A stretch of 64,000 bases of DNA from Mycobacterium sp. EPa45 (GTDB lineage Bacteria > Actinomycetota > Actinomycetes > Mycobacteriales > Mycobacteriaceae): the NCBI RefSeq assembly GCF_001021385.1, contig NZ_CP011773.1, forward strand, positions 5,332,001-5,396,000. The letters are read 5' to 3'. The first letter of the stretch is position 1, and the number at the start of each line of letters is the position of its first letter. The notes under the pieces were generated by a model. That model had not been told where the DNA came from and did no database searches. It was given only the letters and a program-made list of their open reading frames with translations. This document shows positions 1 to 64,000 of the stretch, one piece after another. Made by a program: the position numbers and the translations under genes.

Positions 1-1044
1 GGCCGGTTGGTCCGGGTGATCATTCAGCGCAGCCTGCGGCGCCACCACCATTTGGTCGCACCGACGCTCATCGTCGGCAACGGTCGCGTCGCCGGTCACA
101 TCATCAACCGCCTCGAGGAATTCCCCGAATACGGTCTCGGACCGGTCGGCATCATCGACGCCGAGCCATGGTTCGGCCAGCCCGGTGATCCACGTCCGGA
201 CATCCCCTACCTGGGGCCGCCGGAAGACATCAACAAAGCCATCCGGGACACGGGCGCCCAGAACGTCGTCATTGCGTTCTCCCGGACGCAGGACCAGGTG
301 CTCACCCATGTCGTCCGGGCTGCCCACCAGAACGGGCTGCGGGTTTGGGTGGTGCCGCGGATGTTCGACACGATCGGCGAGCGAGCCCGGATAGAGCACA
401 TCGGCGGTACGCCGCTGCTGGCGCTACCCCACACCAACCCCCGCGGCTGGCAGTTCACGGTCAAGCACATATTCGACCGGGTGGCGTCTTTCCTTCTGCT
501 GCTGCTCATTTCCCCGGTGTTCCTCAGTCTGGTGCTTCTCGTGAAGTTGAGCTCGCCCGGGCCGATCTTCTTCCGGCAGCCCCGGGTGGGACGCGACGGC
601 CGCGTATTCGACTGCTTGAAGTTTCGGACGATGCGAGCGCCCGACGCCGCCGATGCCGCCTTCCGGCTCAAGACCGGTGCCGCTCCCGGCGGCGTCGAAG
701 GTGTCGACCGGCGCACCAAGATCGGCAAAATCCTGCGCGCCACATCACTGGACGAACTGCCGCAGTTCCTCAACGTCCTCAGGGGCGAGATGAGCCTGGT
801 GGGTCCGCGACCCGAACGGCCGGAGTTCGTCGAGTTGTTCGAGGCGCAGATCCAACGCTACGGCGAGCGGCACCGCGTACGAGCGGGTGTCACCGGTTGG
901 GCCCAGGTGCACGGGCTACGTGGGCAGACGTCCATCGCCGATCGTGCCGAGTGGGACAACTACTACATCGAGAACTTCTCGATCGCCCTCGACCTCAAGA
1001 TCCTGGCGCTGACCGTGCCGGCAGTGCTGCGCCGTGCCGAGTAA
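1..1044 (+). CDS. Sugar transferase (polyprenyl-phosphate glycosyl-1-phosphate transferase), 5' end missing
   Basis: C-terminal 347 codons of an exopolysaccharide-type initiating sugar-phosphate transferase. The frame is open to the first base, and the N-terminal membrane helices usual in this family are absent, so the gene starts upstream of the window. Visible parts are a nucleotide-binding-like region (TLIVGNGRVAGHI), a hydrophobic segment VASFLLLLLISPVFLSLVLL, and then the bacterial sugar transferase domain with SSPGPIFFRQPRVGRDG, the basic-acidic KFRTMR region, and DELPQFLNVLRGEMSLVGPRPE, which carries the catalytic acidic residues. Family members move a hexose-1-phosphate from a nucleotide sugar to undecaprenyl/decaprenyl phosphate at the inner membrane. 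The sugar is not predictable from the sequence. Confidence 0.9.
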   Translation, partial: GRLVRVIIQRSLRRHHHLVAPTLIVGNGRVAGHIINRLEEFPEYGLGPVGIIDAEPWFGQPGDPRPDIPYLGPPEDINKAIRDTGAQNVVIAFSRTQDQVLTHVVRAAHQNGLRVWVVPRMFDTIGERARIEHIGGTPLLALPHTNPRGWQFTVKHIFDRVASFLLLLLISPVFLSLVLLVKLSSPGPIFFRQPRVGRDGRVFDCLKFRTMRAPDAADAAFRLKTGAAPGGVEGVDRRTKIGKILRATSLDELPQFLNVLRGEMSLVGPRPERPEFVELFEAQIQRYGERHRVRAGVTGWAQVHGLRGQTSIADRAEWDNYYIENFSIALDLKILALTVPAVLRRAE

Positions 1045-1159
1045 AGGTTCGATAACGACGCGGTTAGCTGGTGTGTGAAAAATACGGGGAGTGGGTAACC
1101 GCCAGTTAACGCATCGGGGAGCGGGGCAGTCCTGTTTCACGCGCGCCTCAGGAGTTAAC

Positions 1160-1318
1160 ATGAGTCACCCCTTGCTCACCTCGACCGATGTTATTCGTCA
1201 CGCCATCGCCGACGAGGTCCGGCGCCTCGGCGGCACCGACGAGAACATCGATGACATTGCCTTCGCTGCGTCATATGCCGTCATGTGCTGGGGATTGACT
1301 GCGTCAGAAGCCAATTGA
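1160..1318 (+). CDS. Small hypothetical protein (52 aa)
   Basis: I do not recognise this protein. ATG at 1160 is preceded by AGGAG at 1150-1154, a good ribosome binding site, so I prefer it to the longer reading from 1091. The product is mostly helical and acidic, with a hydrophobic stretch near the C-terminus (DIAFAASYAVMCWGL). It lies 115 bp after the sugar transferase stop on the same strand and could be co-transcribed, but nothing in the sequence gives a function. Confidence 0.55.
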   Translation: MSHPLLTSTDVIRHAIADEVRRLGGTDENIDDIAFAASYAVMCWGLTASEAN

Positions 1319-1565
1319 CGTCTTCGTCAGTTCCGCGACGCAGCCGCCTTCGAAGCTTGATCGAGCCCGCCCGCGTGATCGGACAGGCGACGGGCGAGTG
1401 CCGCAATCCATTTGCCTGACGACGCCTCACGATCAGCCGCGCTCAGCGCGAGAAGCCATTGTTGCCGTCGGCAAAAATTGCGCTGGCAAGCATTGGCGGG
1501 TTCCGAGCCCGAAGTTGCTGGCATGACCGGCCATTGGGGCTTTGACTTCTGATTTCGTCGTCAAA

Positions 1566-2600
1566 CTACGATATTGCCGCGTTTTCCGCCGGGCATGCGT
1601 CGCCCAAGTAATGAATTCCCTTGTCACGCTCCGCCTCTGGCGGCAGATTCCGCGGCGGGGTGTGAACCAGCGGGCTGTCGAGCGGAATTCGCCCGGTGGC
1701 CCGGTCCCAACCCCCACGAGCGCGCGGGTGCATCCGGCGACGCTTGGGCAACGTCTTGAACGCCAAATTCACCATTCGGCCGAACAGCCAATGCAGTCGC
1801 TCGTCTCGCTTGGACCATGTGTAGCCCATCAGGTCGCGGACCGGCTGATCGTAGAGACCGACCGTGACCCACACCGCGAAGGGGCCGAACGCCTTGAGAT
1901 ACGCCGACCACAGGAAATCTGGAATCCATTGCAGTGAAGGATGTTTCGGCATTGTCGATAGGTCAAGCACCTCACGGGTAGCCCAGTTGTTCTCCAACAC
2001 GTTGCGGCACATATGGTCCCAGTAGGCTTGAAAATCCTCCCAGCTGGCCGGCACCGGCCGCATGCTCATGCCATACATTCGGTACCACGTGACGTGCTCG
2101 TCGAACAGCTGGCGCTTCTGGTCCTCGGTGAGGCCGTCCCCGAAGTGCTCGGCGGTCAGGATGGTGCCCATGAAGAACGTCGCGTGCGCCCAATAGAAGA
2201 CGTCGGGATTCAACGCGCTGTAGCGACGGCCTTGGGCGTCAACACCTTTGATCGGGATGTGGTAGTCGCGCACTTCCGCTCCGGTCATGGGCGCCCGATC
2301 ACCGTCGAACACCACCCCGCCGATCGGGTAGAGCGAGCGCAACAAGCGCGGTAGGCGCTCCATGAAGAAGATCGAGTGCTCCTCGACAGCGGCGCCGAGT
2401 TGGGGATGCATATTCTGCATCGAGCCGGCCCACGGCCCCTGCAGCAGTCCGCGCCAGTCGCCGAAATACTTCCACGTCAGCGAATCAGGACCGAGCGCCG
2501 CGGGCGGCCCGGAATACCCTCCGTCCGTCACCGGGCAGCCGGCTGCCGCCTGCGCGCCCTCGCTGGTGACGGGGCACGTTGGGGACGTATCTTGACTCAA
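1566..2600 (-). CDS. MpaB/DUF2236-family oxygenase
   Basis: A 344-aa protein of the ER-bound oxygenase MpaB/latex-clearing-protein family (DUF2236), common in several copies in mycobacteria. Characteristic parts are the early LTWKYFGDWRGLLQGPWAG segment, HPQLGAAVEEHSIFF, the FYWAHATFFMGTI helix (residues about 134-147, with a candidate haem/metal-ligand His), and DEHVTWYRMYGM. Family members bind haem b and are thought to oxygenate hydrophobic substrates; the substrate here is unknown. The first 30 residues are low-complexity with two CPVT repeats. A TetR gene is transcribed divergently 70 bp away and is the obvious candidate regulator. Confidence 0.85.
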   Translation of the reverse strand: MSQDTSPTCPVTSEGAQAAAGCPVTDGGYSGPPAALGPDSLTWKYFGDWRGLLQGPWAGSMQNMHPQLGAAVEEHSIFFMERLPRLLRSLYPIGGVVFDGDRAPMTGAEVRDYHIPIKGVDAQGRRYSALNPDVFYWAHATFFMGTILTAEHFGDGLTEDQKRQLFDEHVTWYRMYGMSMRPVPASWEDFQAYWDHMCRNVLENNWATREVLDLSTMPKHPSLQWIPDFLWSAYLKAFGPFAVWVTVGLYDQPVRDLMGYTWSKRDERLHWLFGRMVNLAFKTLPKRRRMHPRARGGWDRATGRIPLDSPLVHTPPRNLPPEAERDKGIHYLGDACPAENAAIS

Positions 2601-2609
2601 CTGGTGACC

Positions 2610-2619
2610 TTCCCGGGAA
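2610..2619. promoter_or_regulatory. Perfect 10-bp palindrome between mpaB-like gene and tetR
   Basis: TTCCCGGGAA lies in the 70-bp divergent intergenic region, just upstream of the oxygenase start at 2600. Its position would suit an operator for the neighbouring TetR protein. It is short and in GC-rich DNA, so chance is possible. Confidence 0.25.
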
Positions 2620-2670
2620 ACGCCGTGGCATTTTGACTACATGCGTTGTCACCAAGAGCTTAGGAGGGAT

Positions 2671-3267
2671 GTGACGTCGGGTCAACGACGGGGCCGCTGG
2701 TCCGGCGTTCCGCTGCCGGACCGCCAGGTGCTGCGCCGCGACGAATTGATCGCCGCCGGTGTCACGCTGCTCGGCAGCCCCGACGGCCCGGCGCTGACGG
2801 TACGAGCCGTCTGCCGTGAAGCCGGCCTCACCGAGCGGTACTTCTACGAGAGCTTCCCCGACCGGGACGAGTTCGTCCGGGCGGTCTACGACGATGTCTG
2901 CACTCGCGCCATGACGGCGCTGATGTCCGCCGCGACCCCTCGCGACGCGGTCGAACAGTTCGTGGCCCTGATGGTCGACGATCCAGTGCGAGGACGCGTG
3001 CTACTGCTGGCGCCGCAGGTCGAGGCCGTGCTGATCCACTCCGGCGCCGAGTGGATGCCGAGCTTCATCGAACTGCTGCAAAGCAAGCTGACCGCGATCA
3101 GTGATCCGATGCTGCAGAAGATGATGGCCACCGGGCTGATCGGAGCTCTGACCGCACTGTTCACCGCCTATCTGGATGGCCGGTTAACGCCGTCGCGGGA
3201 CCAGTTCATCGACTATTGCGTCGACCTCCTGCTGGCCCGGGCCGCGGGTTATCCGCCGGCGACCTGA
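2671..3267 (+). CDS. TetR-family transcriptional regulator
   Basis: A DNA-binding helix-turn-helix sits near the N-terminus (LTVRAVCREAGLTERYFYESF, the typical TetR recognition helix ending in Y-F-x-x-F), followed by an all-helical ligand-binding domain with no clear family signature. I chose GTG 2671, with AGGAGG only 3 nt upstream; ATG 2641 in the same frame would add 10 residues and lacks a ribosome site. It is divergent from the MpaB-like oxygenase and probably regulates it and itself. Its 3' end overlaps the convergent PASTA-like gene by 19 bp. Confidence 0.85.
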   Translation: MTSGQRRGRWSGVPLPDRQVLRRDELIAAGVTLLGSPDGPALTVRAVCREAGLTERYFYESFPDRDEFVRAVYDDVCTRAMTALMSAATPRDAVEQFVALMVDDPVRGRVLLLAPQVEAVLIHSGAEWMPSFIELLQSKLTAISDPMLQKMMATGLIGALTALFTAYLDGRLTPSRDQFIDYCVDLLLARAAGYPPAT

Positions 3268-3719
3268 CCCGCCTCGCCCGGAACATTGCCGGTCTGCTCG
3301 AGTTCGCTGGCCTGGCTCTGCTGCGCTTCAGCCTGGGCCTGAGCCAGTTTCTCCTCGTAATCGGAGCGTGCAGCGCGACCTTCCGGGCTGCCCATCGAAT
3401 TACCCGGCACGCCGGCCGTCGCGAAGGTGTTGTTGCAGTTCAGGTACAACAGAATCCGGTTGCCGGGGTTGGTACCGCTGGAGTCGAGAAAATCGGCACT
3501 GCGCGATCCGGTGACGACGCATTGGTCGGTCGGCAGGAAGCTGCCGACTCGGGTGGCGATGGTCGCCGACTGGCCGGCCTGGCTGATCTTCTGCGATGCG
3601 TCGGCGTACGTCATGCCGGCGTATTCATTGATCGCGAAGGCGGTGCCGGAGCCGAACACCACAACCGATGCCGCCGTTGCGGCCACGCCGCCGATGCCGA
3701 GGACCAGGTAGTTCTTCAT
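3249..3719 (-). CDS. Secreted PASTA-like protein
   Basis: 156 aa. A clear signal peptide (residues 1 to about 28, hydrophobic core followed by GTAFA) suggests export. The mature part reads GMTYADASQKISQAGQSAT..., then a Cys-containing strand and NRILLYLNCN. This resembles the single PASTA-like fold in small mycobacterial secreted proteins: a Y/A-D-A start, a helix with I/L, and two cysteines that may form a disulphide. The C-terminal third (residues about 115-156) is Gln/Ala/Glu-rich and probably disordered. Function is unknown; PASTA domains usually bind peptidoglycan or muropeptides, but a single domain does not prove that. Confidence 0.7.
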   Translation of the reverse strand: MKNYLVLGIGGVAATAASVVVFGSGTAFAINEYAGMTYADASQKISQAGQSATIATRVGSFLPTDQCVVTGSRSADFLDSSGTNPGNRILLYLNCNNTFATAGVPGNSMGSPEGRAARSDYEEKLAQAQAEAQQSQASELEQTGNVPGEAGQVAGG

Positions 3720-3867
3720 CGCGACCTCCGGACATATGCGTTGCCTGTGGATTTACGTACCGGATGCTGGTACTCCCTAGTGCGCAGATAGTACGCCGCG
3801 TCGCGGACGCGCGCAGCGCACCGAGGCGCCATGACTGCCAGGTAACGACATGCCCAACAATCGGAAC

Positions 3868-3897
3868 TTGAATGTCACCGGAGTACACAGATATATT
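3868..3897 (+). promoter_or_regulatory. Candidate promoter of desA1
   Basis: TTGAAT (3868-3873) and TATATT (3892-3897) are separated by 18 nt, a good fit to a housekeeping mycobacterial promoter. They lie 36 nt before the desA1 ATG, which has GGAGG at 3923-3927. In M. tuberculosis and M. smegmatis desA1 is reported to be repressed by the TetR-type regulator MadR. I did not find an operator that I could assign with confidence. Confidence 0.5.
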
Positions 3898-3933
3898 GAG
3901 TGCAACCACTAGGAACAGATAACTGGAGGGCTC

Positions 3934-4929
3934 ATGTCGCAAGACCTGACCGACCTCGAACTTTTGCACGAGCTGGAACCGGTGGCGGAGAAGCTCATCA
4001 ACCGCCACATCACGATGATGAAAGACTGGAATCCGCACGACTACATCCCGTGGTCGGATGGCAAGAACTTCTACGCCCTCGGCGGCCAGGACTGGGATCC
4101 CGAGCAGTCCAAGCTCTCCGAGGTCGCCCGCACGGCGATGGTGCAGAACCTTCTCACCGAGGACAACCTCCCGGCATATCACCGCGAGATCGCGATGAAC
4201 TTCTCGATGGACGGCCCCTGGGGGTACTGGGTCAACCGGTGGACCGCCGAGGAGAACCGGCACGGCATCTCCATCCGCGACTACCTGGTGGTCACCCGCA
4301 ACTGCGATCCCGTGGAGCTCGAAGAGCTGCGGATGGAGCAGATGACCCGTGGCTTCTCGCCAGGGCAGAACCAGCAGGGCGATCTGTTCGCCGAGAGCCT
4401 GTTCGACTCGGTCATGTACGTCAGCTTCCAGGAGCTGGCCACCCGGGTGTCGCACCGCAACACCGGAAAGGCGTGCAACGACCCCGTCGCCGAGCAGCTG
4501 CTGGCCCGGATCTCGAACGACGAGAACCTGCACATGATCTTCTACCGCGACGTCAGCGAGGCCGGCTTCGACGTGGCCCCCAACCAGGCGATGAAGTCGC
4601 TGCACCGGGTGCTGCGCAACTTCAAGATGCCCGGATACACGGTGCCGGACTTCCGCCGCAAGGCCGTCATCATCGCCATGGGCGGCGTGTATGACCTGCG
4701 TATCCACCTCGACGACGTCGTGATGCCGGTGCTCAAGAAGTGGCGCATCTTCGAGCGCGACGACTTCACCGGCGAAGCGGCCGCGATGCGCGATGATCTT
4801 GCGAACCTGATCACCGAGATCGAAGAGGCCTGCGACAAGTTCGAAGAGTCCAAGGCGCGCAAGCTCGAACGGGACGCGCGCCTGGCCGAGAAGCGCAGCG
4901 CCAAGGCATTGGCAGGGGCGGCGACATAG
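3934..4929 (+). CDS. desA1: Acyl-ACP desaturase DesA1
   Basis: 331 aa, closely resembling M. tuberculosis DesA1 (Rv0824c) as I remember it, for example WNPHDYIPWSDGKN, GGQDWDP, TEDNLPSYHRE-like and DENLHMIFYRDV. It is a soluble ferritin-fold di-iron desaturase. The metal ligands come from EDNLPAYH (residues about 68-75), EENRHG (two-residue-spaced E/H pair) and DENLHMIFY. DesA1 acts on acyl-ACP in mycolic acid synthesis. The basic C-terminal tail (KARKLERDARLAEKRSAKAL) is a family trait. In M. tuberculosis an antisense RNA (ASdes) overlaps this gene. The dihydrouridine synthase follows immediately, probably translationally coupled. Confidence 0.95.
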   Translation: MSQDLTDLELLHELEPVAEKLINRHITMMKDWNPHDYIPWSDGKNFYALGGQDWDPEQSKLSEVARTAMVQNLLTEDNLPAYHREIAMNFSMDGPWGYWVNRWTAEENRHGISIRDYLVVTRNCDPVELEELRMEQMTRGFSPGQNQQGDLFAESLFDSVMYVSFQELATRVSHRNTGKACNDPVAEQLLARISNDENLHMIFYRDVSEAGFDVAPNQAMKSLHRVLRNFKMPGYTVPDFRRKAVIIAMGGVYDLRIHLDDVVMPVLKKWRIFERDDFTGEAAAMRDDLANLITEIEEACDKFEESKARKLERDARLAEKRSAKALAGAAT

Positions 4930-6089
4930 TCGACTACGCACCAGCGGCCACCGGGCTGCGGATCGGGCCCTTCGCCCTCCGCAGCCCGGTCGTCTTGGCG
5001 CCCATGGCCGGTGTCACCAACGTCGCCTTCCGCACGCTGTGCCGCGAACTCGAGGAAGAACGAGCCGGCACCGTAGCGGGGCTGTACGTGTGCGAGATGG
5101 TCACCGCCCGCGCGCTCGTCGAGCGCCATCCCGTCACGATGCACATGACGACGTTCGCTCCGCAGGAGTCGCCGCGCTCGTTACAGCTCTACACCGTCGA
5201 CCCGGCGACCACCTATGAGGCCGCCCGGATGATCGTCACCGAGGACCTCGCCGACCACATCGACATGAACTTCGGCTGCCCGGTGCCCAAGGTCACCCGC
5301 CGCGGCGGCGGGGCCGCCCTGCCGTACAAGCGCCGCCTTTTCGGCCAGATCGTCGCGGCCGCAGTCCGCGCCACCGAGGGCACCTCGGTGCCCGTGACCG
5401 TCAAGTTCCGGATCGGAATCGACGACGACCACCGCACCCACCTGGATGCCGGCCGGATCGCCGAGCAGGAAGGCGCTGCTGCGGTGGCGCTGCACGCCAG
5501 GACCGCCGCCCAGCGCTACTCCGGAACCGCGGACTGGGACGAGATCGGCCGGCTCAAAGAGGCGGTGACGACGATCCCGGTCCTCGGCAACGGCGACATC
5601 TTCGAAGCCAACGACGCCTTGGCGATGATGGCCGCGACCGGGTGTGACGGAGTCGTCATCGGCCGCGGATGCCTGGGCCGGCCCTGGCTGTTCGCCGAGC
5701 TGTCCGCGGCGTTCACCGGTTCACCCGCCCCGACCCCGCCGACCCTCGGCGAAGTCGCCGACATCGTCCGCCGCCACGGCAAGCTGCTGGCCGATCACTT
5801 CGGCGAGGACAAGGGCATGCGCGACATCCGCAAGCACGTCGCCTGGTATCTGCACGGCTTCCCCGCCGGTGCCGACATCAGAAGAGCGTTGGCACTGGTC
5901 AAGACGCTGGCAGAGCTCGACGGCCTGCTGGACCGGCTCGACCGGGACGTTCCGTTCCCGGACGCCGGGACCGGACCGCGCGGACGTCAGGGCTCGGCAT
6001 CATCGGTCACCCTGCCGGAGGGCTGGCTCGACGACCCCGACGACTGCACGGTGCCGGCGGGCGCCGACGTCATGCACTCCGGAGGCTGA
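4926..6089 (+). CDS. dus: tRNA-dihydrouridine synthase (DusB type)
   Basis: FMN-dependent TIM-barrel enzyme that reduces uridine in the tRNA D-loop. Family marks are VVLAPMAGVTNVAF, the catalytic-Cys motif MNFGCPVPKVTRRGGGAALP, TVKFRIG, ALHARTAAQRYSG, VLGNGDIF and GCDGVVIGRGCLGRPWLF. The start is problematic. The conserved opening (LRIGPFALRSPVVLAPMAG) is in frame from about 4956, but no ATG, GTG or TTG occurs in this frame between the stop at 4794 and TTG 4995, which lies inside the conserved region. ATA 4926 overlaps the desA1 stop and has AGGGG 7 nt upstream, so I mark it as a possible start. Confidence 0.9.
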   Translation: MVDYAPAATGLRIGPFALRSPVVLAPMAGVTNVAFRTLCRELEEERAGTVAGLYVCEMVTARALVERHPVTMHMTTFAPQESPRSLQLYTVDPATTYEAARMIVTEDLADHIDMNFGCPVPKVTRRGGGAALPYKRRLFGQIVAAAVRATEGTSVPVTVKFRIGIDDDHRTHLDAGRIAEQEGAAAVALHARTAAQRYSGTADWDEIGRLKEAVTTIPVLGNGDIFEANDALAMMAATGCDGVVIGRGCLGRPWLFAELSAAFTGSPAPTPPTLGEVADIVRRHGKLLADHFGEDKGMRDIRKHVAWYLHGFPAGADIRRALALVKTLAELDGLLDRLDRDVPFPDAGTGPRGRQGSASSVTLPEGWLDDPDDCTVPAGADVMHSGG

Positions 6090-6318
6090 ACCGAGACAGT
6101 CTCGACATCAGTGCGAGCTGGCGATCGGACCGCTTGTCTCAGTACGATGGTGATCTTGTTGTGGGGCCGCTGGAGTGGCGGACACCCACCGACTGCTGCT
6201 AGAAGACATAGGACAGTTGAGACGGCCGCGCATCGTCGCCGGCCGAGGTGCCGAGACAACCGCACCAAGATTGCAAGCGCAGAGACGCGCACGACCACGA
6301 GTCGGAGGCGACTGGAAC

Positions 6319-8310
6319 ATGAGTGATGGCGGCAACGCCACGCCTGGCCAGCACCGCGCCCCCGATGAGGGCGAGCGGGTGACGCGCACACCCCGGGCCG
6401 CGGCCGGCTCCGCGCCGTGGGAACGCGTCCCGCCGGCCGCCCCGCCGAGCGGTAATCACACCAAGGGCGTCACGGTCGCCGATCTGATTGCCAAGGTGTC
6501 CGGCTCTCGGCCGCCGATCGAGCCCACCCGGCACCGCGCCGAGGCCGACGATCACGACGACGACGCCACTGACCTCTTCGTCACCGACCTCACGGTGCCG
6601 ATCCCCGTCGTCACGGCCGCGTACGCCGACGAGGTGCCCGACCTCGAGGCGATCAATCGCGCGCGCGGATCGCTGGCCGCCGACCCCGGCCCGGCCACCC
6701 CACCGTCGAGCCCCAAAAAGAAGAAGGCCAAGTCACGTCGCAAGCCCGTGCTGTTGGCCGGGCGATCCGCAGCGGCGATCTTCGCGGTGTCGGCGCTGGT
6801 GCTGACCGGTGGCGCCTGGCAGTGGCAGTCGACCAAGAATGATCTGCTGCGCAATGTCGCGGCGCTGGACACCAATTCGCGCGACATCATCGACCCCGGT
6901 GCCCAGTTCGGCGACGAGAACTTCCTGATAGTCGGCGTCGACAGCAGGACCGGCGCAAACGGCGAGATGGGTGCGGGCACCACGGAGGACGCCGGTGGCG
7001 CCCGCTCGGACACCGTGATGCTGGTCAACGTCCCCGCCGACCGAAAGCGTGTCGTTGTGGTGTCCTTTCCCCGCGACCTGGCCATCACCCCGGCCTACTG
7101 CCAGGCGTGGGATCCCGACTCGGGCAAGTACGGCCCGGTCGCGGACAAGATCACCGGCGAGATGAGTGACGACTACCGCTACACCGAGACGAAATTGAAC
7201 TCCGCGTACGCCTATGGCGGACCGAAGTGCCTGGTCAAGGTCATCCAAAAGATGTCGGGGCTGTCGGTCAACCGATTCATGGCCGTCGACTTCGCCGGCT
7301 TCTCCAAGATGGTCGACGCGGTCGGCGGCGTCGAAGTGTGCAGCACCACCCCGCTGAAGGACTACGAGCTGGGCACCGTGCTGGAGAACGCCGGGCGCCA
7401 GACGCTCGACGGCCACACCGCGCTGAACTACGTCCGGGCCCGCCAGGTGACCACCGAGGTCAACGGTGACTACGGCCGAATCAAGCGCCAGCAGCTGTTC
7501 CTGTCCTCACTGCTGCGTTCGATCATCTCCAAGGACACCCTGTTCAGCCTCAGCAAGCTGAACAACGTGGTCAACGAGTTCATCGACGACACCTACGTGG
7601 ACAACGTGCGGACGAAGGACCTGGTCGATCTCGGCCAGTCGCTGCAGGGCGTCAACGCCGGCCGGATCACGTTCGTGACCGTGCCCACCACCGGCATCAC
7701 CGACAGCGACGGCAACGAGCAACCCCGCACCCAGGACATCCGCGCCCTGTTCGACGCGATCATCAACGATGACCCATTGCCCGGCGAGAACGACACCAAC
7801 GCGACGACGAGCCCGATGACCGCGTCACAGAACGCACTTCAGGCCGCCAAACCCAGCCCGGTGCAACAGCAGGCCGAAACGACGCAGACCGAATTGGTCA
7901 ACGCGGTGACCACCGACCCGCACGACATCACCGTGCAGGTGTCGAATGCCACCGGGCAGGACGGACTGGGCTCCACCGCCGCCACCGCCTTGAAGCTGCA
8001 TGGCTTCCACGTGCTGGCCCCGGACGACTACACGGGCACCGTCACCGCGACGACGGTGAAGTTCTCGCCGGGCAACGAACAGGCCGCCGCCACCGTCGCC
8101 GCGGCCTTCCCCGCTGCCCAGATGGAGCGGGTGTCCGGCCTGGGCGATACCGTTCAGGTGGTGCTCGGACCCGATTTCAGCAGCGTGGCGGCGCCGCCGC
8201 CGAGCGGATCAGCGGTCAGCGTGCACGTCAGCCACACCTCGAAGAGCACGCCCACCGAACTGCCCGAAGACCTCACTGTCACCAACGCCGCGGACGTCAC
8301 CTGCGAATAA
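6319..8310 (+). CDS. LytR-CpsA-Psr (LCP) family cell-wall ligase
   Basis: 663 aa from ATG 6319 (GGAGG at 6304-6308), matching the size of the mycobacterial Rv0822c-type LCP protein. Order of parts: a disordered charged cytoplasmic N-terminus (about 140 residues, ending [10 protein letters not shown]), one membrane helix (about 142-165), an LCP domain (about 195-400) with [10 protein letters not shown] and SFPRD, which hold the phosphate-binding Arg/Asp residues, and a C-terminal LytR_C domain (about 536-625). LCP enzymes attach polyprenyl-linked glycans to peptidoglycan; in mycobacteria that is arabinogalactan, although Lcp1 is the main ligase. It may be co-transcribed with dus, but a 229-bp gap precedes it. 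Confidence 0.9.
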
Positions 8311-8341
8311 GCCGGGCTTCGCATGACCGGCGTCTGCTTTC

Positions 8342-8360
8342 ATTCACCGTTCGTTCATGC
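8342..8360 (+). promoter_or_regulatory. PHO-box-like direct repeat upstream of phoU
   Basis: Two TTCA cores (8343 and 8354) spaced 11 nt, reading ATTCACCGTTCGTTCATGC, resemble binding sites of the phosphate-responsive regulator RegX3 (direct repeats of a GTTCAnC-like heptamer one helical turn apart). They lie about 50 nt before the phoU start and match the repeats found upstream of pstS. Confidence 0.5.
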
Positions 8361-8405
8361 CGCCTCGGCATACTGGGTGCACTGGCAGAAAGTAGGGTGG
8401 ACGCC

Positions 8406-9071
8406 ATGCGGACCGCATACCACGAGCAGCTCGATGCTCTGACCAACCAGCTGGCCGAAATGTGTCGGATGGCCGGACTCGCGATGGAACGAGCGACACA
8501 GTCGCTGCTCCAGGCCGATCTGGTGCTGGCTGAACAAGTGATCACCGACCACGAGCAGATTTCGGCCGCCAGTGCGCGTGCAGAGGAAGCCGCCTTCGTA
8601 CTGCTTGCCCTGCAGGCACCGGTCGCCGGCGACCTGCGGGCGATCGTCAGCTCTATTCAGATCGTCGCCGACGTCGACCGGATGGGAGCGCTGGCGCTGC
8701 ACGTCGCCAAGATTGCCCGCCGCCGCCATCCCCAGCACACCCTGCCGGAGGAAGTCAACGGTTACTTCGCTGAAATGGGCCGTGTCGCAGTCGATTTGGG
8801 CAACAGTGCGCGCGAGGTGCTGCTGTCCAGGGATCCGGAGAAGGCGCGCCGTATCCGCGAAGAAGACGACGCGATGGACGACCTGCACCGGCATCTGTTC
8901 ACCGTGCTGATGGATCGCGAGTGGAAGCACGGCGTGGCCGCCGCGGTCGACGTGACGCTGCTGGGCCGCTTCTACGAGCGCTTCGCCGACCACGCCGTGG
9001 AGATCTCCCGGCGGGTGATCTTCCAGGTCACCGGCCGACTGCCCGAAGAAGAGGAAATCGCGGCCACCTAG
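8406..9071 (+). CDS. phoU: Phosphate signalling protein PhoU/PhoY2
   Basis: 221 aa, very similar to remembered M. tuberculosis PhoY2 (MRT-Y-H start, HPVAG-like [39 protein letters not shown]). Two three-helix PhoU bundles carry the metal-binding E/D-x3-D signatures ADVDRMG and ERFADHAVE. The protein links Pst transport to the SenX3-RegX3 two-component system and keeps the Pho regulon off when phosphate is plentiful. ATG 8406 is preferred over GTG 8397 because it gives the family N-terminus. It converges on pstB, with a shared terminator between them. Confidence 0.95.
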
Positions 9072-9081
9072 AGACATGCGA

Positions 9082-9116
9082 AAAAGGCCGGTATCGCTTT
9101 GCGATCCCGGCCTTTT
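9082..9116. terminator. Bidirectional rho-independent terminator between phoU and pstB
   Basis: AAAAGGCCGG (9082-9091) pairs with CCGGCCTTTT (9107-9116). An inner ATCGC/GCGAT stem encloses a TTT loop. The stem ends in A4/T4 tracts, so it can terminate both convergent transcripts. Confidence 0.85.
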
Positions 9117-9128
9117 CGCTGTGCGGGC

Positions 9129-9905
9129 CTAGCCGAACCGGCCGGAGATGTAGTCCTCGGTGGCCTTCTGGCGCGGGTTGGAGAAGATCTTCTCGGTGTC
9201 GTCGATCTCGACCAGGCGCCCCGGCTTGCCGGTGGCCTCCAGATTGAAGAATGCGGTCTGATCGCTGACGCGCGCGGCCTGCTGCATATTGTGCGTGACG
9301 ATGACGATCGTGAACTCCTGCTTGAGTTCGGAGATCAGGTCCTCGATGGCCAGCGTGGAGATCGGATCCAGCGCCGAGCACGGCTCGTCCATCAACAGGA
9401 CGTCGGGCTGCACGGCGATCGCACGGGCGATGCACAGCCGCTGCTGCTGGCCGCCGGACAGACCACCACCAGGCTTCTCCAGGCGGTCCTTGACCTCGTT
9501 CCAGAGGTTGGCGCCCTTCAGCGATCGCTCGCAGGTCTCGTCGAGCACCTTCTTGTTCCGAACGCCCTGCAGCTTCAGGCCGGCCACCACGTTGTCGCGA
9601 ATCGACATGGTGGGGAACGGGTTTGGCCGCTGGAAGACCATGCCGATGGTCTTGCGCACACCCACCGGGTCGACACCGGAGCCGTAGATGTCCTCGCCGT
9701 CGAGCAGTACCGAACCCTCGACCCGGGCACCCGGGATCACCTCGTGCATGCGGTTGAGCGTGCGCAGCACCGTGGACTTGCCGCAACCAGAGGGCCCGAT
9801 GAACGCGGTGACGTTGCGCGGCGGCACCGACAGCGACACGTCGGCGACAGCGTGGAACGCGCCGTAGTAGATGTTGACGTCTTTGAGATCAAGCCGCTTG
9901 GCCAT
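9129..9905 (-). CDS. pstB: Phosphate ABC transporter ATP-binding protein PstB/PhoT
   Basis: 258 aa. Walker [10 protein letters not shown] (residues 37-45), Q-loop FQRPNPFP, signature LSGGQQQR (149-156), Walker B VLLMDEP (169-175), D-loop SALD and H-loop VTHNM are all present, and the length is typical for PstB. It supplies ATP hydrolysis for high-affinity phosphate import. It is last in the order pstS-pstC-pstA-pstB, starting 9 nt after pstA. In M. tuberculosis only the phoT copy sits at this locus. Confidence 0.96.
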
Positions 9906-9914
9906 CGAAGGCTC

Positions 9915-10829
9915 CTAAACCTTTTTGGGGGCAAAGAATTTGGCGATGAAGCGCGCGCCGACGTTGAGGATCGCGATGAGCACGATCAAGGTCAGCGCCG
10001 CGCCCCAGAGCCGGTCGGTCGGGACGGGATTGGCGCCGGCGCCTGCTGATGTCTGGTCGTACATCATGCCGGGCAGGGAGCCCATGAAGCCGTTGAACAT
10101 GTCGAAGTTCATCGCCTGCGAGTAGCCCACCAGGATCAGCAGCGGTGCCGTCTCGCCCATGACGCGGGCCAGCGCGAGCATGATGCCCGTGACGATCCCC
10201 GACAGCGCGGTCGGGATGACAATGCGCGCAATGGTTTTCCACTTCGGCACACCGAGTGCGTAGCTGGCCTCGCGCAGATCCATCGGAACGATCCGCAGCA
10301 TCTCCTCGGTGGAGCGCACGATCACCGGGATCATCAGAAGCACCAGGGCAAGCGAGACCGCGAAGCCCGAGCGCCCGAAGCCCAGCGTTGCCACCCACAG
10401 CGCATAGATGAACAGTGCGGCGACGATCGAGGGCACACCGGTGAGGATGTCGACCATGAATGTGGTGACCTTGCCCAGCCGGGTGCCACCGCCGTACTCG
10501 ACCAGATAGATGCCGACGAACACACCGACCGGAATCGAGATCACCGCGCAGAAAAGACCTTGCAGCAGCGTGCCGATCAGGGCGTGATAGACACCGCCGC
10601 CGGACATGAACGCCGTCATGCCGGACTGCGAATGCGTCCACCATCCGCTGTCCAACACGATGCCGATGCCCTTGGTGATCACCGAGTACAGCACCCAGAT
10701 CAGCGGCACCACCGCGACGAACACCGACAGTGTTACCAGAACCGTGGCGGTGTTGTTGGTCAGCTTGCGACGCAGGCTGACCGACTGGAAGGTGGGCGCC
10801 TTGACCGGCTTGTCCAGCGTCGAGGTCAT
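9915..10829 (-). CDS. pstA: Phosphate ABC transporter permease PstA
   Basis: 304 aa, about six membrane helices. The binding-protein-dependent transport EAA loop is seen as [21 protein letters not shown], the site that contacts PstB. The N-terminus is cytoplasmic, and the first helix ([22 protein letters not shown]) follows about 28 residues in. Its start overlaps the pstC stop by 4 nt (ATGA), indicating translational coupling. Confidence 0.95.
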
Positions 10830-11899
10830 CGGGCTCCCCTTCCGGCCACCGCGGCACGGGCCGCCGAGTTGACCACGAACGTCAGTACGAACAGCACCAA
10901 GCCGGCGGCGATGTAGGCGCCCGCCTTGTACTGGTCGTTGAATTCCGATGCCGCCGAGGCGATCTTGCTGGCGAAGGTGTAGCCGGCGTCGAACAGCGAC
11001 CAGCCGAACGCCTTCTGGGTGCCGCGCAGGATGATCAGCAGCGCGATCGTCTCACCAAGGGCACGACCGAGCCCGAGCATCGCACCGCTGATGTAGCCGG
11101 ACAGCCCGAACGGAAGCACCGTGGTCCGGACGACCTCCCAGCGGGTCGCGCCCAGCGCGAGCGCGGCCTCGATCTGACCGCGCGGAGTCTGGACGAAGAC
11201 CTCGCGGGTGACCGCGGTGATGATCGGCAGGATCATCACCGCCAGCACGATCCCGGCGGTGAAGATCGTCCCGCCACCGGCCACCGATGCGTTACCGGAG
11301 TCGAACAGGAAGAACCAGCTGAGGTTCTTGTTCAGCCACAGCGCGAACGGCTTGAGCACCGGGGCCAGCACGTAGAGGCCCCAGACGCCGTAGATGATCG
11401 ACGGCACGGCGGCCAGCAGATCCACCATGTAGCCCAGCGGGCCGGACACCCGGCGCGGGGCGTACTGCGTCAGGAAGATCGCGATACCGAGCGCGACCGG
11501 CATCGCCAGGACCAGCGCGAACAGTGAGACGAACACCGTCACCTGCAGCAGGTCCAGGATGCCGAACTTCATGTGGGCGGTGTCGGTGGTGACCCAGTTT
11601 CCGCCGTAGGTGAAGAAGTTCGCGTCGTTTCGCCCCAGTGCCGGTACCGCACGCCAGACGAGGAACAGGCCGATTGCGGCGATCAGCGCGATGACGAGAA
11701 TGCCGGAGCCTTCGGACAGCGCCCGGAAGACCCGGTCGCCGAGGCGCACCTTCGCGTGTCCGGACGGGTTCGTCGGGATCGAAGGCTTCGTCGGGAAGGG
11801 TGCGGCCACGACCTCGCCCGATCCAGCCTCCGCCGGATTAGGCCCGGGCACGTCTTGGGTCACATCCACCCCATCGCTCACTGATCTCTCCATCGTCAC
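10826..11899 (-). CDS. pstC: Phosphate ABC transporter permease PstC
   Basis: 357 aa, partner permease to PstA. A long cytoplasmic N-terminal tail rich in Pro/Gly (about 60 residues) is followed by about six helices and the EAA loop [36 protein letters not shown] is typical of PstC. An alternative start, MERSV, lies two codons inside. The gene starts 27 nt after pstS. Confidence 0.95.
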
Positions 11900-11926
11900 C
11901 GCAATCGACCTGCCTCGCCAGCGCTG

Positions 11927-13060
11927 TTACTGAATTGCGTTGACGGCGGTGAGCAACCGCTGCTTGAACGCGTCCGGCAGCGGGACGTAACCGGCAGCCG
12001 CCAGACCCGACTGACCGTCGTTGGCCGCCACGGTCAGGAACGACTTGACCGCGGCCGAGGTGTCGGCGTCATATCCCTTGGAGCAGACGATCTCGTAGGT
12101 CGCCAGCATCAGCGGGTAGGCACCCGCGGCCTTGGTGGCGTACAGCGAGTTCAGGTCCAGCTTCAGATCATTGCCTTCGGCCGCGAACTTCGCGGAGTCG
12201 ATGGCGGCCTTGGCGGAGTCGTCACTCAGCGCGACGGGTCCGCCGCCATTGTCGATCTGGGCGGCGGTCAGCTTCGCCTGGTCGGCGAAGCCCTTCTCGA
12301 CGTAGCCGATCGCACCCGGGGTGGCCTGCACGGCCTGCACGACGCCGGCCGACTTCTGAGCGCCCTCACCGGCGCCACCCTGGAACTCCTTGCCCGCACC
12401 CTTGGTCCAGGTCTGCGGAGCAGCGGCGGTCAGGTACTTCTGGAAGTTGTCGGTGGTGCCCGAGGAGTCCGACCGGTAGATCGGCGTGATCTTCTGGTCC
12501 GGCAGCGAAGTTCCGCCGTTCAGCGCGGCGATGGCCGGGTCATTCCAGTTGGTGATGGCACCGGTGAAGATCTTGGCCAGCACATCCGGGTTGATGACGA
12601 GCTTGTCGACGCCGGGCAGGTTGTAGCCCAGCGCGACGGGGCCGAAGACCAGCGGTAGGTTCCAGGCCGGGTTGCCACCGCAGCGCTTGGCGGCGGGATC
12701 GACCTGATCCTTGCCCAGCGGCGAGTCCGAGCCCGCGAAGTCGACCTGGCCGGCAATGAACTGGGTGACGCCGGCGCCGGAGCCGGTCGGGTTGTACGAA
12801 AGGTTCTTGCCCGCGCACTTCTGGCCCCACACCTGGTTGAACACCGCGATGGCGTTCTGCTGGGCGGTCGAGCCCTCGCCGGTGAGAGCGTTCTTGCCAC
12901 CGCAGTCGGCCGACGCGCTGGACGAACCGGACGCCTTGGTTCCCGACGTGCCGGACGACGACGAGTTGTTGTCGCTCCCGCAGGCGGTGAGCGTCAGGCC
13001 GGTGATGGCCGTTGCTGACGCAGTCACGAGGAACGCCTTGCCAAACCTGTTCAGATTCAC
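11927..13060 (-). CDS. pstS: Phosphate-binding lipoprotein PstS
   Basis: 377 aa from GTG 13060. The signal peptide ends in lipobox LTAC (Cys27), so the protein is lipid-anchored outside the membrane. A Ser/Thr-rich linker precedes the PBP-like fold. Phosphate-binding loops include LTGEGSTAQQNAI, NPTGSGAGVTQFI, GSDSPLGK and YRSDSSGTTDNF. Downstream genes complete the transporter. Upstream direct repeats fit RegX3 control, so strong induction by phosphate starvation is expected. Confidence 0.96.
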   Translation of the reverse strand: MNLNRFGKAFLVTASATAITGLTLTACGSDNNSSSSGTSGTKASGSSSASADCGGKNALTGEGSTAQQNAIAVFNQVWGQKCAGKNLSYNPTGSGAGVTQFIAGQVDFAGSDSPLGKDQVDPAAKRCGGNPAWNLPLVFGPVALGYNLPGVDKLVINPDVLAKIFTGAITNWNDPAIAALNGGTSLPDQKITPIYRSDSSGTTDNFQKYLTAAAPQTWTKGAGKEFQGGAGEGAQKSAGVVQAVQATPGAIGYVEKGFADQAKLTAAQIDNGGGPVALSDDSAKAAIDSAKFAAEGNDLKLDLNSLYATKAAGAYPLMLATYEIVCSKGYDADTSAAVKSFLTVAANDGQSGLAAAGYVPLPDAFKQRLLTAVNAIQ

Positions 13061-13154
13061 CTATCCCACTTTCTCCAGTGTTGCCGTGTTCGCCCCGGTA
13101 GGAGCACATGCACCACCCGGCAAGTTAGGCGTTGGTAGTGGACGGAACCCACCC

Positions 13155-13190
13155 GGAATATGAACGGAAGGTGAACAGGTAGATGAACGC
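13155..13190 (-). promoter_or_regulatory. PHO-box-like triple direct repeat upstream of pstS
   Basis: On the plus strand TGAAC occurs at 13161, 13172 and 13184, spaced 11 and 12 nt. Read toward pstS (minus strand) this gives GTTCATCTA, GTTCACCTT and GTTCATATT. The arrangement matches the tandem heptamer pattern bound by RegX3/PhoB-type response regulators and lies about 100 nt before the pstS start. Confidence 0.65.
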
Positions 13191-13246
13191 GGCGTTGCGG
13201 CCAGCCGCTAACTCGCTGTGACCACCGCAGTAGTTAATATTTGCTG

Positions 13247-15015
<1,769 letters not shown>

Positions 15016-15222
15016 CAAATTCTCCAATGCCCCGGATACTCATCGCCAACAGCGTCGTCGCGGTGACCTACCAGACTCATGGGCGACATATGGCCGTTAC
15101 CCGGCCATGAGTCAACTAACTTTAACCCGCTACCTGCTATTTAGCTGATCTGACCGACGCAGCCCACTATCCCGGGTGTGCGCACTGACCGCATCGGGCC
15201 GGCGATGGGCCAGAATGTGCAG

Positions 15223-16020
15223 GTGCGAAAGCTGCTGATCACTCTGGGTGCCACGCTGCTCACCGTGGTCGTCGGGGCGGTCGGCGTCGATTTCGGGGCG
15301 ACGATCTACGCCGAGTACCGGCTGGCCCGTACTGTCCGCAGCGCCGCGGGACTCTCCTTCGACCCGTCGGTGGCGATCCTGGGCTTTCCCTTCATCCGCC
15401 AGGCCATGCAGCACCACTTCGACGAGATCGAGATCAAGGCCAATGGGGTGAGCCACCAGGTGGTCGGCAAGGCCTCGCTGGAAGCCACCCTGCACAATGT
15501 CGACCTCACCGAGGCTTCGTGGCTGATCCGCCCTGGTGCGAATCTGCCGGTCAGCAAGCTCGAGAGCCGCATCATCATCGAGTCCGGCCACCTGGGCCGA
15601 TTCATCGGAATCAACGATCTGATGGTGGAGGCCCCGTCGAAGGAGACCAACGACGCCACCGGCGGCACCACCGAGTCGGGCATCTCCGGCAGCAAGGGCC
15701 TGGTGTTCACCGGCACGCCGAAGAAGGCCGGCTTCGACAAGTCGGTCAGCGTCGCCGTCGACCTGTCCGTGTCCGGCCCCGACCAAACCACGCTGGTCTT
15801 CACGGCCACCGACGTCCAGACCGGGCCGGGCACCGCTGACCAGGCCGTACCCGAGGACAAGAAGGCGGCGGTGCTGGCGGCGTTCAGCGGCAGCCTGCCC
15901 GGCCAGAAACTGCCGTTCGGGGTGCGCCCGACCACCGAAGGCGCCCGGGGGTCGGACATCATCATCGAAGGAATCACCGAGGGAGTAACCATCCGCCTCG
16001 ACGGGTTTATCCAGACATGA
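15223..16020 (+). CDS. lmeA: LmeA-type phospholipid-binding protein (DUF2993)
   Basis: Resembles mycobacterial LmeA (Rv0817c/MSMEG_5785), a periplasmic phospholipid-binding protein needed for lipomannan elongation and MptA maintenance. The N-terminal hydrophobic segment (KLLITLGATLLTVVVGAVGVDF) acts as signal or anchor. The rest is beta-rich, with VAILGFPFIRQAMQHHFDEIEI and a final GVTIRLDGF strand typical of DUF2993. GTG 15223 puts the hydrophobic segment at the start; ATG 15205 and GTG 15178 in the same frame add 6 or 15 residues. The stop overlaps the thioredoxin start (ATGA). Confidence 0.85.
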   Translation: MRKLLITLGATLLTVVVGAVGVDFGATIYAEYRLARTVRSAAGLSFDPSVAILGFPFIRQAMQHHFDEIEIKANGVSHQVVGKASLEATLHNVDLTEASWLIRPGANLPVSKLESRIIIESGHLGRFIGINDLMVEAPSKETNDATGGTTESGISGSKGLVFTGTPKKAGFDKSVSVAVDLSVSGPDQTTLVFTATDVQTGPGTADQAVPEDKKAAVLAAFSGSLPGQKLPFGVRPTTEGARGSDIIIEGITEGVTIRLDGFIQT

Positions 16021-16436
16021 GTCCAGCACTGGTCACCGCGATCGTCGCCATTACCGCCGCATTGGTGGTGGCCGGCGTCGCCGGCATGCTGCACAACCGG
16101 CGCTCCGGCGTCGTGCGCGAAGCCGAACCGCTCGACATCGACGTCAGCGACCTGGGCTTATCCCGTACCGGACCGACTGTCGTGCATTTCAGCGCAGTGT
16201 GGTGCGGACCCTGCGCCGGAGTGCGGCGAGTGGTCAACCAGGTCTGCAGTGACCTGCGTGACGTCGCGCACGTGGAAATCGACATGGATGCCAATCCGGC
16301 TGCCGCACGCAAACTTTCGGTGCTGTCGCTGCCGACCACGTTCATCTTCGATGCCGAGGGTCGCCAGCGATACCGGACGGCCGGGGTCCCCAAGGCCGCT
16401 GACCTGCGCTCGGCGCTCGAGCCTCTGTTGGCTTGA
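16017..16436 (+). CDS. thiX: Membrane-anchored thioredoxin-like protein (ThiX type)
   Basis: 139 aa. One N-terminal membrane helix (residues 5-24) precedes a thioredoxin fold with active site WCGPC (residues 62-66), cis-Pro motif LPTTF, and a C-terminal helix. Orientation suggests the redox domain could face the cytoplasm or the periplasm; positive charges after the helix (HNRR) favour the cytoplasm. It lies directly upstream of a cysteine-responsive leader and sulfurtransferase operon, so a role in sulfur or thiol metabolism is plausible. It is coupled to lmeA by a 4-nt overlap. Confidence 0.88.
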   Translation: MSPALVTAIVAITAALVVAGVAGMLHNRRSGVVREAEPLDIDVSDLGLSRTGPTVVHFSAVWCGPCAGVRRVVNQVCSDLRDVAHVEIDMDANPAAARKLSVLSLPTTFIFDAEGRQRYRTAGVPKAADLRSALEPLLA

Positions 16437-16456
16437 GACCCGGGTCATTGGGTACC

Positions 16457-16558
16457 ATGGCTCGCGTGTCGGCCCGCCTCGAGCTCATGCTCACCAAGCG
16501 TCGCGCAGTTGATCTGTGCCGCGTTGCGGGTTGTTGCTGTTGTTGCTGTAGCTGCTGA
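16457..16558 (+). CDS. Polycysteine leader peptide (33 aa) of the sulfur operon
   Basis: ATG 16457 opens a 33-codon ORF ending VAGCCCCCCSC: six Cys codons, Ser, Cys, stop. It matches the conserved mycobacterial cysteine-responsive leader (Ms5788A type in M. smegmatis), which lies upstream of the same DUF4395-cysA2-sseC genes. When Cys-tRNA is scarce, ribosomes stall on the Cys run and open an RNA structure that hides the downstream ribosome site. The sequence supports this: the Cys-codon DNA TGTTGCTG (16532 and 16541) is exactly complementary to CAGCAACA (16629-16636), which abuts the GGAG of the next gene. Confidence 0.85.
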   Translation: MARVSARLELMLTKRRAVDLCRVAGCCCCCCSC

Positions 16559-16640
16559 GTAGCCGCGCCTTCCCTTCGCGCCGCCACTCTGGAGCGGCCG
16601 TTTGCGGCTCGTCTCCGTCCAGCCCGATCAGCAACAGGAG
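16532..16640 (+). promoter_or_regulatory. Cysteine-responsive attenuator
   Basis: The Cys-codon run (TGTTGCTG at 16532-16539 and 16541-16548) can pair with CAGCAACA at 16629-16636, immediately before GGAG at 16637-16640, the ribosome site of the DUF4395 gene at 16649. Pairing would block translation; a ribosome paused on Cys codons would prevent it. Confidence 0.7.
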
Positions 16641-16648
16641 AAAAGATC

Positions 16649-17125
16649 ATGTCGACCAGCACCACTACCAATCCCCCCGCCATCGCACAGGTGGACGTGC
16701 GCGGGCCCCGCTTCGCGGCCTGGGTCACCACGGCCGTCCTGGTCGCGGTGCTCGTCGTCTCGGGGTTCAGCACAGTCGCCGCGACCGTACTGCTGGCGCT
16801 GCAGGCCGTTGTGTTCGCGATCGGCGCGGTGCGCGGGCCCCGTCAGCACCCGTACGGTCTGATCTTCGCCAACCTGGTGGCACCGCGCCTGAGCCCGGTC
16901 TCGGAGCGGGAACCGGTGCCGCCGTTGAAGTTCGCGCAGCTGGTGGGCTTCGTGTTCGCCGTCGTCGGTGTCGCCGGCTTCGGCCTGGGTGCGCCGCTGG
17001 TCGGCACCATCGCCACCGCCTTCGCCCTGTTCGCCGCATTCCTCAACGCAGCCTTCGGCATCTGCCTCGGCTGCCAGATCTACCCCCTTGTGGCCAGGTT
17101 TCGCCGCACTCCGGCCACCACCTGA
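16649..17125 (+). CDS. DUF4395 membrane protein
   Basis: 158 aa with about four hydrophobic segments (AAWVTTAVLVAVLVVSGF, VAATVLLALQAVVFAIG, LVGFVFAVVGVAGFGLG, IATAFALFAAFLNAAFG). The C-terminal motif FGICLGCQIYPL, with two cysteines spaced C-x2-C, is characteristic of DUF4395. Function is unproven. Its place between the cysteine leader and sulfurtransferase genes suggests sulfur-species transport or handling at the membrane. Confidence 0.85.
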   Translation: MSTSTTTNPPAIAQVDVRGPRFAAWVTTAVLVAVLVVSGFSTVAATVLLALQAVVFAIGAVRGPRQHPYGLIFANLVAPRLSPVSEREPVPPLKFAQLVGFVFAVVGVAGFGLGAPLVGTIATAFALFAAFLNAAFGICLGCQIYPLVARFRRTPATT

Positions 17126-17158
17126 GCTCTCAGACAAGCAATCGAAAGGAACCACTTC

Positions 17159-17992
17159 ATGGCACGCTCCGACGTCCTGGTCTCCACCGACTGGGCCGAG
17201 AGCAATCTCGACGCGCCGAACATCGTCTTCGTCGAGGTCGACGAGGACACGTCGGCTTACGAAGACGGCCACATCGCCGGCGCCGTGCGACTCGACTGGA
17301 AGACCGAGTTGCAGGATCAGGTCAAGCGCGACTTCGTCGACCAGCAACAGTTCTCGAAGTTGTTGTCGGACAAGGGAATCAGCAACGACGACACGGTGAT
17401 CCTCTACGGCGGCAACAACAACTGGTTCGCGGCCTACGCATACTGGTACTTCAAGCTGTACGGCCACGAGAACGTCAAGCTGCTCGACGGCGGCCGCAAG
17501 AAATGGGAGCTCGACGGGCGTCCTCTGGTGACCGACCTCCCCAATCGCCCCGCCACGTCGTACACGGCCAAGGCCCCCGACAACAGCATCCGCGCGTTCC
17601 GCGACGAGGTGATCGCGGCGATCAACACCAAGAACCTCGTCGACGTCCGCTCCCCCGACGAGTTCTCCGGCAAGATCCTCGCGCCGGCCCACCTGCCGCA
17701 GGAGCAGAGCCAGCGCCCCGGGCATATCCCCGGCGCCATCAACGTTCCGTGGAGCAGGGCTGCGAACGAGGACGGCACCTTCAAGTCGGACGAGGCTCTG
17801 GCCAAGCTGTACGCGGAGGCCGGCCTGGACGGCGAAAAGGAGACCATCGCCTACTGCCGTATCGGCGAGCGGTCTTCGCACACCTGGTTCGTGCTGCAAG
17901 AACTGTTGGGGCACAAGAACGTAAAGAACTACGACGGTAGTTGGACCGAATATGGCTCCCTGGTGGGGGCCCCGATCGAGTTGGGAAGTTGA
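17159..17992 (+). CDS. cysA2: Thiosulfate sulfurtransferase CysA2 (rhodanese)
   Basis: 277 aa, the same length as M. tuberculosis CysA2/CysA3. Two rhodanese domains: an N-terminal inactive one (about 1-130, with EDGHIAGAVRLDW and VILYGGNNNWFAAY) and a C-terminal catalytic one (about 145-277, with VDVRSPDEFSG, GHIPGAINVPW and the active-site loop YCRIGERSSH). Catalytic Cys is residue 233. It transfers sulfane sulfur from thiosulfate to acceptors. Despite the name it is unrelated to the CysA sulfate ATPase. Confidence 0.94.
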   Translation: MARSDVLVSTDWAESNLDAPNIVFVEVDEDTSAYEDGHIAGAVRLDWKTELQDQVKRDFVDQQQFSKLLSDKGISNDDTVILYGGNNNWFAAYAYWYFKLYGHENVKLLDGGRKKWELDGRPLVTDLPNRPATSYTAKAPDNSIRAFRDEVIAAINTKNLVDVRSPDEFSGKILAPAHLPQEQSQRPGHIPGAINVPWSRAANEDGTFKSDEALAKLYAEAGLDGEKETIAYCRIGERSSHTWFVLQELLGHKNVKNYDGSWTEYGSLVGAPIELGS

Positions 17993-17994
17993 TC

Positions 17995-18297
17995 ATGTGC
18001 TCTGCACCTAAACAAGGACAGACCCTGCCCGCCGGTGTCGACCTGGAGAAGGAGACCGTGATCACGGGCCGCGTTGTGGACGACGCGGGCCAGACGGTCG
18101 GCGGCGCCTTCGTGCGACTGCTGGACTCCAGCGACGAGTTCACCGCCGAGGTCGTCGCCTCGGCGACCGGTGACTTCCGGTTCTTCGCCGCGCCGGGCAC
18201 ATGGACCGTGCGCGCACTGTCCAAGGTCGGCAACGGCGACGCCACCGTGGCCCCGACCGGCGCAGGCATCCACGAAGTCGACATCAAGGTCGCGTGA
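17995..18297 (+). CDS. sseC: SseC-type DUF1416 protein
   Basis: 100 aa, same size as mycobacterial SseC (Rv0814c). It starts MCSAPKQGQ with a conserved Cys2, followed by a carboxypeptidase-regulatory/CNA-B-like beta-sandwich (ITGRVVDDAGQTVGGAFVRLLD...GDFRFFAAPGTWTVRAL). It starts 2 nt after cysA2. Proposed to act with the sulfurtransferase in sulfur transfer; the mechanism is unknown. Confidence 0.88.
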   Translation: MCSAPKQGQTLPAGVDLEKETVITGRVVDDAGQTVGGAFVRLLDSSDEFTAEVVASATGDFRFFAAPGTWTVRALSKVGNGDATVAPTGAGIHEVDIKVA

Positions 18298-18417
18298 CGC
18301 CGAAGCCGGCGAGGAACGAGCCGGTGAGAAGTCGCGCCATCAGACAGCGCGTGACGCCGAAGCCGGCGAGGAACGAGCCGGTGAGAAGTCGCGCCATCAG
18401 ACAGCGCGTGACGCCGA
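18292..18417 (+). repeat. 57-bp tandem repeat (2.2 copies) at the sseC 3' end
   Basis: A unit starting GCGTGACGCCGAAGCCGGCG begins at 18292, 18349 and 18406. The first two copies are complete and identical; the third stops after 12 bases. The sseC stop codon lies inside the first unit. The arrangement resembles the intergenic minisatellites (MIRU/VNTR type) of mycobacteria, though the sequence is not one I know. Confidence 0.85.
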
Positions 18418-18421
18418 CGGT

Positions 18422-18448
18422 GGCTCGGGCGACGACACCGCCCGAGCC
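18422..18448. terminator. Stem-loop between the sulfur operon and the next genes
   Basis: GGCTCGGGC (18422-18430) and GCCCGAGCC (18440-18448) form a perfect 9-bp stem with a 9-nt loop. There is no T-tract, so it is either a U-less mycobacterial terminator or an mRNA 3' end stabiliser for the sulfur operon. Confidence 0.5.
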
Positions 18449-18465
18449 CCGGATAGACTGACACC

Positions 18466-18564
18466 GTGGTTCTTTTCTACGAGATCCTGCTGGTTGCGAC
18501 GGTCGTTCTGATCACCTGGTTCGCGTTGTACGCGCTCTATCGACTGATCACCGACGAGTCGTGA
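18466..18564 (+). CDS. Small single-helix membrane peptide (32 aa)
   Basis: GTG 18466 to TGA 18564 encodes 32 residues: a short start, one hydrophobic helix ([19 protein letters not shown]) and a polar end (YRLITDES). The stop overlaps the next gene's GTG (GTGA), a strong sign of real, coupled translation. Third-position GC use is coding-like. Function unknown; I do not recognise a named family. Confidence 0.6.
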
Positions 18565-19208
18565 GTTCCGAGGACATCCCCCGTAGCGGCGATCGCGCCG
18601 TAGCAGCAGCGGCCGAGCGCGCCAAGGAGACGGCCGGCCGCAATATCCCGGTTTTCGATGACCTTCCGCTGCCCGCTGACACCGCCAATCTTCGGCTGGG
18701 CGAAAATCTCAACGATGCCCTGTTGGCCTTGTTGCCGTTGGTGGGCGTGTGGCGCGGCGAGGGCGAGGGCCGCGGCGCCCATGGCGACTACCACTTCGGA
18801 CAGCAGATCATCGTCTCGCATGACGGCGGCGACTACCTGAATTGGGAATCCCGGTCCTGGCGTCTCGACGCGGCCGGTGAGTATGAGTCGCCCGGGCTGC
18901 GCGAAACCGGCTACTGGCGGTTCGTCAACGACCCGACCGACCCGGGCGAGTCACAGGCGATCGAGCTGCTGCTGGCCCACTCGGCGGGCTACATCGAGTT
19001 GTTCTACGGCGCCCCGCTCAATCAGTCGTCCTGGGAACTGGTGACCGATGCGCTGGCGCGCAGCAAGTCCGGGGTGCTGGTCGGCGGCGCCAAACGGCTC
19101 TACGGAATCGTGGAGGGCGGCGATCTGGCGTATGTCGAGGAGCGGGTGGACGCCGACGGCGGCCTGGTCCCCCACCTGTCGGCGCGGCTGACGCGATACG
19201 TCGGCTGA
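18561..19208 (+). CDS. FABP-like (nitrobindin/DUF1794-type) beta-barrel protein
   Basis: 215 aa from GTG 18561. It resembles M. tuberculosis Rv0813c, a ten-stranded lipocalin-like barrel likened to fatty-acid-binding proteins. Family marks are the first-strand [11 protein letters not shown] (nitrobindin G-x-W-x-G-x-G), [31 protein letters not shown] and the closing [11 protein letters not shown] strand. The first about 55 residues are a helical extension. Probable role is binding of a hydrophobic ligand or haem; no enzymatic residues are evident. Confidence 0.85.
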
Positions 19209-19528
19209 TGCGCAGCCTCCACCTCGGGGTCGCCGCGGCGGCCTCCGCGATCCTCGCCGGTTGCGCCCCGGCCCCGACGCCGTCGCAGCCGACCGCGATC
19301 AGTCCGGCGCCCAGCAGCACGAGTGCGCCGCCTGCCACCACGTCCGCGCCGAGTGCCACCGGTCCGGCACCGGCAGAACACGGGTCGCTGGCCCACTGCC
19401 TGCACGAGCACGGTGTGCCTGATTCGGCGGGCAGCGGCGTGCTGGGTCCCCCGCAGGGCGTCGACCCCGGTGTTTGGGACCAGGCGAAGAAGGCGTGCTC
19501 ACCGTTGGAGCCCGGCCCGGCAGGCTAG
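19208..19528 (+). CDS. Putative lipoprotein (106 aa)
   Basis: The signal peptide [19 protein letters not shown] ends in lipobox LAGC (Cys19). It is followed by a Pro/Ser/Thr-rich linker (about 20-57) and a short domain with two cysteines (HCLHEHGVPDS... KKACSPL). ATG overlaps the previous stop by 1 nt, so it belongs to the same transcript. The function is not recognisable. Confidence 0.7.
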   Translation: MRSLHLGVAAAASAILAGCAPAPTPSQPTAISPAPSSTSAPPATTSAPSATGPAPAEHGSLAHCLHEHGVPDSAGSGVLGPPQGVDPGVWDQAKKACSPLEPGPAG

Positions 19529-19550
19529 CGTCCGCTCGTACCCTCGAGTG

Positions 19551-19859
19551 ATGGGTGTGCACGCGTTTCCGGCGATCGGAGTGCTCGCGTGCACGGCGGC
19601 AATCCTTGCTGCCCCGCTCGCCGCCGCCGAGCCGCCGTGGCCGGTGGCGGGCACCGAGTCAGCGGCCGACACCATCCGCGACTTGCAGAGTCAGGGGTAT
19701 CGCGTCGGCATCAACTGGGTCTTCGGCTATACCCGGTCATCGCTCGACAGGTGTTCGGTCACCGCGATCCACAATCCCGGTGGGCCACCGCCCGATGAAT
19801 CTGCCGAGCCGACAACCGTATTCATCGATGTGTCCTGCCCGGATCACGACGAATGGTGA
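19551..19859 (+). CDS. Small secreted hypothetical protein (102 aa)
   Basis: ATG 19551. A signal peptide (residues 1 to about 27, ending PLAAAEPP) is followed by a mature domain of about 75 residues with SAADTIRDLQSQGYRVGINWV and two Cys (RCSVTAIHN, DVSCPDH). This pattern is common among short mycobacterial exported proteins (a helix, then strands joined by one disulphide). Function unknown. Confidence 0.7.
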   Translation: MGVHAFPAIGVLACTAAILAAPLAAAEPPWPVAGTESAADTIRDLQSQGYRVGINWVFGYTRSSLDRCSVTAIHNPGGPPPDESAEPTTVFIDVSCPDHDEW

Positions 19860-19921
19860 CCGTTCGGGTAGGGAGTCAGGCGATTCCGTAGCGGCATCGC
19901 ACCGCTGCCTGGAAATGGGGC

Positions 19922-19970
19922 GGCCCCCGAGCCGTTTTCCTTGGTCGGACTAACCAAGAGCTCGGGGGCC
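19922..19970. ncRNA. Structured intergenic element (terminator or small RNA)
   Basis: The 290-bp gap 19860-20149 contains GGCCCCCGAGC (19922-19932) pairing with GCTCGGGGGCC (19960-19970), and an inner TTGGT/ACCAA stem (19941-19945/19953-19957). It is probably the terminator for the upstream genes. The remaining 180 bp has further short pairings and no ORF, so a small RNA is possible. Confidence 0.35.
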
Positions 19971-20149
19971 GGGTAGCTGCCTGGAATTCGCCAGCGCGCT
20001 CAAGGCGTAGGTGATTCCATGCACCTGGTGCTGCTAGCGGGCAGCCACCTCACATGTCCTAGAAGCTATCAATTTTCCGGACCACCTCCCTTCTTGTGTA
20101 CCGACGAAAGTACCCGCGTCAGAAGGCTTGTGCCAACAGGTTTTCGCGA

Positions 20150-21028
20150 TCAGCGATCGTGAAAGATCGCCGCGTCGACCAGTGCCGTCATCTCGGCGGC
20201 CAACCGGCTGGGCGGCAAGGCACGCCCGTCAAGGGTGTGCACCCGCGCCGCCAGGGTCATGCTGGACACCAGCCAAACCCCCTGCGCGTCATACAAGTCC
20301 GACGGCCGCAGCGCACGAAAATCACAGTCATAGCCCTTGTCCCGGGCTACTTCGAACAACGCCTGCTGAGTGGTTCCACGCAGGATCGGGTACCAGGGCG
20401 GCGGCGTGAGCAGCATCGTTCCCGAACCCTCGTCAGTGGCGATGACGACCGTCGAGCGTGGCCCCTCGAGCAGATAGCCGTCGGAACTGACGAAGATGAC
20501 ATCACCGGCGCCCTTCTCGGCGGCGTGCCGCAGCGCGGCCATGTTCACCGCATAGGACAACGTTTTGGCGCCCGCCACCAGCCACGGCATGGCCTCCACC
20601 CCGGTGGACGGCAGCGCCCGCTCGAGCAGCACCGCGGCGATACCGTCACGGCGGGTAGCCACGACTCGGTCCGGCACAGGATTCACCATCAGATACGCGG
20701 TCGGAGGCGAACCGCTTTCGCGGCCGCGGCTGTAGACCAGCCGCAGCGCACCCTCTGCGGTCGTCGCCGATGTCCACTGCTCGACCGCGATGCCGATCGC
20801 CCGCCGCCAGGCGGAAGCGTCCGGCTCGGGCAGATCCATCATCTTGGCCGACTGGCCGAGCCGGCGCAGGTGCGCTTCGACCAGACATGCGCGGCCGTCA
20901 CGGACCAGCAGCGTCTCGAACACGCCGTCGCCCCGCACCGCGGCGAGGTCGTCGGGGTACAGCAGCGGCTGCGCCGGGTCGTGCACCTCGCCGTCGAGCG
21001 TGACGATCACCGGTGACGGGTCGGACAT
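20150..21028 (-). CDS. pabC: Aminodeoxychorismate lyase-like PLP enzyme (class IV aminotransferase)
   Basis: 292 aa, fold-type IV PLP enzyme. Near the N-terminus RGDGVFETLLV is the class signature. The PLP lysine is in AGAKTLSYAVNM, and GDVIFVSSDGYLLEGPRSTVVI is the conserved C-terminal strand set. The mycobacterial ortholog (Rv0812) is usually annotated as aminodeoxychorismate lyase (4-aminobenzoate for folate) or D-amino-acid aminotransferase; specificity cannot be decided from sequence. It is divergent from ygfZ with a 38-bp gap. Confidence 0.88.
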   Translation of the reverse strand: MSDPSPVIVTLDGEVHDPAQPLLYPDDLAAVRGDGVFETLLVRDGRACLVEAHLRRLGQSAKMMDLPEPDASAWRRAIGIAVEQWTSATTAEGALRLVYSRGRESGSPPTAYLMVNPVPDRVVATRRDGIAAVLLERALPSTGVEAMPWLVAGAKTLSYAVNMAALRHAAEKGAGDVIFVSSDGYLLEGPRSTVVIATDEGSGTMLLTPPPWYPILRGTTQQALFEVARDKGYDCDFRALRPSDLYDAQGVWLVSSMTLAARVHTLDGRALPPSRLAAEMTALVDAAIFHDR

Positions 21029-21066
21029 GAGCTCACAGCGTAGTGGCAGCCCCGTAGAGTTGATGT

Positions 21067-22155
21067 GTGTCAGCCGTTCCCGTACCGGACAACTCCCCCG
21101 ATGCCGGTGCCGTCTGGCATTACGGCGACCCGCTCGGTGAACAACGCGCCGCCGAGCAGAATGCCGTCGTGGTGGATCGCTCGCACCGCGCGGTCATCAC
21201 GCTGACCGGAACGGACCGGCAGAGCTGGTTGCACTCGATCTCCGCACAGCACGTCAGCGCGCTGCCCGACGGCGCCTGCACCGAGAATCTCAGCCTCGAC
21301 GGGCAGGGTCGTGTCGAAGATCACTGGGTGCAGACCGAGTTGGGCGGCGTCACCTATCTCGACACCGAACCCTCGCGTGGTGAACCGCTGCTGACGTATC
21401 TGCGCAAGATGGTGTTCTGGGCCGACGTCACCGTGGAGGCCGCCGACCTGGCCGTGCTTTCGCTGCTCGGCCCGCGCCTGGCCGACGCCGCGGTCCTCGA
21501 AGCGCTGGGCCTCGACTCGCTGCCGGCCGAAGCTACCGCGGTGGCAGTCCACGGCGGTTTCCTGCGCCGCGTACCGTCGCAGGCCGGGCAGATCGAGCTC
21601 GACCTGGTGATCCCGCGCGCCGACGTCGCAAGCTGGCTGACCAGGCTGGAAGCGGCCGGCGTACGCCGCGCCGGGGTTTGGGCCTACGAGGCGCACCGGG
21701 TCGCCGCGCAGCGACCACGCCTCGGTGTGGACACCGACGAGCGAACGATCCCGCACGAGGCGGGGTGGATCGGTGGCCCCGGGCAAGGAGCCGTGCACCT
21801 CGACAAGGGTTGCTACCGCGGCCAGGAGACGGTCGCGCGCGTCCACAATCTGGGCAAGCCACCTCGAATGCTGATCCTGGTGCACCTCGACGGCTCCGTC
21901 GAGCGCCCCGTCACCGGTGATCCACTGCTGGCCGGTGGGCGTGTCGTCGGCCGGCTGGGCACCGTCGTCGACCACGTGGATCTCGGCCCCATCGCCCTGG
22001 CGCTGGTGAAGCGGGGAATCCCGGCCGGCACCGCGCTGACCACGGGCGGCGAGCACGAAGTCGCCGCGGAGATCGACCCGGAATCGCTGCCGCCGACGGA
22101 CGCGGTGGGCGCCGGGCGGCTCGCCGTGGAGCGTCTGCGCCGCGGCGCATCCTGA
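21067..22155 (+). CDS. ygfZ: Folate-binding YgfZ-type protein
   Basis: 362 aa, GcvT-like fold. The diagnostic motif KGCYRGQE is present (K247 to E254, conserved Cys249), preceded by GGPGQGAVHLD. YgfZ proteins bind tetrahydrofolate and support maintenance of certain Fe-S enzymes such as MiaB. The neighbouring aminodeoxychorismate lyase-like gene is also linked to folate. Confidence 0.9.
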   Translation: MSAVPVPDNSPDAGAVWHYGDPLGEQRAAEQNAVVVDRSHRAVITLTGTDRQSWLHSISAQHVSALPDGACTENLSLDGQGRVEDHWVQTELGGVTYLDTEPSRGEPLLTYLRKMVFWADVTVEAADLAVLSLLGPRLADAAVLEALGLDSLPAEATAVAVHGGFLRRVPSQAGQIELDLVIPRADVASWLTRLEAAGVRRAGVWAYEAHRVAAQRPRLGVDTDERTIPHEAGWIGGPGQGAVHLDKGCYRGQETVARVHNLGKPPRMLILVHLDGSVERPVTGDPLLAGGRVVGRLGTVVDHVDLGPIALALVKRGIPAGTALTTGGEHEVAAEIDPESLPPTDAVGAGRLAVERLRRGAS

Positions 22156-22292
22156 CGTTCACGCACGGCCGAACGGGCCTGCCAGCACATCGCAGCGGCG
22201 CACGGTAAGGTGTGGACAGGACAATAACGAACACACAGATCGGAGCCGCCTGCATCCCGGGCCGCTCCGTTATTGCGCGAGGGGGTTCCCCC

Positions 22293-22478
22293 ATGGGCCG
22301 CGGCCGGGCAAAGGCAAAGCAGACCAAGGTTGCTCGAGAGCTGAAATATAGCTCTCCGCAAACCGATTTCGAGCGGCTCCAGCAAGAGCTGTCCGGGTCG
22401 GAGTCGCGAGAGTCTGACACCGCAGACAACGGGTTCGATGAGGACCCATGGGCCGACGAAGGCAGTTGGCGGCGCTGA
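22293..22478 (+). CDS. DUF3073 family protein (61 aa)
   Basis: Starts MGRGRAKAKQTKVARELKY, the conserved DUF3073 opening found in nearly all actinobacteria (Rv0810c type), followed by SSPQTDFERLQQEL and an acidic tail. ATG 22293 gives this N-terminus, whereas an upstream GTG at 22212 would add non-conserved residues. The basic start and acidic end suggest a nucleic-acid or ribosome-associated role, which is unproven. Confidence 0.9.
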   Translation: MGRGRAKAKQTKVARELKYSSPQTDFERLQQELSGSESRESDTADNGFDEDPWADEGSWRR

Positions 22479-22512
22479 GCCGCCTCCTCTCGAAGCGCTG
22501 GGCCTCGATCCT

Positions 22513-23583
22513 CTAAAAGCGGGGATGTAGCCCGACGAGCTTGGCTCGCGGGCCGTCCTTCCCCTTGGTGACAGTGCCCAGCGTCCAGCAGTTCAGGTGG
22601 CGTGCGGTCAGGATCGCCAGCGCGCGGTCGGTGTCCTCCGGCGCGACGACGGCGACCATGCCGACGCCCATGTTGAACGTCTTCTCCATCTCCGGCCGGT
22701 CGATGCGTCCGCGCTGGGCGATCATCGCGAATACCGGTGCGGGCGTCCACGTTCCGCGATCCAGCTCCGCGACCAGGCCGTGCGGGATGACGCGTTCGAG
22801 GTTGCCTGCCAGCCCGCCGCCGGTGACGTGGCAGAAGGTGCGGACCTGTGTCTCGGCAGCCAGCGCCAGGCAGTCCTTGGCGTAGATGCGGGTGGGTTCG
22901 AGCAGTTCCTCGCCGAGCGTGCGGCCGAACTCCTCGACATGGCCGGCCAGGTTCATCCGGTCGATCTCGAGCAGCACCTTGCGAGCCAGCGAGTAGCCGT
23001 TGGAATGCAGGCCTGACGAGCCCATCGCGATGATCACGTCGCCGGGTCGTACCCGTTCGGGACCCAAGACGTCATCGGCCTCGACGACGCCCACACCGGT
23101 GGCGGAGATGTCGTAGTGGTCGGGCTCCATCAGCCCGGGATGCTCTGCGGTCTCCCCACCCAGCAATGCACAACCGGCCGCCACGCAACCCTCGGCGATG
23201 CCGGCGACGATCGCGGCGACGCGCTCCGGAACCGTGCGCCCGACGGCGATGTAGTCCTGCAGAAACAGCGGCTCGGCGCCGCACACGACAAGGTCGTCGA
23301 CCACCATCGCGACCAAGTCCAGGCCGACGGTGTCGTGCTTGTCCATCGCCTGGGCGACGGCGAGCTTGGTCCCGACCCCGTCCGTCGACGCGGCCAGCAG
23401 CGGCTCCCGGTAGTCTCCGCGCAGCGCGAACAGCCCGGCAAAGCCGCCCAGCCCGCCACGCACCTCGGGCCGGGTGGCCCGCTTCGCCAGCGGCTTGAAC
23501 AGCTCGACCGCGCGGTCACCGGCCTCGATGTCCACCCCGGCCGATGCGTAGGAGATCAGGTTGTCTTCCTCGCGATCCGTCAT
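22513..23583 (-). CDS. purM: Phosphoribosylformylglycinamidine cyclo-ligase PurM
   Basis: 356 aa. AIR synthetase: ATP-dependent ring closure of FGAM, the fifth step of purine synthesis. Motifs include ASTDGVGTKL, VDDLVVCGAEPLFLQDY, LLGGETAEHPGLM, GSSGLHSNGYSL, HVTGGGLAGNLERV and FNMGVGMV. Length is typical. Convergent with the DUF3073 gene. Confidence 0.96.
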   Translation of the reverse strand: MTDREEDNLISYASAGVDIEAGDRAVELFKPLAKRATRPEVRGGLGGFAGLFALRGDYREPLLAASTDGVGTKLAVAQAMDKHDTVGLDLVAMVVDDLVVCGAEPLFLQDYIAVGRTVPERVAAIVAGIAEGCVAAGCALLGGETAEHPGLMEPDHYDISATGVGVVEADDVLGPERVRPGDVIIAMGSSGLHSNGYSLARKVLLEIDRMNLAGHVEEFGRTLGEELLEPTRIYAKDCLALAAETQVRTFCHVTGGGLAGNLERVIPHGLVAELDRGTWTPAPVFAMIAQRGRIDRPEMEKTFNMGVGMVAVVAPEDTDRALAILTARHLNCWTLGTVTKGKDGPRAKLVGLHPRF

Positions 23584-23631
23584 CGCGCATAAGGCTACCG
23601 GTCGACGTCCGCGGCCGATACGGGCCAGCCG

Positions 23632-24249
23632 TCAGCCGACGTAGCGGGCCAGCCAGTCGCGCAACGACGCCCCGGCCCGCAAGGTGGTCACCACCCGGTC
23701 CTTGGCCTTCGCGGTACCCAGCCAGGCGCCGACCGGCCAGGTCTTCATCATCGCGATGCCCTTGTAGCGCAGCAGCTCGATGCGCGGATGATCCTTCGGA
23801 TAGCCCTTCGGCGCGGTTTTGAGAACGTCGTGCGCCATCGTCTCGTAGCCGCCCTTGTGCAGCGCGTCGACAATCGCGACGAGCTCAGCGCCGGACTTCT
23901 CGGCGTCGACCGCCGACCGGTAGCGGGCCAGCGCCGCGGCGTCGGGCATGTACAGACCGCTGCCCACGGACAAACCGTCGGCCGAGAACGAGACGTAGCC
24001 GGAGCCGAGCCGTGCCGCGCAGTTGGTCTTGTAGGGCGCCTTGTCGGCGCTGAACCGGACATCGCGGTGGGGCCGGAACAGCTTGCCTTCACCAAACTCT
24101 GCGGTCAGCTCGGCGAGCAGCTCCTCCATCGGCGCCTTCACCTGACGGTCATAGACCTCGCGATGGCGGGTCCAGTAGACCTTGGAGTTGTCGGCCTCCA
24201 ACCCCTCGTAGAACTCCACCGCCTCGATCGGCCAGCCCCGGAACGCCAT
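23632..24249 (-). CDS. DUF2461 (TIGR02453 family) protein
   Basis: 205 aa from ATG 24249; a longer frame to 24321 lacks conservation. Family marks are FRGWPIEAVEFYEGLEADNSK, FRPHRDVRFSADKAPYKT and GSGLYMPDAAALARYRSAV. The family has no known activity. It lies divergent from the secreted cupin, 29 bp apart. Confidence 0.85.
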   Translation of the reverse strand: MAFRGWPIEAVEFYEGLEADNSKVYWTRHREVYDRQVKAPMEELLAELTAEFGEGKLFRPHRDVRFSADKAPYKTNCAARLGSGYVSFSADGLSVGSGLYMPDAAALARYRSAVDAEKSGAELVAIVDALHKGGYETMAHDVLKTAPKGYPKDHPRIELLRYKGIAMMKTWPVGAWLGTAKAKDRVVTTLRAGASLRDWLARYVG

Positions 24250-24278
24250 AGCCACATTGTGTGACACGCTGATGCCCG

Positions 24279-24713
24279 ATGAAACCGGTCTGGTGGTTCC
24301 CCGTGTCGATGACCTTCGCATTGGCCGGCGCGATGGTGATGCCCGCTTCGGCCACGGCGACTCCCAGCTCGGGAATCGAGGCGACCACTCTGGTGCAGTC
24401 CACGCTCGACGGCAGGGACTTCGTCACCCGCGAGCTGACGGTGGCCCCGGGCGGCACCACCGGCTGGCACTACCACCCCGGCCAGGTGTTCGGCGTCATC
24501 AAGCAGGGCACCTTGACCCACTACAAGGGCGACTGCTCGGTCGATGGCGTGTACAACGCCGGCGACGCGATCAGCGAAGGCAGCGGCGACGGCTACATCC
24601 ACGAGGGCCGCAACGAGGGGACGATCCCCCTGGTGATGACGGTGCTCTACATCAAGCCGGCCGGCAGCCCGCTGGCGGTTGACGCGCCGAATCCGGGTTG
24701 CCCTTTCGAATAA
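24279..24713 (+). CDS. Secreted cupin-domain protein
   Basis: 144 aa. Signal peptide residues 1 to about 27 (VSMTFALAGAMVMPASATA), then a small cupin barrel: VAPGGTTGWHYHPGQVFGVIKQG carries the two His of cupin motif 1 (HYH), and GDGYIHEGRNEG gives the third His. Two Cys (DCSVDG, GCPFE) may pair. Probably an exported metal-binding protein; substrate unknown. Confidence 0.8.
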   Translation: MKPVWWFPVSMTFALAGAMVMPASATATPSSGIEATTLVQSTLDGRDFVTRELTVAPGGTTGWHYHPGQVFGVIKQGTLTHYKGDCSVDGVYNAGDAISEGSGDGYIHEGRNEGTIPLVMTVLYIKPAGSPLAVDAPNPGCPFE

Positions 24714-24771
24714 GCGGGCAATCCAACTGCTCATCGGCTCCGAATCACGGATACCGATGAACGGAGGATCC

Positions 24772-26094
24772 ATGGCGGCACAGCAAACCCGATGCCTGGT
24801 GACCGGTGCCACCGGTTATGTCGGCGGCCGTCTGGTGCCACGGCTGCTGGAGGACGGCTTCGCGGTGCGTGCGTTGGCGCGAACACCGGACAAGCTCGAC
24901 GGCGTGCCGTGGCGCGACAAGATCGAGATCGCGCGCGGGGACCTCACCGATGCCGACTCGCTCGCCGAGGCTTTCACCGATGTCGACGTCGTCTACTACC
25001 TGGTGCACTCGATGGGGACGTCAGCGGACTTCGCCGCCGACGAACGCCGCGCGGCCCAGAACGTCGTCATCGCCGCCCGTGCGGGCGGCGTCCGGCGCAT
25101 CGTCTACCTCAGCGGCCTGCACCCCGAAGGTGCCCAGCTGTCAACCCATCTCGCGTCGCGCACCACAGTCGGTGAGATCCTCATCGCCTCGGGTATCGAG
25201 ACGGTGGTGCTGCAGGCCGGGGTCGTGGTCGGCTCGGGCTCGGCTTCATTCGAGATGATCCGTCACCTCACCGACCGACTGCCGGTGATGACGACCCCGA
25301 AATGGGTCCACAACAAGATCCAGCCGATCGCGATCCGCGATGTGCTGCACTACCTCGCCGCCGCGGCCACCGCGGAGGTGCCGTCCTCGCGGGCCTGGGA
25401 CATCGGCGGTCCCGACGTGCTCGAGTACGGCGACATGATGCAGATCTACGCCGAAGTCGCGGGGCTGAGCCGACGACACATGGTGGTGCTGCCGGTGCTG
25501 ACCCCGCGGATCGCCGCACTGTGGGTGGGGCTGGTGACGCCCATCCCGTCGGGGCTGGCCCGTCCGCTGGTCGAATCGCTGCACTGCGACGCGGTCATGG
25601 GCAACCACGACATCGACACCATCATCGACCCGCCGTCCGCCGGTCTGACCCCCTACCGGCGGGCGGTCTCACTCGCGCTGGCCCGCATCGCCCGCGGCGA
25701 CGTCGAGACCACCTGGGACACCGGCACTGCGGCGTCGGCGCCCAGCGATCCCGACTGGGCCGGCGCGATCGTCTACACCGACGTCCGCTCCCGGCGCACC
25801 ACCGCCAGCCCGCAGCAACTCTGGCAGGCGGTCGAGGACAACGTCCCACCCCGCTGGCATGTCGAGAACCGCGACCCGGGCGCGGTGCTGCGGCTGCGCG
25901 CCGAGGGCCGCAGCCCCGGCGTGCACTGGCTGGAGATGCGGGTGACACCCGAAGCGGCCGGCAGCCGTTATCACCAGCGGGCGATGTTCTACCCGCGCGG
26001 GCTGCTGGGCAGGCTGTACTGGATCGCCGGGCGGCCGCTGCACGCGGCGACGCTGAGTGCGCAGCTGCGCAAGGTCACCGAGGCGGCCGGGTGA
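24772..26094 (+). CDS. NAD(P)-binding SDR with C-terminal DUF2867 domain
   Basis: 440 aa from ATG 24772, with GGAGG 4 nt upstream. The N-terminal atypical SDR (about 1-290) has TGATGYVGGRLVPRLLEDG as nucleotide-binding loop. The C-terminal DUF2867 domain (about 310-440) contains the GRLYWIAGRPLHA region. This two-domain arrangement occurs in mycobacterial proteins annotated as oxidoreductases or NmrA-like. Possible lipid or quinone-related substrate; not known. Confidence 0.85.
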   Translation: MAAQQTRCLVTGATGYVGGRLVPRLLEDGFAVRALARTPDKLDGVPWRDKIEIARGDLTDADSLAEAFTDVDVVYYLVHSMGTSADFAADERRAAQNVVIAARAGGVRRIVYLSGLHPEGAQLSTHLASRTTVGEILIASGIETVVLQAGVVVGSGSASFEMIRHLTDRLPVMTTPKWVHNKIQPIAIRDVLHYLAAAATAEVPSSRAWDIGGPDVLEYGDMMQIYAEVAGLSRRHMVVLPVLTPRIAALWVGLVTPIPSGLARPLVESLHCDAVMGNHDIDTIIDPPSAGLTPYRRAVSLALARIARGDVETTWDTGTAASAPSDPDWAGAIVYTDVRSRRTTASPQQLWQAVEDNVPPRWHVENRDPGAVLRLRAEGRSPGVHWLEMRVTPEAAGSRYHQRAMFYPRGLLGRLYWIAGRPLHAATLSAQLRKVTEAAG

Positions 26095-26097
26095 GCG

Positions 26098-27624
26098 TCA
26101 GGGACGCCGCAGCGCCGAGACGTTGTCGTTGTCGGAGGCCGGCTGGATCGGCAGGCCGGTGCGGGCCGCGGTCGCCAGCATGTGTTCGATGACGTTCTTG
26201 CCCAGGGCCGTCTCACCGGGCAGTTCGATCGGATAAGTGCCGTCGAAACAGGCGCAGCACAACCGCGTCGCGGGTTGTTCGGTCGCCGCGATCATGCCCT
26301 GCTTGGAGATGTAACCGAGGCTGTCGGCGCCGATCGCATGCCGCACCGCCTCCAGCATTTCGCCCTCTTTGTCGACGGCGTTGGCGATGAGTTCGGCGGG
26401 CGTGGCGAAATCGATGCCGTAGAAGCACGGCCATTTCACCGGCGGCGACGCGATGCGCACGTGCACCTCGACGGCGCCGGCCTCCCGCAGCATCCGCACC
26501 AGCGCGCGCTGGGTATTGCCGCGCACGATCGAGTCGTCGACGACGATCAGCCGCTTGCCGCGGATCACTTCCTTGAGCGGGTTGAGCTTGAGCCGGATAC
26601 CGAGCTGGCGGATGGTCTGCGACGGCTGGATGAAGGTACGCCCGACGTAGGCGTTCTTCATCAGGCCCTGGCCGAAGGGGATGCCGGAACCTTGCGCATA
26701 GCCGACCGCGGCGGGCGTCCCGGACTCCGGGACGCCGATGACCAGGTCGGCCTCGACGGGTTTCTCGGCGGCCAATCGACGGCCGATGTCGACGCGGGTG
26801 GCGTGCACCGACCGACCGCCGATGATGCTGTCGGGGCGGGCAAGGTACACGTACTCGAAGACACAGCCCTTGGGCGTCGGGTTGGCGAACCGGGTGGAGC
26901 GCACCCCGTCGGCGTCGATGGCCAGCAACTCACCGGGCTCGATGTCGCGGACGAAGGAGGCGCCGACGATGTCGAGGGCCGCGGTCTCCGAGGCCACCAC
27001 CCAGCCGCGGTCCAGCCGGCCCAGCGACAGCGGGCGCACACCGTACGGGTCGCGGGCGGCGTAGAGCGTGTTCTCGTCCATGAAGGTCAGACAGAAGGCG
27101 CCGCGCACGCTGGGCAGCAGTTCCAGCGCGGCCTGTTCGATACTGGAGTCCGCCGCGCCGTGTGCCAGCAGGGCACCGAGGATGTCAGAGTCGGTGGTCG
27201 CCGCGCCCGGCATGTTCGGGTTGATCAACCCAGCTTCCCGCGCCCGCGTGGCCAGCTCTGCGGTGTTGACGAGATTTCCGTTGTGGCCCAACGCGATTCC
27301 GGTGCCTGCGGCGGTGTTGCGAAACACCGGCTGAGCGTTCTCCCAGGTCGTGGACCCGGTGGTGGAATAGCGGCAGTGGCCGATGGCGACGTGGCCTTCC
27401 ATGGCGGCCAGCGTCTGCTCATCGAACACCTGGCTGACCAGGCCCAAGTCTTTGAAGACCAGCACCTGCGAGCCGTCGGCGACCGCGATGCCTGCAGCCT
27501 CCTGGCCCCTGTGCTGCAGCGCGTACAAACCGTAATAAGTGAGTTTGGATACATCCTCGCCCGGAGCCCACACGCCGAAGACGCCGCACTCTTCCCGAGG
27601 GTCGTTCTCCACGTGGTCGGTCAC
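26098..27624 (-). CDS. purF: Amidophosphoribosyltransferase PurF
   Basis: 508 aa. First committed step of purine synthesis: glutamine and PRPP to 5-phosphoribosylamine. A 12-residue propeptide (ending REE) precedes the catalytic Cys13 of CGVFGV, exposed after self-cleavage. The Ntn glutaminase domain is followed by a phosphoribosyltransferase domain with LIVVDDSIVRGNT. Cys residues in CFYGIDFAT and LCCACFDG match those that bind a 4Fe-4S cluster in the Bacillus-type enzyme. Confidence 0.96.
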   Translation of the reverse strand: MTDHVENDPREECGVFGVWAPGEDVSKLTYYGLYALQHRGQEAAGIAVADGSQVLVFKDLGLVSQVFDEQTLAAMEGHVAIGHCRYSTTGSTTWENAQPVFRNTAAGTGIALGHNGNLVNTAELATRAREAGLINPNMPGAATTDSDILGALLAHGAADSSIEQAALELLPSVRGAFCLTFMDENTLYAARDPYGVRPLSLGRLDRGWVVASETAALDIVGASFVRDIEPGELLAIDADGVRSTRFANPTPKGCVFEYVYLARPDSIIGGRSVHATRVDIGRRLAAEKPVEADLVIGVPESGTPAAVGYAQGSGIPFGQGLMKNAYVGRTFIQPSQTIRQLGIRLKLNPLKEVIRGKRLIVVDDSIVRGNTQRALVRMLREAGAVEVHVRIASPPVKWPCFYGIDFATPAELIANAVDKEGEMLEAVRHAIGADSLGYISKQGMIAATEQPATRLCCACFDGTYPIELPGETALGKNVIEHMLATAARTGLPIQPASDNDNVSALRRP

Positions 27625-27716
27625 GATATCGGCTGCTCCCTGGCGCAGGTTGGTGACGTAAGCCAGTTTACGGGCATCGGCGGGAAACGCGGAATCGAAC
27701 GGCGAGTGTCGGGGCC

Positions 27717-28112
27717 TCAGTCATTGAGTGACACGACGGGAAGCCAGCCCGCCACCTCGCCGGCCCGCGACCCGGACAACCGCAGCGCCCCGCCATGGGA
27801 CGCGTCGTCGACGTCGAGCAGACCCGTCGCGAGCCGCAGCCAGGTCCGGGGATCGGTCTCCACCACGTTGGGCGGCGTGCCGCGGGTGTGGCGGGGCCCG
27901 GAGATACATTGCACCGCAACGAAAGGTGGTATTCGCACCTCCACGCTTGCACCCGGTGCCAGTGCCGCGAGAGTACGGGCGGTCAGTCGCACCGCCGTCG
28001 CGATCGCCGGGCGGTCGGGAGCCGCTGCGGTCTCGTCGCGCAGCCAGTTCGCCACGGCGCGCACGGCGGCAACCGTCGCTTCGGGGTCGGCGTTGCTGCG
28101 CGCGGGCACCAA
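27717..28112 (-). CDS. Sterol-carrier-like protein (Rv0807 type)
   Basis: 131 aa. Corresponds in position and length to M. tuberculosis Rv0807. Sequence features are an N-terminal helix (AVRAVANWLRDETA) and a compact alpha/beta domain with SVEVRIPPFVAVQCI, DPRTWLRLATG and LRLSGSRAGEVAGWLPV, as in bacterial sterol-carrier (MDMPI/SCP-like) proteins. It lies upstream of purF on the same strand (92-bp gap) and may share its transcript. No catalytic residues visible. Confidence 0.75.
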   Translation of the reverse strand: MVPARSNADPEATVAAVRAVANWLRDETAAAPDRPAIATAVRLTARTLAALAPGASVEVRIPPFVAVQCISGPRHTRGTPPNVVETDPRTWLRLATGLLDVDDASHGGALRLSGSRAGEVAGWLPVVSLND

Positions 28113-28127
28113 TCGAGCCTAATGACA

Positions 28128-28139
28128 GTTGACGTCAAC
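28128..28139. promoter_or_regulatory. 12-bp palindrome with extra half-sites
   Basis: GTTGACGTCAAC is a perfect palindrome between two divergent genes, followed by GTTGA at 28143 and GTTGAC at 28157. It is 26 nt before the F420-dependent oxidoreductase start and looks like a repressor operator. The regulator is not identified. Confidence 0.4.
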
Positions 28140-28165
28140 CGAAGTTGAGGTCCTACGTTGACTTC

Positions 28166-28591
28166 ATGGCTTTCAAACCGCACGAAATCGAGTACCTGAA
28201 GTCGGCGGCCCTGGGCCGGCTGGCCACCATCCAGCCGAACGGCACGCTGCAGAACAATCCCGTCGGCTTCTCCTACAACGATGAGCTCGGCACCATCGAC
28301 GTCGTCGGCTACCACATGTCCAAGAGCCGCAAGTTCCGCAATCTGACCAATAACAACACCGTCGCGTTCGTGGTCGACGACATCGCCTCGCGCAACCCGT
28401 GGCGAGTGCGCTGTCTGGAGATCCGCGGCACCGCCGAGCAGGCCGAAGTCGAGGCGCCCGGCCAGGGCATCGACAGCGCGATCATCCGGATCACGCCCAA
28501 ACGGATCATCAGCTTCGGCATCGACGACACCGAAACCGAGCCGCACGAGTTGGTACCGGACAGTCGCGACGTGCCGACGACGGCGGACTAG
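28166..28591 (+). CDS. PPOX-class F420-dependent oxidoreductase
   Basis: 141 aa from ATG 28166. Split beta-barrel flavin/F420-binding protein: LGRLATIQPNGTLQNNPVGF, SKSRKFRNLTNNN (phosphate contacts), VAFVVDDIASRNPWRVRCLEIRG and RITPKRIISFGID fit the TIGR04023-like subgroup of actinobacterial PPOX proteins. Probably reduces an unknown substrate with F420H2. It is followed by the accessory M50/S74 region. Confidence 0.85.
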   Translation: MAFKPHEIEYLKSAALGRLATIQPNGTLQNNPVGFSYNDELGTIDVVGYHMSKSRKFRNLTNNNTVAFVVDDIASRNPWRVRCLEIRGTAEQAEVEAPGQGIDSAIIRITPKRIISFGIDDTETEPHELVPDSRDVPTTAD

Positions 28592-28607
28592 CGCTTTTGG
28601 TAACTCA

Positions 28608-28649
28608 AGGGAAAACCCGGTATCGGCCTGGTCTGCACGTTTTTAGTCT
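28608..28649 (+). promoter_or_regulatory. Promoter P1 of the small-peptide/M50 operon
   Basis: AGGGAAAACCC (28608-28618), one base, GTATCG (28620-28625), 18 nt, then TAGTCT (28644-28649), a TAnnnT-type -10 box. The same arrangement with identical spacing occurs on the minus strand at 30646-30605. GGGAAAACCC is an inverted repeat (GGG-N4-CCC) just upstream of the -35 position, as expected for an activator site. Confidence 0.65.
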
Positions 28650-28693
28650 CAGGGTGGCAATGATGTGTGGTCAACGCCGGAGGGGACCGAGCG

Positions 28694-28750
28694 GTGCGAG
28701 AGCTGGACGAGAACTTCGCCCCCGACGTGGGGCGGATCGGCCGTGGTTAG
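28694..28750 (+). CDS. Very short peptide ORF (18 aa), possible precursor peptide
   Basis: GTG 28694 to TAG 28750 encodes MRELDENFAPDVGRIGRG (reading GTG as Met). GGAGGGG (28679-28685) sits 8 nt upstream, one of the strongest ribosome sites in the window. The last eight bases overlap the start of the M50 metalloprotease (GTG 28743), so translation is probably coupled. An acidic N-terminal half and a Gly/Arg C-terminus would fit a tiny leader-plus-core peptide cut by the protease; it could also be a regulatory leader. No family recognised. Confidence 0.5.
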   Translation: MRELDENFAPDVGRIGRG

Positions 28751-29888
28751 GCTCGACCCGCACGCCTCTTGGCGTCTGAGCAAGCGGGGGCTGTTGTTGG
28801 CGGGAGGCAACGGCGACACCGTCCTCCTGGAACACCCGCGGGCCGGCGAGCTGCCCGCGATCCTGGCTGACGACCCCGATCCCGCCCAGCTCGAGCATCG
28901 ACTGGGGCCGCCGACGCACCCCGGGCTCGTCCCGGAACTCATTTCCCGGGGAATGCTGACCGATGGTTCGGTGACGGCAACACGATCCGATACGGACGGG
29001 GCAGCATCGCGTTGGTCGGTGACCCGGTCGGGGTTGATGATCGGCGGCGTGGAGCGGCCTGCACGCTGGCTGGATCGCCATCTGCTGCCGCTGCTGCTTC
29101 ACCCGGTCGGCCGGGTCGTTGTGGTGGCGATCATCGTAGGTGGTGTGGCGGCATTGCTGGCCGGGAGACCAGACGTGCCGGCAGCCAGTGACCAGCCTGT
29201 CGTCGAGGTGCTTGCGATGATCGTGATCGGCTTGGCGGCAACTGCCTGTCACGAACTCGGTCACGCGGTCGCCTTGGTGCACTACGGCCGGACGCCCCGT
29301 CGAGCCGGTTTCGGATTCTATTGGGGCGCAGTCTCTTTCTTCGTCGACTCCACTCCGGCTCTCACCCTGCACCGGAGTGCTCGCGTCGTCCAGGCCTTGG
29401 CAGGTCTGATGGTGGACACGGTCACGACCGCGTTGTTCGCGATCGCGGCCCAGCTGACCTCCAGCACTCTGTGGGCAATTGTGTTCTGGCGCTTAGCGAT
29501 TCTGGCGATATTGGACATGTTGATCAACCTGGCCCCGATATTGCAGGTCGATGGTCATTGGGCGCTGGCCGACTGGCTCGACGAGCCTGATCTGGCGACG
29601 CGATCACGTGCCGCATTGGGTGCGGCGCTGGGCGGGCGGATGGGCCCGGGCCGGGGCTGGCTCGCCGCGTACGGCGCAGTCAGCCTGGTGGCGGGCGCAG
29701 GGTTGCTCGCCGTACTCATCACAGTGTTCTGGGACAACGCCGGGGCGCTGGTGGTGAATCTGTTCTCAGGCGGGGTGGCGGAGATCGTCCTCGGCCTTTA
29801 CTACATCGCGCCGGTGACGCTGGGCATCCTGTTCAGTGCTGCCGGACTGCTGCTGGAGACGGTGATTCCGATGTCACGGCAGCCCTGA
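28743..29888 (+). CDS. M50-type membrane zinc metalloprotease with RRE/PqqD-like N-terminus
   Basis: 381 aa from GTG 28743. Residues about 1-75 (LDPHASWRLSKRGLLLAGG... LVPELISRGMLTD) look like a small winged-helix domain of the PqqD/RiPP-recognition type. They are followed by a linker and about six membrane helices. The zinc motif HELGH is at residues 170-174 (ATACHELGHAVAL), and the second M50 motif NLAPILQVDGHW puts the third ligand at Asp270. Similar proteases mature or export ribosomal peptides (YydH-like). The function and the domain call at the N-terminus are inference; the protease motifs are directly visible. Its end overlaps the convergent S74-like gene by 56 bp. Confidence 0.8.
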   Translation: MVRLDPHASWRLSKRGLLLAGGNGDTVLLEHPRAGELPAILADDPDPAQLEHRLGPPTHPGLVPELISRGMLTDGSVTATRSDTDGAASRWSVTRSGLMIGGVERPARWLDRHLLPLLLHPVGRVVVVAIIVGGVAALLAGRPDVPAASDQPVVEVLAMIVIGLAATACHELGHAVALVHYGRTPRRAGFGFYWGAVSFFVDSTPALTLHRSARVVQALAGLMVDTVTTALFAIAAQLTSSTLWAIVFWRLAILAILDMLINLAPILQVDGHWALADWLDEPDLATRSRAALGAALGGRMGPGRGWLAAYGAVSLVAGAGLLAVLITVFWDNAGALVVNLFSGGVAEIVLGLYYIAPVTLGILFSAAGLLLETVIPMSRQP

Positions 29889-30294
29889 TCGGCTCTGCGC
29901 CGACAATCCGGCCGAGCTGATCTTCGAGTTCCGATACCCGTCGGGTCAGCGCTTGCAGGGCGGCCATCACCACACCGTTGGCGTCGACGAGGTTGATCCG
30001 GCGATCGTTGTCTCCGAGGCCGAACGCCGCTGCGAAATCTTGTGCCATCGGCCCAAGGTGGCGAACGGAGTCATGGTCGTAGCCATAGGTCCACACGCTG
30101 ATCGGCAGCTGGGTCAGCCGATCGAGGATCTCCTGGGCGCTGACGGGGACCTCCACACCGGCGGCGACTCCCCGTTGGCGGCGGATGACGCGTGCGGCCC
30201 ATGCCTGCGGATGTCGGATCAGCGCTTGCGCCTTGGCGCGACGGCGAGTTGGGCTGTCAGCCCAGTTCGTCGGCGCCTGAGGGGATTCGGTCAT
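29833..30294 (-). CDS. S74-domain-like (tail-fibre chaperone-like) protein
   Basis: 153 aa. Residues about 50-135 resemble the peptidase S74 intramolecular chaperone of phage tail spikes: ILDRLTQLPISVWTYGYD, RHLGPMAQDFAAAFGLGDND (the conserved G-x-x-AQ-D/E-F segment), INLVDANGVVMAALQAL, and a C-terminal coiled coil TRRVSELEDQLGRIV. The usual opening SDxxxKxxI, where S74 proteins self-cleave, is missing; a basic N-terminal stretch is there instead. That motif appears twice in the small ORF just upstream. No phage genes are nearby. Function unknown. Confidence 0.75.
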   Translation of the reverse strand: MTESPQAPTNWADSPTRRRAKAQALIRHPQAWAARVIRRQRGVAAGVEVPVSAQEILDRLTQLPISVWTYGYDHDSVRHLGPMAQDFAAAFGLGDNDRRINLVDANGVVMAALQALTRRVSELEDQLGRIVGAEPIRAAVTSESPSPAAVRQH

Positions 30295-30329
30295 TGGTTA
30301 CGATCCTCTCCTACTTCCAGCAGCGAAGG

Positions 30330-30376
30330 GTGTGCGGTGTGCTGCCCGGTCACGGCCGGGGCAGCACACCGCACAC
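30330..30376. terminator. Long hairpin between the repeat peptide and the S74-like gene
   Basis: A 20-nt arm (30330-30349) pairs with 30356-30376 (one bulged G, 6-nt loop). It starts 7 nt after the repeat-peptide stop on the minus strand and ends 35 nt before the S74-like start. On the minus strand it has no T-tract, so partial termination or mRNA protection is likely. This would give more message for the small peptide than for the gene after it. Confidence 0.65.
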
Positions 30377-30382
30377 TGCTTT

Positions 30383-30526
30383 TCAGATCAGCGGTACCAC
30401 GGCGTGCTTGATCGATACGTCGCTGCGCGACGAAAACGCGCGGCTGAGCCGGCGCACATCGTGCTTGATCGACGCGTCGCTACGCGACGAAAGCGCCCGG
30501 CTGAGACGAGTCAGGATCCTGATCAT
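30383..30526 (-). CDS. Repeat peptide (47 aa) with two SDxSIKH units
   Basis: ATG 30526 to TGA 30383. A very strong ribosome site, AGGGGGTGAT, ends 4 nt upstream. The peptide is two 19-residue repeats (residues 7-25 and 26-44), 15 of 19 positions identical, each reading RLSRA(L/F)SSRSD(A/V)SIKH. It is Ser/Arg-rich, with no Cys. SDxSIKHDV resembles the SDxxxKxxI opening motif of S74 chaperone domains, which the next gene lacks. It may be a complementing strand, a substrate, or a secreted peptide. Its promoter matches that of the facing M50 operon. It is too short to appear in routine gene calls. Confidence 0.65.
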   Translation of the reverse strand: MIRILTRLSRALSSRSDASIKHDVRRLSRAFSSRSDVSIKHAVVPLI

Positions 30527-30604
30527 GGAATCACCCCCTTTGAAAACTCGAGACCTACCTGCTGCGGGAAGCGCCGACTGTTCGACGACCGTCCCCCGAA
30601 TTCG

Positions 30605-30646
30605 ACACTAGGAGCGGGTGACTGCCTGCGATACAGGGTTTTCCCT
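30605..30646 (-). promoter_or_regulatory. Promoter P2 of the repeat-peptide/S74 operon
   Basis: On the minus strand: AGGGAAAACCC (30646-30636), one base, GTATCG (30634-30629), 18 nt, then TAGTGT (30610-30605). Seventeen of 18 bases of the upstream block equal P1, and the spacing to the -10 box is identical. It lies just beyond the stop of the CPBP gene and about 80 nt before the peptide ATG. Confidence 0.65.
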
Positions 30647-30670
30647 GGCTTTCCGGACGACGACCGCGGA

Positions 30671-31222
30671 CTAGCGTCGCTGCACCACCATCGCCGCCAC
30701 CGCGGCGGACTCGTTGAACCCGACATGGGCGAGCGTCGGGGCCAGCACACTGCCCGACCGTTTGGCGAGCCAGCCGAACACCCATCCCGCCACGCCGGTC
30801 ACCAGCACGGTGCCCAGCACCGGATCGCCGACCCTCCTCGCGTCGGGGATATGCCAGAGCCCGAAGGCGGCCGCCTGCAGCAGTGGGCCGGCGGTCGGAC
30901 CGAGGGCACGCACGGCGAGGGTCTGCAGCGCGCCCCGAAACAGCATCTCTTCGGTCCAGGCCGTCGCGACCGGGATCTCCAGCACCAGCCAACGGACCGG
31001 ATGCGCTGGTACCCGACGGTCGTTCATCCCGCGGCGCACCCGGGGCACCGCGGCTGTCAGCGCCGCGATCGCCGTGGCCGCCACCCCGGCGGCCACACCA
31101 CCGGTGCGCAGCCCCGACCACAACTGAGGCGGCCGCAAGCCCAGCGATGTACCGACGGCGACCGCCAATCCGGTACTGACGATTGCGCGCACGGCCGGGG
31201 TGCCAGAGTCCTTGGTGATCAT
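30671..31222 (-). CDS. CPBP-family intramembrane protease (Rv0804-like)
   Basis: 183 aa from ATG 31222, which overlaps the hydrolase stop (ATGA). CAAX-protease/bacteriocin-processing family: the motif EEMLFRGALQTLAVR (paired catalytic Glu and Arg), then FGLWHIPDAR (His) and HVGFNESAA (His-x3-Asn). Several membrane helices. Such proteases process prenylated proteins in eukaryotes and are immunity or processing factors in bacteria. It is third in the purL operon order, immediately upstream of the repeat-peptide promoter. Confidence 0.85.
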   Translation of the reverse strand: MITKDSGTPAVRAIVSTGLAVAVGTSLGLRPPQLWSGLRTGGVAAGVAATAIAALTAAVPRVRRGMNDRRVPAHPVRWLVLEIPVATAWTEEMLFRGALQTLAVRALGPTAGPLLQAAAFGLWHIPDARRVGDPVLGTVLVTGVAGWVFGWLAKRSGSVLAPTLAHVGFNESAAVAAMVVQRR

Positions 31223-32999
31223 TGGAATTCGGGACCGCCGGCGGCGACGAGCTTCTCCAGCGAGGCCCGGATCCGTTCGGTGTCGGCGGGTGTCCACCCG
31301 GTGGGGGCGGCGACCGCGACCCAGCCGTCGAGTGGGCTGTTGCCGTAGCTGTGCCCGTGCCCGTTCGGTGACGCCTGCGCGCTGGTGACATTGCCCGCCA
31401 TGTCAGCGCCGACCTGCCAGAACGTGACGATCGGATACCAGCGCATGGCGGGGCTGCGGTCGAAGCCGGGCGGTTCTTTGAGCCAGTCCGGCTTGGTGAA
31501 GAGCAGGCGCGGTGACCACCACACCACCGGGTCCGACGGGTGCTGAAGGAACATCACCCGAGTGCCCTTCCACGTCGGGGACGCCGCGACGCCCGCGATC
31601 TCGGCCGGACCGGCCCCCTGTGCGAACCGCACCGTGCGGCCGCCGTCGTAGCGCGGTTGATACTCCGGGGTCCCCGGGTCGCGTCGCACCGTCAACGCCT
31701 TCCACAGCGTGCTCGCGTTCGGCGGCCCGACCCACAACACCGACGAGAACCCTTTGTCGACGACATCGGGCAGATATCCGAACGCGCCCTGGCCGGCCAG
31801 CGAGCCAAGGCTTTCGCCATAAAGCATCAGCTTGGGCCGGCTGGACTCCGGCCACTGCAGCCACCGGCGCTGAATGCCGTTGACCATCGCCCGGCCCGCT
31901 TCGACGGACTTGTCCCTATCGGCCAGAAACGAGATCCAGCTCGGCAGGTACGAGTACTGCATCGCCACAAGTGCGGTATCGCCGTTGTACATCGACTCGA
32001 TCGCGCGGGCGGCCACCGGGTCGACCCAGCCGGTGCCGGTGGTGGGAATGATCACCAAAACCTTGCGCTCGAATGCCTTGGTGCGCTGCAGCTCCGAGAG
32101 CAATGCGGCCACCCGGCCCTCGGTGGTGCCCGCGGTCTCCAGTCCGGCATAGATCCGGATCGGCTCCTTGGCGGGGCGGCCGTTGAGTTCGCTGAGTTCG
32201 GCTGCGTGCGGACCGGTACCGACGAAGTTGCGGCCCTGGTAGCCCAGGGTGTCCCAGCGTGCGAATGATGCTGCGCTGCCCGATCTTTCGGGCTGAACCG
32301 GTTGTTCGACACCGGGGCGGGTGGTGTCGTTCTCGGGTTGGAACACCGCACTGGCGCCGGCGATGAAACCCCGGTAGAGCACACCGTTGACGAGGGTGAT
32401 GACCAGCACCACGACGATCGCGGTCCCGATGAACATCGCGACCTCGTCGTTGATGTGCCAGCGCCGGATCATCACCCGGGCGAGGAACTTGATGGCATCC
32501 TTGATCACCCGGGCCGCGCTGACCAGTAGGCCGCCGGCGACCAGCGCGGCCGCCAGCGTGCGCAGGTAGATCGTCGTGGACGGCCCCTCGATGCCCATGA
32601 CGGCCGCAATCTGGCGCTGCCATGCGGCTGCGGGCACGAGCATCAGCACACTGACACCGATCGACAGCACCACCGTCACGGCCTTGAGGAGAAAGAGAAC
32701 TCGCGCACTCGGTGGCCACCACGCCCGGTTCTCGAGGAACAGCCGCCGCACCACCTTGCCGGTGAGCACTCCGATCCCATAGCCGATCGCGGCGTTGATC
32801 CCGCCGATCACGCCCCCCAGCACCCAGTCCCGCGGCATCAGTGACGGGGTCAGCGACAGGCAGAAGAAGAAGGCGCCGAACGCCACGCCGACGAAATCCA
32901 GCCGGACCAGGCTCCACGCCCATTCGATGAACGACTCTCGGCGGCGCTGCGACGCGGGCGGGGCCACGGCCTCACCGGTGACGTCGTCGACCGCACTGG

Positions 33000-33003
<4 letters not shown>
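31219..33003 (-). CDS. Membrane-bound alpha/beta hydrolase (Abhydrolase_9 family)
   Basis: 594 aa. N-terminal membrane domain with about five helices (residues about 30-215) and a C-terminal extracytoplasmic alpha/beta hydrolase domain. Nucleophile elbow [11 protein letters not shown] (Ser in GESLG), [12 protein letters not shown] with a candidate acid, and HGHSYG near the end with candidate His. The family (DUF2319) is actinobacterial, with suspected lipid or cell-envelope ester substrates. Start overlaps the purL stop (ATGA). Confidence 0.88.
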
Positions 33004-35278
<2,275 letters not shown>

Positions 35279-35687
35279 GCCGAACAGTCTAGTGGCGCAG
35301 CTGGCGGCTGCCGTGCCGTCGCGCCCGGGAACGGCGAAAGTTCGCGACGCCGTCCGCGCACAGGCCGCGGACCAGCCCCGGCCGGCACCCCACGATGGCC
35401 GGCGTTCAGCCCGGCACCGCACTGCCGCCGAGCGTGGATGGTTGTCGCATTCACCGCGCCACAGCCCGCACCGTGGCGGCACACCGGCCCGCGCCGCAGC
35501 CGGCTTCGCCGCCGCGGCCAAGCGTGTCGCCGCATCGATGTTTGTTCAAGTGCGCCAACATCATCGGCGCCGCCCCCAGCTTGATTGCCGGGTAGCCCGG
35601 TACCCAGATCGATGTGCTTACATTGCGGTGGTCCGCATGCGCGACGCTGTGTGCATCACGTGCAGCACTCTGGGGGAAGGCTTGAGA
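35279..35687. other. 409-bp region without a recognisable gene
   Basis: Between the divergent purL and DUF4436 genes. Its reading frames are open but give Arg/Ala/Pro-rich sequence with no family resemblance, as expected from GC-rich DNA. It probably holds the purL promoter and that of the DUF4436 gene. No repeat or RNA gene seen. Confidence 0.5.
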
Positions 35688-36533
35688 ATGAAGGTTCGCC
35701 TCGTGGCGATCGTGGTCGTCCTGGTTGCGGCATACATCGCGACGATCTCGCTGTACGCGAACACTGGTCTCGGCGAACCTGCCAAGCTCATCCAGGGGGC
35801 ACCCACGGCGGATGGGACAACCGTCAGCGCCAATCTGGATGAGGTTCATTCCGCGCGGGGCGAGTTGGTCGCCAACGTGACGGTGGCCCCGGGCGCGACG
35901 TTGGTGGACCCGGTCACACACGGGCTCACCGAGGATCTCACCCTGACGGTCGATTCCGGGGTCACCCCAACCATCAGGACATGGACCAAGGGCTCGACGC
36001 CGGGAGTCGTTCCGGTCACGTTGACGATGACGGGCGACCCCGGCTCCTATCCGTTCGATCACTATCATTCGGGTCCGCTCGGTATCGAGCTGACGGTCGG
36101 CAACAGCCGCGCGCCGACCCGGGTATCGCCGTCGATCTTCGACCGGACGCCCGGATGGCAGTTCAAGGCCCAGCCCAGCACCGGCGCCCCCGCGCTGGGG
36201 GCGTACCAGCTGGATATCCGGCGGTCGCCCAGCACCGCCGCCGTTGTGGCGATCCTGTTGGCCGCGCTGGTCACGATTGCGGTGCTGGCCATCACGGTCT
36301 CGGTTCAGACAGTGCGCGATCGACGCAAATTTCAACCACCGATGACCACCTGGTTTGCCGCGATGCTTTTCGCGGTGGTGCCGCTGCGCAACGCCCTTCC
36401 CGACGCCCCGACGATCGGAACGTGGATCGATGTAACCGTGATCCTGTGGGTGGTCGTCGCACTGGTGTCGTCGATGGCGCTCTACATCGTCTGTTGGTGG
36501 CGGCACCTCAACCCGAAGTTCGACAAGCTGTAA
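35688..36533 (+). CDS. DUF4436 membrane protein
   Basis: 281 aa from ATG 35688, with GGAAGG about 8 nt upstream. N-terminal helix (VRLVAIVVVLVAAYIATISLY), an extracytoplasmic beta-rich domain with DPGSYPFDHYHSG, then three C-terminal helices (AVVAILLAALVTIAVLAITVS; TTWFAAMLFAVVPLRNALP; WIDVTVILWVVVALVSSMALY). The order matches mycobacterial DUF4436 proteins. Function unknown. The frame stays open upstream to 35247, but that part does not look like protein. Confidence 0.85.
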   Translation: MKVRLVAIVVVLVAAYIATISLYANTGLGEPAKLIQGAPTADGTTVSANLDEVHSARGELVANVTVAPGATLVDPVTHGLTEDLTLTVDSGVTPTIRTWTKGSTPGVVPVTLTMTGDPGSYPFDHYHSGPLGIELTVGNSRAPTRVSPSIFDRTPGWQFKAQPSTGAPALGAYQLDIRRSPSTAAVVAILLAALVTIAVLAITVSVQTVRDRRKFQPPMTTWFAAMLFAVVPLRNALPDAPTIGTWIDVTVILWVVVALVSSMALYIVCWWRHLNPKFDKL

Positions 36534-36555
36534 CCGAGCAGACTCTCCTGCGCGG

Positions 36556-37830
36556 CTATGCCGGACTCAGAAACGCTTGTAGCGCAGCCGTATACGCGAT
36601 GATGTCGGCCGCGCCCATGAGTTCGCGGGCGGAGTGCATGGCCAGCTGGGCCGCCCCGACGTCGACGGTGGGAATGCCGGTCCGCGCCGACGTCATCGGC
36701 CCGATCGTCGAGCCGCACGGCAGGTCGGCGCGATGCTCGTAGCGCTGCAGCGGCACGCCGGCCTGCCGGCAGGCCAGCTCGAAGGCGGCCGCGGTACGGC
36801 CGTCGGTGGCATACCGCAGGTTCGGTTGCACCTTGAGCACCGGTCCGCCGTTGACCGCGATCCAGTGCCCGGGTTCGTGGCGGTCGGGGTAGTTGGGGTG
36901 CGTCGCGTGCGCCATGTCGCCGGAGGCCACCATCGACGCGGTGAGCCGGCGCAGGAAGTCCTCCCGGTCGCCGCCCGACGCCAGCACGATGCGCTCCAAT
37001 GTGGTCAGCAGCAGGTCGGACTGGGCGCCGTGATCGGACGTCGAGCCGACTTCCTCGTGGTCGAACAGCGCCAGCACCGGCAGGTAGCCGCCCGGCTCGG
37101 CGGCCAAGAACGCCTCCAGCCCGGCGTAGCAGGTGCCCTGGTTGTCCAGCCGGGGTGCGCTGACCAACTCGCCGTCCGCGCCGATCAGCGCTGACGGGGT
37201 CAGGTCGTGGGTCATCAGATCCGCGGACAACAGATCGGCCGCGTCAACGCCGGCGTGCTCGGCAACGTAAGTGAGGAACGACCGGGGCGTGTCCCCCAGC
37301 CCCCACACCGCGTTGACGTGGCGCTGCGGGTCGATCTTCACCGCTGCGCGATCCTCGGCGAGGTGGATGGCCAGCTGCGGCACCCGCAGGATCGGCGCGT
37401 CGATGCGTACCAAGCGGTGCGACACCCCGCCGTCGACGGCGCGGTCTCGCACCGAGAGCCGGCCGCTGATGCCGAGGTCGCGGTCCAGCCAGGAGTGCAG
37501 CCACGCGCCGCCATACGGTTCGAGCGCCACCACCTGCCAGCCGGCCACCACCCGGTCGGGATGCTGCTTGACGCGCAGGTTCGGGCTGTCGGTGTGGCCG
37601 CCGACGATGCGGAACGGCCGGCCTGGATCCTCGCCCGAGTTCCAGGCGACCAGGGAACCCGCCCGCACCGTGAAGAAGCGGCCACCCCCATCCGGCCAGC
37701 GATCGGTCTCGGCCAGCTCGGTGTAGCCGGCGTCGCGCAGACGTCGCGCCGCCGTCCGGCAGACGTGGAACGGTGACGGCGACGCATCGATGAATTCGCA
37801 CAATCCCCGCGCGCTGGCAGCTGTGGACAT
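36556..37830 (-). CDS. apeB: M18-family aminopeptidase ApeB
   Basis: 424 aa from ATG 37830 ([23 protein letters not shown]), similar to mycobacterial PepC/ApeB (Rv0800). Zinc-site motifs: [10 protein letters not shown] (His and Asp), FDHEEVGS (paired Glu), and [15 protein letters not shown] near the C-terminal third. These enzymes form tetrahedral dodecamers and cut acidic N-terminal residues. An in-frame extension to 37854 is unlikely. Divergent from the DyP gene, 42 bp apart. Confidence 0.93.
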
Positions 37831-37872
37831 GATCACCATCATCGCCGACATCATTTTCGTTAGGGTCAGACG

Positions 37873-38895
37873 GTGCCCTCCCCGCTACCTCAACCGGTAC
37901 TGGCTCCCCTGACACCGGCCGCCATCTTCTTGGTCGCCACGATCAACTCCGGCGGTGAGGCCGCGGTGCATGACGCACTGCCCGACCTCGCCGGTCTGGT
38001 CCGCGCGATCGGGTTTCGCGATCCGTCCAAGAACCTGTCGATGGTCACGTCGGTCGGATCGCAGGCGTGGGATCGCTTGTTCTCCGGGCCGCGGCCGGCG
38101 GATCTGCACCCGTTCGTCGAGCTGCGCGGGTCGCGGCACCACGCTCCGGCCACGCCGGGCGACCTGTTGTTCCACATCCGTGCCGAGGTGCTCGACGTGT
38201 GCTTCGAGCTGGCCGGCCGGGTGGTCAAGGCGATGGCCGGGGCGATCACGATCGTCGACGAGGTGCACGGTTTCAAGTTCTTCGACAACCGCGATCTTCT
38301 CGGATTCGTCGACGGCACCGAGAACCCGGACGGCCCACTTGCGGTGAGCGCCAGCCAAATCGGCGACGAGGACCCGGAATTCGCGGGCGGCTGCTACGTC
38401 CACGTGCAGAAGTATCTGCACGACATGACGTCGTGGGAGGCGCTGTCGGTGACCGAGCAGGAGCGGGTCATCGGACGCACCAAGCTCGAGGACATCGAGA
38501 TGGCCGACGACGTGAAACCGGCCAACTCCCACATCGCGCTCAACGTGATCTCCGACGACGACGGCAACGAGCTCAAGATCGTCCGGCACAACATGCCGTT
38601 CGGGGAGATCGGCAAGGACGAGTTCGGCACGTACTACATCGGTTACTCGCGCTCGCCACGCGTCACCGAGAAGATGTTGGAGAACATGTTCATCGGTGAC
38701 CCGCCCGGTAACACCGACCGAATCCTGGACTTCTCCACCGCCGTCACCGGCACCCTGTTCTTCACTCCCATCACCGATTTCCTCAACGATCCGCCGCCGA
38801 GGCCGGGCTACGACGACGTCGCCGCGGCTCCCCCGGCACCCACCCCCACTTCCGACGGCTCATTGGCGATCGGCAGCCTGAAAGGACAGTCCTGA
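37873..38895 (+). CDS. DyP-type haem peroxidase, encapsulin cargo
   Basis: 340 aa from GTG 37873. Signature GFVDGTENP (catalytic Asp147), proximal haem ligand His239 in [11 protein letters not shown], and the YYIGYSRSP segment bearing the distal Arg. The C-terminus ends with a Pro-rich linker and [11 protein letters not shown], the encapsulin cargo-loading peptide. The enzyme uses peroxide to oxidise dyes or phenolics, and in M. tuberculosis the homolog (Rv0799c) is packed inside the Cfp29 shell and protects from oxidative stress. Stop overlaps the encapsulin ATG. Confidence 0.95.
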
Positions 38896-39692
38896 TGAAC
38901 AACCTCTACCGCGAGCTCGCTCCGATCACCGAATCCGCTTGGAGTGAAATCGAATTGGAGGCTTCGCGGACATTCAAGCGGCACATCGCCGGGCGCCGCG
39001 TGGTCGACGTCAGCGAGCCGGGCGGTCCGGTGACTGCCGCGATCAGCACCGGTCACCTGCGCGATGTCGCCGCGCCGGCCGACGGCGTGGTGGCGCACCT
39101 GCGGGAATCCAAGCCGCTGGTGCGGCTCCGGGTGCCGTTCACGGTGTCGCGCACCGCAATCGACGACGTGGAGCGCGGCGCACAGGACTCGGACTGGGAT
39201 CCGGTGAAGGCCGCCGCCAAGAAGTTGGCGTTCATCGAGGACCGCGCGATCTTCGAGGGGTACACCGACGCCGCGATCGACGGCATCCGCACGTGCAGCT
39301 CGAACCCGGCGTTGGCCCTGCCCGAGGACGCCCGCGAGTACCCCGATGTCTTCGCCCAGGCGCTCTCGGAGCTTCGGCTCGCCGGCGTGGACGGCCCGTA
39401 TTCGGTGCTGCTGTCCGCGGACGCCTACACGAAGGTCAGTGAGACCACCGAGCACGGCTATCCGATCCGCGAGCACCTCAACCGGCTGGTGGACGGCGAG
39501 ATCATCTGGGCGCCCGCGATCGACGGCGCGTTCCTGCTGAGCACTCGCGGCGGCGACTTCGACCTGCAGCTGGGCACCGACGTCGCGATCGGCTACCTGA
39601 GCCATGACGCCGACACCGTGCAGCTGTATCTGCAGGAGACGCTGACGTTCCTGTGCTACACCGCCGAGGCCTCGGTCGCGCTCACCGCGTAG
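38895..39692 (+). CDS. enc: Encapsulin shell protein (Cfp29 type)
   Basis: 265 aa, HK97-type shell protein. Opens [23 protein letters not shown], as in Cfp29, and includes AGRRVVDVSEPGGP, VEGYTDA-like FEGYTDAAIDGI and VQLYLQETLTFLCYT. It assembles into a 60-mer compartment loading the DyP peroxidase encoded just before (ATGA overlap). Both come from one transcript. Confidence 0.96.
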   Translation: MNNLYRELAPITESAWSEIELEASRTFKRHIAGRRVVDVSEPGGPVTAAISTGHLRDVAAPADGVVAHLRESKPLVRLRVPFTVSRTAIDDVERGAQDSDWDPVKAAAKKLAFIEDRAIFEGYTDAAIDGIRTCSSNPALALPEDAREYPDVFAQALSELRLAGVDGPYSVLLSADAYTKVSETTEHGYPIREHLNRLVDGEIIWAPAIDGAFLLSTRGGDFDLQLGTDVAIGYLSHDADTVQLYLQETLTFLCYTAEASVALTA

Positions 39693-39694
39693 CC

Positions 39695-39747
39695 GCGATT
39701 TCGGCGCGCTTTCGTTCGCTCAGCGGCGGTTTGCGCGCCGAAATCGC
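39695..39747. terminator. Hairpin between encapsulin and purQ
   Basis: A 15-nt arm GCGATTTCGGCGCGC (39695-39709) pairs perfectly with 39733-39747, loop 23 nt. It lies between convergent genes and covers the purQ stop. No T-tract; probably a U-less terminator for both. Confidence 0.6.
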
Positions 39748-40418
39748 TAGATCAGGACGGCGTCCAGCGCGGAGTAGAAGATGCCGAGCCCGTCGTCCGA
39801 CGGGCCGGTCAGCGCTTCGGTGGCATGCTCGGGGTGCGGCATCAGGCCGACGACGCGGCCGTTGGCGGAGCTGATCCCGGCGATATCGCGCATCGAGCCG
39901 TTGAGGTTCTCGGCGTAGCGGAAGACCACCCGGCCTTCACCCTCGAGTTCGTCGAGCACGGCCTCGCTCGCCACGTAGCGGCCCTCACCGGATTTCAGCG
40001 GCACCAGCAGTTCGGCGCCCCATTCGTACCGCGACGTCCACGCACTGGTGATGGAGTCCACCCGCAGCCACACGTCGCGGCAGATGAAGTGCAGGCCGGC
40101 GTTGCGCGTCAGCGCACCGGGCAGCAGCCCGGCCTCGCACAACACCTGGAAGCCGTTGCAGATGCCGAGCACCGGCAGGCCGGACTTGGCGGCCTCGATG
40201 ACCTCGCCCATGACGGGCGCGAACTTCGCGATCGCGCCGCAGCGCAGATAGTCGCCGTAGGAGAAGCCGCCCGGCACCACGACGGCATCGACCCCTTTGA
40301 GGTCGGCGTCGCCGTGCCACAGGTTGACCGCTTCGGCGCCGGCGAGCCGCACCGCGCGGGCGGCATCGACGTCGTCGAGCGTGCCGGGGAAGGTGATGAC
40401 ACCGACGCGCGCGCTCAC
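39747..40418 (-). CDS. purQ: Phosphoribosylformylglycinamidine synthase glutaminase subunit PurQ
   Basis: 223 aa class I glutamine amidotransferase. [11 protein letters not shown] at the start; nucleophile Cys in [12 protein letters not shown]-terminal MPHPEHATE supplies His and Glu of the triad. It feeds ammonia to PurL with PurS as adaptor. Start overlaps the purS stop by 4 nt. Confidence 0.96.
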
Positions 40419-40654
40419 GACGGATCCCGGGTGACCGACCAGTCCTCGATCACGGTGTTCGCCAGTAGCGATTCGGCGATCTCCGCGAGCGCCGAGTCAC
40501 TGATCGAATCGTCGACCTCGAGCTCGAATCGCTTGCCCTGCCGGACATCTGAGATTCCGGCGTGTCCCAGCCGGCCCAACGCACCGACGATCGCCTGACC
40601 CTGGGGGTCGAGGATCTCGGCTTTGGGCATCACGTTGACCACTACACGGGCCAC
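40415..40654 (-). CDS. purS: Phosphoribosylformylglycinamidine synthase subunit PurS
   Basis: 79 aa, normal PurS size. [39 protein letters not shown] and a closing ANTVIEDW are family marks. It forms the small dimer that joins PurL and PurQ. The purS-purQ pair is about 5 kb from purL here. Confidence 0.95.
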
Positions 40655-40705
40655 AGGCGCTCCTGCTGACGTCGACGACTATTGCGGGTCAACTCTACCG
40701 GCGGC

Positions 40706-41359
40706 TCACGCACACGACCCGATGTAGGCGGTGCACAGCGGCGCGCCGAGGGCGTCGAGCAGGTTTTCGTCGCTGGCCATCGGCCACGCCGTCTGGGGAG
40801 GTGCGGTTGACCACATCGCCAGCTCGGTGACCGTGCTGTTGGCCGAATTGTCCACGATGTACTCGCGCAGGATCACCGGTCCGCTGATCACCGCGGCCAT
40901 CCGGTCGTAGCCGGCGAAGGTCACCGACGGCGACGACGACGGGTTGGTGCGCTGGCAGGACCGCAGCGCGGCGACCGCGGTGCGAAAGACGTCGTCCGCA
41001 AGCTGACCGCCGCGCCAGGTCTCCCCGCGCCAATGCATCACCTGGGCCTGCAGCTGCCACTGACCGTCCGGATTGACCACGGTGGCGCGTTCGGCGACGG
41101 AGTAGGCGCGCGGGTCGTCGGCCACCGGGGCGCTGCCGCACAGCTCCTCGAACCGGAACCGGGGCGCGACTGCGGTCACCGCCACCCCGGCCAGCCGGGG
41201 CCAGGTGTAACGGGCGTTCAGCGGCATCGCCCACGGCGCAATCCAGGCCGCGTCGGGGATGCGGTCACAATTGGGCGGGCAGGTGTCGGAATCGGCGGCA
41301 GCGTGCGGCGGGACGGTGAGCCCGCAGGCCACCAGCATCATCGCGATGACCAACCGCAT
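40706..41359 (-). CDS. Secreted protein with signal peptide (217 aa)
   Basis: ATG 41359 starts a signal peptide (MRLVIAMMLVACGLTVPPHAAA) followed by a Cys-containing mature domain (DTCPPNCD, FEELCGS, RSCQRT, CTAYIGSC). The even number of Cys suggests disulphides. Mycobacteria carry similar exported proteins sometimes annotated ATPase-like; I cannot assign a function. Longer frame to 41746 is a shadow of the gene on the other strand. Confidence 0.7.
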   Translation of the reverse strand: MRLVIAMMLVACGLTVPPHAAADSDTCPPNCDRIPDAAWIAPWAMPLNARYTWPRLAGVAVTAVAPRFRFEELCGSAPVADDPRAYSVAERATVVNPDGQWQLQAQVMHWRGETWRGGQLADDVFRTAVAALRSCQRTNPSSSPSVTFAGYDRMAAVISGPVILREYIVDNSANSTVTELAMWSTAPPQTAWPMASDENLLDALGAPLCTAYIGSCA

Positions 41360-41396
41360 GTATTCGACGCCTTCCGGTGCGCGCACAATCGTAAGC

Positions 41397-42035
41397 ATGG
41401 AGCTGACGCATTTCGGGCATTCATGCCTTCTCGCCGAGTTCGACGGCGCAACGCTGTTGTTCGACCCGGGCAACTTCTCGCACGGCTTCGAGGGTGTGAC
41501 CGGCCTCTCGGCCATCCTCATCACCCACCAGCACCCCGACCACGCCGACCGTGAACGGCTGCCCGCGCTGGTCGAGGCAAACCCGGACGCGATGCTGTAC
41601 GCCGACCCGGCGACCGCCGCCGAACTCGGCGAACCCTGGCGCGCGGTGCACGTCGGCGACGAGCTCGACGTGGCCGGTCTCTGCATCCGCGGCGTCGGCG
41701 GGCAGCACGCCGTCATCCACCCGGAGATCCCGATCATCGACAACATCTCCTACCTCGTCGGCGACGCCGAGCACCCGGCCCGGCTGATGCACCCCGGCGA
41801 CGCGCTGTTCGTCCCGGGCGAACCGGTGGACGTGCTGGCCGCCCCGGCGGCCGCACCCTGGATGAAGATTTCCGAGGCGGTGGACTATCTGCGGGCGGTC
41901 GCACCGGAGCACGCGGTTCCGATCCATCAGGGGGTGGTCGCTCCGGAGGCGCGCGGGATCTACTACGGTCGGCTCACCGAGATGACCGACACCGACTTCC
42001 GGGTGCTGCCCGAAGAGAATTCGTTCCGGTTCTGA
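41397..42035 (+). CDS. Metallo-beta-lactamase-fold hydrolase
   Basis: 212 aa from ATG 41397. UlaG-like metal-dependent hydrolase: MELTHFGHSCLL, the metal motif THQHPDHAD (H-x-H-x-D-H), GGQHAVIH and GDALFVPG. Divergent from the secreted protein with only 37 bp between. Substrate unknown. Similar to a mycobacterial protein next to purQ/purS. Confidence 0.85.
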   Translation: MELTHFGHSCLLAEFDGATLLFDPGNFSHGFEGVTGLSAILITHQHPDHADRERLPALVEANPDAMLYADPATAAELGEPWRAVHVGDELDVAGLCIRGVGGQHAVIHPEIPIIDNISYLVGDAEHPARLMHPGDALFVPGEPVDVLAAPAAAPWMKISEAVDYLRAVAPEHAVPIHQGVVAPEARGIYYGRLTEMTDTDFRVLPEENSFRF

Positions 42036-42060
42036 AACATACTGCGCTGAAGGGTATTTG

Positions 42061-42867
42061 ATGAGCTCAGCTGACTTGGACCGCCTGTTCGGACTGTCCG
42101 GCAAGACCGCTCTTGTCACCGGCGGAAGCAGTGGCATCGGGGTGATGATCGCGCGTGGCCTGTTGCAGGCCGGAGCCCAGGTGATCATCAGTTCCCGTAA
42201 GGCCGACAAGTGCGAGCAGGTCGTCTCCGAGCTGTCGGAGTTCGGGACGATCCGCGCGATCCCGGCCGACCTGTCCCGCCAGGACGAGTGCAAGCGACTC
42301 GCCGCCGAGGTCCTCGCCGGGACCGACACGCTGCACATCCTGGTCAACAACGCCGGAGCGACGTGGGGCGAACCGCTGGAGTCGTTTCCGGCATCGGCCT
42401 GGGACAAGGTGCTCGACCTCAACGTGAAGTCGCCGTTCTGGCTGGTGCAGGAGCTGGTCGGCGCGCTGCGCAAAGCCGGGACGCAGGACGATCCTGCACG
42501 GATCATCAATATCGGCAGCATCGACGGCATCCACGTCCCGGTGATGCACACCTATTCCTACTCGGCCAGCAAGGCGGCCGTGCATCAGCTGACCCGTGTC
42601 CTCGCTAAAGAGCTTGGCCCACAACACATCACGGCCAATGCCATCGCCCCCGGTCCGTTCCAGTCGAAGATGATGGCCGCCACGCTGGACGCATTCGGAG
42701 ACGCGATTGCGGCCTCGTCGCCACTACAGCGCATCGGCCGCGACGACGACATGGCCGGCATCGCGATCTTCCTCGCCGGGCGGGCCGGCTCCTACGTGAA
42801 CGGGGCGATCATCCCGGTAGACGGCGGGATGGCGACGACGGCGAGTGGGTCCGGCTCACGCAGCTGA
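42061..42867 (+). CDS. Short-chain dehydrogenase/reductase
   Basis: 268 aa. Classical SDR: TGGSSGIG cofactor loop, NNAGA, catalytic Ser in NIGSIDG, YSYSASK (Tyr and Lys). Resembles RhlG-type 3-oxoacyl reductases. ATG 42061 chosen over TTG 42058. It follows the metallo-hydrolase by 25 nt, and its end overlaps the convergent DUF2334 gene by 12 bp. Confidence 0.9.
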   Translation: MSSADLDRLFGLSGKTALVTGGSSGIGVMIARGLLQAGAQVIISSRKADKCEQVVSELSEFGTIRAIPADLSRQDECKRLAAEVLAGTDTLHILVNNAGATWGEPLESFPASAWDKVLDLNVKSPFWLVQELVGALRKAGTQDDPARIINIGSIDGIHVPVMHTYSYSASKAAVHQLTRVLAKELGPQHITANAIAPGPFQSKMMAATLDAFGDAIAASSPLQRIGRDDDMAGIAIFLAGRAGSYVNGAIIPVDGGMATTASGSGSRS

Positions 42868-43560
42868 CGTGGCGGGGATCTCCGGATCCCGGCGGTACAC
42901 CCTCGGCGTGCAGCCGTGCATCAGGGCCAGATCGATCGCGTCGAGCATGGCCTGACGAGGCCCGACCTTGCGCAATTGCTTTGCGGTGACGGCCAATCGG
43001 ACGTCTCCGCCGCGGCGGGCGGTCCGTTCGGCCGACAGCACCAGGGTGCGACACCACCACGGTTCGGTGACGAATCCTTCGCCGATACCCACAACCCGGG
43101 CGCGCGTCGTCGTTCCGGTCACCAGGTCGGTGACGCCGTGCAGGTCCACGAGCAGCCGGAAGCCATTACGCGGCAGGGCGAATGCCGTGCCCGACGAGAC
43201 CGTCCAGCCGGGGGCGGCGAACAGCCGGGTCCGCAAGCCGACATGTTCGAGGACCCGGTCGGCGCCCATCAGCCGCAGATTGGCCTCATGTGCGGGCAGG
43301 GTGGCGAACTCGCCGCGGCGTTTCTTGGTGGCCGCCGCATCGAAACCGTGCAGCACCACCGCATCACCGCCGGCGCGCCGACCGGTCAGCCAGCCGATCG
43401 TGCGAGGGTCGGATTCCAGGCGATACCCGTCCTTGAGCCTCGGCGCGACGAGCAGCGACAGCGGAACCGCGCGGCTTTCGAGCGCGCGGGCGAAGTCTTC
43501 GACATCGCCCAGCGTCCGGTCACTGATCCCGGACACCGACACGAAGAGTTGTCCAGCCAC
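42856..43560 (-). CDS. DUF2334 polysaccharide-deacetylase-like protein
   Basis: 234 aa. LFVSVSGISDRTLGDVEDF at the start, VPLSLLVAPRLKDGYRL, AVVLHGFDAAATKKRRGEF and LFAAPGW fit DUF2334, distant relatives of NodB deacetylases. The usual metal triad is only partly visible, so activity is uncertain. Confidence 0.8.
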   Translation of the reverse strand: MAGQLFVSVSGISDRTLGDVEDFARALESRAVPLSLLVAPRLKDGYRLESDPRTIGWLTGRRAGGDAVVLHGFDAAATKKRRGEFATLPAHEANLRLMGADRVLEHVGLRTRLFAAPGWTVSSGTAFALPRNGFRLLVDLHGVTDLVTGTTTRARVVGIGEGFVTEPWWCRTLVLSAERTARRGGDVRLAVTAKQLRKVGPRQAMLDAIDLALMHGCTPRVYRRDPEIPATSAA

Positions 43561-43628
43561 CCGCGCAGTGTGGCAATTCCAGGTGTCCGGACAGTGTCGG
43601 CAACCTTGAGGTCAGGCAACCATCGGGT

Positions 43629-44117
43629 TCAGCCCGGCAGGACGGCCTCGATCGCGGCAACCACCTCGGGGGCATTCGGCTCGGTTTGCGGCCGGAACCG
43701 CTTGACCTCCGTCCCCCCGGGCGCGATCACAAACTTCTCGAAGTTCCACGCGATGTCGCCGGCCTTGCCGTCACCGTCGGCGACGGTGGTGAGCTCGGCG
43801 TACAGCGGGTGCCGGTCGTCGCCGTTGACATCGGTCTTGGCCAACAGCGGGAACGTCACGCCGTAGGTGGTGGAGCAGAACGTCTGGATCTCCTCCGCCG
43901 TCCCCGGCTCCTGACCCATGAACTGATTGCAGGGCACGCCGATCACGGTCAGGCCGCGGTCGCCGTAGTCGCGGGCCAACTGCTCGAGCGCGGTGTACTG
44001 CGGGGTGAGGCCGCACTTCGACGCGACGTTGACCAGGAGGATCGCCCGGTCGGCGTAGTCGGCCAGCGAGGTCGCCTTGCCGTCGAGAGTGGTGAGCGGG
44101 ATGTCGGTCAGACTCAT
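43629..44117 (-). CDS. Glutathione-peroxidase-like thiol peroxidase
   Basis: 162 aa. VNVASKCGLTPQYTALE holds the peroxidatic Cys35; VIGVPCNQFMGQEPG and IAWNFEKFVI give the Gln and Trp/Asn of the catalytic tetrad. Cys at VPCNQF can be the resolving residue. As mycobacteria lack glutathione, thioredoxin or mycothiol is the likely reductant. Closely follows the oligopeptidase gene (10 nt). Confidence 0.92.
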   Translation of the reverse strand: MSLTDIPLTTLDGKATSLADYADRAILLVNVASKCGLTPQYTALEQLARDYGDRGLTVIGVPCNQFMGQEPGTAEEIQTFCSTTYGVTFPLLAKTDVNGDDRHPLYAELTTVADGDGKAGDIAWNFEKFVIAPGGTEVKRFRPQTEPNAPEVVAAIEAVLPG

Positions 44118-44127
44118 GCCGGTGAGG

Positions 44128-46230
44128 TTACGCGAAGTGCTCGGCGTCGGCGGTGGCCAGTAGCCAGGCGTACTGGAAGGCCGCTTCCTTCCACCGCTCG
44201 TAGCGGCCGCTGATGCCGCCGTGGCCGGCGGCCATCTGCGTCTTCAGCAGCACCGGGTGTCCGTCGGTCTTGGTGTGCCGAAGCGCGGCCACCCATTTCG
44301 CAGGTTCGACATAGAGCACCCGGGTGTCGTTGAGCGACGTCATCGCCAGGATCGCCGGGTACTCCTTGGCTTCGACGTTCTCGTACGGCGAATAGGACTT
44401 CATGTAGAAGTAGACTTGCGCGTTCTCCAACGGGTTTCCCCACTCGTCCCATTCGGTCACCGTCAGCGGCAGTGAGGGGTCGAGAATCGTGGTGAGCGGG
44501 TCCACGAAAGGAACCTGCGCGAGGATCCCGGCGAACAGCTTCGGCGCCAGATTCGCGACCGCGCCCATCAGCAGACCGCCGGCGCTGCCGCCCAGAGCGA
44601 CCAGGTTCTGCGGCCGGGTAAGGCCGGTGTCGACCAGATGCTGTGCCACCGCGATGAAGTCGGTGAACGTGTTGCGTTTGTCCAGCAGCTTGCCGCGTTC
44701 GTACCAGAGCCTTCCCATCTCACCGCCGCCTCGGACATGGGCGACGGCGAAGACCATTCCGCGGTCGAGCAGCGAGAGGCGCGCCACCGAGAAGCGCGGA
44801 TCTTCGGATGACTCGTAGGCGCCGTATCCGTAGAGCACTGTCGGAGCAGGGAATTCGATGCCCGCTTTGTGGACGATCGAGATCGGGACCCGGGTGCCGT
44901 CCTCGGCAACCGCCCAGTCCCGACGTTCGACGTAGTCCTCGCGACGGTAGCCGCCCAGCACCGGTTGCTCGCGCAGCAGCGTGCGGTCGCCGGTGGCGAG
45001 GTCCAGGTCGTAGATCCGCAACGGCGTCACGTACGACGTGGTGCCCACCCGCAACTTGGGCGTCACCCAGTTGGGGTTGCCCGCCAACCCAGCCGATGCC
45101 AACTCGGAGTCGAAATGTATCTCCTCGGGCGTGCCGTAACCGTCGGTACCGATGGGCCACAGCTGGATTCGCGGCAACGCCTCACGACGGTAGCTCACCA
45201 CGAGGTGGTCGGCGAAGACGTCGACGCCGTCGAGTCGCACATCGTCGCGGGCTTCGATCAGCGTGCGCTGGTCGGTTGGGTTGCCGACCGGCGCTTCGAC
45301 GAGGGTGAAGTTGACCGCGCCGTCGTTGTGCAGGATGAGGAATCGGTCCTCACCGCCGATCACCGCGTGGTCCACCGAATACTCGACACCGTCGCGGCGC
45401 GGCAGCACGGAGGTGAACTCCGTGTTCGGATCGGCGGCGTCGCCGATCCACACCTGCGAGGTGATTGCCGAGCCCGCGGCAATGATCAGGTACTTGTTGC
45501 TGCGGGTGCGACCCATGCCGACCCAGAACCGTTCGTCGGGTTCGTGAAACACCTGCTCGTCAGGTTGACCCGAGCCGAGCCGGTGGCGCCACACGGTGTC
45601 GGGACGCCACGCCTCGTCGACCGTCGTGTAGTAGACGCATCCGTTGTCCGCCGCCCACGTCACCCCCGAGGAGATTCCGGCGATCTCGTCCGGGTACAGC
45701 TCTCCGGTGCGTAAGTCCTTGAACCGCAGCGTGTATCGCTCGTCGCCGACGGTGTCGACCGAATAGGCCAGCAGGTGACCGTCGATGCTCACACTACTGG
45801 CTCCGAGGGAGAAGAACTCGTATCCGTCGGCCTCGGCGTTCTCGTCGAGCAGCACCTGCTCGCCGGGTACGTCGGTGTCGGAGTCGAAGACCGGCGGATC
45901 CCAGTCATCCGGCCCGGCGACCGGGCAGCGGCAATGCGCGCCGTACTGCTTGCCTTCGAAGCTGCGCCCGTAGTACCACCACTGTCCGCGGCGGGTGGGA
46001 ACCGACATGTCGGTCTCCTTGGTGCGCGCCTTGATCTCGTCGAAGATCTTCTGCCGCAGCGGCTCCAGGTGGGCGGTTGCCTTGTCGGCGTAGGCATTCT
46101 CGGCTTCGAGGTGCGCGATGACCTCAGGGTCAGACTTCTCGCGCAGCCATTCGTAGGGATCGACGAAGACGTCCTCGTGGAAGACGCGCCGGGTGTCAAC
46201 CCGCTTGGCGATGGGTGGATTCATGCTCAT
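44128..46230 (-). CDS. ptrB: Oligopeptidase B / prolyl oligopeptidase PtrB
   Basis: 700 aa, S9 family. N-terminal beta-propeller (about 75-400), C-terminal catalytic domain with GGSAGG (Ser), DPSLPLT/NDTRVLY region (Asp) and AAGHGG (His). It cleaves short peptides after basic residues. The gene is intact here, while in M. tuberculosis it is annotated as two parts (ptrBa, ptrBb). ATG overlaps the purC stop (ATGA). Confidence 0.93.
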
Positions 46231-47117
46231 GATCCGATCCAGTCGGCGAACGACAGTCCCGAGATTCGTTCGTAGGCTTCGATGTAGCGGGCACGGGTGG
46301 CTTCGATGATGTCGGCGGGCAACGGCGGTGGCGGTGTCGAACCGTAACGGTCCCAGCCTGATTCGGGCCCGGTGAGCCAGTTGCGGACGAACTGCTTGTC
46401 GAAGCTGGGCTGCACCTCACCCTCTTTGTAGTCCTCGGCCGGCCAGTACCGCGAGGAGTCCGGGGTGAACACCTCGTCGGCCAGCACCACCCGGTCGTCG
46501 GCGTCGACACCGAACTCGAATTTGGTGTCGGCGATGATGATTCCCTTGGTCAAGGCGTGCGCGGCGGCCTGGCTGTAGATCTGCAATGTGCGCTCACGAA
46601 GCTGGTTGGCGCGCTCCGCACCGACGATGTCGATGGTCCGGTCGAACGAGATGTTCTCGTCGTGCTCGCCGAGTTCGGCCTTGGTCGCGGGAGTGAACAG
46701 CGGCTGATCGAATCTGCTCGCCTCGACCAGGCCGGGTGGCAGCGCGATGCCACACACCTTGCCGTCACGCTGGTAATCCAGCAGGCCCGAACCGGTCAGG
46801 TAACCGCGGGCCACGCACTCGATCGGCACCATGTCGAGCTTGCGGACGACCAGCGCGCGGCCCAGCACCTCGTCGGGGATGCGCGGGTCGTCCGGCGGGC
46901 CGGCCAGATGGTTGGGCGCGTCGATGTAGTCGAAGAAGAACACGCTCATCGCGGTGAGGATGCGGCCCTTGTCGGGGATCAGGCTGTCCAGGACGTAGTC
47001 GTAGGCCGAGATCCGGTCGCTGGCGACGAACAGCAGATGCTCGCCGTCGATGGAAAAGATCTCGCGCACCTTACCGCTGGCCAGGTGCTGATAGTCGCTC
47101 AGAGCGGGGCGGGGCAT
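46227..47117 (-). CDS. purC: SAICAR synthetase PurC
   Basis: 296 aa. ATP-dependent joining of CAIR and aspartate. Motifs: [47 protein letters not shown] and [11 protein letters not shown]. Length typical of actinobacterial PurC. It begins the purC-ptrB-gpx transcript. Confidence 0.96.
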
Positions 47118-47168
47118 CGCGTCAGCCTAACGGCCGCTGAGTCGGCGCGACTGTGCTGGGATCGAGCC

Positions 47169-47807
47169 ATGAGATCGCGGTTCCTGCCCTACGCCACCAC
47201 CCCGGGCCGGCTGCTCGGACAGTTGGTCAGCGACGTGGGCGTCGCGTTGTGGATCACGGTATGGGTTCTGGTGGGGTTGGCGGTGCACAGCGCGGTCGCG
47301 ACGATCGCTGACGTGGGTCGCCAGGTCAATGACGGCGCCACCGGGATCTCGGACAACCTGCACTCCGCCGGAGACAGCGCGCACAAGATCCCGCTCGTCG
47401 GCGACACGGTCGCCAAACCGCTGCGGGCGGCGAGCGAGGCCGCCCTCGATCTCGCCGGCGCCGGCCACAACCTCGACACCACGGCTACCTGGTTGGCGGT
47501 GCTGCTGGCCATCGCGGTGGCCGCGCCGCCGATCCTGGCGATCGGCATGCCGTGGCTGTTCCTTCGCATCCGGTTCTTCCGCCGCAAGTGGACGGTCATC
47601 GCGCTGACCCGAACGCCCGCCGGCGAGCAGTTGCTGGCGCTGCGGGCGCTGGCCAACCGGCCCCTGCGCAAGCTCACCGAGGTCAGCGTCGACCCGGTCG
47701 GGGCGTGGCGGCGCGAGGATCCGTACGCGATCAGAGGCCTGGCCGCACTCGAACTGCGTTCGGCCGGCATCGCAGTGCCCCGCTCCTGGCGGAATCCGGC
47801 GCGCTGA
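47169..47807 (+). CDS. Conserved mycobacterial membrane protein (Rv0779c-like)
   Basis: 212 aa. ATG 47169. Two membrane segments (VALWITVWVLVGLAVHSAVATI at about 22-43; WLAVLLAIAVAAPPILAIGMPWLFL at about 100-125), with an amphipathic loop between them and a cytoplasmic basic C-terminus. Similar in size and placement to Rv0779c. Function unknown. Divergent from purC, 51 bp away. Confidence 0.8.
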   Translation: MRSRFLPYATTPGRLLGQLVSDVGVALWITVWVLVGLAVHSAVATIADVGRQVNDGATGISDNLHSAGDSAHKIPLVGDTVAKPLRAASEAALDLAGAGHNLDTTATWLAVLLAIAVAAPPILAIGMPWLFLRIRFFRRKWTVIALTRTPAGEQLLALRALANRPLRKLTEVSVDPVGAWRREDPYAIRGLAALELRSAGIAVPRSWRNPAR

Positions 47808-47869
47808 CGAGCGCTGAGCGCAGGTAACCGCGCCCAACCTTGACACCTCGACGGCGCGGCCCGATAGTA

Positions 47870-47891
47870 ATTAATCAATCGATTGATTAAT
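47870..47891. promoter_or_regulatory. 22-bp perfect palindrome, likely TetR operator
   Basis: Two 11-nt halves meet at 47880/47881 (centre CAATCGATTG). The AT-rich palindrome stands out in a GC-rich region and lies about 105 nt upstream of the ferredoxin start. Size and symmetry fit a TetR dimer site; the TetR encoded at 50493-51146 is the nearest candidate. Confidence 0.65.
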
Positions 47892-47995
47892 CGCCTCCCC
47901 AGGAGGCCGTATCGACGTATATCTCCAGATGGCCCTGCCCCATCCCGATATGCTCGCCAGTTACGAGGGTGTCGAGATCTGACGATAGGGAACCG

Positions 47996-48187
47996 ATGAA
48001 GGCTTCGGTCGATCCGGACCGCTGCGCCGGACACGGCGATTGCGTGTCGACCTGCGCGGAGGTGTTCGCCTGGACCGCTGACGGCTATGCCGAGGTGGTG
48101 CTGGACGAGATTCCCGCGGAATACCGAGATCTCGTGGCCAAAGCCGTGCAGGACTGCCCGGAGCACGCAATCAGCGCGGAAGAGTAG
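47996..48187 (+). CDS. Small ferredoxin ([3Fe-4S] type)
   Basis: 63 aa. Cluster ligands in DRCAGHGDCVSTC (C-x5-C) and DCPEHAI (CP). Typical redox partner of actinobacterial P450s or oxygenases. ATG 47996 follows AGGG weakly placed. Its stop overlaps the GMC oxidoreductase GTG by 1 nt. No P450 is adjacent on this strand, but two are in the window. Confidence 0.9.
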   Translation: MKASVDPDRCAGHGDCVSTCAEVFAWTADGYAEVVLDEIPAEYRDLVAKAVQDCPEHAISAEE

Positions 48188-49749
48188 TGGTCGACTACGA
48201 CTATGTCGTGATCGGTGCCGGGTCGGCGGGCTGCGCCGTGGCGGCGCGTCTGGCCGAAGGATCGTCGCGCGTCCTGCTGCTGGAGGCGGGCGGCTCCGAT
48301 CGGCGGCTGACGGTCCGCGCGCCACTGGCCTTCGCCGCTCAGCTGGGCGGCTCCACCGACTGGGACTACCGCACCGCGCCCGAACCGGCATGCGACGGCC
48401 GCGTCATTCCGCAGCCCCGCGGCCGTGTCCTCGGCGGGACCAGCTCGATGAACGCGATGGTGTGGATCCGGGGCACCCGAATCGACTACGACGGCTGGGA
48501 CCTGCCCGGCTGGGGCTGGTCCGATGTCGAGCCGGTGTTCCGCCGCATCGAGTCGCACTACCTCGGCGGCCCGTCGCACGGGACCTCCGGTCCAGTGCGC
48601 GTCACGAGGCTCGCGGAGCCCGATGTGACGTCCACCCGGTGGGTCGACGCCGCCCGCGCCGCCGGCGTCAGTGCCAACGAGGACATCGGCGGCCCCGATC
48701 TCGACGGGTCATCCATCGCACCGGTGACGGTGTGGAAGGGGCAGCGCTGGAACACCGCGCGCGCGTATCTTCCTGCGGCACGTCGTCGTTCGAATTTCAG
48801 CGTGGTCACCGGCGCATTGGTGCACCGGGTGGTGATCCGTGACGGCCGCGCGGTGGCCGTGAAATATGAACGCAGGGGGCGATCGCACGTCGTCAACGCC
48901 AACCGTGAGATCATCCTGTCAGCCGGCGCCTACGGCACACCGCAACTTCTGCAACTCTCCGGCATCGGTGCCGCCGACCACCTGACGTCGGTGGGCATCA
49001 CGCCGGTCGTCGACAGTCCCCGAGTGGGAGCCAATCTCACCGACCATCCCGCTACAGCGATGAGCTGGGATGTGCGGCCGGGCTTCGTCGGGTTGTCGGA
49101 TGCACAGAAGCCACAGTGGTTGCTGCGCTGGATCTTTCGCCGCAACGGAAAGTTCACCAGCAATGCGATGGAAGCGATCGCACAGGTCAGGTCCGATCCC
49201 GGTCTGCCGGCGCCGGACTTCCAGTTGATCCACTCCCCCAGTTACATCAACCTCTCGGCCATGGAACGGGAACTGCGCCGCGCCTCGTCGGTCCTGCAGT
49301 CCTACTGGACGCCGAAGAGCCGCGGCACGGTCATGGCGCAATCCTCGGATCCGCTTGTGCCACCGGAGATCCGGCTCAATACGCTGGCCGCCGCCGACGA
49401 CGTGCGGGCGTTCATCCGTATGGTGCGGCGAACCCGCGAGATCGTCGCAACCGAGCCGTTCGCCTCGGTTACCACCACCGAACTCCACCCGGGCGGGGAT
49501 GTCGTCACCGACCCCCAGATCGAGGCGTGGCTGCGCAGTTCGGTCGCCACCACCGGGCACCCCGCCTGCTCGGCGGCCATGGGCAGCGGGGCTGACAGCG
49601 TGCTGGACGAGAAGCTGAAAGTGCGTGGCGTGGAAGGTCTGCGGGTAGCCGACGCATCGGCGTTCCCGTGCATTCCCCGGGCCAACACCAACGCCCCGGC
49701 CATCATGGTCGGTGAGCGGTGCGCCGACTTCATCAAGGATGATCGGTGA
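48187..49749 (+). CDS. GMC-family FAD-dependent oxidoreductase (choline dehydrogenase-like)
   Basis: 520 aa from GTG 48187. FAD-binding GAGSAG at residues 10-15; GMC signature 1 GRVLGGTSSMNAMVWIRG; signature 2 SAGAYGTPQLLQLSGIG; C-terminal GHPACSAAMG (His at the active site) and ANTNAPAIMVGERCAD. Oxidises an alcohol; natural acceptor unknown. Operon with ferredoxin and an amidohydrolase, so likely part of a catabolic pathway. Confidence 0.93.
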   Translation: MVDYDYVVIGAGSAGCAVAARLAEGSSRVLLLEAGGSDRRLTVRAPLAFAAQLGGSTDWDYRTAPEPACDGRVIPQPRGRVLGGTSSMNAMVWIRGTRIDYDGWDLPGWGWSDVEPVFRRIESHYLGGPSHGTSGPVRVTRLAEPDVTSTRWVDAARAAGVSANEDIGGPDLDGSSIAPVTVWKGQRWNTARAYLPAARRRSNFSVVTGALVHRVVIRDGRAVAVKYERRGRSHVVNANREIILSAGAYGTPQLLQLSGIGAADHLTSVGITPVVDSPRVGANLTDHPATAMSWDVRPGFVGLSDAQKPQWLLRWIFRRNGKFTSNAMEAIAQVRSDPGLPAPDFQLIHSPSYINLSAMERELRRASSVLQSYWTPKSRGTVMAQSSDPLVPPEIRLNTLAAADDVRAFIRMVRRTREIVATEPFASVTTTELHPGGDVVTDPQIEAWLRSSVATTGHPACSAAMGSGADSVLDEKLKVRGVEGLRVADASAFPCIPRANTNAPAIMVGERCADFIKDDR

Positions 49750-49755
49750 GCCCCT

Positions 49756-50505
49756 GTGCCCGATCATTTTGATGCCCACTTCCACATCATCGATCCGCGC
49801 TTCCCATTGGTGCCCAACAACGGTTTCCTACCCGATCCGTTCACCGTCGCCGACTACCGAGAGCGCGTCGAGCCACTACGCGTCGCCGGCGGCGCCGTGG
49901 TCAGCGGGTCGTTTCAGGCCTTCGATCAGGGTTACTTGAAAGCTGCTCTGACACAGCTCGGTTCAGGATTCGTCGGCGTCACTCAGATCCCCGCCGACAC
50001 GACCGACGACGACATCCTCGCACTGGCCCATGCCGGTATTCGCGCAGTCCGCTTCAATCTGTACCGCGGTGGATCGGCAACACTCGATGACATCGATGCC
50101 CTCGCTCGTCGCGTGCACGAGGTCGCCGGCTGGCATTGCGAGTTCTACCTCGACGCCGCCGACTTGACCGAGCTCGAGCCCATCCTGGCGGCGCTGCCCC
50201 AGATCAGCATCGACCACCTGGGCATGTCAGACGACACGACGGGAGCCCTACTGCGGCTGGTGGAGTCCGGAACCGTAGTCAAGGCAACGGGATTCGGTCG
50301 GATCAATATCACCGATCCTGATGCCCTGATGCGCGACATCGTTGCCGTGAACCCCGCCGCATTGATCTTCGGCAGCGACCTGCCCTCGACCCGGGCGGCA
50401 ATTCCGTTCCGCGACAGCGATATCGATCGCATCGCCGGTGCAGTCGGCGCCGAGCACGTCGATGCCGTGTTGGCCACCAACGCGCACGCCTTCTACCGGC
50501 TCTGA
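49756..50505 (+). CDS. Amidohydrolase-family TIM-barrel hydrolase
   Basis: 249 aa. FDAHFHIID is the first-strand H-x-H; DHLGM holds a later His; FGSDLPSTRA holds the terminal catalytic Asp. Resembles 2-pyrone-4,6-dicarboxylate lactonase-like hydrolases. GTG start 6 nt after the GMC gene. Probably acts on a lactone or ring product of the pathway. Confidence 0.88.
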   Translation: MPDHFDAHFHIIDPRFPLVPNNGFLPDPFTVADYRERVEPLRVAGGAVVSGSFQAFDQGYLKAALTQLGSGFVGVTQIPADTTDDDILALAHAGIRAVRFNLYRGGSATLDDIDALARRVHEVAGWHCEFYLDAADLTELEPILAALPQISIDHLGMSDDTTGALLRLVESGTVVKATGFGRINITDPDALMRDIVAVNPAALIFGSDLPSTRAAIPFRDSDIDRIAGAVGAEHVDAVLATNAHAFYRL

Positions 50506-51146
50506 CCGAAGAGCTGGCCCCGCAGCAGCTGTTTGAGTGCAGCCACCGTCGCGTGATACTCCTCGGGCGGCGGTGCGCTGGCGGCGTATTCGTTCAGTCC
50601 GCGGAAGATCATGTACACGGCGTTGGCCGCACTCTCCACGTCGACGCCACGGCCCAAGACCTTCTCGCGGGCGCCTTGGTCGAGGATGTCGCGGATCAGG
50701 TTGCGCAACGCCACGAATCGGGTGTCGCTGTTCTCGGCAAGGTGCAGGTGCTGCGGGCTCTCGGCCCGGATGGCCCGGTCGAACGCGACGGCAAGCGGGT
50801 AGTCCTGCATCACCCGCACGCTCTCGTCCAAGACGGCCATCAGCTTGTCCAGGGTCGCGACGTTGTCTTCGGCGGCCTGTTCGAGCCTCGGCACGGCGAT
50901 CGTCGCCACCTCGTCGAAGGTGGCCTTGACGAGCTCGGCCTTGTTCGGAAAGTAGTGATAGAGACTGCCACTGGTCATATTCGCCTCGCGGGCGATCTCA
51001 CGGATCGTCGTCCTGGAGTAGCCGACCGCCGCAACGCAGCGCATGGTCGCCTCGAGGATCCGCCGCCTCGTCTCCTCGCTGTTGGCGCCCACCGGCCGGC
51101 CCAGGAGCGAGGAATTGGCCGACGCTGCACCTTTGGGTTTCGCCAT
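50493..51146 (-). CDS. TetR-family regulator
   Basis: 217 aa from ATG 51146. HTH: RRRILEATMRCVAAVGYSRT, then IREIAREANMTSGSLYHYFPNKAELV. The ligand domain has no family signature. Its end overlaps the amidohydrolase by 13 bp and it is divergent (51 bp) from the mycofactocin SDR, so it may control both through the palindrome at 47870 and its own promoter. Confidence 0.9.
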   Translation of the reverse strand: MAKPKGAASANSSLLGRPVGANSEETRRRILEATMRCVAAVGYSRTTIREIAREANMTSGSLYHYFPNKAELVKATFDEVATIAVPRLEQAAEDNVATLDKLMAVLDESVRVMQDYPLAVAFDRAIRAESPQHLHLAENSDTRFVALRNLIRDILDQGAREKVLGRGVDVESAANAVYMIFRGLNEYAASAPPPEEYHATVAALKQLLRGQLFGQSR

Positions 51147-51197
51147 CGCTTCCAGAAGCTTCTCACAGTCGCCGGCCGATCGGTTAGAGTCCGCGTC

Positions 51198-52019
51198 GTG
51201 GGAGACCTCATCGACACCGTCGCCGTCGTCACCGGCGCAGCCCGCGGCCAGGGCCGCAGTCATGCCGTTGCGCTCGCCGCAGAGGGCGCCGACATCATCG
51301 CCATCGACCGCTGCGCCGACATCGACTCCATTCCCTACCCGTTGGCCTCCAAGGAGGATCTCGACGAGACCGTCCGCCTCGTCGAAGCCCAGGGCCGGCG
51401 CGTCGTTCCGGTCGTCGCCGACGTGCGCGACCTCGAGGCCCTGCAGGCCGGCGTACAGGGTGGCGTGGACGCGCTCGGCGAGATCGACATCGTCGTGGCC
51501 AATGCCGGGGTGGTGGCCATCGGTCTCAAAGATCCGCTCGACACCGAGGTGTACCGCGACATCGTCGAGACCAATCTCAACGGGGTCTGGCACACCATCG
51601 CGGCCACGGTGCCCTCGATCATCCGCAAGGGCCGCGGCGGCTCGATCATCTTGACGAGCTCCGCGCAGGGCCTCGTCGGTAAGGGCGGCGACGGCAGTGC
51701 CGCGATGTTCGCCTATGCCGCGGCCAAGCACGGTGTCGTCGGGCTGATGCGCTCGGCGGCCAATGCCTACGCCGCGCACAGCATCCGGGTCAACACGGTG
51801 CACCCCAGTGGCGTCGGCACCCCGATGATTCTCAACGACCACACGCTGCGGACGTTCCAGGAGAATCCGAACGGTGCCGCGCTGTCGGCCAATCTGTTGC
51901 CGGTCCCCTTCGTCGAGGCCGAGGACGTCACCAATGTCGTCGTGTTCTTGGCGAGCCCGAAAGCCCGCTACATCACCGGGGTCGCGCTACCCGTCGATGC
52001 CGGACACGCGGTGATGTGA
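51198..52019 (+). CDS. Mycofactocin-coupled SDR dehydrogenase
   Basis: 273 aa from GTG 51198. TGAARGQGRSHAVALA is the NAD loop typical of the mycofactocin-dependent SDR family. The insertion following ADIIAIDRCADIDSIPYPLA, which buries the cofactor, is another hallmark. Catalytic Ser in TSSAQG, Tyr-Lys in FAYAAAKHG. Such enzymes keep NADH bound and pass electrons to mycofactocin. The substrate is probably an alcohol or terpenoid/sterol-like compound. Confidence 0.93.
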   Translation: MGDLIDTVAVVTGAARGQGRSHAVALAAEGADIIAIDRCADIDSIPYPLASKEDLDETVRLVEAQGRRVVPVVADVRDLEALQAGVQGGVDALGEIDIVVANAGVVAIGLKDPLDTEVYRDIVETNLNGVWHTIAATVPSIIRKGRGGSIILTSSAQGLVGKGGDGSAAMFAYAAAKHGVVGLMRSAANAYAAHSIRVNTVHPSGVGTPMILNDHTLRTFQENPNGAALSANLLPVPFVEAEDVTNVVVFLASPKARYITGVALPVDAGHAVM

Positions 52020-52937
52020 ACGCAGGTAGAGCAGCCCGCTGACGGTCACCGTCACCCACGTCGCGAAGGCCACCCAGAAGAACACCTGCGACGCGGCGAT
52101 GAACGCGAGTACCCCGGTTTCGCGCGACATCGCAAAGGTCGCGGCCGAGTACATGCCGAGCGGGAAAACCATCGCCCACCACACGCCCCTGAATTGGAGG
52201 GTGCCGGGAAGATTGATGCGCCCAATAGCGAAGTAGAGCAGCGCCGGAATCCACAGTGTCGCAACCACCCAGGTGAATACCGTGATCACGACGACGACGT
52301 CCGAGGGCCACACCCGGTGGATCCGATCGCCCGCCAGCGTTGCGATCGCGAGGCCGCCCATCAGTATCCAGCCGTCCGGTTCGAAGCCGCCGGGGTCGAG
52401 CCGTTCGTGGAACGCCCGCCACAGGATCAGCGCCGTCATCGCGGCGTACACCGCCAGCGCCAGTGCCCAGAACAGCAGCGCACCGAACAGCCAGTGCAGA
52501 TCAGCGGAGAGGATGGCCAAGCCGGATGTCGCCACACTGGCCAACTCCCACGCGCCATGCGCTCGGTCTCGTAACCCGACCCAGCGGATCCGCCACATCC
52601 GCCGAACCACCACCGGCGTCAGCGTCAGCCAGAACTGCAGTGCCAGAGCGGCCAGGATCACCAACGCGATTCGGTACTCGGCCAGCCGCGCGCCGAGCAC
52701 CGCGCACGCCGCCACATAGGTGAACATCCGCAACAGCACGTCGGGGTCGTGGAAGTCCGGCGGCGACCGGCGCCACGACACCGCACACATCACGACGAGT
52801 ACCGGCAGCGCACACCCGGCAATCACCGCCAGGGCCAGGCTGATCCAGCGGTACCCGTGGTCGGCCGCCGAAATCGAGACGATGCCCGTTGCCATCACCG
52901 CCGCGAACACGTCGGGCGGTGGCCGCATATCAGCCAA
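51987..52937 (-). CDS. TehA/SLAC1-type transporter
   Basis: 316 aa, about ten membrane helices. [19 protein letters not shown] at the start and [20 protein letters not shown] near the end are hallmark segments of the tellurite-resistance/C4-dicarboxylate family. Possible anion or dicarboxylic acid channel. Its start lies 8 bp inside the P450 3' end, and its own 3' end overlaps the SDR by 33 bp. Confidence 0.88.
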
Positions 52938-54156
52938 GTTCGGTGAACATGTGCCGGATACCGGTGTGCCGGTTGCTGCGGGCCCACTCGACCGGCTTGA
53001 CCACGTTGATCTCCGAGAACCGGCTCAGCAGTTCCTCGTAGAGCACCCGCAGCTCCAGACGGGCCAGGTTGGCACCCAGACAATAGTGCACACCCTGTCC
53101 GAATCCCAAGTGCGGATTGCGTTTCCGTCCCACGTCGAAACAATCGGGACTGTCGAACACCGATCCGTCGCGATTGGCCGAGCCCTCCCACACCAGCACT
53201 TTGTCGCCCGCCCGGATCACGCATCCACCGAGCTCGGTGTTCCGGGTTGCGGTGCGCCGCTTGGACGGTGACGGCGAGGTCCAGCGCACGATCTCCTCCA
53301 CCGCCGTCGGCAACAGTCCGGGATCATCCTGCAGGCGCCGACGCTCGTCGGGATGCTGGGCCAGCGCCAGCAGTCCACCGGCCACCGCGTTGCGGGTCGT
53401 TTCCGCGCCGGCGCTGAACAGCAGATTGAAGAACAGGTACAGCTCGATGTCGGTCAGTGACGGCGCATCCGGGTCGTCGACGGTGGCGTTGGCCACCACC
53501 GAGAGCATGTCGTCCCCGGGCTCGGCGCGCTTCTTCGCGATCAGCTCCGAGCCGTAGGCGAAGATCCGCGACCCCGCCTCCTCAATGGACATGGTGCCGA
53601 CCTCACCCTTGCGGGAATCGCCGAAGTCGAAGCTCGGCTCGATGGCACGGAAGAGCCAGTGCCGTTCGCTCTCAGGCACTCCCAGCAGAATGCAGATCAT
53701 CTGCATGGGCAGCTCGGCGGCGATGTCGACCAGGAAATCGAAGGGCACCCCGGGCTGCACGGCATCGAGCAAAACCCGCGTACGGCGGCGCAGATCGTCT
53801 TCGACCCGGCGGATCATCCGCGGGGTCAGGCCCGAGCTGACCAGTCGCCTGATGTGGGTGTGCCGCGGATCGTCCATCATGTTCAGCACCTGCCCGGCGA
53901 TCGACAGGTCCTGCAGCAGGGTGCCGCCGAACGGGCGCTCCCCGCCGGTCACCGACGAGTAGGCGTCCTGATCCCGAAGCACGGCAAGGGTTTCCGGGTA
54001 GGTGGCCACCGACCAGAAGCCCTCGCCGTCCGGGGTGTTCTCGGTGGGCTCATGCCAGTACACCGGCGCGTCACGACGGTGGATCGCGAACAGCTCGTGC
54101 GGGAAGCCCCCGGCGAAGTTGTCGAGGTCGGTGAAGTCGATGTCGCTGAGCAACAT
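52930..54156 (-). CDS. cyp126: Cytochrome P450, CYP126-like
   Basis: 408 aa. I-helix AGAETTRN, K-helix ExxR in EEIVRW, haem loop [10 protein letters not shown] with Cys359. Very close to remembered M. tuberculosis CYP126 (e.g. [53 protein letters not shown]), and purB follows just as in that genome. Endogenous substrate unknown. A short ferredoxin 5 kb away could be its electron donor. Confidence 0.94.
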
Positions 54157-54162
54157 TGGCGT

Positions 54163-55581
54163 CTACAGGATCGCGCCAGGGGTGTACTTCGCCGCGTCCG
54201 GGTAGGCGCTGACCAGCTCGTCCACCGCCGCGATCACCTGGTCGACCTGACTGCCGGCCGCCCCGGTGAACGCCTGCCTGTCGGCCAGCGCGGCGTCCAG
54301 TGCCGCCCGGTCCAGCGGCAGCCGGTCGTCGGCAGCCAAGCGGTCCAGCAGATCCGGTTCGGCGCCCTTCTCCCGCATCGCGAGTGCGACGGCGACCGCA
54401 TGCTCCTTGATGACCTCGTGCGCAGTCTCGCGGCCCACGCCGGCCCGGACCGCCGCGATGAGCACCTTGGTGGTGGCCAGGAACGGCAGGTAGCGGTCCA
54501 GTTCCCGCTTGATCACCGCAGGGTAGGCACCGAACTCGTCGAGCACCGTCAGGAACGTCTCGATCTGCCCGTCGATGGCGAAGAACGCGTCGGGCAATGC
54601 CACCCGGCGCACCACCGAGCAGAACACATCACCCTCATTCCATTGCGCGCCAGCCAGTTCCGCGGCCATCGACGCGTAACCGCGCAGAATAACCTGCAAT
54701 CCGTTGACCCGCTCACAGCTGCGGGTGTTCATCTTGTGCGGCATCGCCGACGAGCCGACCTGTCCCGGAGCGAACCCTTCGGTGACCAGCTCATGGCCGG
54801 CCATCAACCGCACGGTGTGCGCGAACGACGACGGCCCGGCGCCGAGCTGAACCAGGCTCGAGAGCACATCGTGGTCCAGCGAGCGCGGATAGACCTGGCC
54901 GACGCTGGTGAAAACGGCTTTGAAGCCCAGGAATTCGGCGACCCGGCGCTCCAGCTCGGCCAGCCGCACGGCATCACCGTCGAACAGATCGAGCATGTCC
55001 TGGGCGGTGCCCATCGGGCCCTTGATGCCGCGCAGCGGGTAACGGTCGATCAGTTCGCGAACCCGCCGCAACGCGACCAGGGTCTCCTCGGCGGCCGACG
55101 CGAACCGTTTGCCCAACGTGGTGGCCTGCGCGGCGACGTTGTGACTGCGACCGGCCATCACCAGTTCGCGATAGAGCAGCGCGCTTTCGGCAAGGCGGGC
55201 CACAACGGCCACCCCGTGGGCGTGCACGAGTTCCAGCGAGCGGCGGATCTGGAGCTGTTCGACGTTCTCGGTGAGGTCCCGGCTCGTCATGCCCTTGTGC
55301 ACGTGCTCGTGTCCGGCCAGGGCATTGAATTCCTCGATGCGGGCCTTGACGTCGTGGCGGGTGACCCGCTCGCGCGCGGCGATCGACGCGAGGTCGACCT
55401 GGGTGAGCACCCGCTCGTAGTCCTCGATCACAGAGTCGGGTACCTCTACGCCGAGTTGAGATTGGGCGCGCAGCACCGCCAGCCAAAGCCGGCGTTCGGC
55501 GACGATCTTGGCTTCGGGCGACCAGATCGCGACCATCTCCGCGCTGGCATAACGTCCGGCCAGGACATTAGGGATTGTCAC
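54163..55581 (-). CDS. purB: Adenylosuccinate lyase PurB
   Basis: 472 aa. Fumarase/aspartase superfamily: signature GSSAMPHKMN, HKGMTSRDLTEN, catalytic His regions AGRSHN. It removes fumarate from SAICAR and adenylosuccinate. Stop to P450 start 6 nt, so co-transcribed with cyp126. Confidence 0.96.
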   Translation of the reverse strand: MTIPNVLAGRYASAEMVAIWSPEAKIVAERRLWLAVLRAQSQLGVEVPDSVIEDYERVLTQVDLASIAARERVTRHDVKARIEEFNALAGHEHVHKGMTSRDLTENVEQLQIRRSLELVHAHGVAVVARLAESALLYRELVMAGRSHNVAAQATTLGKRFASAAEETLVALRRVRELIDRYPLRGIKGPMGTAQDMLDLFDGDAVRLAELERRVAEFLGFKAVFTSVGQVYPRSLDHDVLSSLVQLGAGPSSFAHTVRLMAGHELVTEGFAPGQVGSSAMPHKMNTRSCERVNGLQVILRGYASMAAELAGAQWNEGDVFCSVVRRVALPDAFFAIDGQIETFLTVLDEFGAYPAVIKRELDRYLPFLATTKVLIAAVRAGVGRETAHEVIKEHAVAVALAMREKGAEPDLLDRLAADDRLPLDRAALDAALADRQAFTGAAGSQVDQVIAAVDELVSAYPDAAKYTPGAIL

Positions 55582-55619
55582 AACGCATTAGCTTACGGTC
55601 GTCGGGCAAGCTGGCCTGC

Positions 55620-56354
55620 GTGTACTTCGCCGGCGTCGACCTCGCCTGGGGTGAGCGCAACCCGACCGGTGTCGCCGTCGTCGACGACACCGGGTCGCTG
55701 CGGCATGTCGCGGCCGCCGGCAACGATGCCGACATCCTGGCTCAACTCGCGCCCTACACCGCCGGCCCGTGCGTGGTCGCGGTCGACGCCCCGCTGGTCG
55801 TGACCAATCCGACCGGCACCCGGCCCGGCGAGACGTTGCTGAACCGGGATTTTCGCCGCTTCCACGCCGGGGCGTATCCCGCCAACACGGGGCTGGCGTG
55901 GTTCGCCGACGGCGGCCGAGGCGCTCGGCTGTGCCGGGCGATGAACCTGGACCTCGACCCGCGCTCCTCGGCACCGCGAAAAGCCTTGGAGGTGTTTCCG
56001 CATGCGGCGGGCGTGGTGCTGTTCGGACTGGATCGCACGCTGAAGTACAAGCACAAGTCCGGCCGCGATTTCGCGCAGCTGCAGGCCGAGCTCCTGCGGT
56101 TGATCGGGTATATCGAAGCGCTGCGTGCAGCGACGCCGCCACTGCGTGTCGCAGATGACGACGGCTGGCGTCATCTCGCCGACTCGGTGCGCGCCGCGAC
56201 CCGCAAGTCCCAACTGCGCCGGGCCGAAGACCCGATCGACGCGGTGTTGTGCGCCTACGTCGCGCTGTTCGCGACGACTCGGCCCGGCGACGTCACGATC
56301 TACGGCGACCCGGGCAGCGGCTGCATCGTCACCCCTACGCCGAGATCGACGTAA
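55620..56354 (+). CDS. DUF429 family protein
   Basis: 244 aa from GTG 55620. RNase-H-like fold: FAGVDLAWGERNPTGVAVVD, VVAVDAPLVV, EVFPHAAGV, and DPIDAVLCAYVALFA are conserved DUF429 elements, with acidic residues as in nucleases. Divergent from purB. Function unproven; same place as Rv0776c. Confidence 0.85.
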   Translation: MYFAGVDLAWGERNPTGVAVVDDTGSLRHVAAAGNDADILAQLAPYTAGPCVVAVDAPLVVTNPTGTRPGETLLNRDFRRFHAGAYPANTGLAWFADGGRGARLCRAMNLDLDPRSSAPRKALEVFPHAAGVVLFGLDRTLKYKHKSGRDFAQLQAELLRLIGYIEALRAATPPLRVADDDGWRHLADSVRAATRKSQLRRAEDPIDAVLCAYVALFATTRPGDVTIYGDPGSGCIVTPTPRST

Positions 56355-56408
56355 TGTCGTGCCGCACTCGCAACTTCGCGGCCGTTTGTCGGTTTCGGCG
56401 CAAGGGCG

Positions 56409-57407
56409 CTACGCCCGAAGGCCGGGCCACTCTTCCGACGTCCCGGTCAACCGGCTGACCTGTTCCAGCAGACGCCGCACCTTGGCCGGATTCTCGTGAC
56501 GCTGCCAGCCGAACGTCGTAGGCCGCTGGCTGCGGTCATGCCAGAAATGGCCGGGCTTGGACTCCGGCCGCGTTGCGACCAGCCACACCGCGGTGTCGGC
56601 GCCGTCGGCCACATCGCGCAGCAGCGGCCGGGTGACCGCGCGGAACCGCGGCAGGTATTCGGCCACGCCGGGAGTGTCGACCCAGCCGGGATGCATGCTC
56701 TCCACCCGGATATCGGTACCGGCCAGCCGGCGCGCCCACGAGTCGGCCAGCACCACCTGCATCTTCTTGGTGCGCGCGTACGCCCGCACCCCGTTATAGC
56801 CGCGCCTGAACTCCAGGTCATCGACCACCAGCGGCGAACCGTACATGCCGCCCGAGGACACCCACACCACCGACGCCCCGCCCGCCGCACGCAACAGCGG
56901 CAGCAGCCGCTCGGTCATCAGATGCGGACCCAGCACGTGGGTGGCCAGCTGCACCTCATGACCCTGACGCGTGACACTGCGCTCTTTGGGCATCAGACCG
57001 GCGTTGTGCACCAACCCGTTGAGCGCAGGCACCCGGTTGGCGAAGTCGGCCGTCCACGCGCGCACCGCATCGAGGTCTGAGACGTCACAGACCTCGGCCA
57101 CCACATGCGCACCGGCCACCGAGTCCCGGATCGTGGCCGACGACTCGTCAACCTTGTGCGGATTGCGACCCAGCAGGTGCACGGTCGCGCCCAGTCCAGC
57201 GAACGAGCGCGCCATCGCCAGGCCGATTCCCGCGGTCGCCCCGGAGATCAGCACCCGCTTGCCCAGCAGCGCCCGCGGTCCGGCGTCGGCGGCCCACCAG
57301 TGCCTGCGCAAGCCTGAACCGATTTTGGTGTAGCCGAGGATCAGTGCCCGGTCCATCACGCCGTCGAGTAGTTCCGCGGCAGGCCGGGCGAGCCCGGAGA
57401 AATCCAT
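56409..57407 (-). CDS. SDR-family oxidoreductase (DHRS12/retinol-dehydrogenase-like)
   Basis: 332 aa. ISGATAGIGLAMARSFAGLG (NADP loop), HNAGLM, Ser in VWVSSGG, YARTK (Tyr, Lys). The N-terminal extension of about 45 residues and C-terminal HFWHDRSQRPT are typical of the DHRS12 group. Substrate unknown. Confidence 0.9.
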   Translation of the reverse strand: MDFSGLARPAAELLDGVMDRALILGYTKIGSGLRRHWWAADAGPRALLGKRVLISGATAGIGLAMARSFAGLGATVHLLGRNPHKVDESSATIRDSVAGAHVVAEVCDVSDLDAVRAWTADFANRVPALNGLVHNAGLMPKERSVTRQGHEVQLATHVLGPHLMTERLLPLLRAAGGASVVWVSSGGMYGSPLVVDDLEFRRGYNGVRAYARTKKMQVVLADSWARRLAGTDIRVESMHPGWVDTPGVAEYLPRFRAVTRPLLRDVADGADTAVWLVATRPESKPGHFWHDRSQRPTTFGWQRHENPAKVRRLLEQVSRLTGTSEEWPGLRA

Positions 57408-57425
57408 GTCTTCGAACGTAACCGC

Positions 57426-58034
57426 TCAGACGCGCACAGTGCGCTCATCGATCGGTGCGAGTACGTCGATCACGTCCGTCACCGTCGCCCGGGCAACCTC
57501 TTGCGGGCCGTCGCCGTCTCTGACCAGAGCCGAGACGACTGCGCCGTCGATGGCGTTCACCAGAGCCGTCACCAGATCGACGCGCATGTTGCGGCCCGAC
57601 CTGGCCATCGCCGCCACCACGGCATCGACCCGCTGCTGCGCCAGCCGGTGCTGGATTTCGCGCAGTTCGGCATGGCGGGCACACGCGATGTAGCGCTCGT
57701 AGCGGGAGATCAGTTCTTCGCTGCTGGCCTCGCCGTCGGGATCGCCGACCAGCAGGTCGACCAACACGTCGGCAATCGCCTCCGCACCGCGCCGCCGGCG
57801 CGGGAGCGCATCCACCCGGGCCCGCAGCTGCGCGGTTTCCACCGCACAGATGTACTCGACGGCCTTGAGCACCAGATCGTCCAGCGAGGAGAAGTAATAG
57901 GTGGTCGACGCCAGCGGCAAACCTGCGCGACGCGCCACCGCGCGATGTCGCACCGCTTCGAACCCGCCTTCACGCAGCAGCTCGGCGGCAGCGCTGATCA
58001 GCGCATACCGACGTCGTTCCCCCTTGGGGGTCAT
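57426..58034 (-). CDS. TetR-family regulator (Rv0775-like)
   Basis: 202 aa from ATG 58034; an upstream in-frame start at 58055 adds 7 residues. HTH: RRYALISAAAELLREGGFE, then AVARRAGLPLASTTYYFSSLDDLV. Divergent from the esterase and possibly its repressor. It also lies 18 bp upstream of the SDR on the same strand. Confidence 0.88.
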   Translation of the reverse strand: MTPKGERRRYALISAAAELLREGGFEAVRHRAVARRAGLPLASTTYYFSSLDDLVLKAVEYICAVETAQLRARVDALPRRRRGAEAIADVLVDLLVGDPDGEASSEELISRYERYIACARHAELREIQHRLAQQRVDAVVAAMARSGRNMRVDLVTALVNAIDGAVVSALVRDGDGPQEVARATVTDVIDVLAPIDERTVRV

Positions 58035-58160
58035 CGCTGCCGTCACGTTCAGCAATGCTGCCAGCAGCGTCAGCGGGACATTGCTCTTTGGCGAAGAATC
58101 ATCAACTTGGCTTGACGTGCCGCTTGGCTCGACGGCCCCACACCCGACCGCTTTGGCAAG

Positions 58161-59072
58161 ATGAATCGCATGGCGAACCTGAGCCGTCGCGCAGTTCTAC
58201 GACTGGGCGCCGGAGCCGTTGCGGGTGTCGGGGGTGCCTTCGCGGGCGGCCGCATGCTGGACTCTGCGACAAACGTTGCCGGCCCGGACGTCGCGATGAC
58301 CGGTGTCGGCGCTCCGCTGGCACCGCCCGCCCCGCTGGAGCCTGCTGCGTCCGGCGTCGCCGCCCCAACGATGGTGACCGGCTCGTTCGTGTCGGCCGCG
58401 CGTGGCGGGGTGAGCACCAACTGGGCCATTGCCCGCCCGCCGGGGCAGACGGCGCCCCTGCGCCCCGTCATCGCGCTGCACGGTAAGGGCCAGGATGCCG
58501 CGGGCGTGATGGCCGGTGGTGTCGAACAGGGCCTGGCCCAAGCGGTTCAGGCCGGACTGCCACCGTTCGCGGTGGTCGCTGTCGACGGTGGCGGCAGCTA
58601 CTGGCACAAGCGTGCCTCGGGCGAGGACTCGGGGAAAATGGTGCTCGACGAGCTGATCCCGATGCTCAGCAGTCAAGGGTTGGACACCTCCCGGGTGGCG
58701 TTCCTGGGCTGGTCGATGGGCGGTTATGGCGCGTTGCTCCTGGGCGCGCGGCTCGGACCGGCCCGCACCGCGGCGATCACCGCGGTCAGCCCGGCCCTCT
58801 GGCTGTCGTCCGGCGCGGCGGCGCCCGGCGCGTTCGACGGTCCCGACGACTTCGCCGCCAACTCCGTCTTCGGCCTGCCGGCGCTGGCGTCGATCCCCAT
58901 CCGGATCGACTGCGGCAACAGCGACCCGTTTTATTCAGCAACCAAGCAGTTCATCGCCCAGCTGCCCAGTCCGCCCGCCGGCGGCTTTTCCCCCGGCGGC
59001 CACGACGGCGGCTACTGGAGCTCGCAGTTGCCCGGCGAGATCGCCTGGATGGCGCCGCTCCTCACGGCCTAG
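58161..59072 (+). CDS. Exported alpha/beta-hydrolase esterase (Rv0774c-like)
   Basis: 303 aa. Twin-arginine signal (LSRRAVLRLGAGAVAGVGG), a Pro/Ala linker, then an esterase-D-like domain: nucleophile GWSMGGYG, candidate Asp in CGNSDPF, candidate His in GGHDGGYW. M. tuberculosis Rv0774c is an exported lipase/esterase. ATG 58161; ATG 58170 also possible. Confidence 0.9.
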   Translation: MNRMANLSRRAVLRLGAGAVAGVGGAFAGGRMLDSATNVAGPDVAMTGVGAPLAPPAPLEPAASGVAAPTMVTGSFVSAARGGVSTNWAIARPPGQTAPLRPVIALHGKGQDAAGVMAGGVEQGLAQAVQAGLPPFAVVAVDGGGSYWHKRASGEDSGKMVLDELIPMLSSQGLDTSRVAFLGWSMGGYGALLLGARLGPARTAAITAVSPALWLSSGAAAPGAFDGPDDFAANSVFGLPALASIPIRIDCGNSDPFYSATKQFIAQLPSPPAGGFSPGGHDGGYWSSQLPGEIAWMAPLLTA

Positions 59073-59857
59073 ATCACGTTGACGGTGTCGAGGAACGCCG
59101 TCGCGTAGTCGGTGTCGCCGCTGATCTGAACGTCGCGGTCTCGCCAGCCGGCCCGCCGGGTGCCCCACTCCGGGAACTCCAGTGCCACACCGGTGATCTG
59201 CGCGGCCGACCCTTGCGTCGGGCCCGCCGCCACCGTGCCGTCGGGCGCCGCCCGCCAGGTGCCGCCGCCGGGCCCGGTCAGGGTGATCGCCAGCGGTCGG
59301 TCCAGCCAGGCCGGGGATGCCGCTCGGATCTGGTTCGACAGCACGGCCATCATCCACTCGCATACGACGGCCATCCGGTTGGCGTCGGTGCCCGGGGCGG
59401 GCCGGTCCAGCGCCGGCGCCATATCGTGACGCAGGTGGGTGTGGTGGTCGAAGACCATGGCGCCGGTGAGCACCCGCAGCGGAAAGCGGCCAAGCTCCCC
59501 CAACGCCATCGGCACCCCACCGATCGGCCGGCGCGCCATGAGCGGGAAGACGGCGGCCGCGACGCCGCTCCACCGGCGGTACTCGGCCAGCACCTCCGGC
59601 CCGGACCGATCCCGCCGGGTGTCGACCATCAGGTCGTTGGCGGCTTCGATGTCGTTGGTGCGCATCAACTTTGCCGCGGCGGGACTGAACAGCGCACGGC
59701 AGCCGGTGCCCATGTGCGCCACGACGTCCTGGATGCGCCAGCCTGGGCAGCGACTGTCCATTCGCCACTGCGCAGGCTCGAGACCCGCGCAGAACGCCAG
59801 CAGCTCGGCCCGCTCGGCCTTGAACGCCGCACCGCGGTCCGGACTCACCTGCGCCAT
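59069..59857 (-). CDS. Mycothiol-dependent maleylpyruvate-isomerase-family enzyme
   Basis: 262 aa. DinB-like helical bundle: CPGWRIQDVVAHMGTGCR gives one metal His, FDHHTHLRHD others; C-terminal SCP-like domain with PLAITLTGPGGGTW. The family (TIGR03083) uses mycothiol. Substrate unknown. Divergent from the P450, 87 bp; overlaps the esterase end by 4 bp. Confidence 0.88.
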   Translation of the reverse strand: MAQVSPDRGAAFKAERAELLAFCAGLEPAQWRMDSRCPGWRIQDVVAHMGTGCRALFSPAAAKLMRTNDIEAANDLMVDTRRDRSGPEVLAEYRRWSGVAAAVFPLMARRPIGGVPMALGELGRFPLRVLTGAMVFDHHTHLRHDMAPALDRPAPGTDANRMAVVCEWMMAVLSNQIRAASPAWLDRPLAITLTGPGGGTWRAAPDGTVAAGPTQGSAAQITGVALEFPEWGTRRAGWRDRDVQISGDTDYATAFLDTVNVI

Positions 59858-59944
59858 GATTGTCTCCCGTTGTGGAATTGTCTACAGTCGCAGTTACTGT
59901 CAACCATTCGATAAGCCTTCCGACAAGCGCGTTGCGAGGAGATC

Positions 59945-61216
59945 ATGACCGTCGAAAGCCCACCGCTCTCCCCGCGGCCGTACCACCCGCTCGACATCTC
60001 GGCACCGGACTTCTGGACGGCCGACTTCGCCACCCGCGACCGCACATTCGCGCAGTTGCGGGCGGCCGAAGGATTGTCCTGGCATGCGCCAGTGTCTTCG
60101 GTGTTCCCGCACTCAGAGACCGGATACTGGGCGGTCACCCGGCACGCCGACATCAAGTACGTCAGCCAGCACACGGAGATCTTCAGCTCGGCATTGGGCA
60201 TGAGCGTCGACCCCCTCCCGGCCGAAGTGCAGCAGGCGACGAGTTTCTTCCTGGCCATGGATCCGCCGGAACACACACTGTATCGGCGGTTGATCAGCGC
60301 CACGTTCACTCCCAAGCAGGTCCGTCGCATCGAGGCCCAGATTCAGGCCAACGCCGCCGACATCGTCGACCGGTTGATCGAGCGGTTGCGCGACGGTGAG
60401 GAGATCGACTTCGTCACCGAATGTTCGGCGAAGCTCCCCATGCGGACCGTCTCGGACATGATCGGCATCGCCCCCGCCGACCAGGAAGCCGTGGCGTACG
60501 CGGCCGAAAGCTTGTTCAGCGCCACCGATGACGACTACGCCAGCTTCGAAGAACGCGCCACGCACGCGCTGACCCAGATCGGGATCCTCACCAGTTCCGG
60601 CATCGAGCTGGCCCAGCTGCGCCGCCGCGAACCGCACGACGACCTGATGACCAACATTGTCAACGCCGAGGTCGACGGCCACCAGCTCACCGACGTCCAG
60701 ATCGGCTCGTTCATGGTGCTGTTGGCCTCCGCCGGTAACGACACCACCAAGCAGACCACTTCGCACGCGTTCAAGGCACTCGCTGACAACCCGGGCCAAC
60801 GAGCTTGGCTGATGGAGGATTTCGACGCACGGATCGGTCCCGCCGCCGAGGAGTTCATCCGCTGGGCCACCCCGGTGCTCAACTTCGCCCGCCACGCCAC
60901 GGCCGACACCGAACTGGCCGGCACACAGATCAAGGCCGGCGAGAAGGTGGCGCTGTTCTACTGTTCGGCCAACCGCGACGAGGCGGTGTTCCACCATCCC
61001 GGCGAGTTCGACATCACCCGCTCGCCCAACCCGCACTTCGGCTTCGGTGGCGGCGGCCCGCACTTCTGCCTGGGGGCCAACCTCGCGAGAGCCGAGCTGC
61101 GGCAGTTGTTCCATCAACTGCTCACCCGGCTGCCGGACGTTCAGGTCGGTGAGCCGGAGTACCTGCACAGCAATGTGATCCACGGCGTGAAGAGGCTGCC
61201 GGTCAAACTGGTGTAA
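59945..61216 (+). CDS. Cytochrome P450
   Basis: 423 aa. I-helix [11 protein letters not shown]-helix EEFIRW, haem loop [11 protein letters not shown] with Cys375. Resembles the mycobacterial steroid/fatty-acid side-chain P450 groups (CYP124/125/142 relatives), but I cannot name the family. Ends overlap purD by 14 bp. Confidence 0.92.
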
Positions 61217-62474
61217 TGCGCCCCTCGGCGGCAGCCAGCGCGATATCGCTGCGAAAATGGCTGCCGGGCAAGCGAATCGACGATGCGATTCGGTAGGCAA
61301 CCTCCCGGGCCGCCACCAGGTCCGCTCCGGTACCGACGACCGAGAGCACCCGTCCTCCTGAGGACACGATGGTCCCGTCGGCGCGCCGGGTGGTACCGGC
61401 ATGCAGGACGCCGTCGGCCTCCGACCCGGTGATCACATCGCCCACCCGGGGACGACCCGGATAATTCTCGGCGGCCACCACCACGGTGACGGCATAACCG
61501 TCGCGCCACTCCAGCGGGGCGGCGTCGGCCAGCGTTCCGGTTGCGGTGGCGTGTAACAGCTGCCCCAGCGGGGACTCCAGCAGCGCCAGCACAGCCTGCG
61601 TTTCGGGATCGCCGAACCGGCAGTTGAATTCGACGACGGCCGGGCCGTTCGATGTGATGGCCAGCCCGGCATACAGCAGTCCGGAGAACGGGCAACCACG
61701 TCGAACCAGCTCGGCCGCAACGGGTTCCACGACCTCGCTGACAATCGCCGACGTCGCTTCCGCAGACAGCCACGGCAGCGGTGAATACGCGCCCATACCA
61801 CCGGTATTGGGCCCGGCGTCAAAGTCAGCGACCCGCTTGAAATCCTGGGCGGGCAGCAGCGGAACCACCGTCGACCCGTCGACCAGACAGAACAGCGACA
61901 CCTCGGGCCCGTCGAGGAACGACTCCAGCAGCACCGGATGCCCGGAGTCGAGCAGCGACGCCGCGTGCGCGCGGGCCACGTCGCGGTCGTCGGTGACCAC
62001 CACACCCTTGCCTGCGGCCAGCCCGTCGTCCTTGACCACCCACGCGGGCTGACCGGCGGCCGGACCAAACCGGTCCAGCGCCGCATCGAGGTGGGCGGGG
62101 TTGTCGACGGTCTCGCTGCCCGCGGTGCGCACACCGGCGGCGGCCATCACATCTTTGGCGAACGCTTTCGAACCTTCGATTCGGGCGGCATCTTTCGACG
62201 GGCCGAAGCAGGCGATCCCGGCTGCGCGGACCGCGTCGGCGACGCCGAGAACCAGCGGAACCTCGGGGCCGATGATCACCAGATCGACCTCGAGCTTGCG
62301 GGCCAGCGCGGTGACCGCCTCGGCGGAGGTGACGTCGACGTCGTGCTGTTCGGCGACCGCCGCGGTGCCGGCGTTACCGGGCGCGACGGCCAAGAAGTCG
62401 ACTTGTGGATCTTTGCGCAGGCCCAGCAAGAGGGCGTGTTCGCGGGCACCGGATCCGATCACGAGGACGCGCAC
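61203..62474 (-). CDS. purD: Phosphoribosylamine-glycine ligase PurD
   Basis: 423 aa. ATP-grasp: [69 protein letters not shown]. Second step of purine synthesis. Begins 27 nt after the carboxylase gene on the same strand. Confidence 0.96.
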
Positions 62475-62501
62475 AGGTTCACACCCTATCGCCCGACTCG
62501 A

Positions 62502-64000
62502 CTACCAGGTGTCGACGAATCGCCTCGGCGGCGGGAGTTCATCACGCGCTGCCGCGGCGGCCAGGGTCGCGATGATCAGGCCGCGGGTCTCTGCCGGGTC
62601 GATGACGTCGTCGACCTCGAAGATCTGTGCGGCGTTGAGCGCTTTGGCGTTGTCCTCCATGGCGGCCGTGGCCTCGCGCACCCGCTGTTCCCGCTCGGCC
62701 TCGTCGGCGATGGCCTCCAGCTCCTTGCGCATGCCGAGGCGCACCGCGCCCTCCAACCCCATCGGCCCGAGGTGCGCACCTGCCCACGCGACCGTCAGCA
62801 GCGGCTCGTGCAGGCTGCCGCCGGTCATCGCCTGCGCGCCCAGGCCATAGCCGCGGCGCAGGATCACGGCCACCAACGGCACCCGCAGTGCGGCGCCGGC
62901 GACCAGCATTCGCGAGGCACGCCGCACCAGCGCCTCGGCTTCGGCGGCCGGGCCGACCATGTAGCCGGGACAGTCGATGAGCGAGATCACGGGCAGGCCG
63001 AAGGTGTCGCACAGTTGCAGGAAGCGCGCCGCCTTGTCGGCCGCCGCCGCGGTGATCGCACCGGCCATCACCATCGTGTTGTTGGCGATGACGCCGACCG
63101 GGCGGCCGTCGATCCGGGCCAGCGCGGTGACCATCTCGGCGGCGAACTTCTCCCGCAGGAAGGTCACCGTGCCTTCGTCGGCGATGGTCTCGATGACGGG
63201 CTTGATCGGGTAGGCGCGCCTGGCGCGCTCGGGAATGACTGTGCGCAAGGAGGTTTGGTCGGCGACTGCACCAGGCGCCGTGATGCCCTGGAAGTAACCG
63301 ATGAGTCGCTTCGCGACGGCCACCGCCTCGGCTTCGTCGGCGACGACGGTGTCGACGACGCCGTTGGGCGACTGCACGGAGATCGGGCCGACGTCATCGG
63401 GTGCCACGTCACCGAGGCCGCCGCCGGCGATCATCGCCGGGCCGCCCATGCCGATCGAGGCGTCCGTGGTGGCAACGATGAGGTCCGAGCAACCGGCGAT
63501 CACCGCGTTGCCGGCGAAGCAGCGGCCCTTGACGATCGCGATGCGCGGCACCACACCCGACAGCGCCGCCCAGAGTTTGAAGGCCCGGGTCTCCAGCGAC
63601 GAGACGCTTGGGACGTCGGTGTCGCCGGGCCGGCCGCCGCCGCCCTCGGCGAAGAAGATCGTGGGCAGTCGCATTCGCTCGATGAGTTCGAAGAGCCGGT
63701 CCTTCTTGCGGTGTCCGAGCACTCCCTGGGTGCCGGCCAGCACCGTGTAGTCGTAGGACAGCACCGCGCACGGGTGCCCGTTCACCTGTGCGGTACCGGC
63801 GATCAGCCCGTCTGCCGGGGTGCGTGCGATCAGGTCGTCGAGGTCGCGCTTGCGCCGCTGCGCGGCGATCGCGAACCGGCCGTACTCGACGAACGAATCG
63901 GCATCGACCAGGTCGGCGATGTTCTCCCGGGCCGTCCGCCCGCCCGCGGCATGCCTGCGCTCGACCGCGTCCGGGCGTGCCGCGTCTTCGGTCAGCGCGC
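62502..64000 (-). CDS. Acyl-CoA carboxylase carboxyltransferase subunit, 5' end missing
   Basis: C-terminal about 499 codons of a biotin-dependent carboxyltransferase (AccD/PccB-like). The frame is open to the window edge (ALTEDAARPDAVERRHAAGG...), so the start lies beyond. Crotonase-like motifs: GRCFAGNAVIAGCSDLIVA, GMGGPAMIAGGGLG, GVIANNTMVMAG, LIDCPGYMVGP, RRGYGLGAQAM. The substrate acyl-CoA is not evident; an atypical AccD3-like protein. Confidence 0.88.
   Translation of the reverse strand, partial: ALTEDAARPDAVERRHAAGGRTARENIADLVDADSFVEYGRFAIAAQRRKRDLDDLIARTPADGLIAGTAQVNGHPCAVLSYDYTVLAGTQGVLGHRKKDRLFELIERMRLPTIFFAEGGGGRPGDTDVPSVSSLETRAFKLWAALSGVVPRIAIVKGRCFAGNAVIAGCSDLIVATTDASIGMGGPAMIAGGGLGDVAPDDVGPISVQSPNGVVDTVVADEAEAVAVAKRLIGYFQGITAPGAVADQTSLRTVIPERARRAYPIKPVIETIADEGTVTFLREKFAAEMVTALARIDGRPVGVIANNTMVMAGAITAAAADKAARFLQLCDTFGLPVISLIDCPGYMVGPAAEAEALVRRASRMLVAGAALRVPLVAVILRRGYGLGAQAMTGGSLHEPLLTVAWAGAHLGPMGLEGAVRLGMRKELEAIADEAEREQRVREATAAMEDNAKALNAAQIFEVDDVIDPAETRGLIIATLAAAAARDELPPPRRFVDTW

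Follow-up and report, generated by a model that had tools for sequence, protein, structure and literature searches.

A 2.08-kb insertion in the genome of Mycobacterium sp. EPa45, flanked by a PPOX gene on one side and an Rv0804-like gene on the other in the window (the whole stretch of 64,000 nucleotides analysed here, to which all coordinates refer), probably encodes a peptide-maturation module based on a split S74 (ICA) self-cleaving domain; we put the probability of this reading at about 0.6. We likewise favour the view that its S74-like protein would act as a trans-acting cutter of tagged cationic peptides, which would then be handled by an RRE-protease encoded next to it. On the evidence of sequence comparison and structure models, the domain is split, the split recurs, its halves fit each other, the protease has an RRE-protease fold, and the block is an insertion with operator-like sites. 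The features of the block are as follows.

28575..28593, + strand: left one of the two 19-bp direct repeats at the edges of the insertion, overlapping the PPOX stop (repeat search)
28608..28625, + strand: operator-like palindrome AGGGAAAACCCGGTATCG before the M50 operon (site search, repeat search)
28694..28750, + strand: 18-aa ORF named in the preliminary description, with GGAGG before a GTG start; not conserved and probably not a part of the system
28743..29888, + strand: RRE-site-2 protease, 381 aa; residues 1-77 with RRE-like fold, residues ~95-381 with S2P/SpoIVFB-like fold; HELGH and NLAPxxxxDG motifs
29833..30294, - strand: dyad-less S74 protein, 153 aa, the putative cutter; its match to Pfam S74 begins at position 13 of the 58 in the profile
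30022..30141, - strand: S74 homology (residues 52-91); W68 and Y70 correspond to MYRF Y615/Y617
30330..30376, - strand: 18-bp perfect inverted repeat between the peptide and S74 genes (repeat search)
30383..30526, - strand: 47-aa tandem peptide MIRILTRLSRALSSR/SDASIKHDVRRLSRAFSSR/SDVSIKHAVVPLI (translation, repeat search)
30407..30424, - strand: second S74 tag, SDVSIK (SDxxxK pattern)
30464..30481, - strand: first S74 tag, SDASIK, with the cut predicted just before its Ser; dyad as in MYRF
30629..30646, - strand: operator-like palindrome AGGGAAAACCCTGTATCG before the peptide-S74 operon (site search, repeat search)
30658..30676, + strand: right copy of the 19-bp direct repeat, overlapping the end of the Rv0804-like gene (repeat search)

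The genes flanking the insertion match profiles of the PPOX and CPBP families. In three related genomes the PPOX and Rv0804-like neighbours are found without the block, and alignment maps both copies of the 19-bp repeat to one place in L190 and likewise in L191. Among the stretches fetched from 11 other genomes, PPOX stands beside the Rv0804-like match in three, and in L195 and L197 an Rv0807-like gene occupies this place instead of PPOX. Within the block, the M50 and S74-like genes are arranged tail-to-tail and overlap by 56 bp at 29833-29888, just as the preliminary description had it.

The S74-like protein, described there as resembling an S74 chaperone, indeed matches the Pfam S74 profile PF13884 above the cut-off (E 3.9e-5, 24.3 bits, cut-off 22). 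The same profile is matched at E 0.01 by 25 of the 26 members of S74 alignment A1, in which W68 and Y70 are invariant. The protein contains neither the Ser-x4-Lys dyad nor the cleavage site of S74/ICA domains. This is also true of the dyad in its relatives: the core motif is present in 118 of 120 S74 relatives among those listed (342 found), and none of the 118 has a dyad in the same chain within 70 aa upstream, relatives having been taken at 0.55-1.75 times the query length, a range that leaves out long fused S74 proteins. Sequence search of the PDB gave no useful match for the protein; its AlphaFold2 monomer model has no strands (pTM 0.52) and found no Foldseek match at E 0.001, with six viral models, two of them named S74, matching weakly (E 0.014-0.07).

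The missing piece of the domain sits, twice, on the 47-aa peptide, the repeat peptide already noticed beside the S74-like gene, whose own gene is led by the ribosome site AAAGGGGGTGA and contains two 54-nt copies at a spacing of 57 nt. Contrary to the claim that the S74 partner fits no known class, the partner does fit, because the repeat peptide, as was overlooked at first, carries the other half of an S74 domain. As for the inverted repeat that follows the peptide gene, M. xanthum has one of 15 bp at the same place, and L004 has one of 13 bp; long forms are confined to the window (18 bp) and M. xanthum, and in 17 of 30 loci the 130 nt after the peptide gene lack any perfect arm of at least 8 bp.

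The two-gene arrangement is a recurrent one. In all of 30 loci (the window plus the 29 named loci with the best matches, L002-L030) a small ORF with SDxxxK, led by a ribosome site, lies no more than 500 bp upstream of the S74 ORF. The motif occurs in 31 of the 38 small ORFs at that upstream place and in 0 of 430 at other places in these loci. Among ORFs of at least 100 aa in 26 of these loci (L002-L027), only the S74 ORF (26 loci) and ORFs overlapping it in other frames (18 and 12 loci) recur in more than seven. The peptides retrieved contain SDxxxK in 56 of 57 cases and SNxxxK in one, and 52 of 57 end in a tail of exactly 14 aa counted from the last Ser, in a set that is not an independent sample, since the retrieval profile was built on such peptides. 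Elsewhere, motif and core are found in one ORF (102 of 108 loci). The fused S74 proteins have W at S+28 in 53 of 55 cases, accompanied by Y at S+30 in 45 of 55, which is the spacing of MYRF Y615/Y617. Fused S74 proteins are found in actinobacteria too (L064, L068, L071, L082, L083), so splitting is not general in the phylum. Some labels are duplicates (L079 is the L028 locus, L080 and L165 are the L030 locus, and L078/L188 are the L002 locus).

The two halves also complete each other when joined. Against a profile made from 55 fused S74 domains, with the overlap of the halves trimmed, joining the tag to the S74 half gained 7.1-17.7 bits (median 11.1) in all 19 loci tried out of 31 split loci, although part of this gain restates the motif, as the tags were chosen by SDxxxK, which the profile also holds. 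The gain exceeded that of every window taken from the peptide at a distance of more than 6 residues from a tag, and none of 1900 shuffles reached it. When trimmed joining was applied to the ten loci, out of the 19, that fitted the pattern, a shuffle beat the joined sequence in one of the ten (L014). An earlier version of the test, in which the short overlap was left untrimmed, gave small gains that shuffles often equalled or bettered, a weakness due to the few residues that tag and partner have in common. Nine peptides on their own gave no match to Pfam S74.

The M50 gene contains, as stated before, HELGH (encoded at 29250-29264) and the NLAPxxxxDG motif, here NLAPILQVDG (29526-29555). The PDB sequence search produced no useful match for its product, and Foldseek none at E 0.001; a second look with VIA did give structural matches to the structure model (pLDDT 89.6), which indicate an RRE fold at the N-terminus, in support of the PqqD/RRE-like start suggested earlier, followed by an S2P fold with HExxH and NxxPxxxxDG. 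The protein matches the NCBIfam families daptide_HExxH (E 3.5e-36) and YydH/LiaK-family protease (1.4e-9), in both cases under the cut-off. The 18-aa ORF before this gene, put forward as a peptide of the system, exists, but we saw no conservation of it: the matching frame in the M. xanthum locus is without a start codon, the words of the ORF are absent from six-frame translations of L179-L188, and the recurring tiny ORFs that precede other M50 genes are of a different kind, so that on sequence comparison it is probably not a part. The idea of a compact peptide system, with an RRE-like and site-2 protease protein and a shared operator-like site, held up without its 18-aa member.

The supposed partnership of M50 and S74 genes was borne out in part. 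The two stand side by side in four survey loci (the window, M. xanthum L002, Acidimicrobiales MAG L029 and Actinomycetes MAG L030), but most split S74 loci have no M50, and an M50 relative was present in 3 of 75 fetched S74 loci. Adjacency follows the type of peptide: of the 5 loci with cationic tagged peptides, 4 have M50 as a neighbour, vs 0 of 26 loci with hydrophobic ones. L081 encodes tagged Lys-rich peptides and has its M50 relative on another contig. As most split loci lack M50 and have hydrophobic peptides, one peptide function cannot cover them all. In the genome sets, S74 was found in at least 2 of 297 and at least 6 of 396 genomes (L082 and L083, in the latter, being fused), and M50 in at least 7 of 297, 23 of 396 and 6 of 397, counts that may be low because only part of the candidates was scored per genome (10-13 for S74, 4-6 for M50).

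Further M50 loci, L179-L186, contain neither S74 nor tag. All eight have one to four tiny cationic ORFs no more than 600 bp upstream, 13 in total, free-standing and 15-20 aa long, a pattern, defined after the first examples had been viewed, that fits 0 of 62 other tiny ORFs of these loci and 0 of 264 in L002-L027. In L181 the M50 match is broken into two pieces that lie in different frames, and we treated them as a single locus; the tiny ORF starts with TTG in L183 and with GTG in L186. Between L182 and L183 the tiny ORF differs in 3 of 16 codons, two of the changes being silent, within a flank that is 92% identical. Tiny ORFs of the MIRR type were not found in 22 more distant, mostly larger M50 relatives (L147-L168).

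These arrangements might also be read as toxin-antidote-like pairs, with M50 as an immunity or clearance factor that destroys the cell's own membrane-active peptides. Tiny cationic amphipathic peptides are plausible membrane disruptors, the tiny ORFs and M50 are co-oriented in all eight S74-less loci, and the same operator-like site starts both operons of the window. We consider this rather unlikely in view of the RRE-like domain, since RRE domains usually bring precursor peptides to processing enzymes. Moreover, no PADLOC family matches the three window proteins, a result on which we also rejected antiphage defence, and the fusion of RRE to a site-2 protease marked clusters of daptide biosynthesis in PMC10036551.

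The claim of one promoter design for both operons proved accurate, as the palindrome AGGGAAAACCCNGTATCG is exact before each of them, at 28608-28625 (+) and 30629-30646 (-). With up to 3 mismatches it has 3 matches in the window vs 0.05 expected, the third, at 15374-15391, with 2 mismatches. The looser pattern AGGGWWWWCCCNGTATCG finds 5 sites in the 6.18-Mb genome at no more than 1 mismatch, and the reversed pattern finds none. The operator-like AGGGAAATCCCTGTATCG-type site resembles the PAS-LuxR regulator site, given in the literature as CTVGGGAWWTCCCBAG. The three other genome sites lie upstream of genes with VGRxGxLAVALGxG-type starts, whose products look secreted by eye, and one of them is divergent to the gene of an AAA_16 ATPase protein; a related ORF occurs near the M50 locus in L180, L181 and L188, and in M. 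xanthum it is an AAA_16-LuxR protein. All of this, including the likeness to the PAS-LuxR site, would also suit peptides that are not antimicrobials but signals or surface-assembly factors in a LuxR-controlled cell-envelope regulon. That possibility, too, seems rather unlikely to us: the binding regulator is itself inferred, and L179 and L182-L186 showed no such site.

Under the favoured reading, the 47-aa peptide would be a small polyprotein. A 15-aa cationic amphipathic unit comes first; it is followed by "SDxxIKHxV" tags, which would carry the cleavage site and the Ser-x4-Lys pair and which flank a second cationic stretch. The S74 protein (153 aa) would be the remainder of the domain, supplying the aromatic region of the "cutting hole" as well as the C-terminal helix; it would trimerise and capture the tag as the domain's "cable", whereupon the tag's own Ser and Lys would cut the bond before Ser, releasing cationic peptides of 15-19 aa. 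The RRE of the M50 protein may bind the released peptides, and its site-2 protease may trim, export or remove them at the membrane. The predicted first fragment, MIRILTRLSRALSSR, is similar in length and style to peptides of the S74-less loci, such as MIRRLSRLSRAARVGR. Those loci make such peptides directly as ORFs of 15-20 aa, so the S74 tag looks like an added step of processing or control. The end use, the weakest step of the scheme, would most likely be that of membrane-active secreted peptides.

An S74 protein that is only a trimerising chaperone or receptor, holding three SDxxIK-tailed peptides as a pore, ladder or storage complex without any cut, is an unlikely alternative, for which it can be said that S74/ICA domains trimerise clients as well as cut, according to the literature, and that most tagged peptides are hydrophobic (mean hydropathy before Ser above 1 in 52 of 57), as would suit oligomerisation in a membrane. 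Against it stand the cutting pair of Ser and Lys, present in 57 of 57 retrieved, profile-gathered peptides and invariant in the 16 rows of alignment A3, and the likeness of the predicted N-terminal fragments to the free-standing peptides. Phage fibres typically contain S74 domains, and fused S74 is found on viral contigs, yet we rejected as highly improbable a decayed tail-fibre fragment with a coincidental or leftover peptide motif, given a split pair in 30 of 30 loci with diverged flanks, fusion in 102 of 108 other loci, a tail of nearly fixed length and, in each of the 19 loci tried, a profile completed by joining the halves.

Comparison with known systems draws on PMC8326128, PMC3742443, PMC3828593, PMC10036551 and PMC9774167. 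According to these, MYRF (S587/K592) and endoNF (S911/K916) have the same Ser-x4-Lys spacing and are cut before Ser, and the S74/ICA "cable" threads the neighbouring subunit. The present system shares with the S74/ICA domains of endosialidase, phage fibres and MYRF the PF13884 profile, the cutting-hole aromatics, Ser-x4-Lys with its cut context, and the C-terminal helix. The described members have both parts in one chain, whereas here the pair and cut site belong to a small peptide of their own, in some cases in tandem copies, and the rest is a free protein. In daptide clusters, according to PMC10036551, a site-2 protease likewise carries an RRE at its N-terminus and is accompanied by one or more small peptides, but the precursors have an ELExMEAP leader and a C-terminal Thr, with modifying enzymes nearby. 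Here the match to the daptide family reaches 125.2 bits vs a cut-off of 300, leader and C-terminal Thr are lacking, the peptides are 15-20 aa long or tagged, and the insertion between its PPOX and CPBP flanks contains no modifying-enzyme genes. YydF/YydH epipeptide systems also pair an M50 relative with a small peptide, but the insertion has no radical SAM or ABC exporter gene, and the peptide is dissimilar by eye to the epipeptide. Split inteins are similar in that a self-processing domain is divided between two genes and acts after association; they differ in fold and chemistry, and here one would expect cutting rather than splicing, with one half being a repeated tag. Titles and abstract openings of open-access literature named no split S74 system or such peptides, which does not imply that none has been published, and our searches brought up no described system in which a split S74 tag and its partner are combined with an RRE-protease.

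More tentatively, we suggest a natural split autoprotease, in which each substrate would bring its Ser-Lys tag and an "apo-cutter" would complete the site in trans. Actinobacteria might use it to liberate or assemble unrelated peptides (cationic tandem, Lys-rich and Gly-rich membrane peptides), and in one branch it may have been added to an unnoticed family of ribosomally made cationic peptides of 15-20 aa that are handled by an RRE-site-2 protease. ORFs of 15-20 aa are shorter than gene finders usually report, so that an actinobacterial peptide family beside RRE-proteases may have been missed. S74/ICA domains are a textbook case of self-cutting intramolecular chaperones; if our reading is true, the split turns this self-cutting chemistry into a trans-acting, possibly reusable peptide processor with a cleavable tag, and makes the separability of cable and cutter in the ICA trimer directly testable.

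The S74 protein of the window is half a domain, and the piece that it lacks is carried by the neighbouring peptide. The elements concerned are:

28575-28593 and 30658-30676, 19-bp direct repeat, copies 95% identical, bounding the block
28608-28625 (+), operator-like site
28694-28750 (+), 18-aa ORF
28743-29888 (+), RRE-site-2 protease of the M50 family, 381 aa
29833-30294 (-), S74 partner, 153 aa
30330-30376, 18-bp perfect inverted repeat between the peptide and S74 genes
30383-30526 (-), repeat peptide, 47 aa
30629-30646 (-), operator-like site

The Pfam S74 match to the 153-aa protein begins at profile position 13 of 58. Endosialidase and MYRF have their cut site and Ser-x4-Lys dyad in the region matching the absent profile start; S911/K916 and S587/K592 are the respective catalytic pairs, and the cut falls directly before Ser (excerpts of PMC8326128). 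The repeat peptide carries the missing piece, or tag, twice (SDASIKHDV and SDVSIKHAV); M. xanthum has three copies. Many split S74 proteins also share a basic stretch, HPxAW...RRRGV, before the domain (about residues 27-42 of the window's S74 protein, alignment A1).

This arrangement recurs. We examined the window with the 29 best of 75 genome loci (L002-L030, all actinobacterial), and in 30/30 the 500 bp upstream of a dyad-less S74 ORF contain a small ORF led by a ribosome site and carrying SDxxxK; the motif was found in 0/430 small ORFs elsewhere in the same loci. Among 108 other loci (46 + 5 from genomes, 57 viral), motif and core share one ORF in 102, including actinobacterial L064, L068 and L071. 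The six non-fused cases are L079-L081, which are split (L079 and L080 repeating the L028 and L030 loci), L073 with no core match, L132 at a contig end, and viral L123 with Cys for Ser. The last (VCDRNAK, near 4094) may be a form of the dyad that uses Cys. Among 120 listed of 342 S74 relatives, from a search limited to proteins 0.55-1.75 times the query length, 118 have the core, and 0/118 of these have a Ser-Lys pair upstream of it. SDxxxK occurs in 56/57 and SNxxxK in 1/57 of the peptides gathered with a profile built from such peptides, and in 52/57 the peptide finishes with a tail of exactly 14 residues counted from the last Ser.

The halves fit each other when scored against a profile of 55 fused S74 domains. 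Naive joining of tag and S74 half gave small, unconvincing gains; with the short overlap trimmed, joining added 7.1-17.7 bits to the score of the S74 half in 19/19 loci tried, part of this gain restating the motif because tags and profile both hold SDxxxK. In all 19 the joined score exceeded that of every other stretch of the peptide lying more than 6 residues from the tag, and 0/1900 shuffles matched it; one shuffle did in a previous run that covered 10 of these loci. Of the 55 fused proteins, 53 have W at S+28 and 45 have this W together with Y at S+30, the spacings of MYRF Y615 and Y617, which lie near the cut site (excerpts of PMC8326128); the corresponding W68 and Y70 of the window protein are invariant in 26 aligned proteins (A1). 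In the MYRF structure the "cable" bearing the cut site passes through the adjacent subunit (same excerpts), so that, by analogy, cable and cutter on separate chains would need no new geometry.

The tagged peptides are of two kinds. In L003-L028 (Rhodococcus, relatives and one Euzebyaceae MAG) the tag-ending peptide is hydrophobic and often Gly-rich, and no M50 gene was found near S74. Five loci have cationic tagged peptides: the window, M. xanthum, L029 (Acidimicrobiales MAG; two, with several tags), L030 (Actinomycetes MAG; two) and L081 (three, Lys-rich). M50 adjoins the first four and is on another contig in the L081 genome, giving 4/5 cationic versus 0/26 hydrophobic loci (Fisher P 1.6e-4, for loci not all phylogenetically independent). 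When 18 genomes from L002-L030 were searched whole, an M50 match (E 0.001) came up in four, those of M. xanthum, L029, L030 and, weakly (E 3.9e-4), L011. In protein searches, Mycobacterium sp. RTGN5 has a 47-aa peptide 89% and an M50 protein 79% identical to those of the window, and the contigs bearing the two have equal stated lengths.

At L081 (1522-2740, also within L187) the dyad-less S74 ORF is followed by three tandem histone-H1-like peptides with YSDRNLKSAI.P..ARNVLDQL, or something close to it, at their ends, and then by a small ORF similar to the C-terminal portion of S74. The L030 genome encodes a second M50 protein (L088, 796-2472 (-)), divergent to three small precursor-like ORFs within 2500-3297 (+) that share a ELEALAGEELPERA-type stretch, and this looks like another peptide cluster.

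In the single-contig 6.18-Mb genome, of which the window is bases 5332001-5396000, the 2.08-kb block lies between a PPOX-class gene (end 28591) and an Rv0804-like protease gene (end 30671). The flanking genes, like the closest relatives, suggest the genus Mycobacterium. The PPOX-class and Rv0804-like genes are adjacent in the related genomes L190, L191 and L192, their protein matches separated by 5-11 nt, and the junction sequence, single in L190 and L191, is double in the window as the 19-bp direct repeat; relative to all three, the block is thus a discrete insertion. It comprises two converging operons, M50 rightwards, and repeat peptide then S74-like gene leftwards, the M50 and S74-like genes overlapping by 56 bp. 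The inverted repeat at 30330-30376, which has a 15-bp counterpart in M. xanthum, possibly sets the peptide-to-partner ratio.

Both operons start with the 18-bp element AGGGAAAACCCNGTATCG, whose looser form has five sites genome-wide (<=1 mismatch). The other three of these, AGGGAAATCCCTGTATCG sites at G000:C1:51889, 100977 and 772032 (L205-L207), each lie upstream of a gene for a secreted-looking product starting with a VGRxGxLAVALGxG-type segment; one of these genes is divergent to that of an AAA_16 ATPase protein, for which the sequence analysed stops short of the C-terminus. Similar palindromes stand ahead of both M. xanthum operons and of the L180 and L181 peptide arrays (M50 loci without S74), and the M50 genes of all three have a related large ORF close by, which in M. 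xanthum encodes an AAA_16-LuxR protein. The 18-aa ORF, which the preliminary description had paired with the protease, ends DVGRIGRG; by eye this recalls the VGRIG with which the proteins downstream of the other sites begin, and the ORF may be what is left of such a gene.

The protein families of the block are each already known; neither an S74 domain divided between peptide tag and free partner nor a tiny-ORF family beside RRE-proteases turned up in searches of an open-access literature library. The anatomy, split, recurrence, fit, folds and insertion are seen in sequence and models; trimerisation, cutting, the order of steps and the end use of the peptides we infer. Most likely, both operons would be expressed under co-regulation, the S74 partner would bind the tags and complete the active sites, and this assembly would release cationic units of 15-19 aa, which the RRE-site-2 protease would bind at the membrane and trim, pass on or remove. 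The purpose of the peptides is the most uncertain step, the candidates being membrane-active defence, signalling and envelope assembly.
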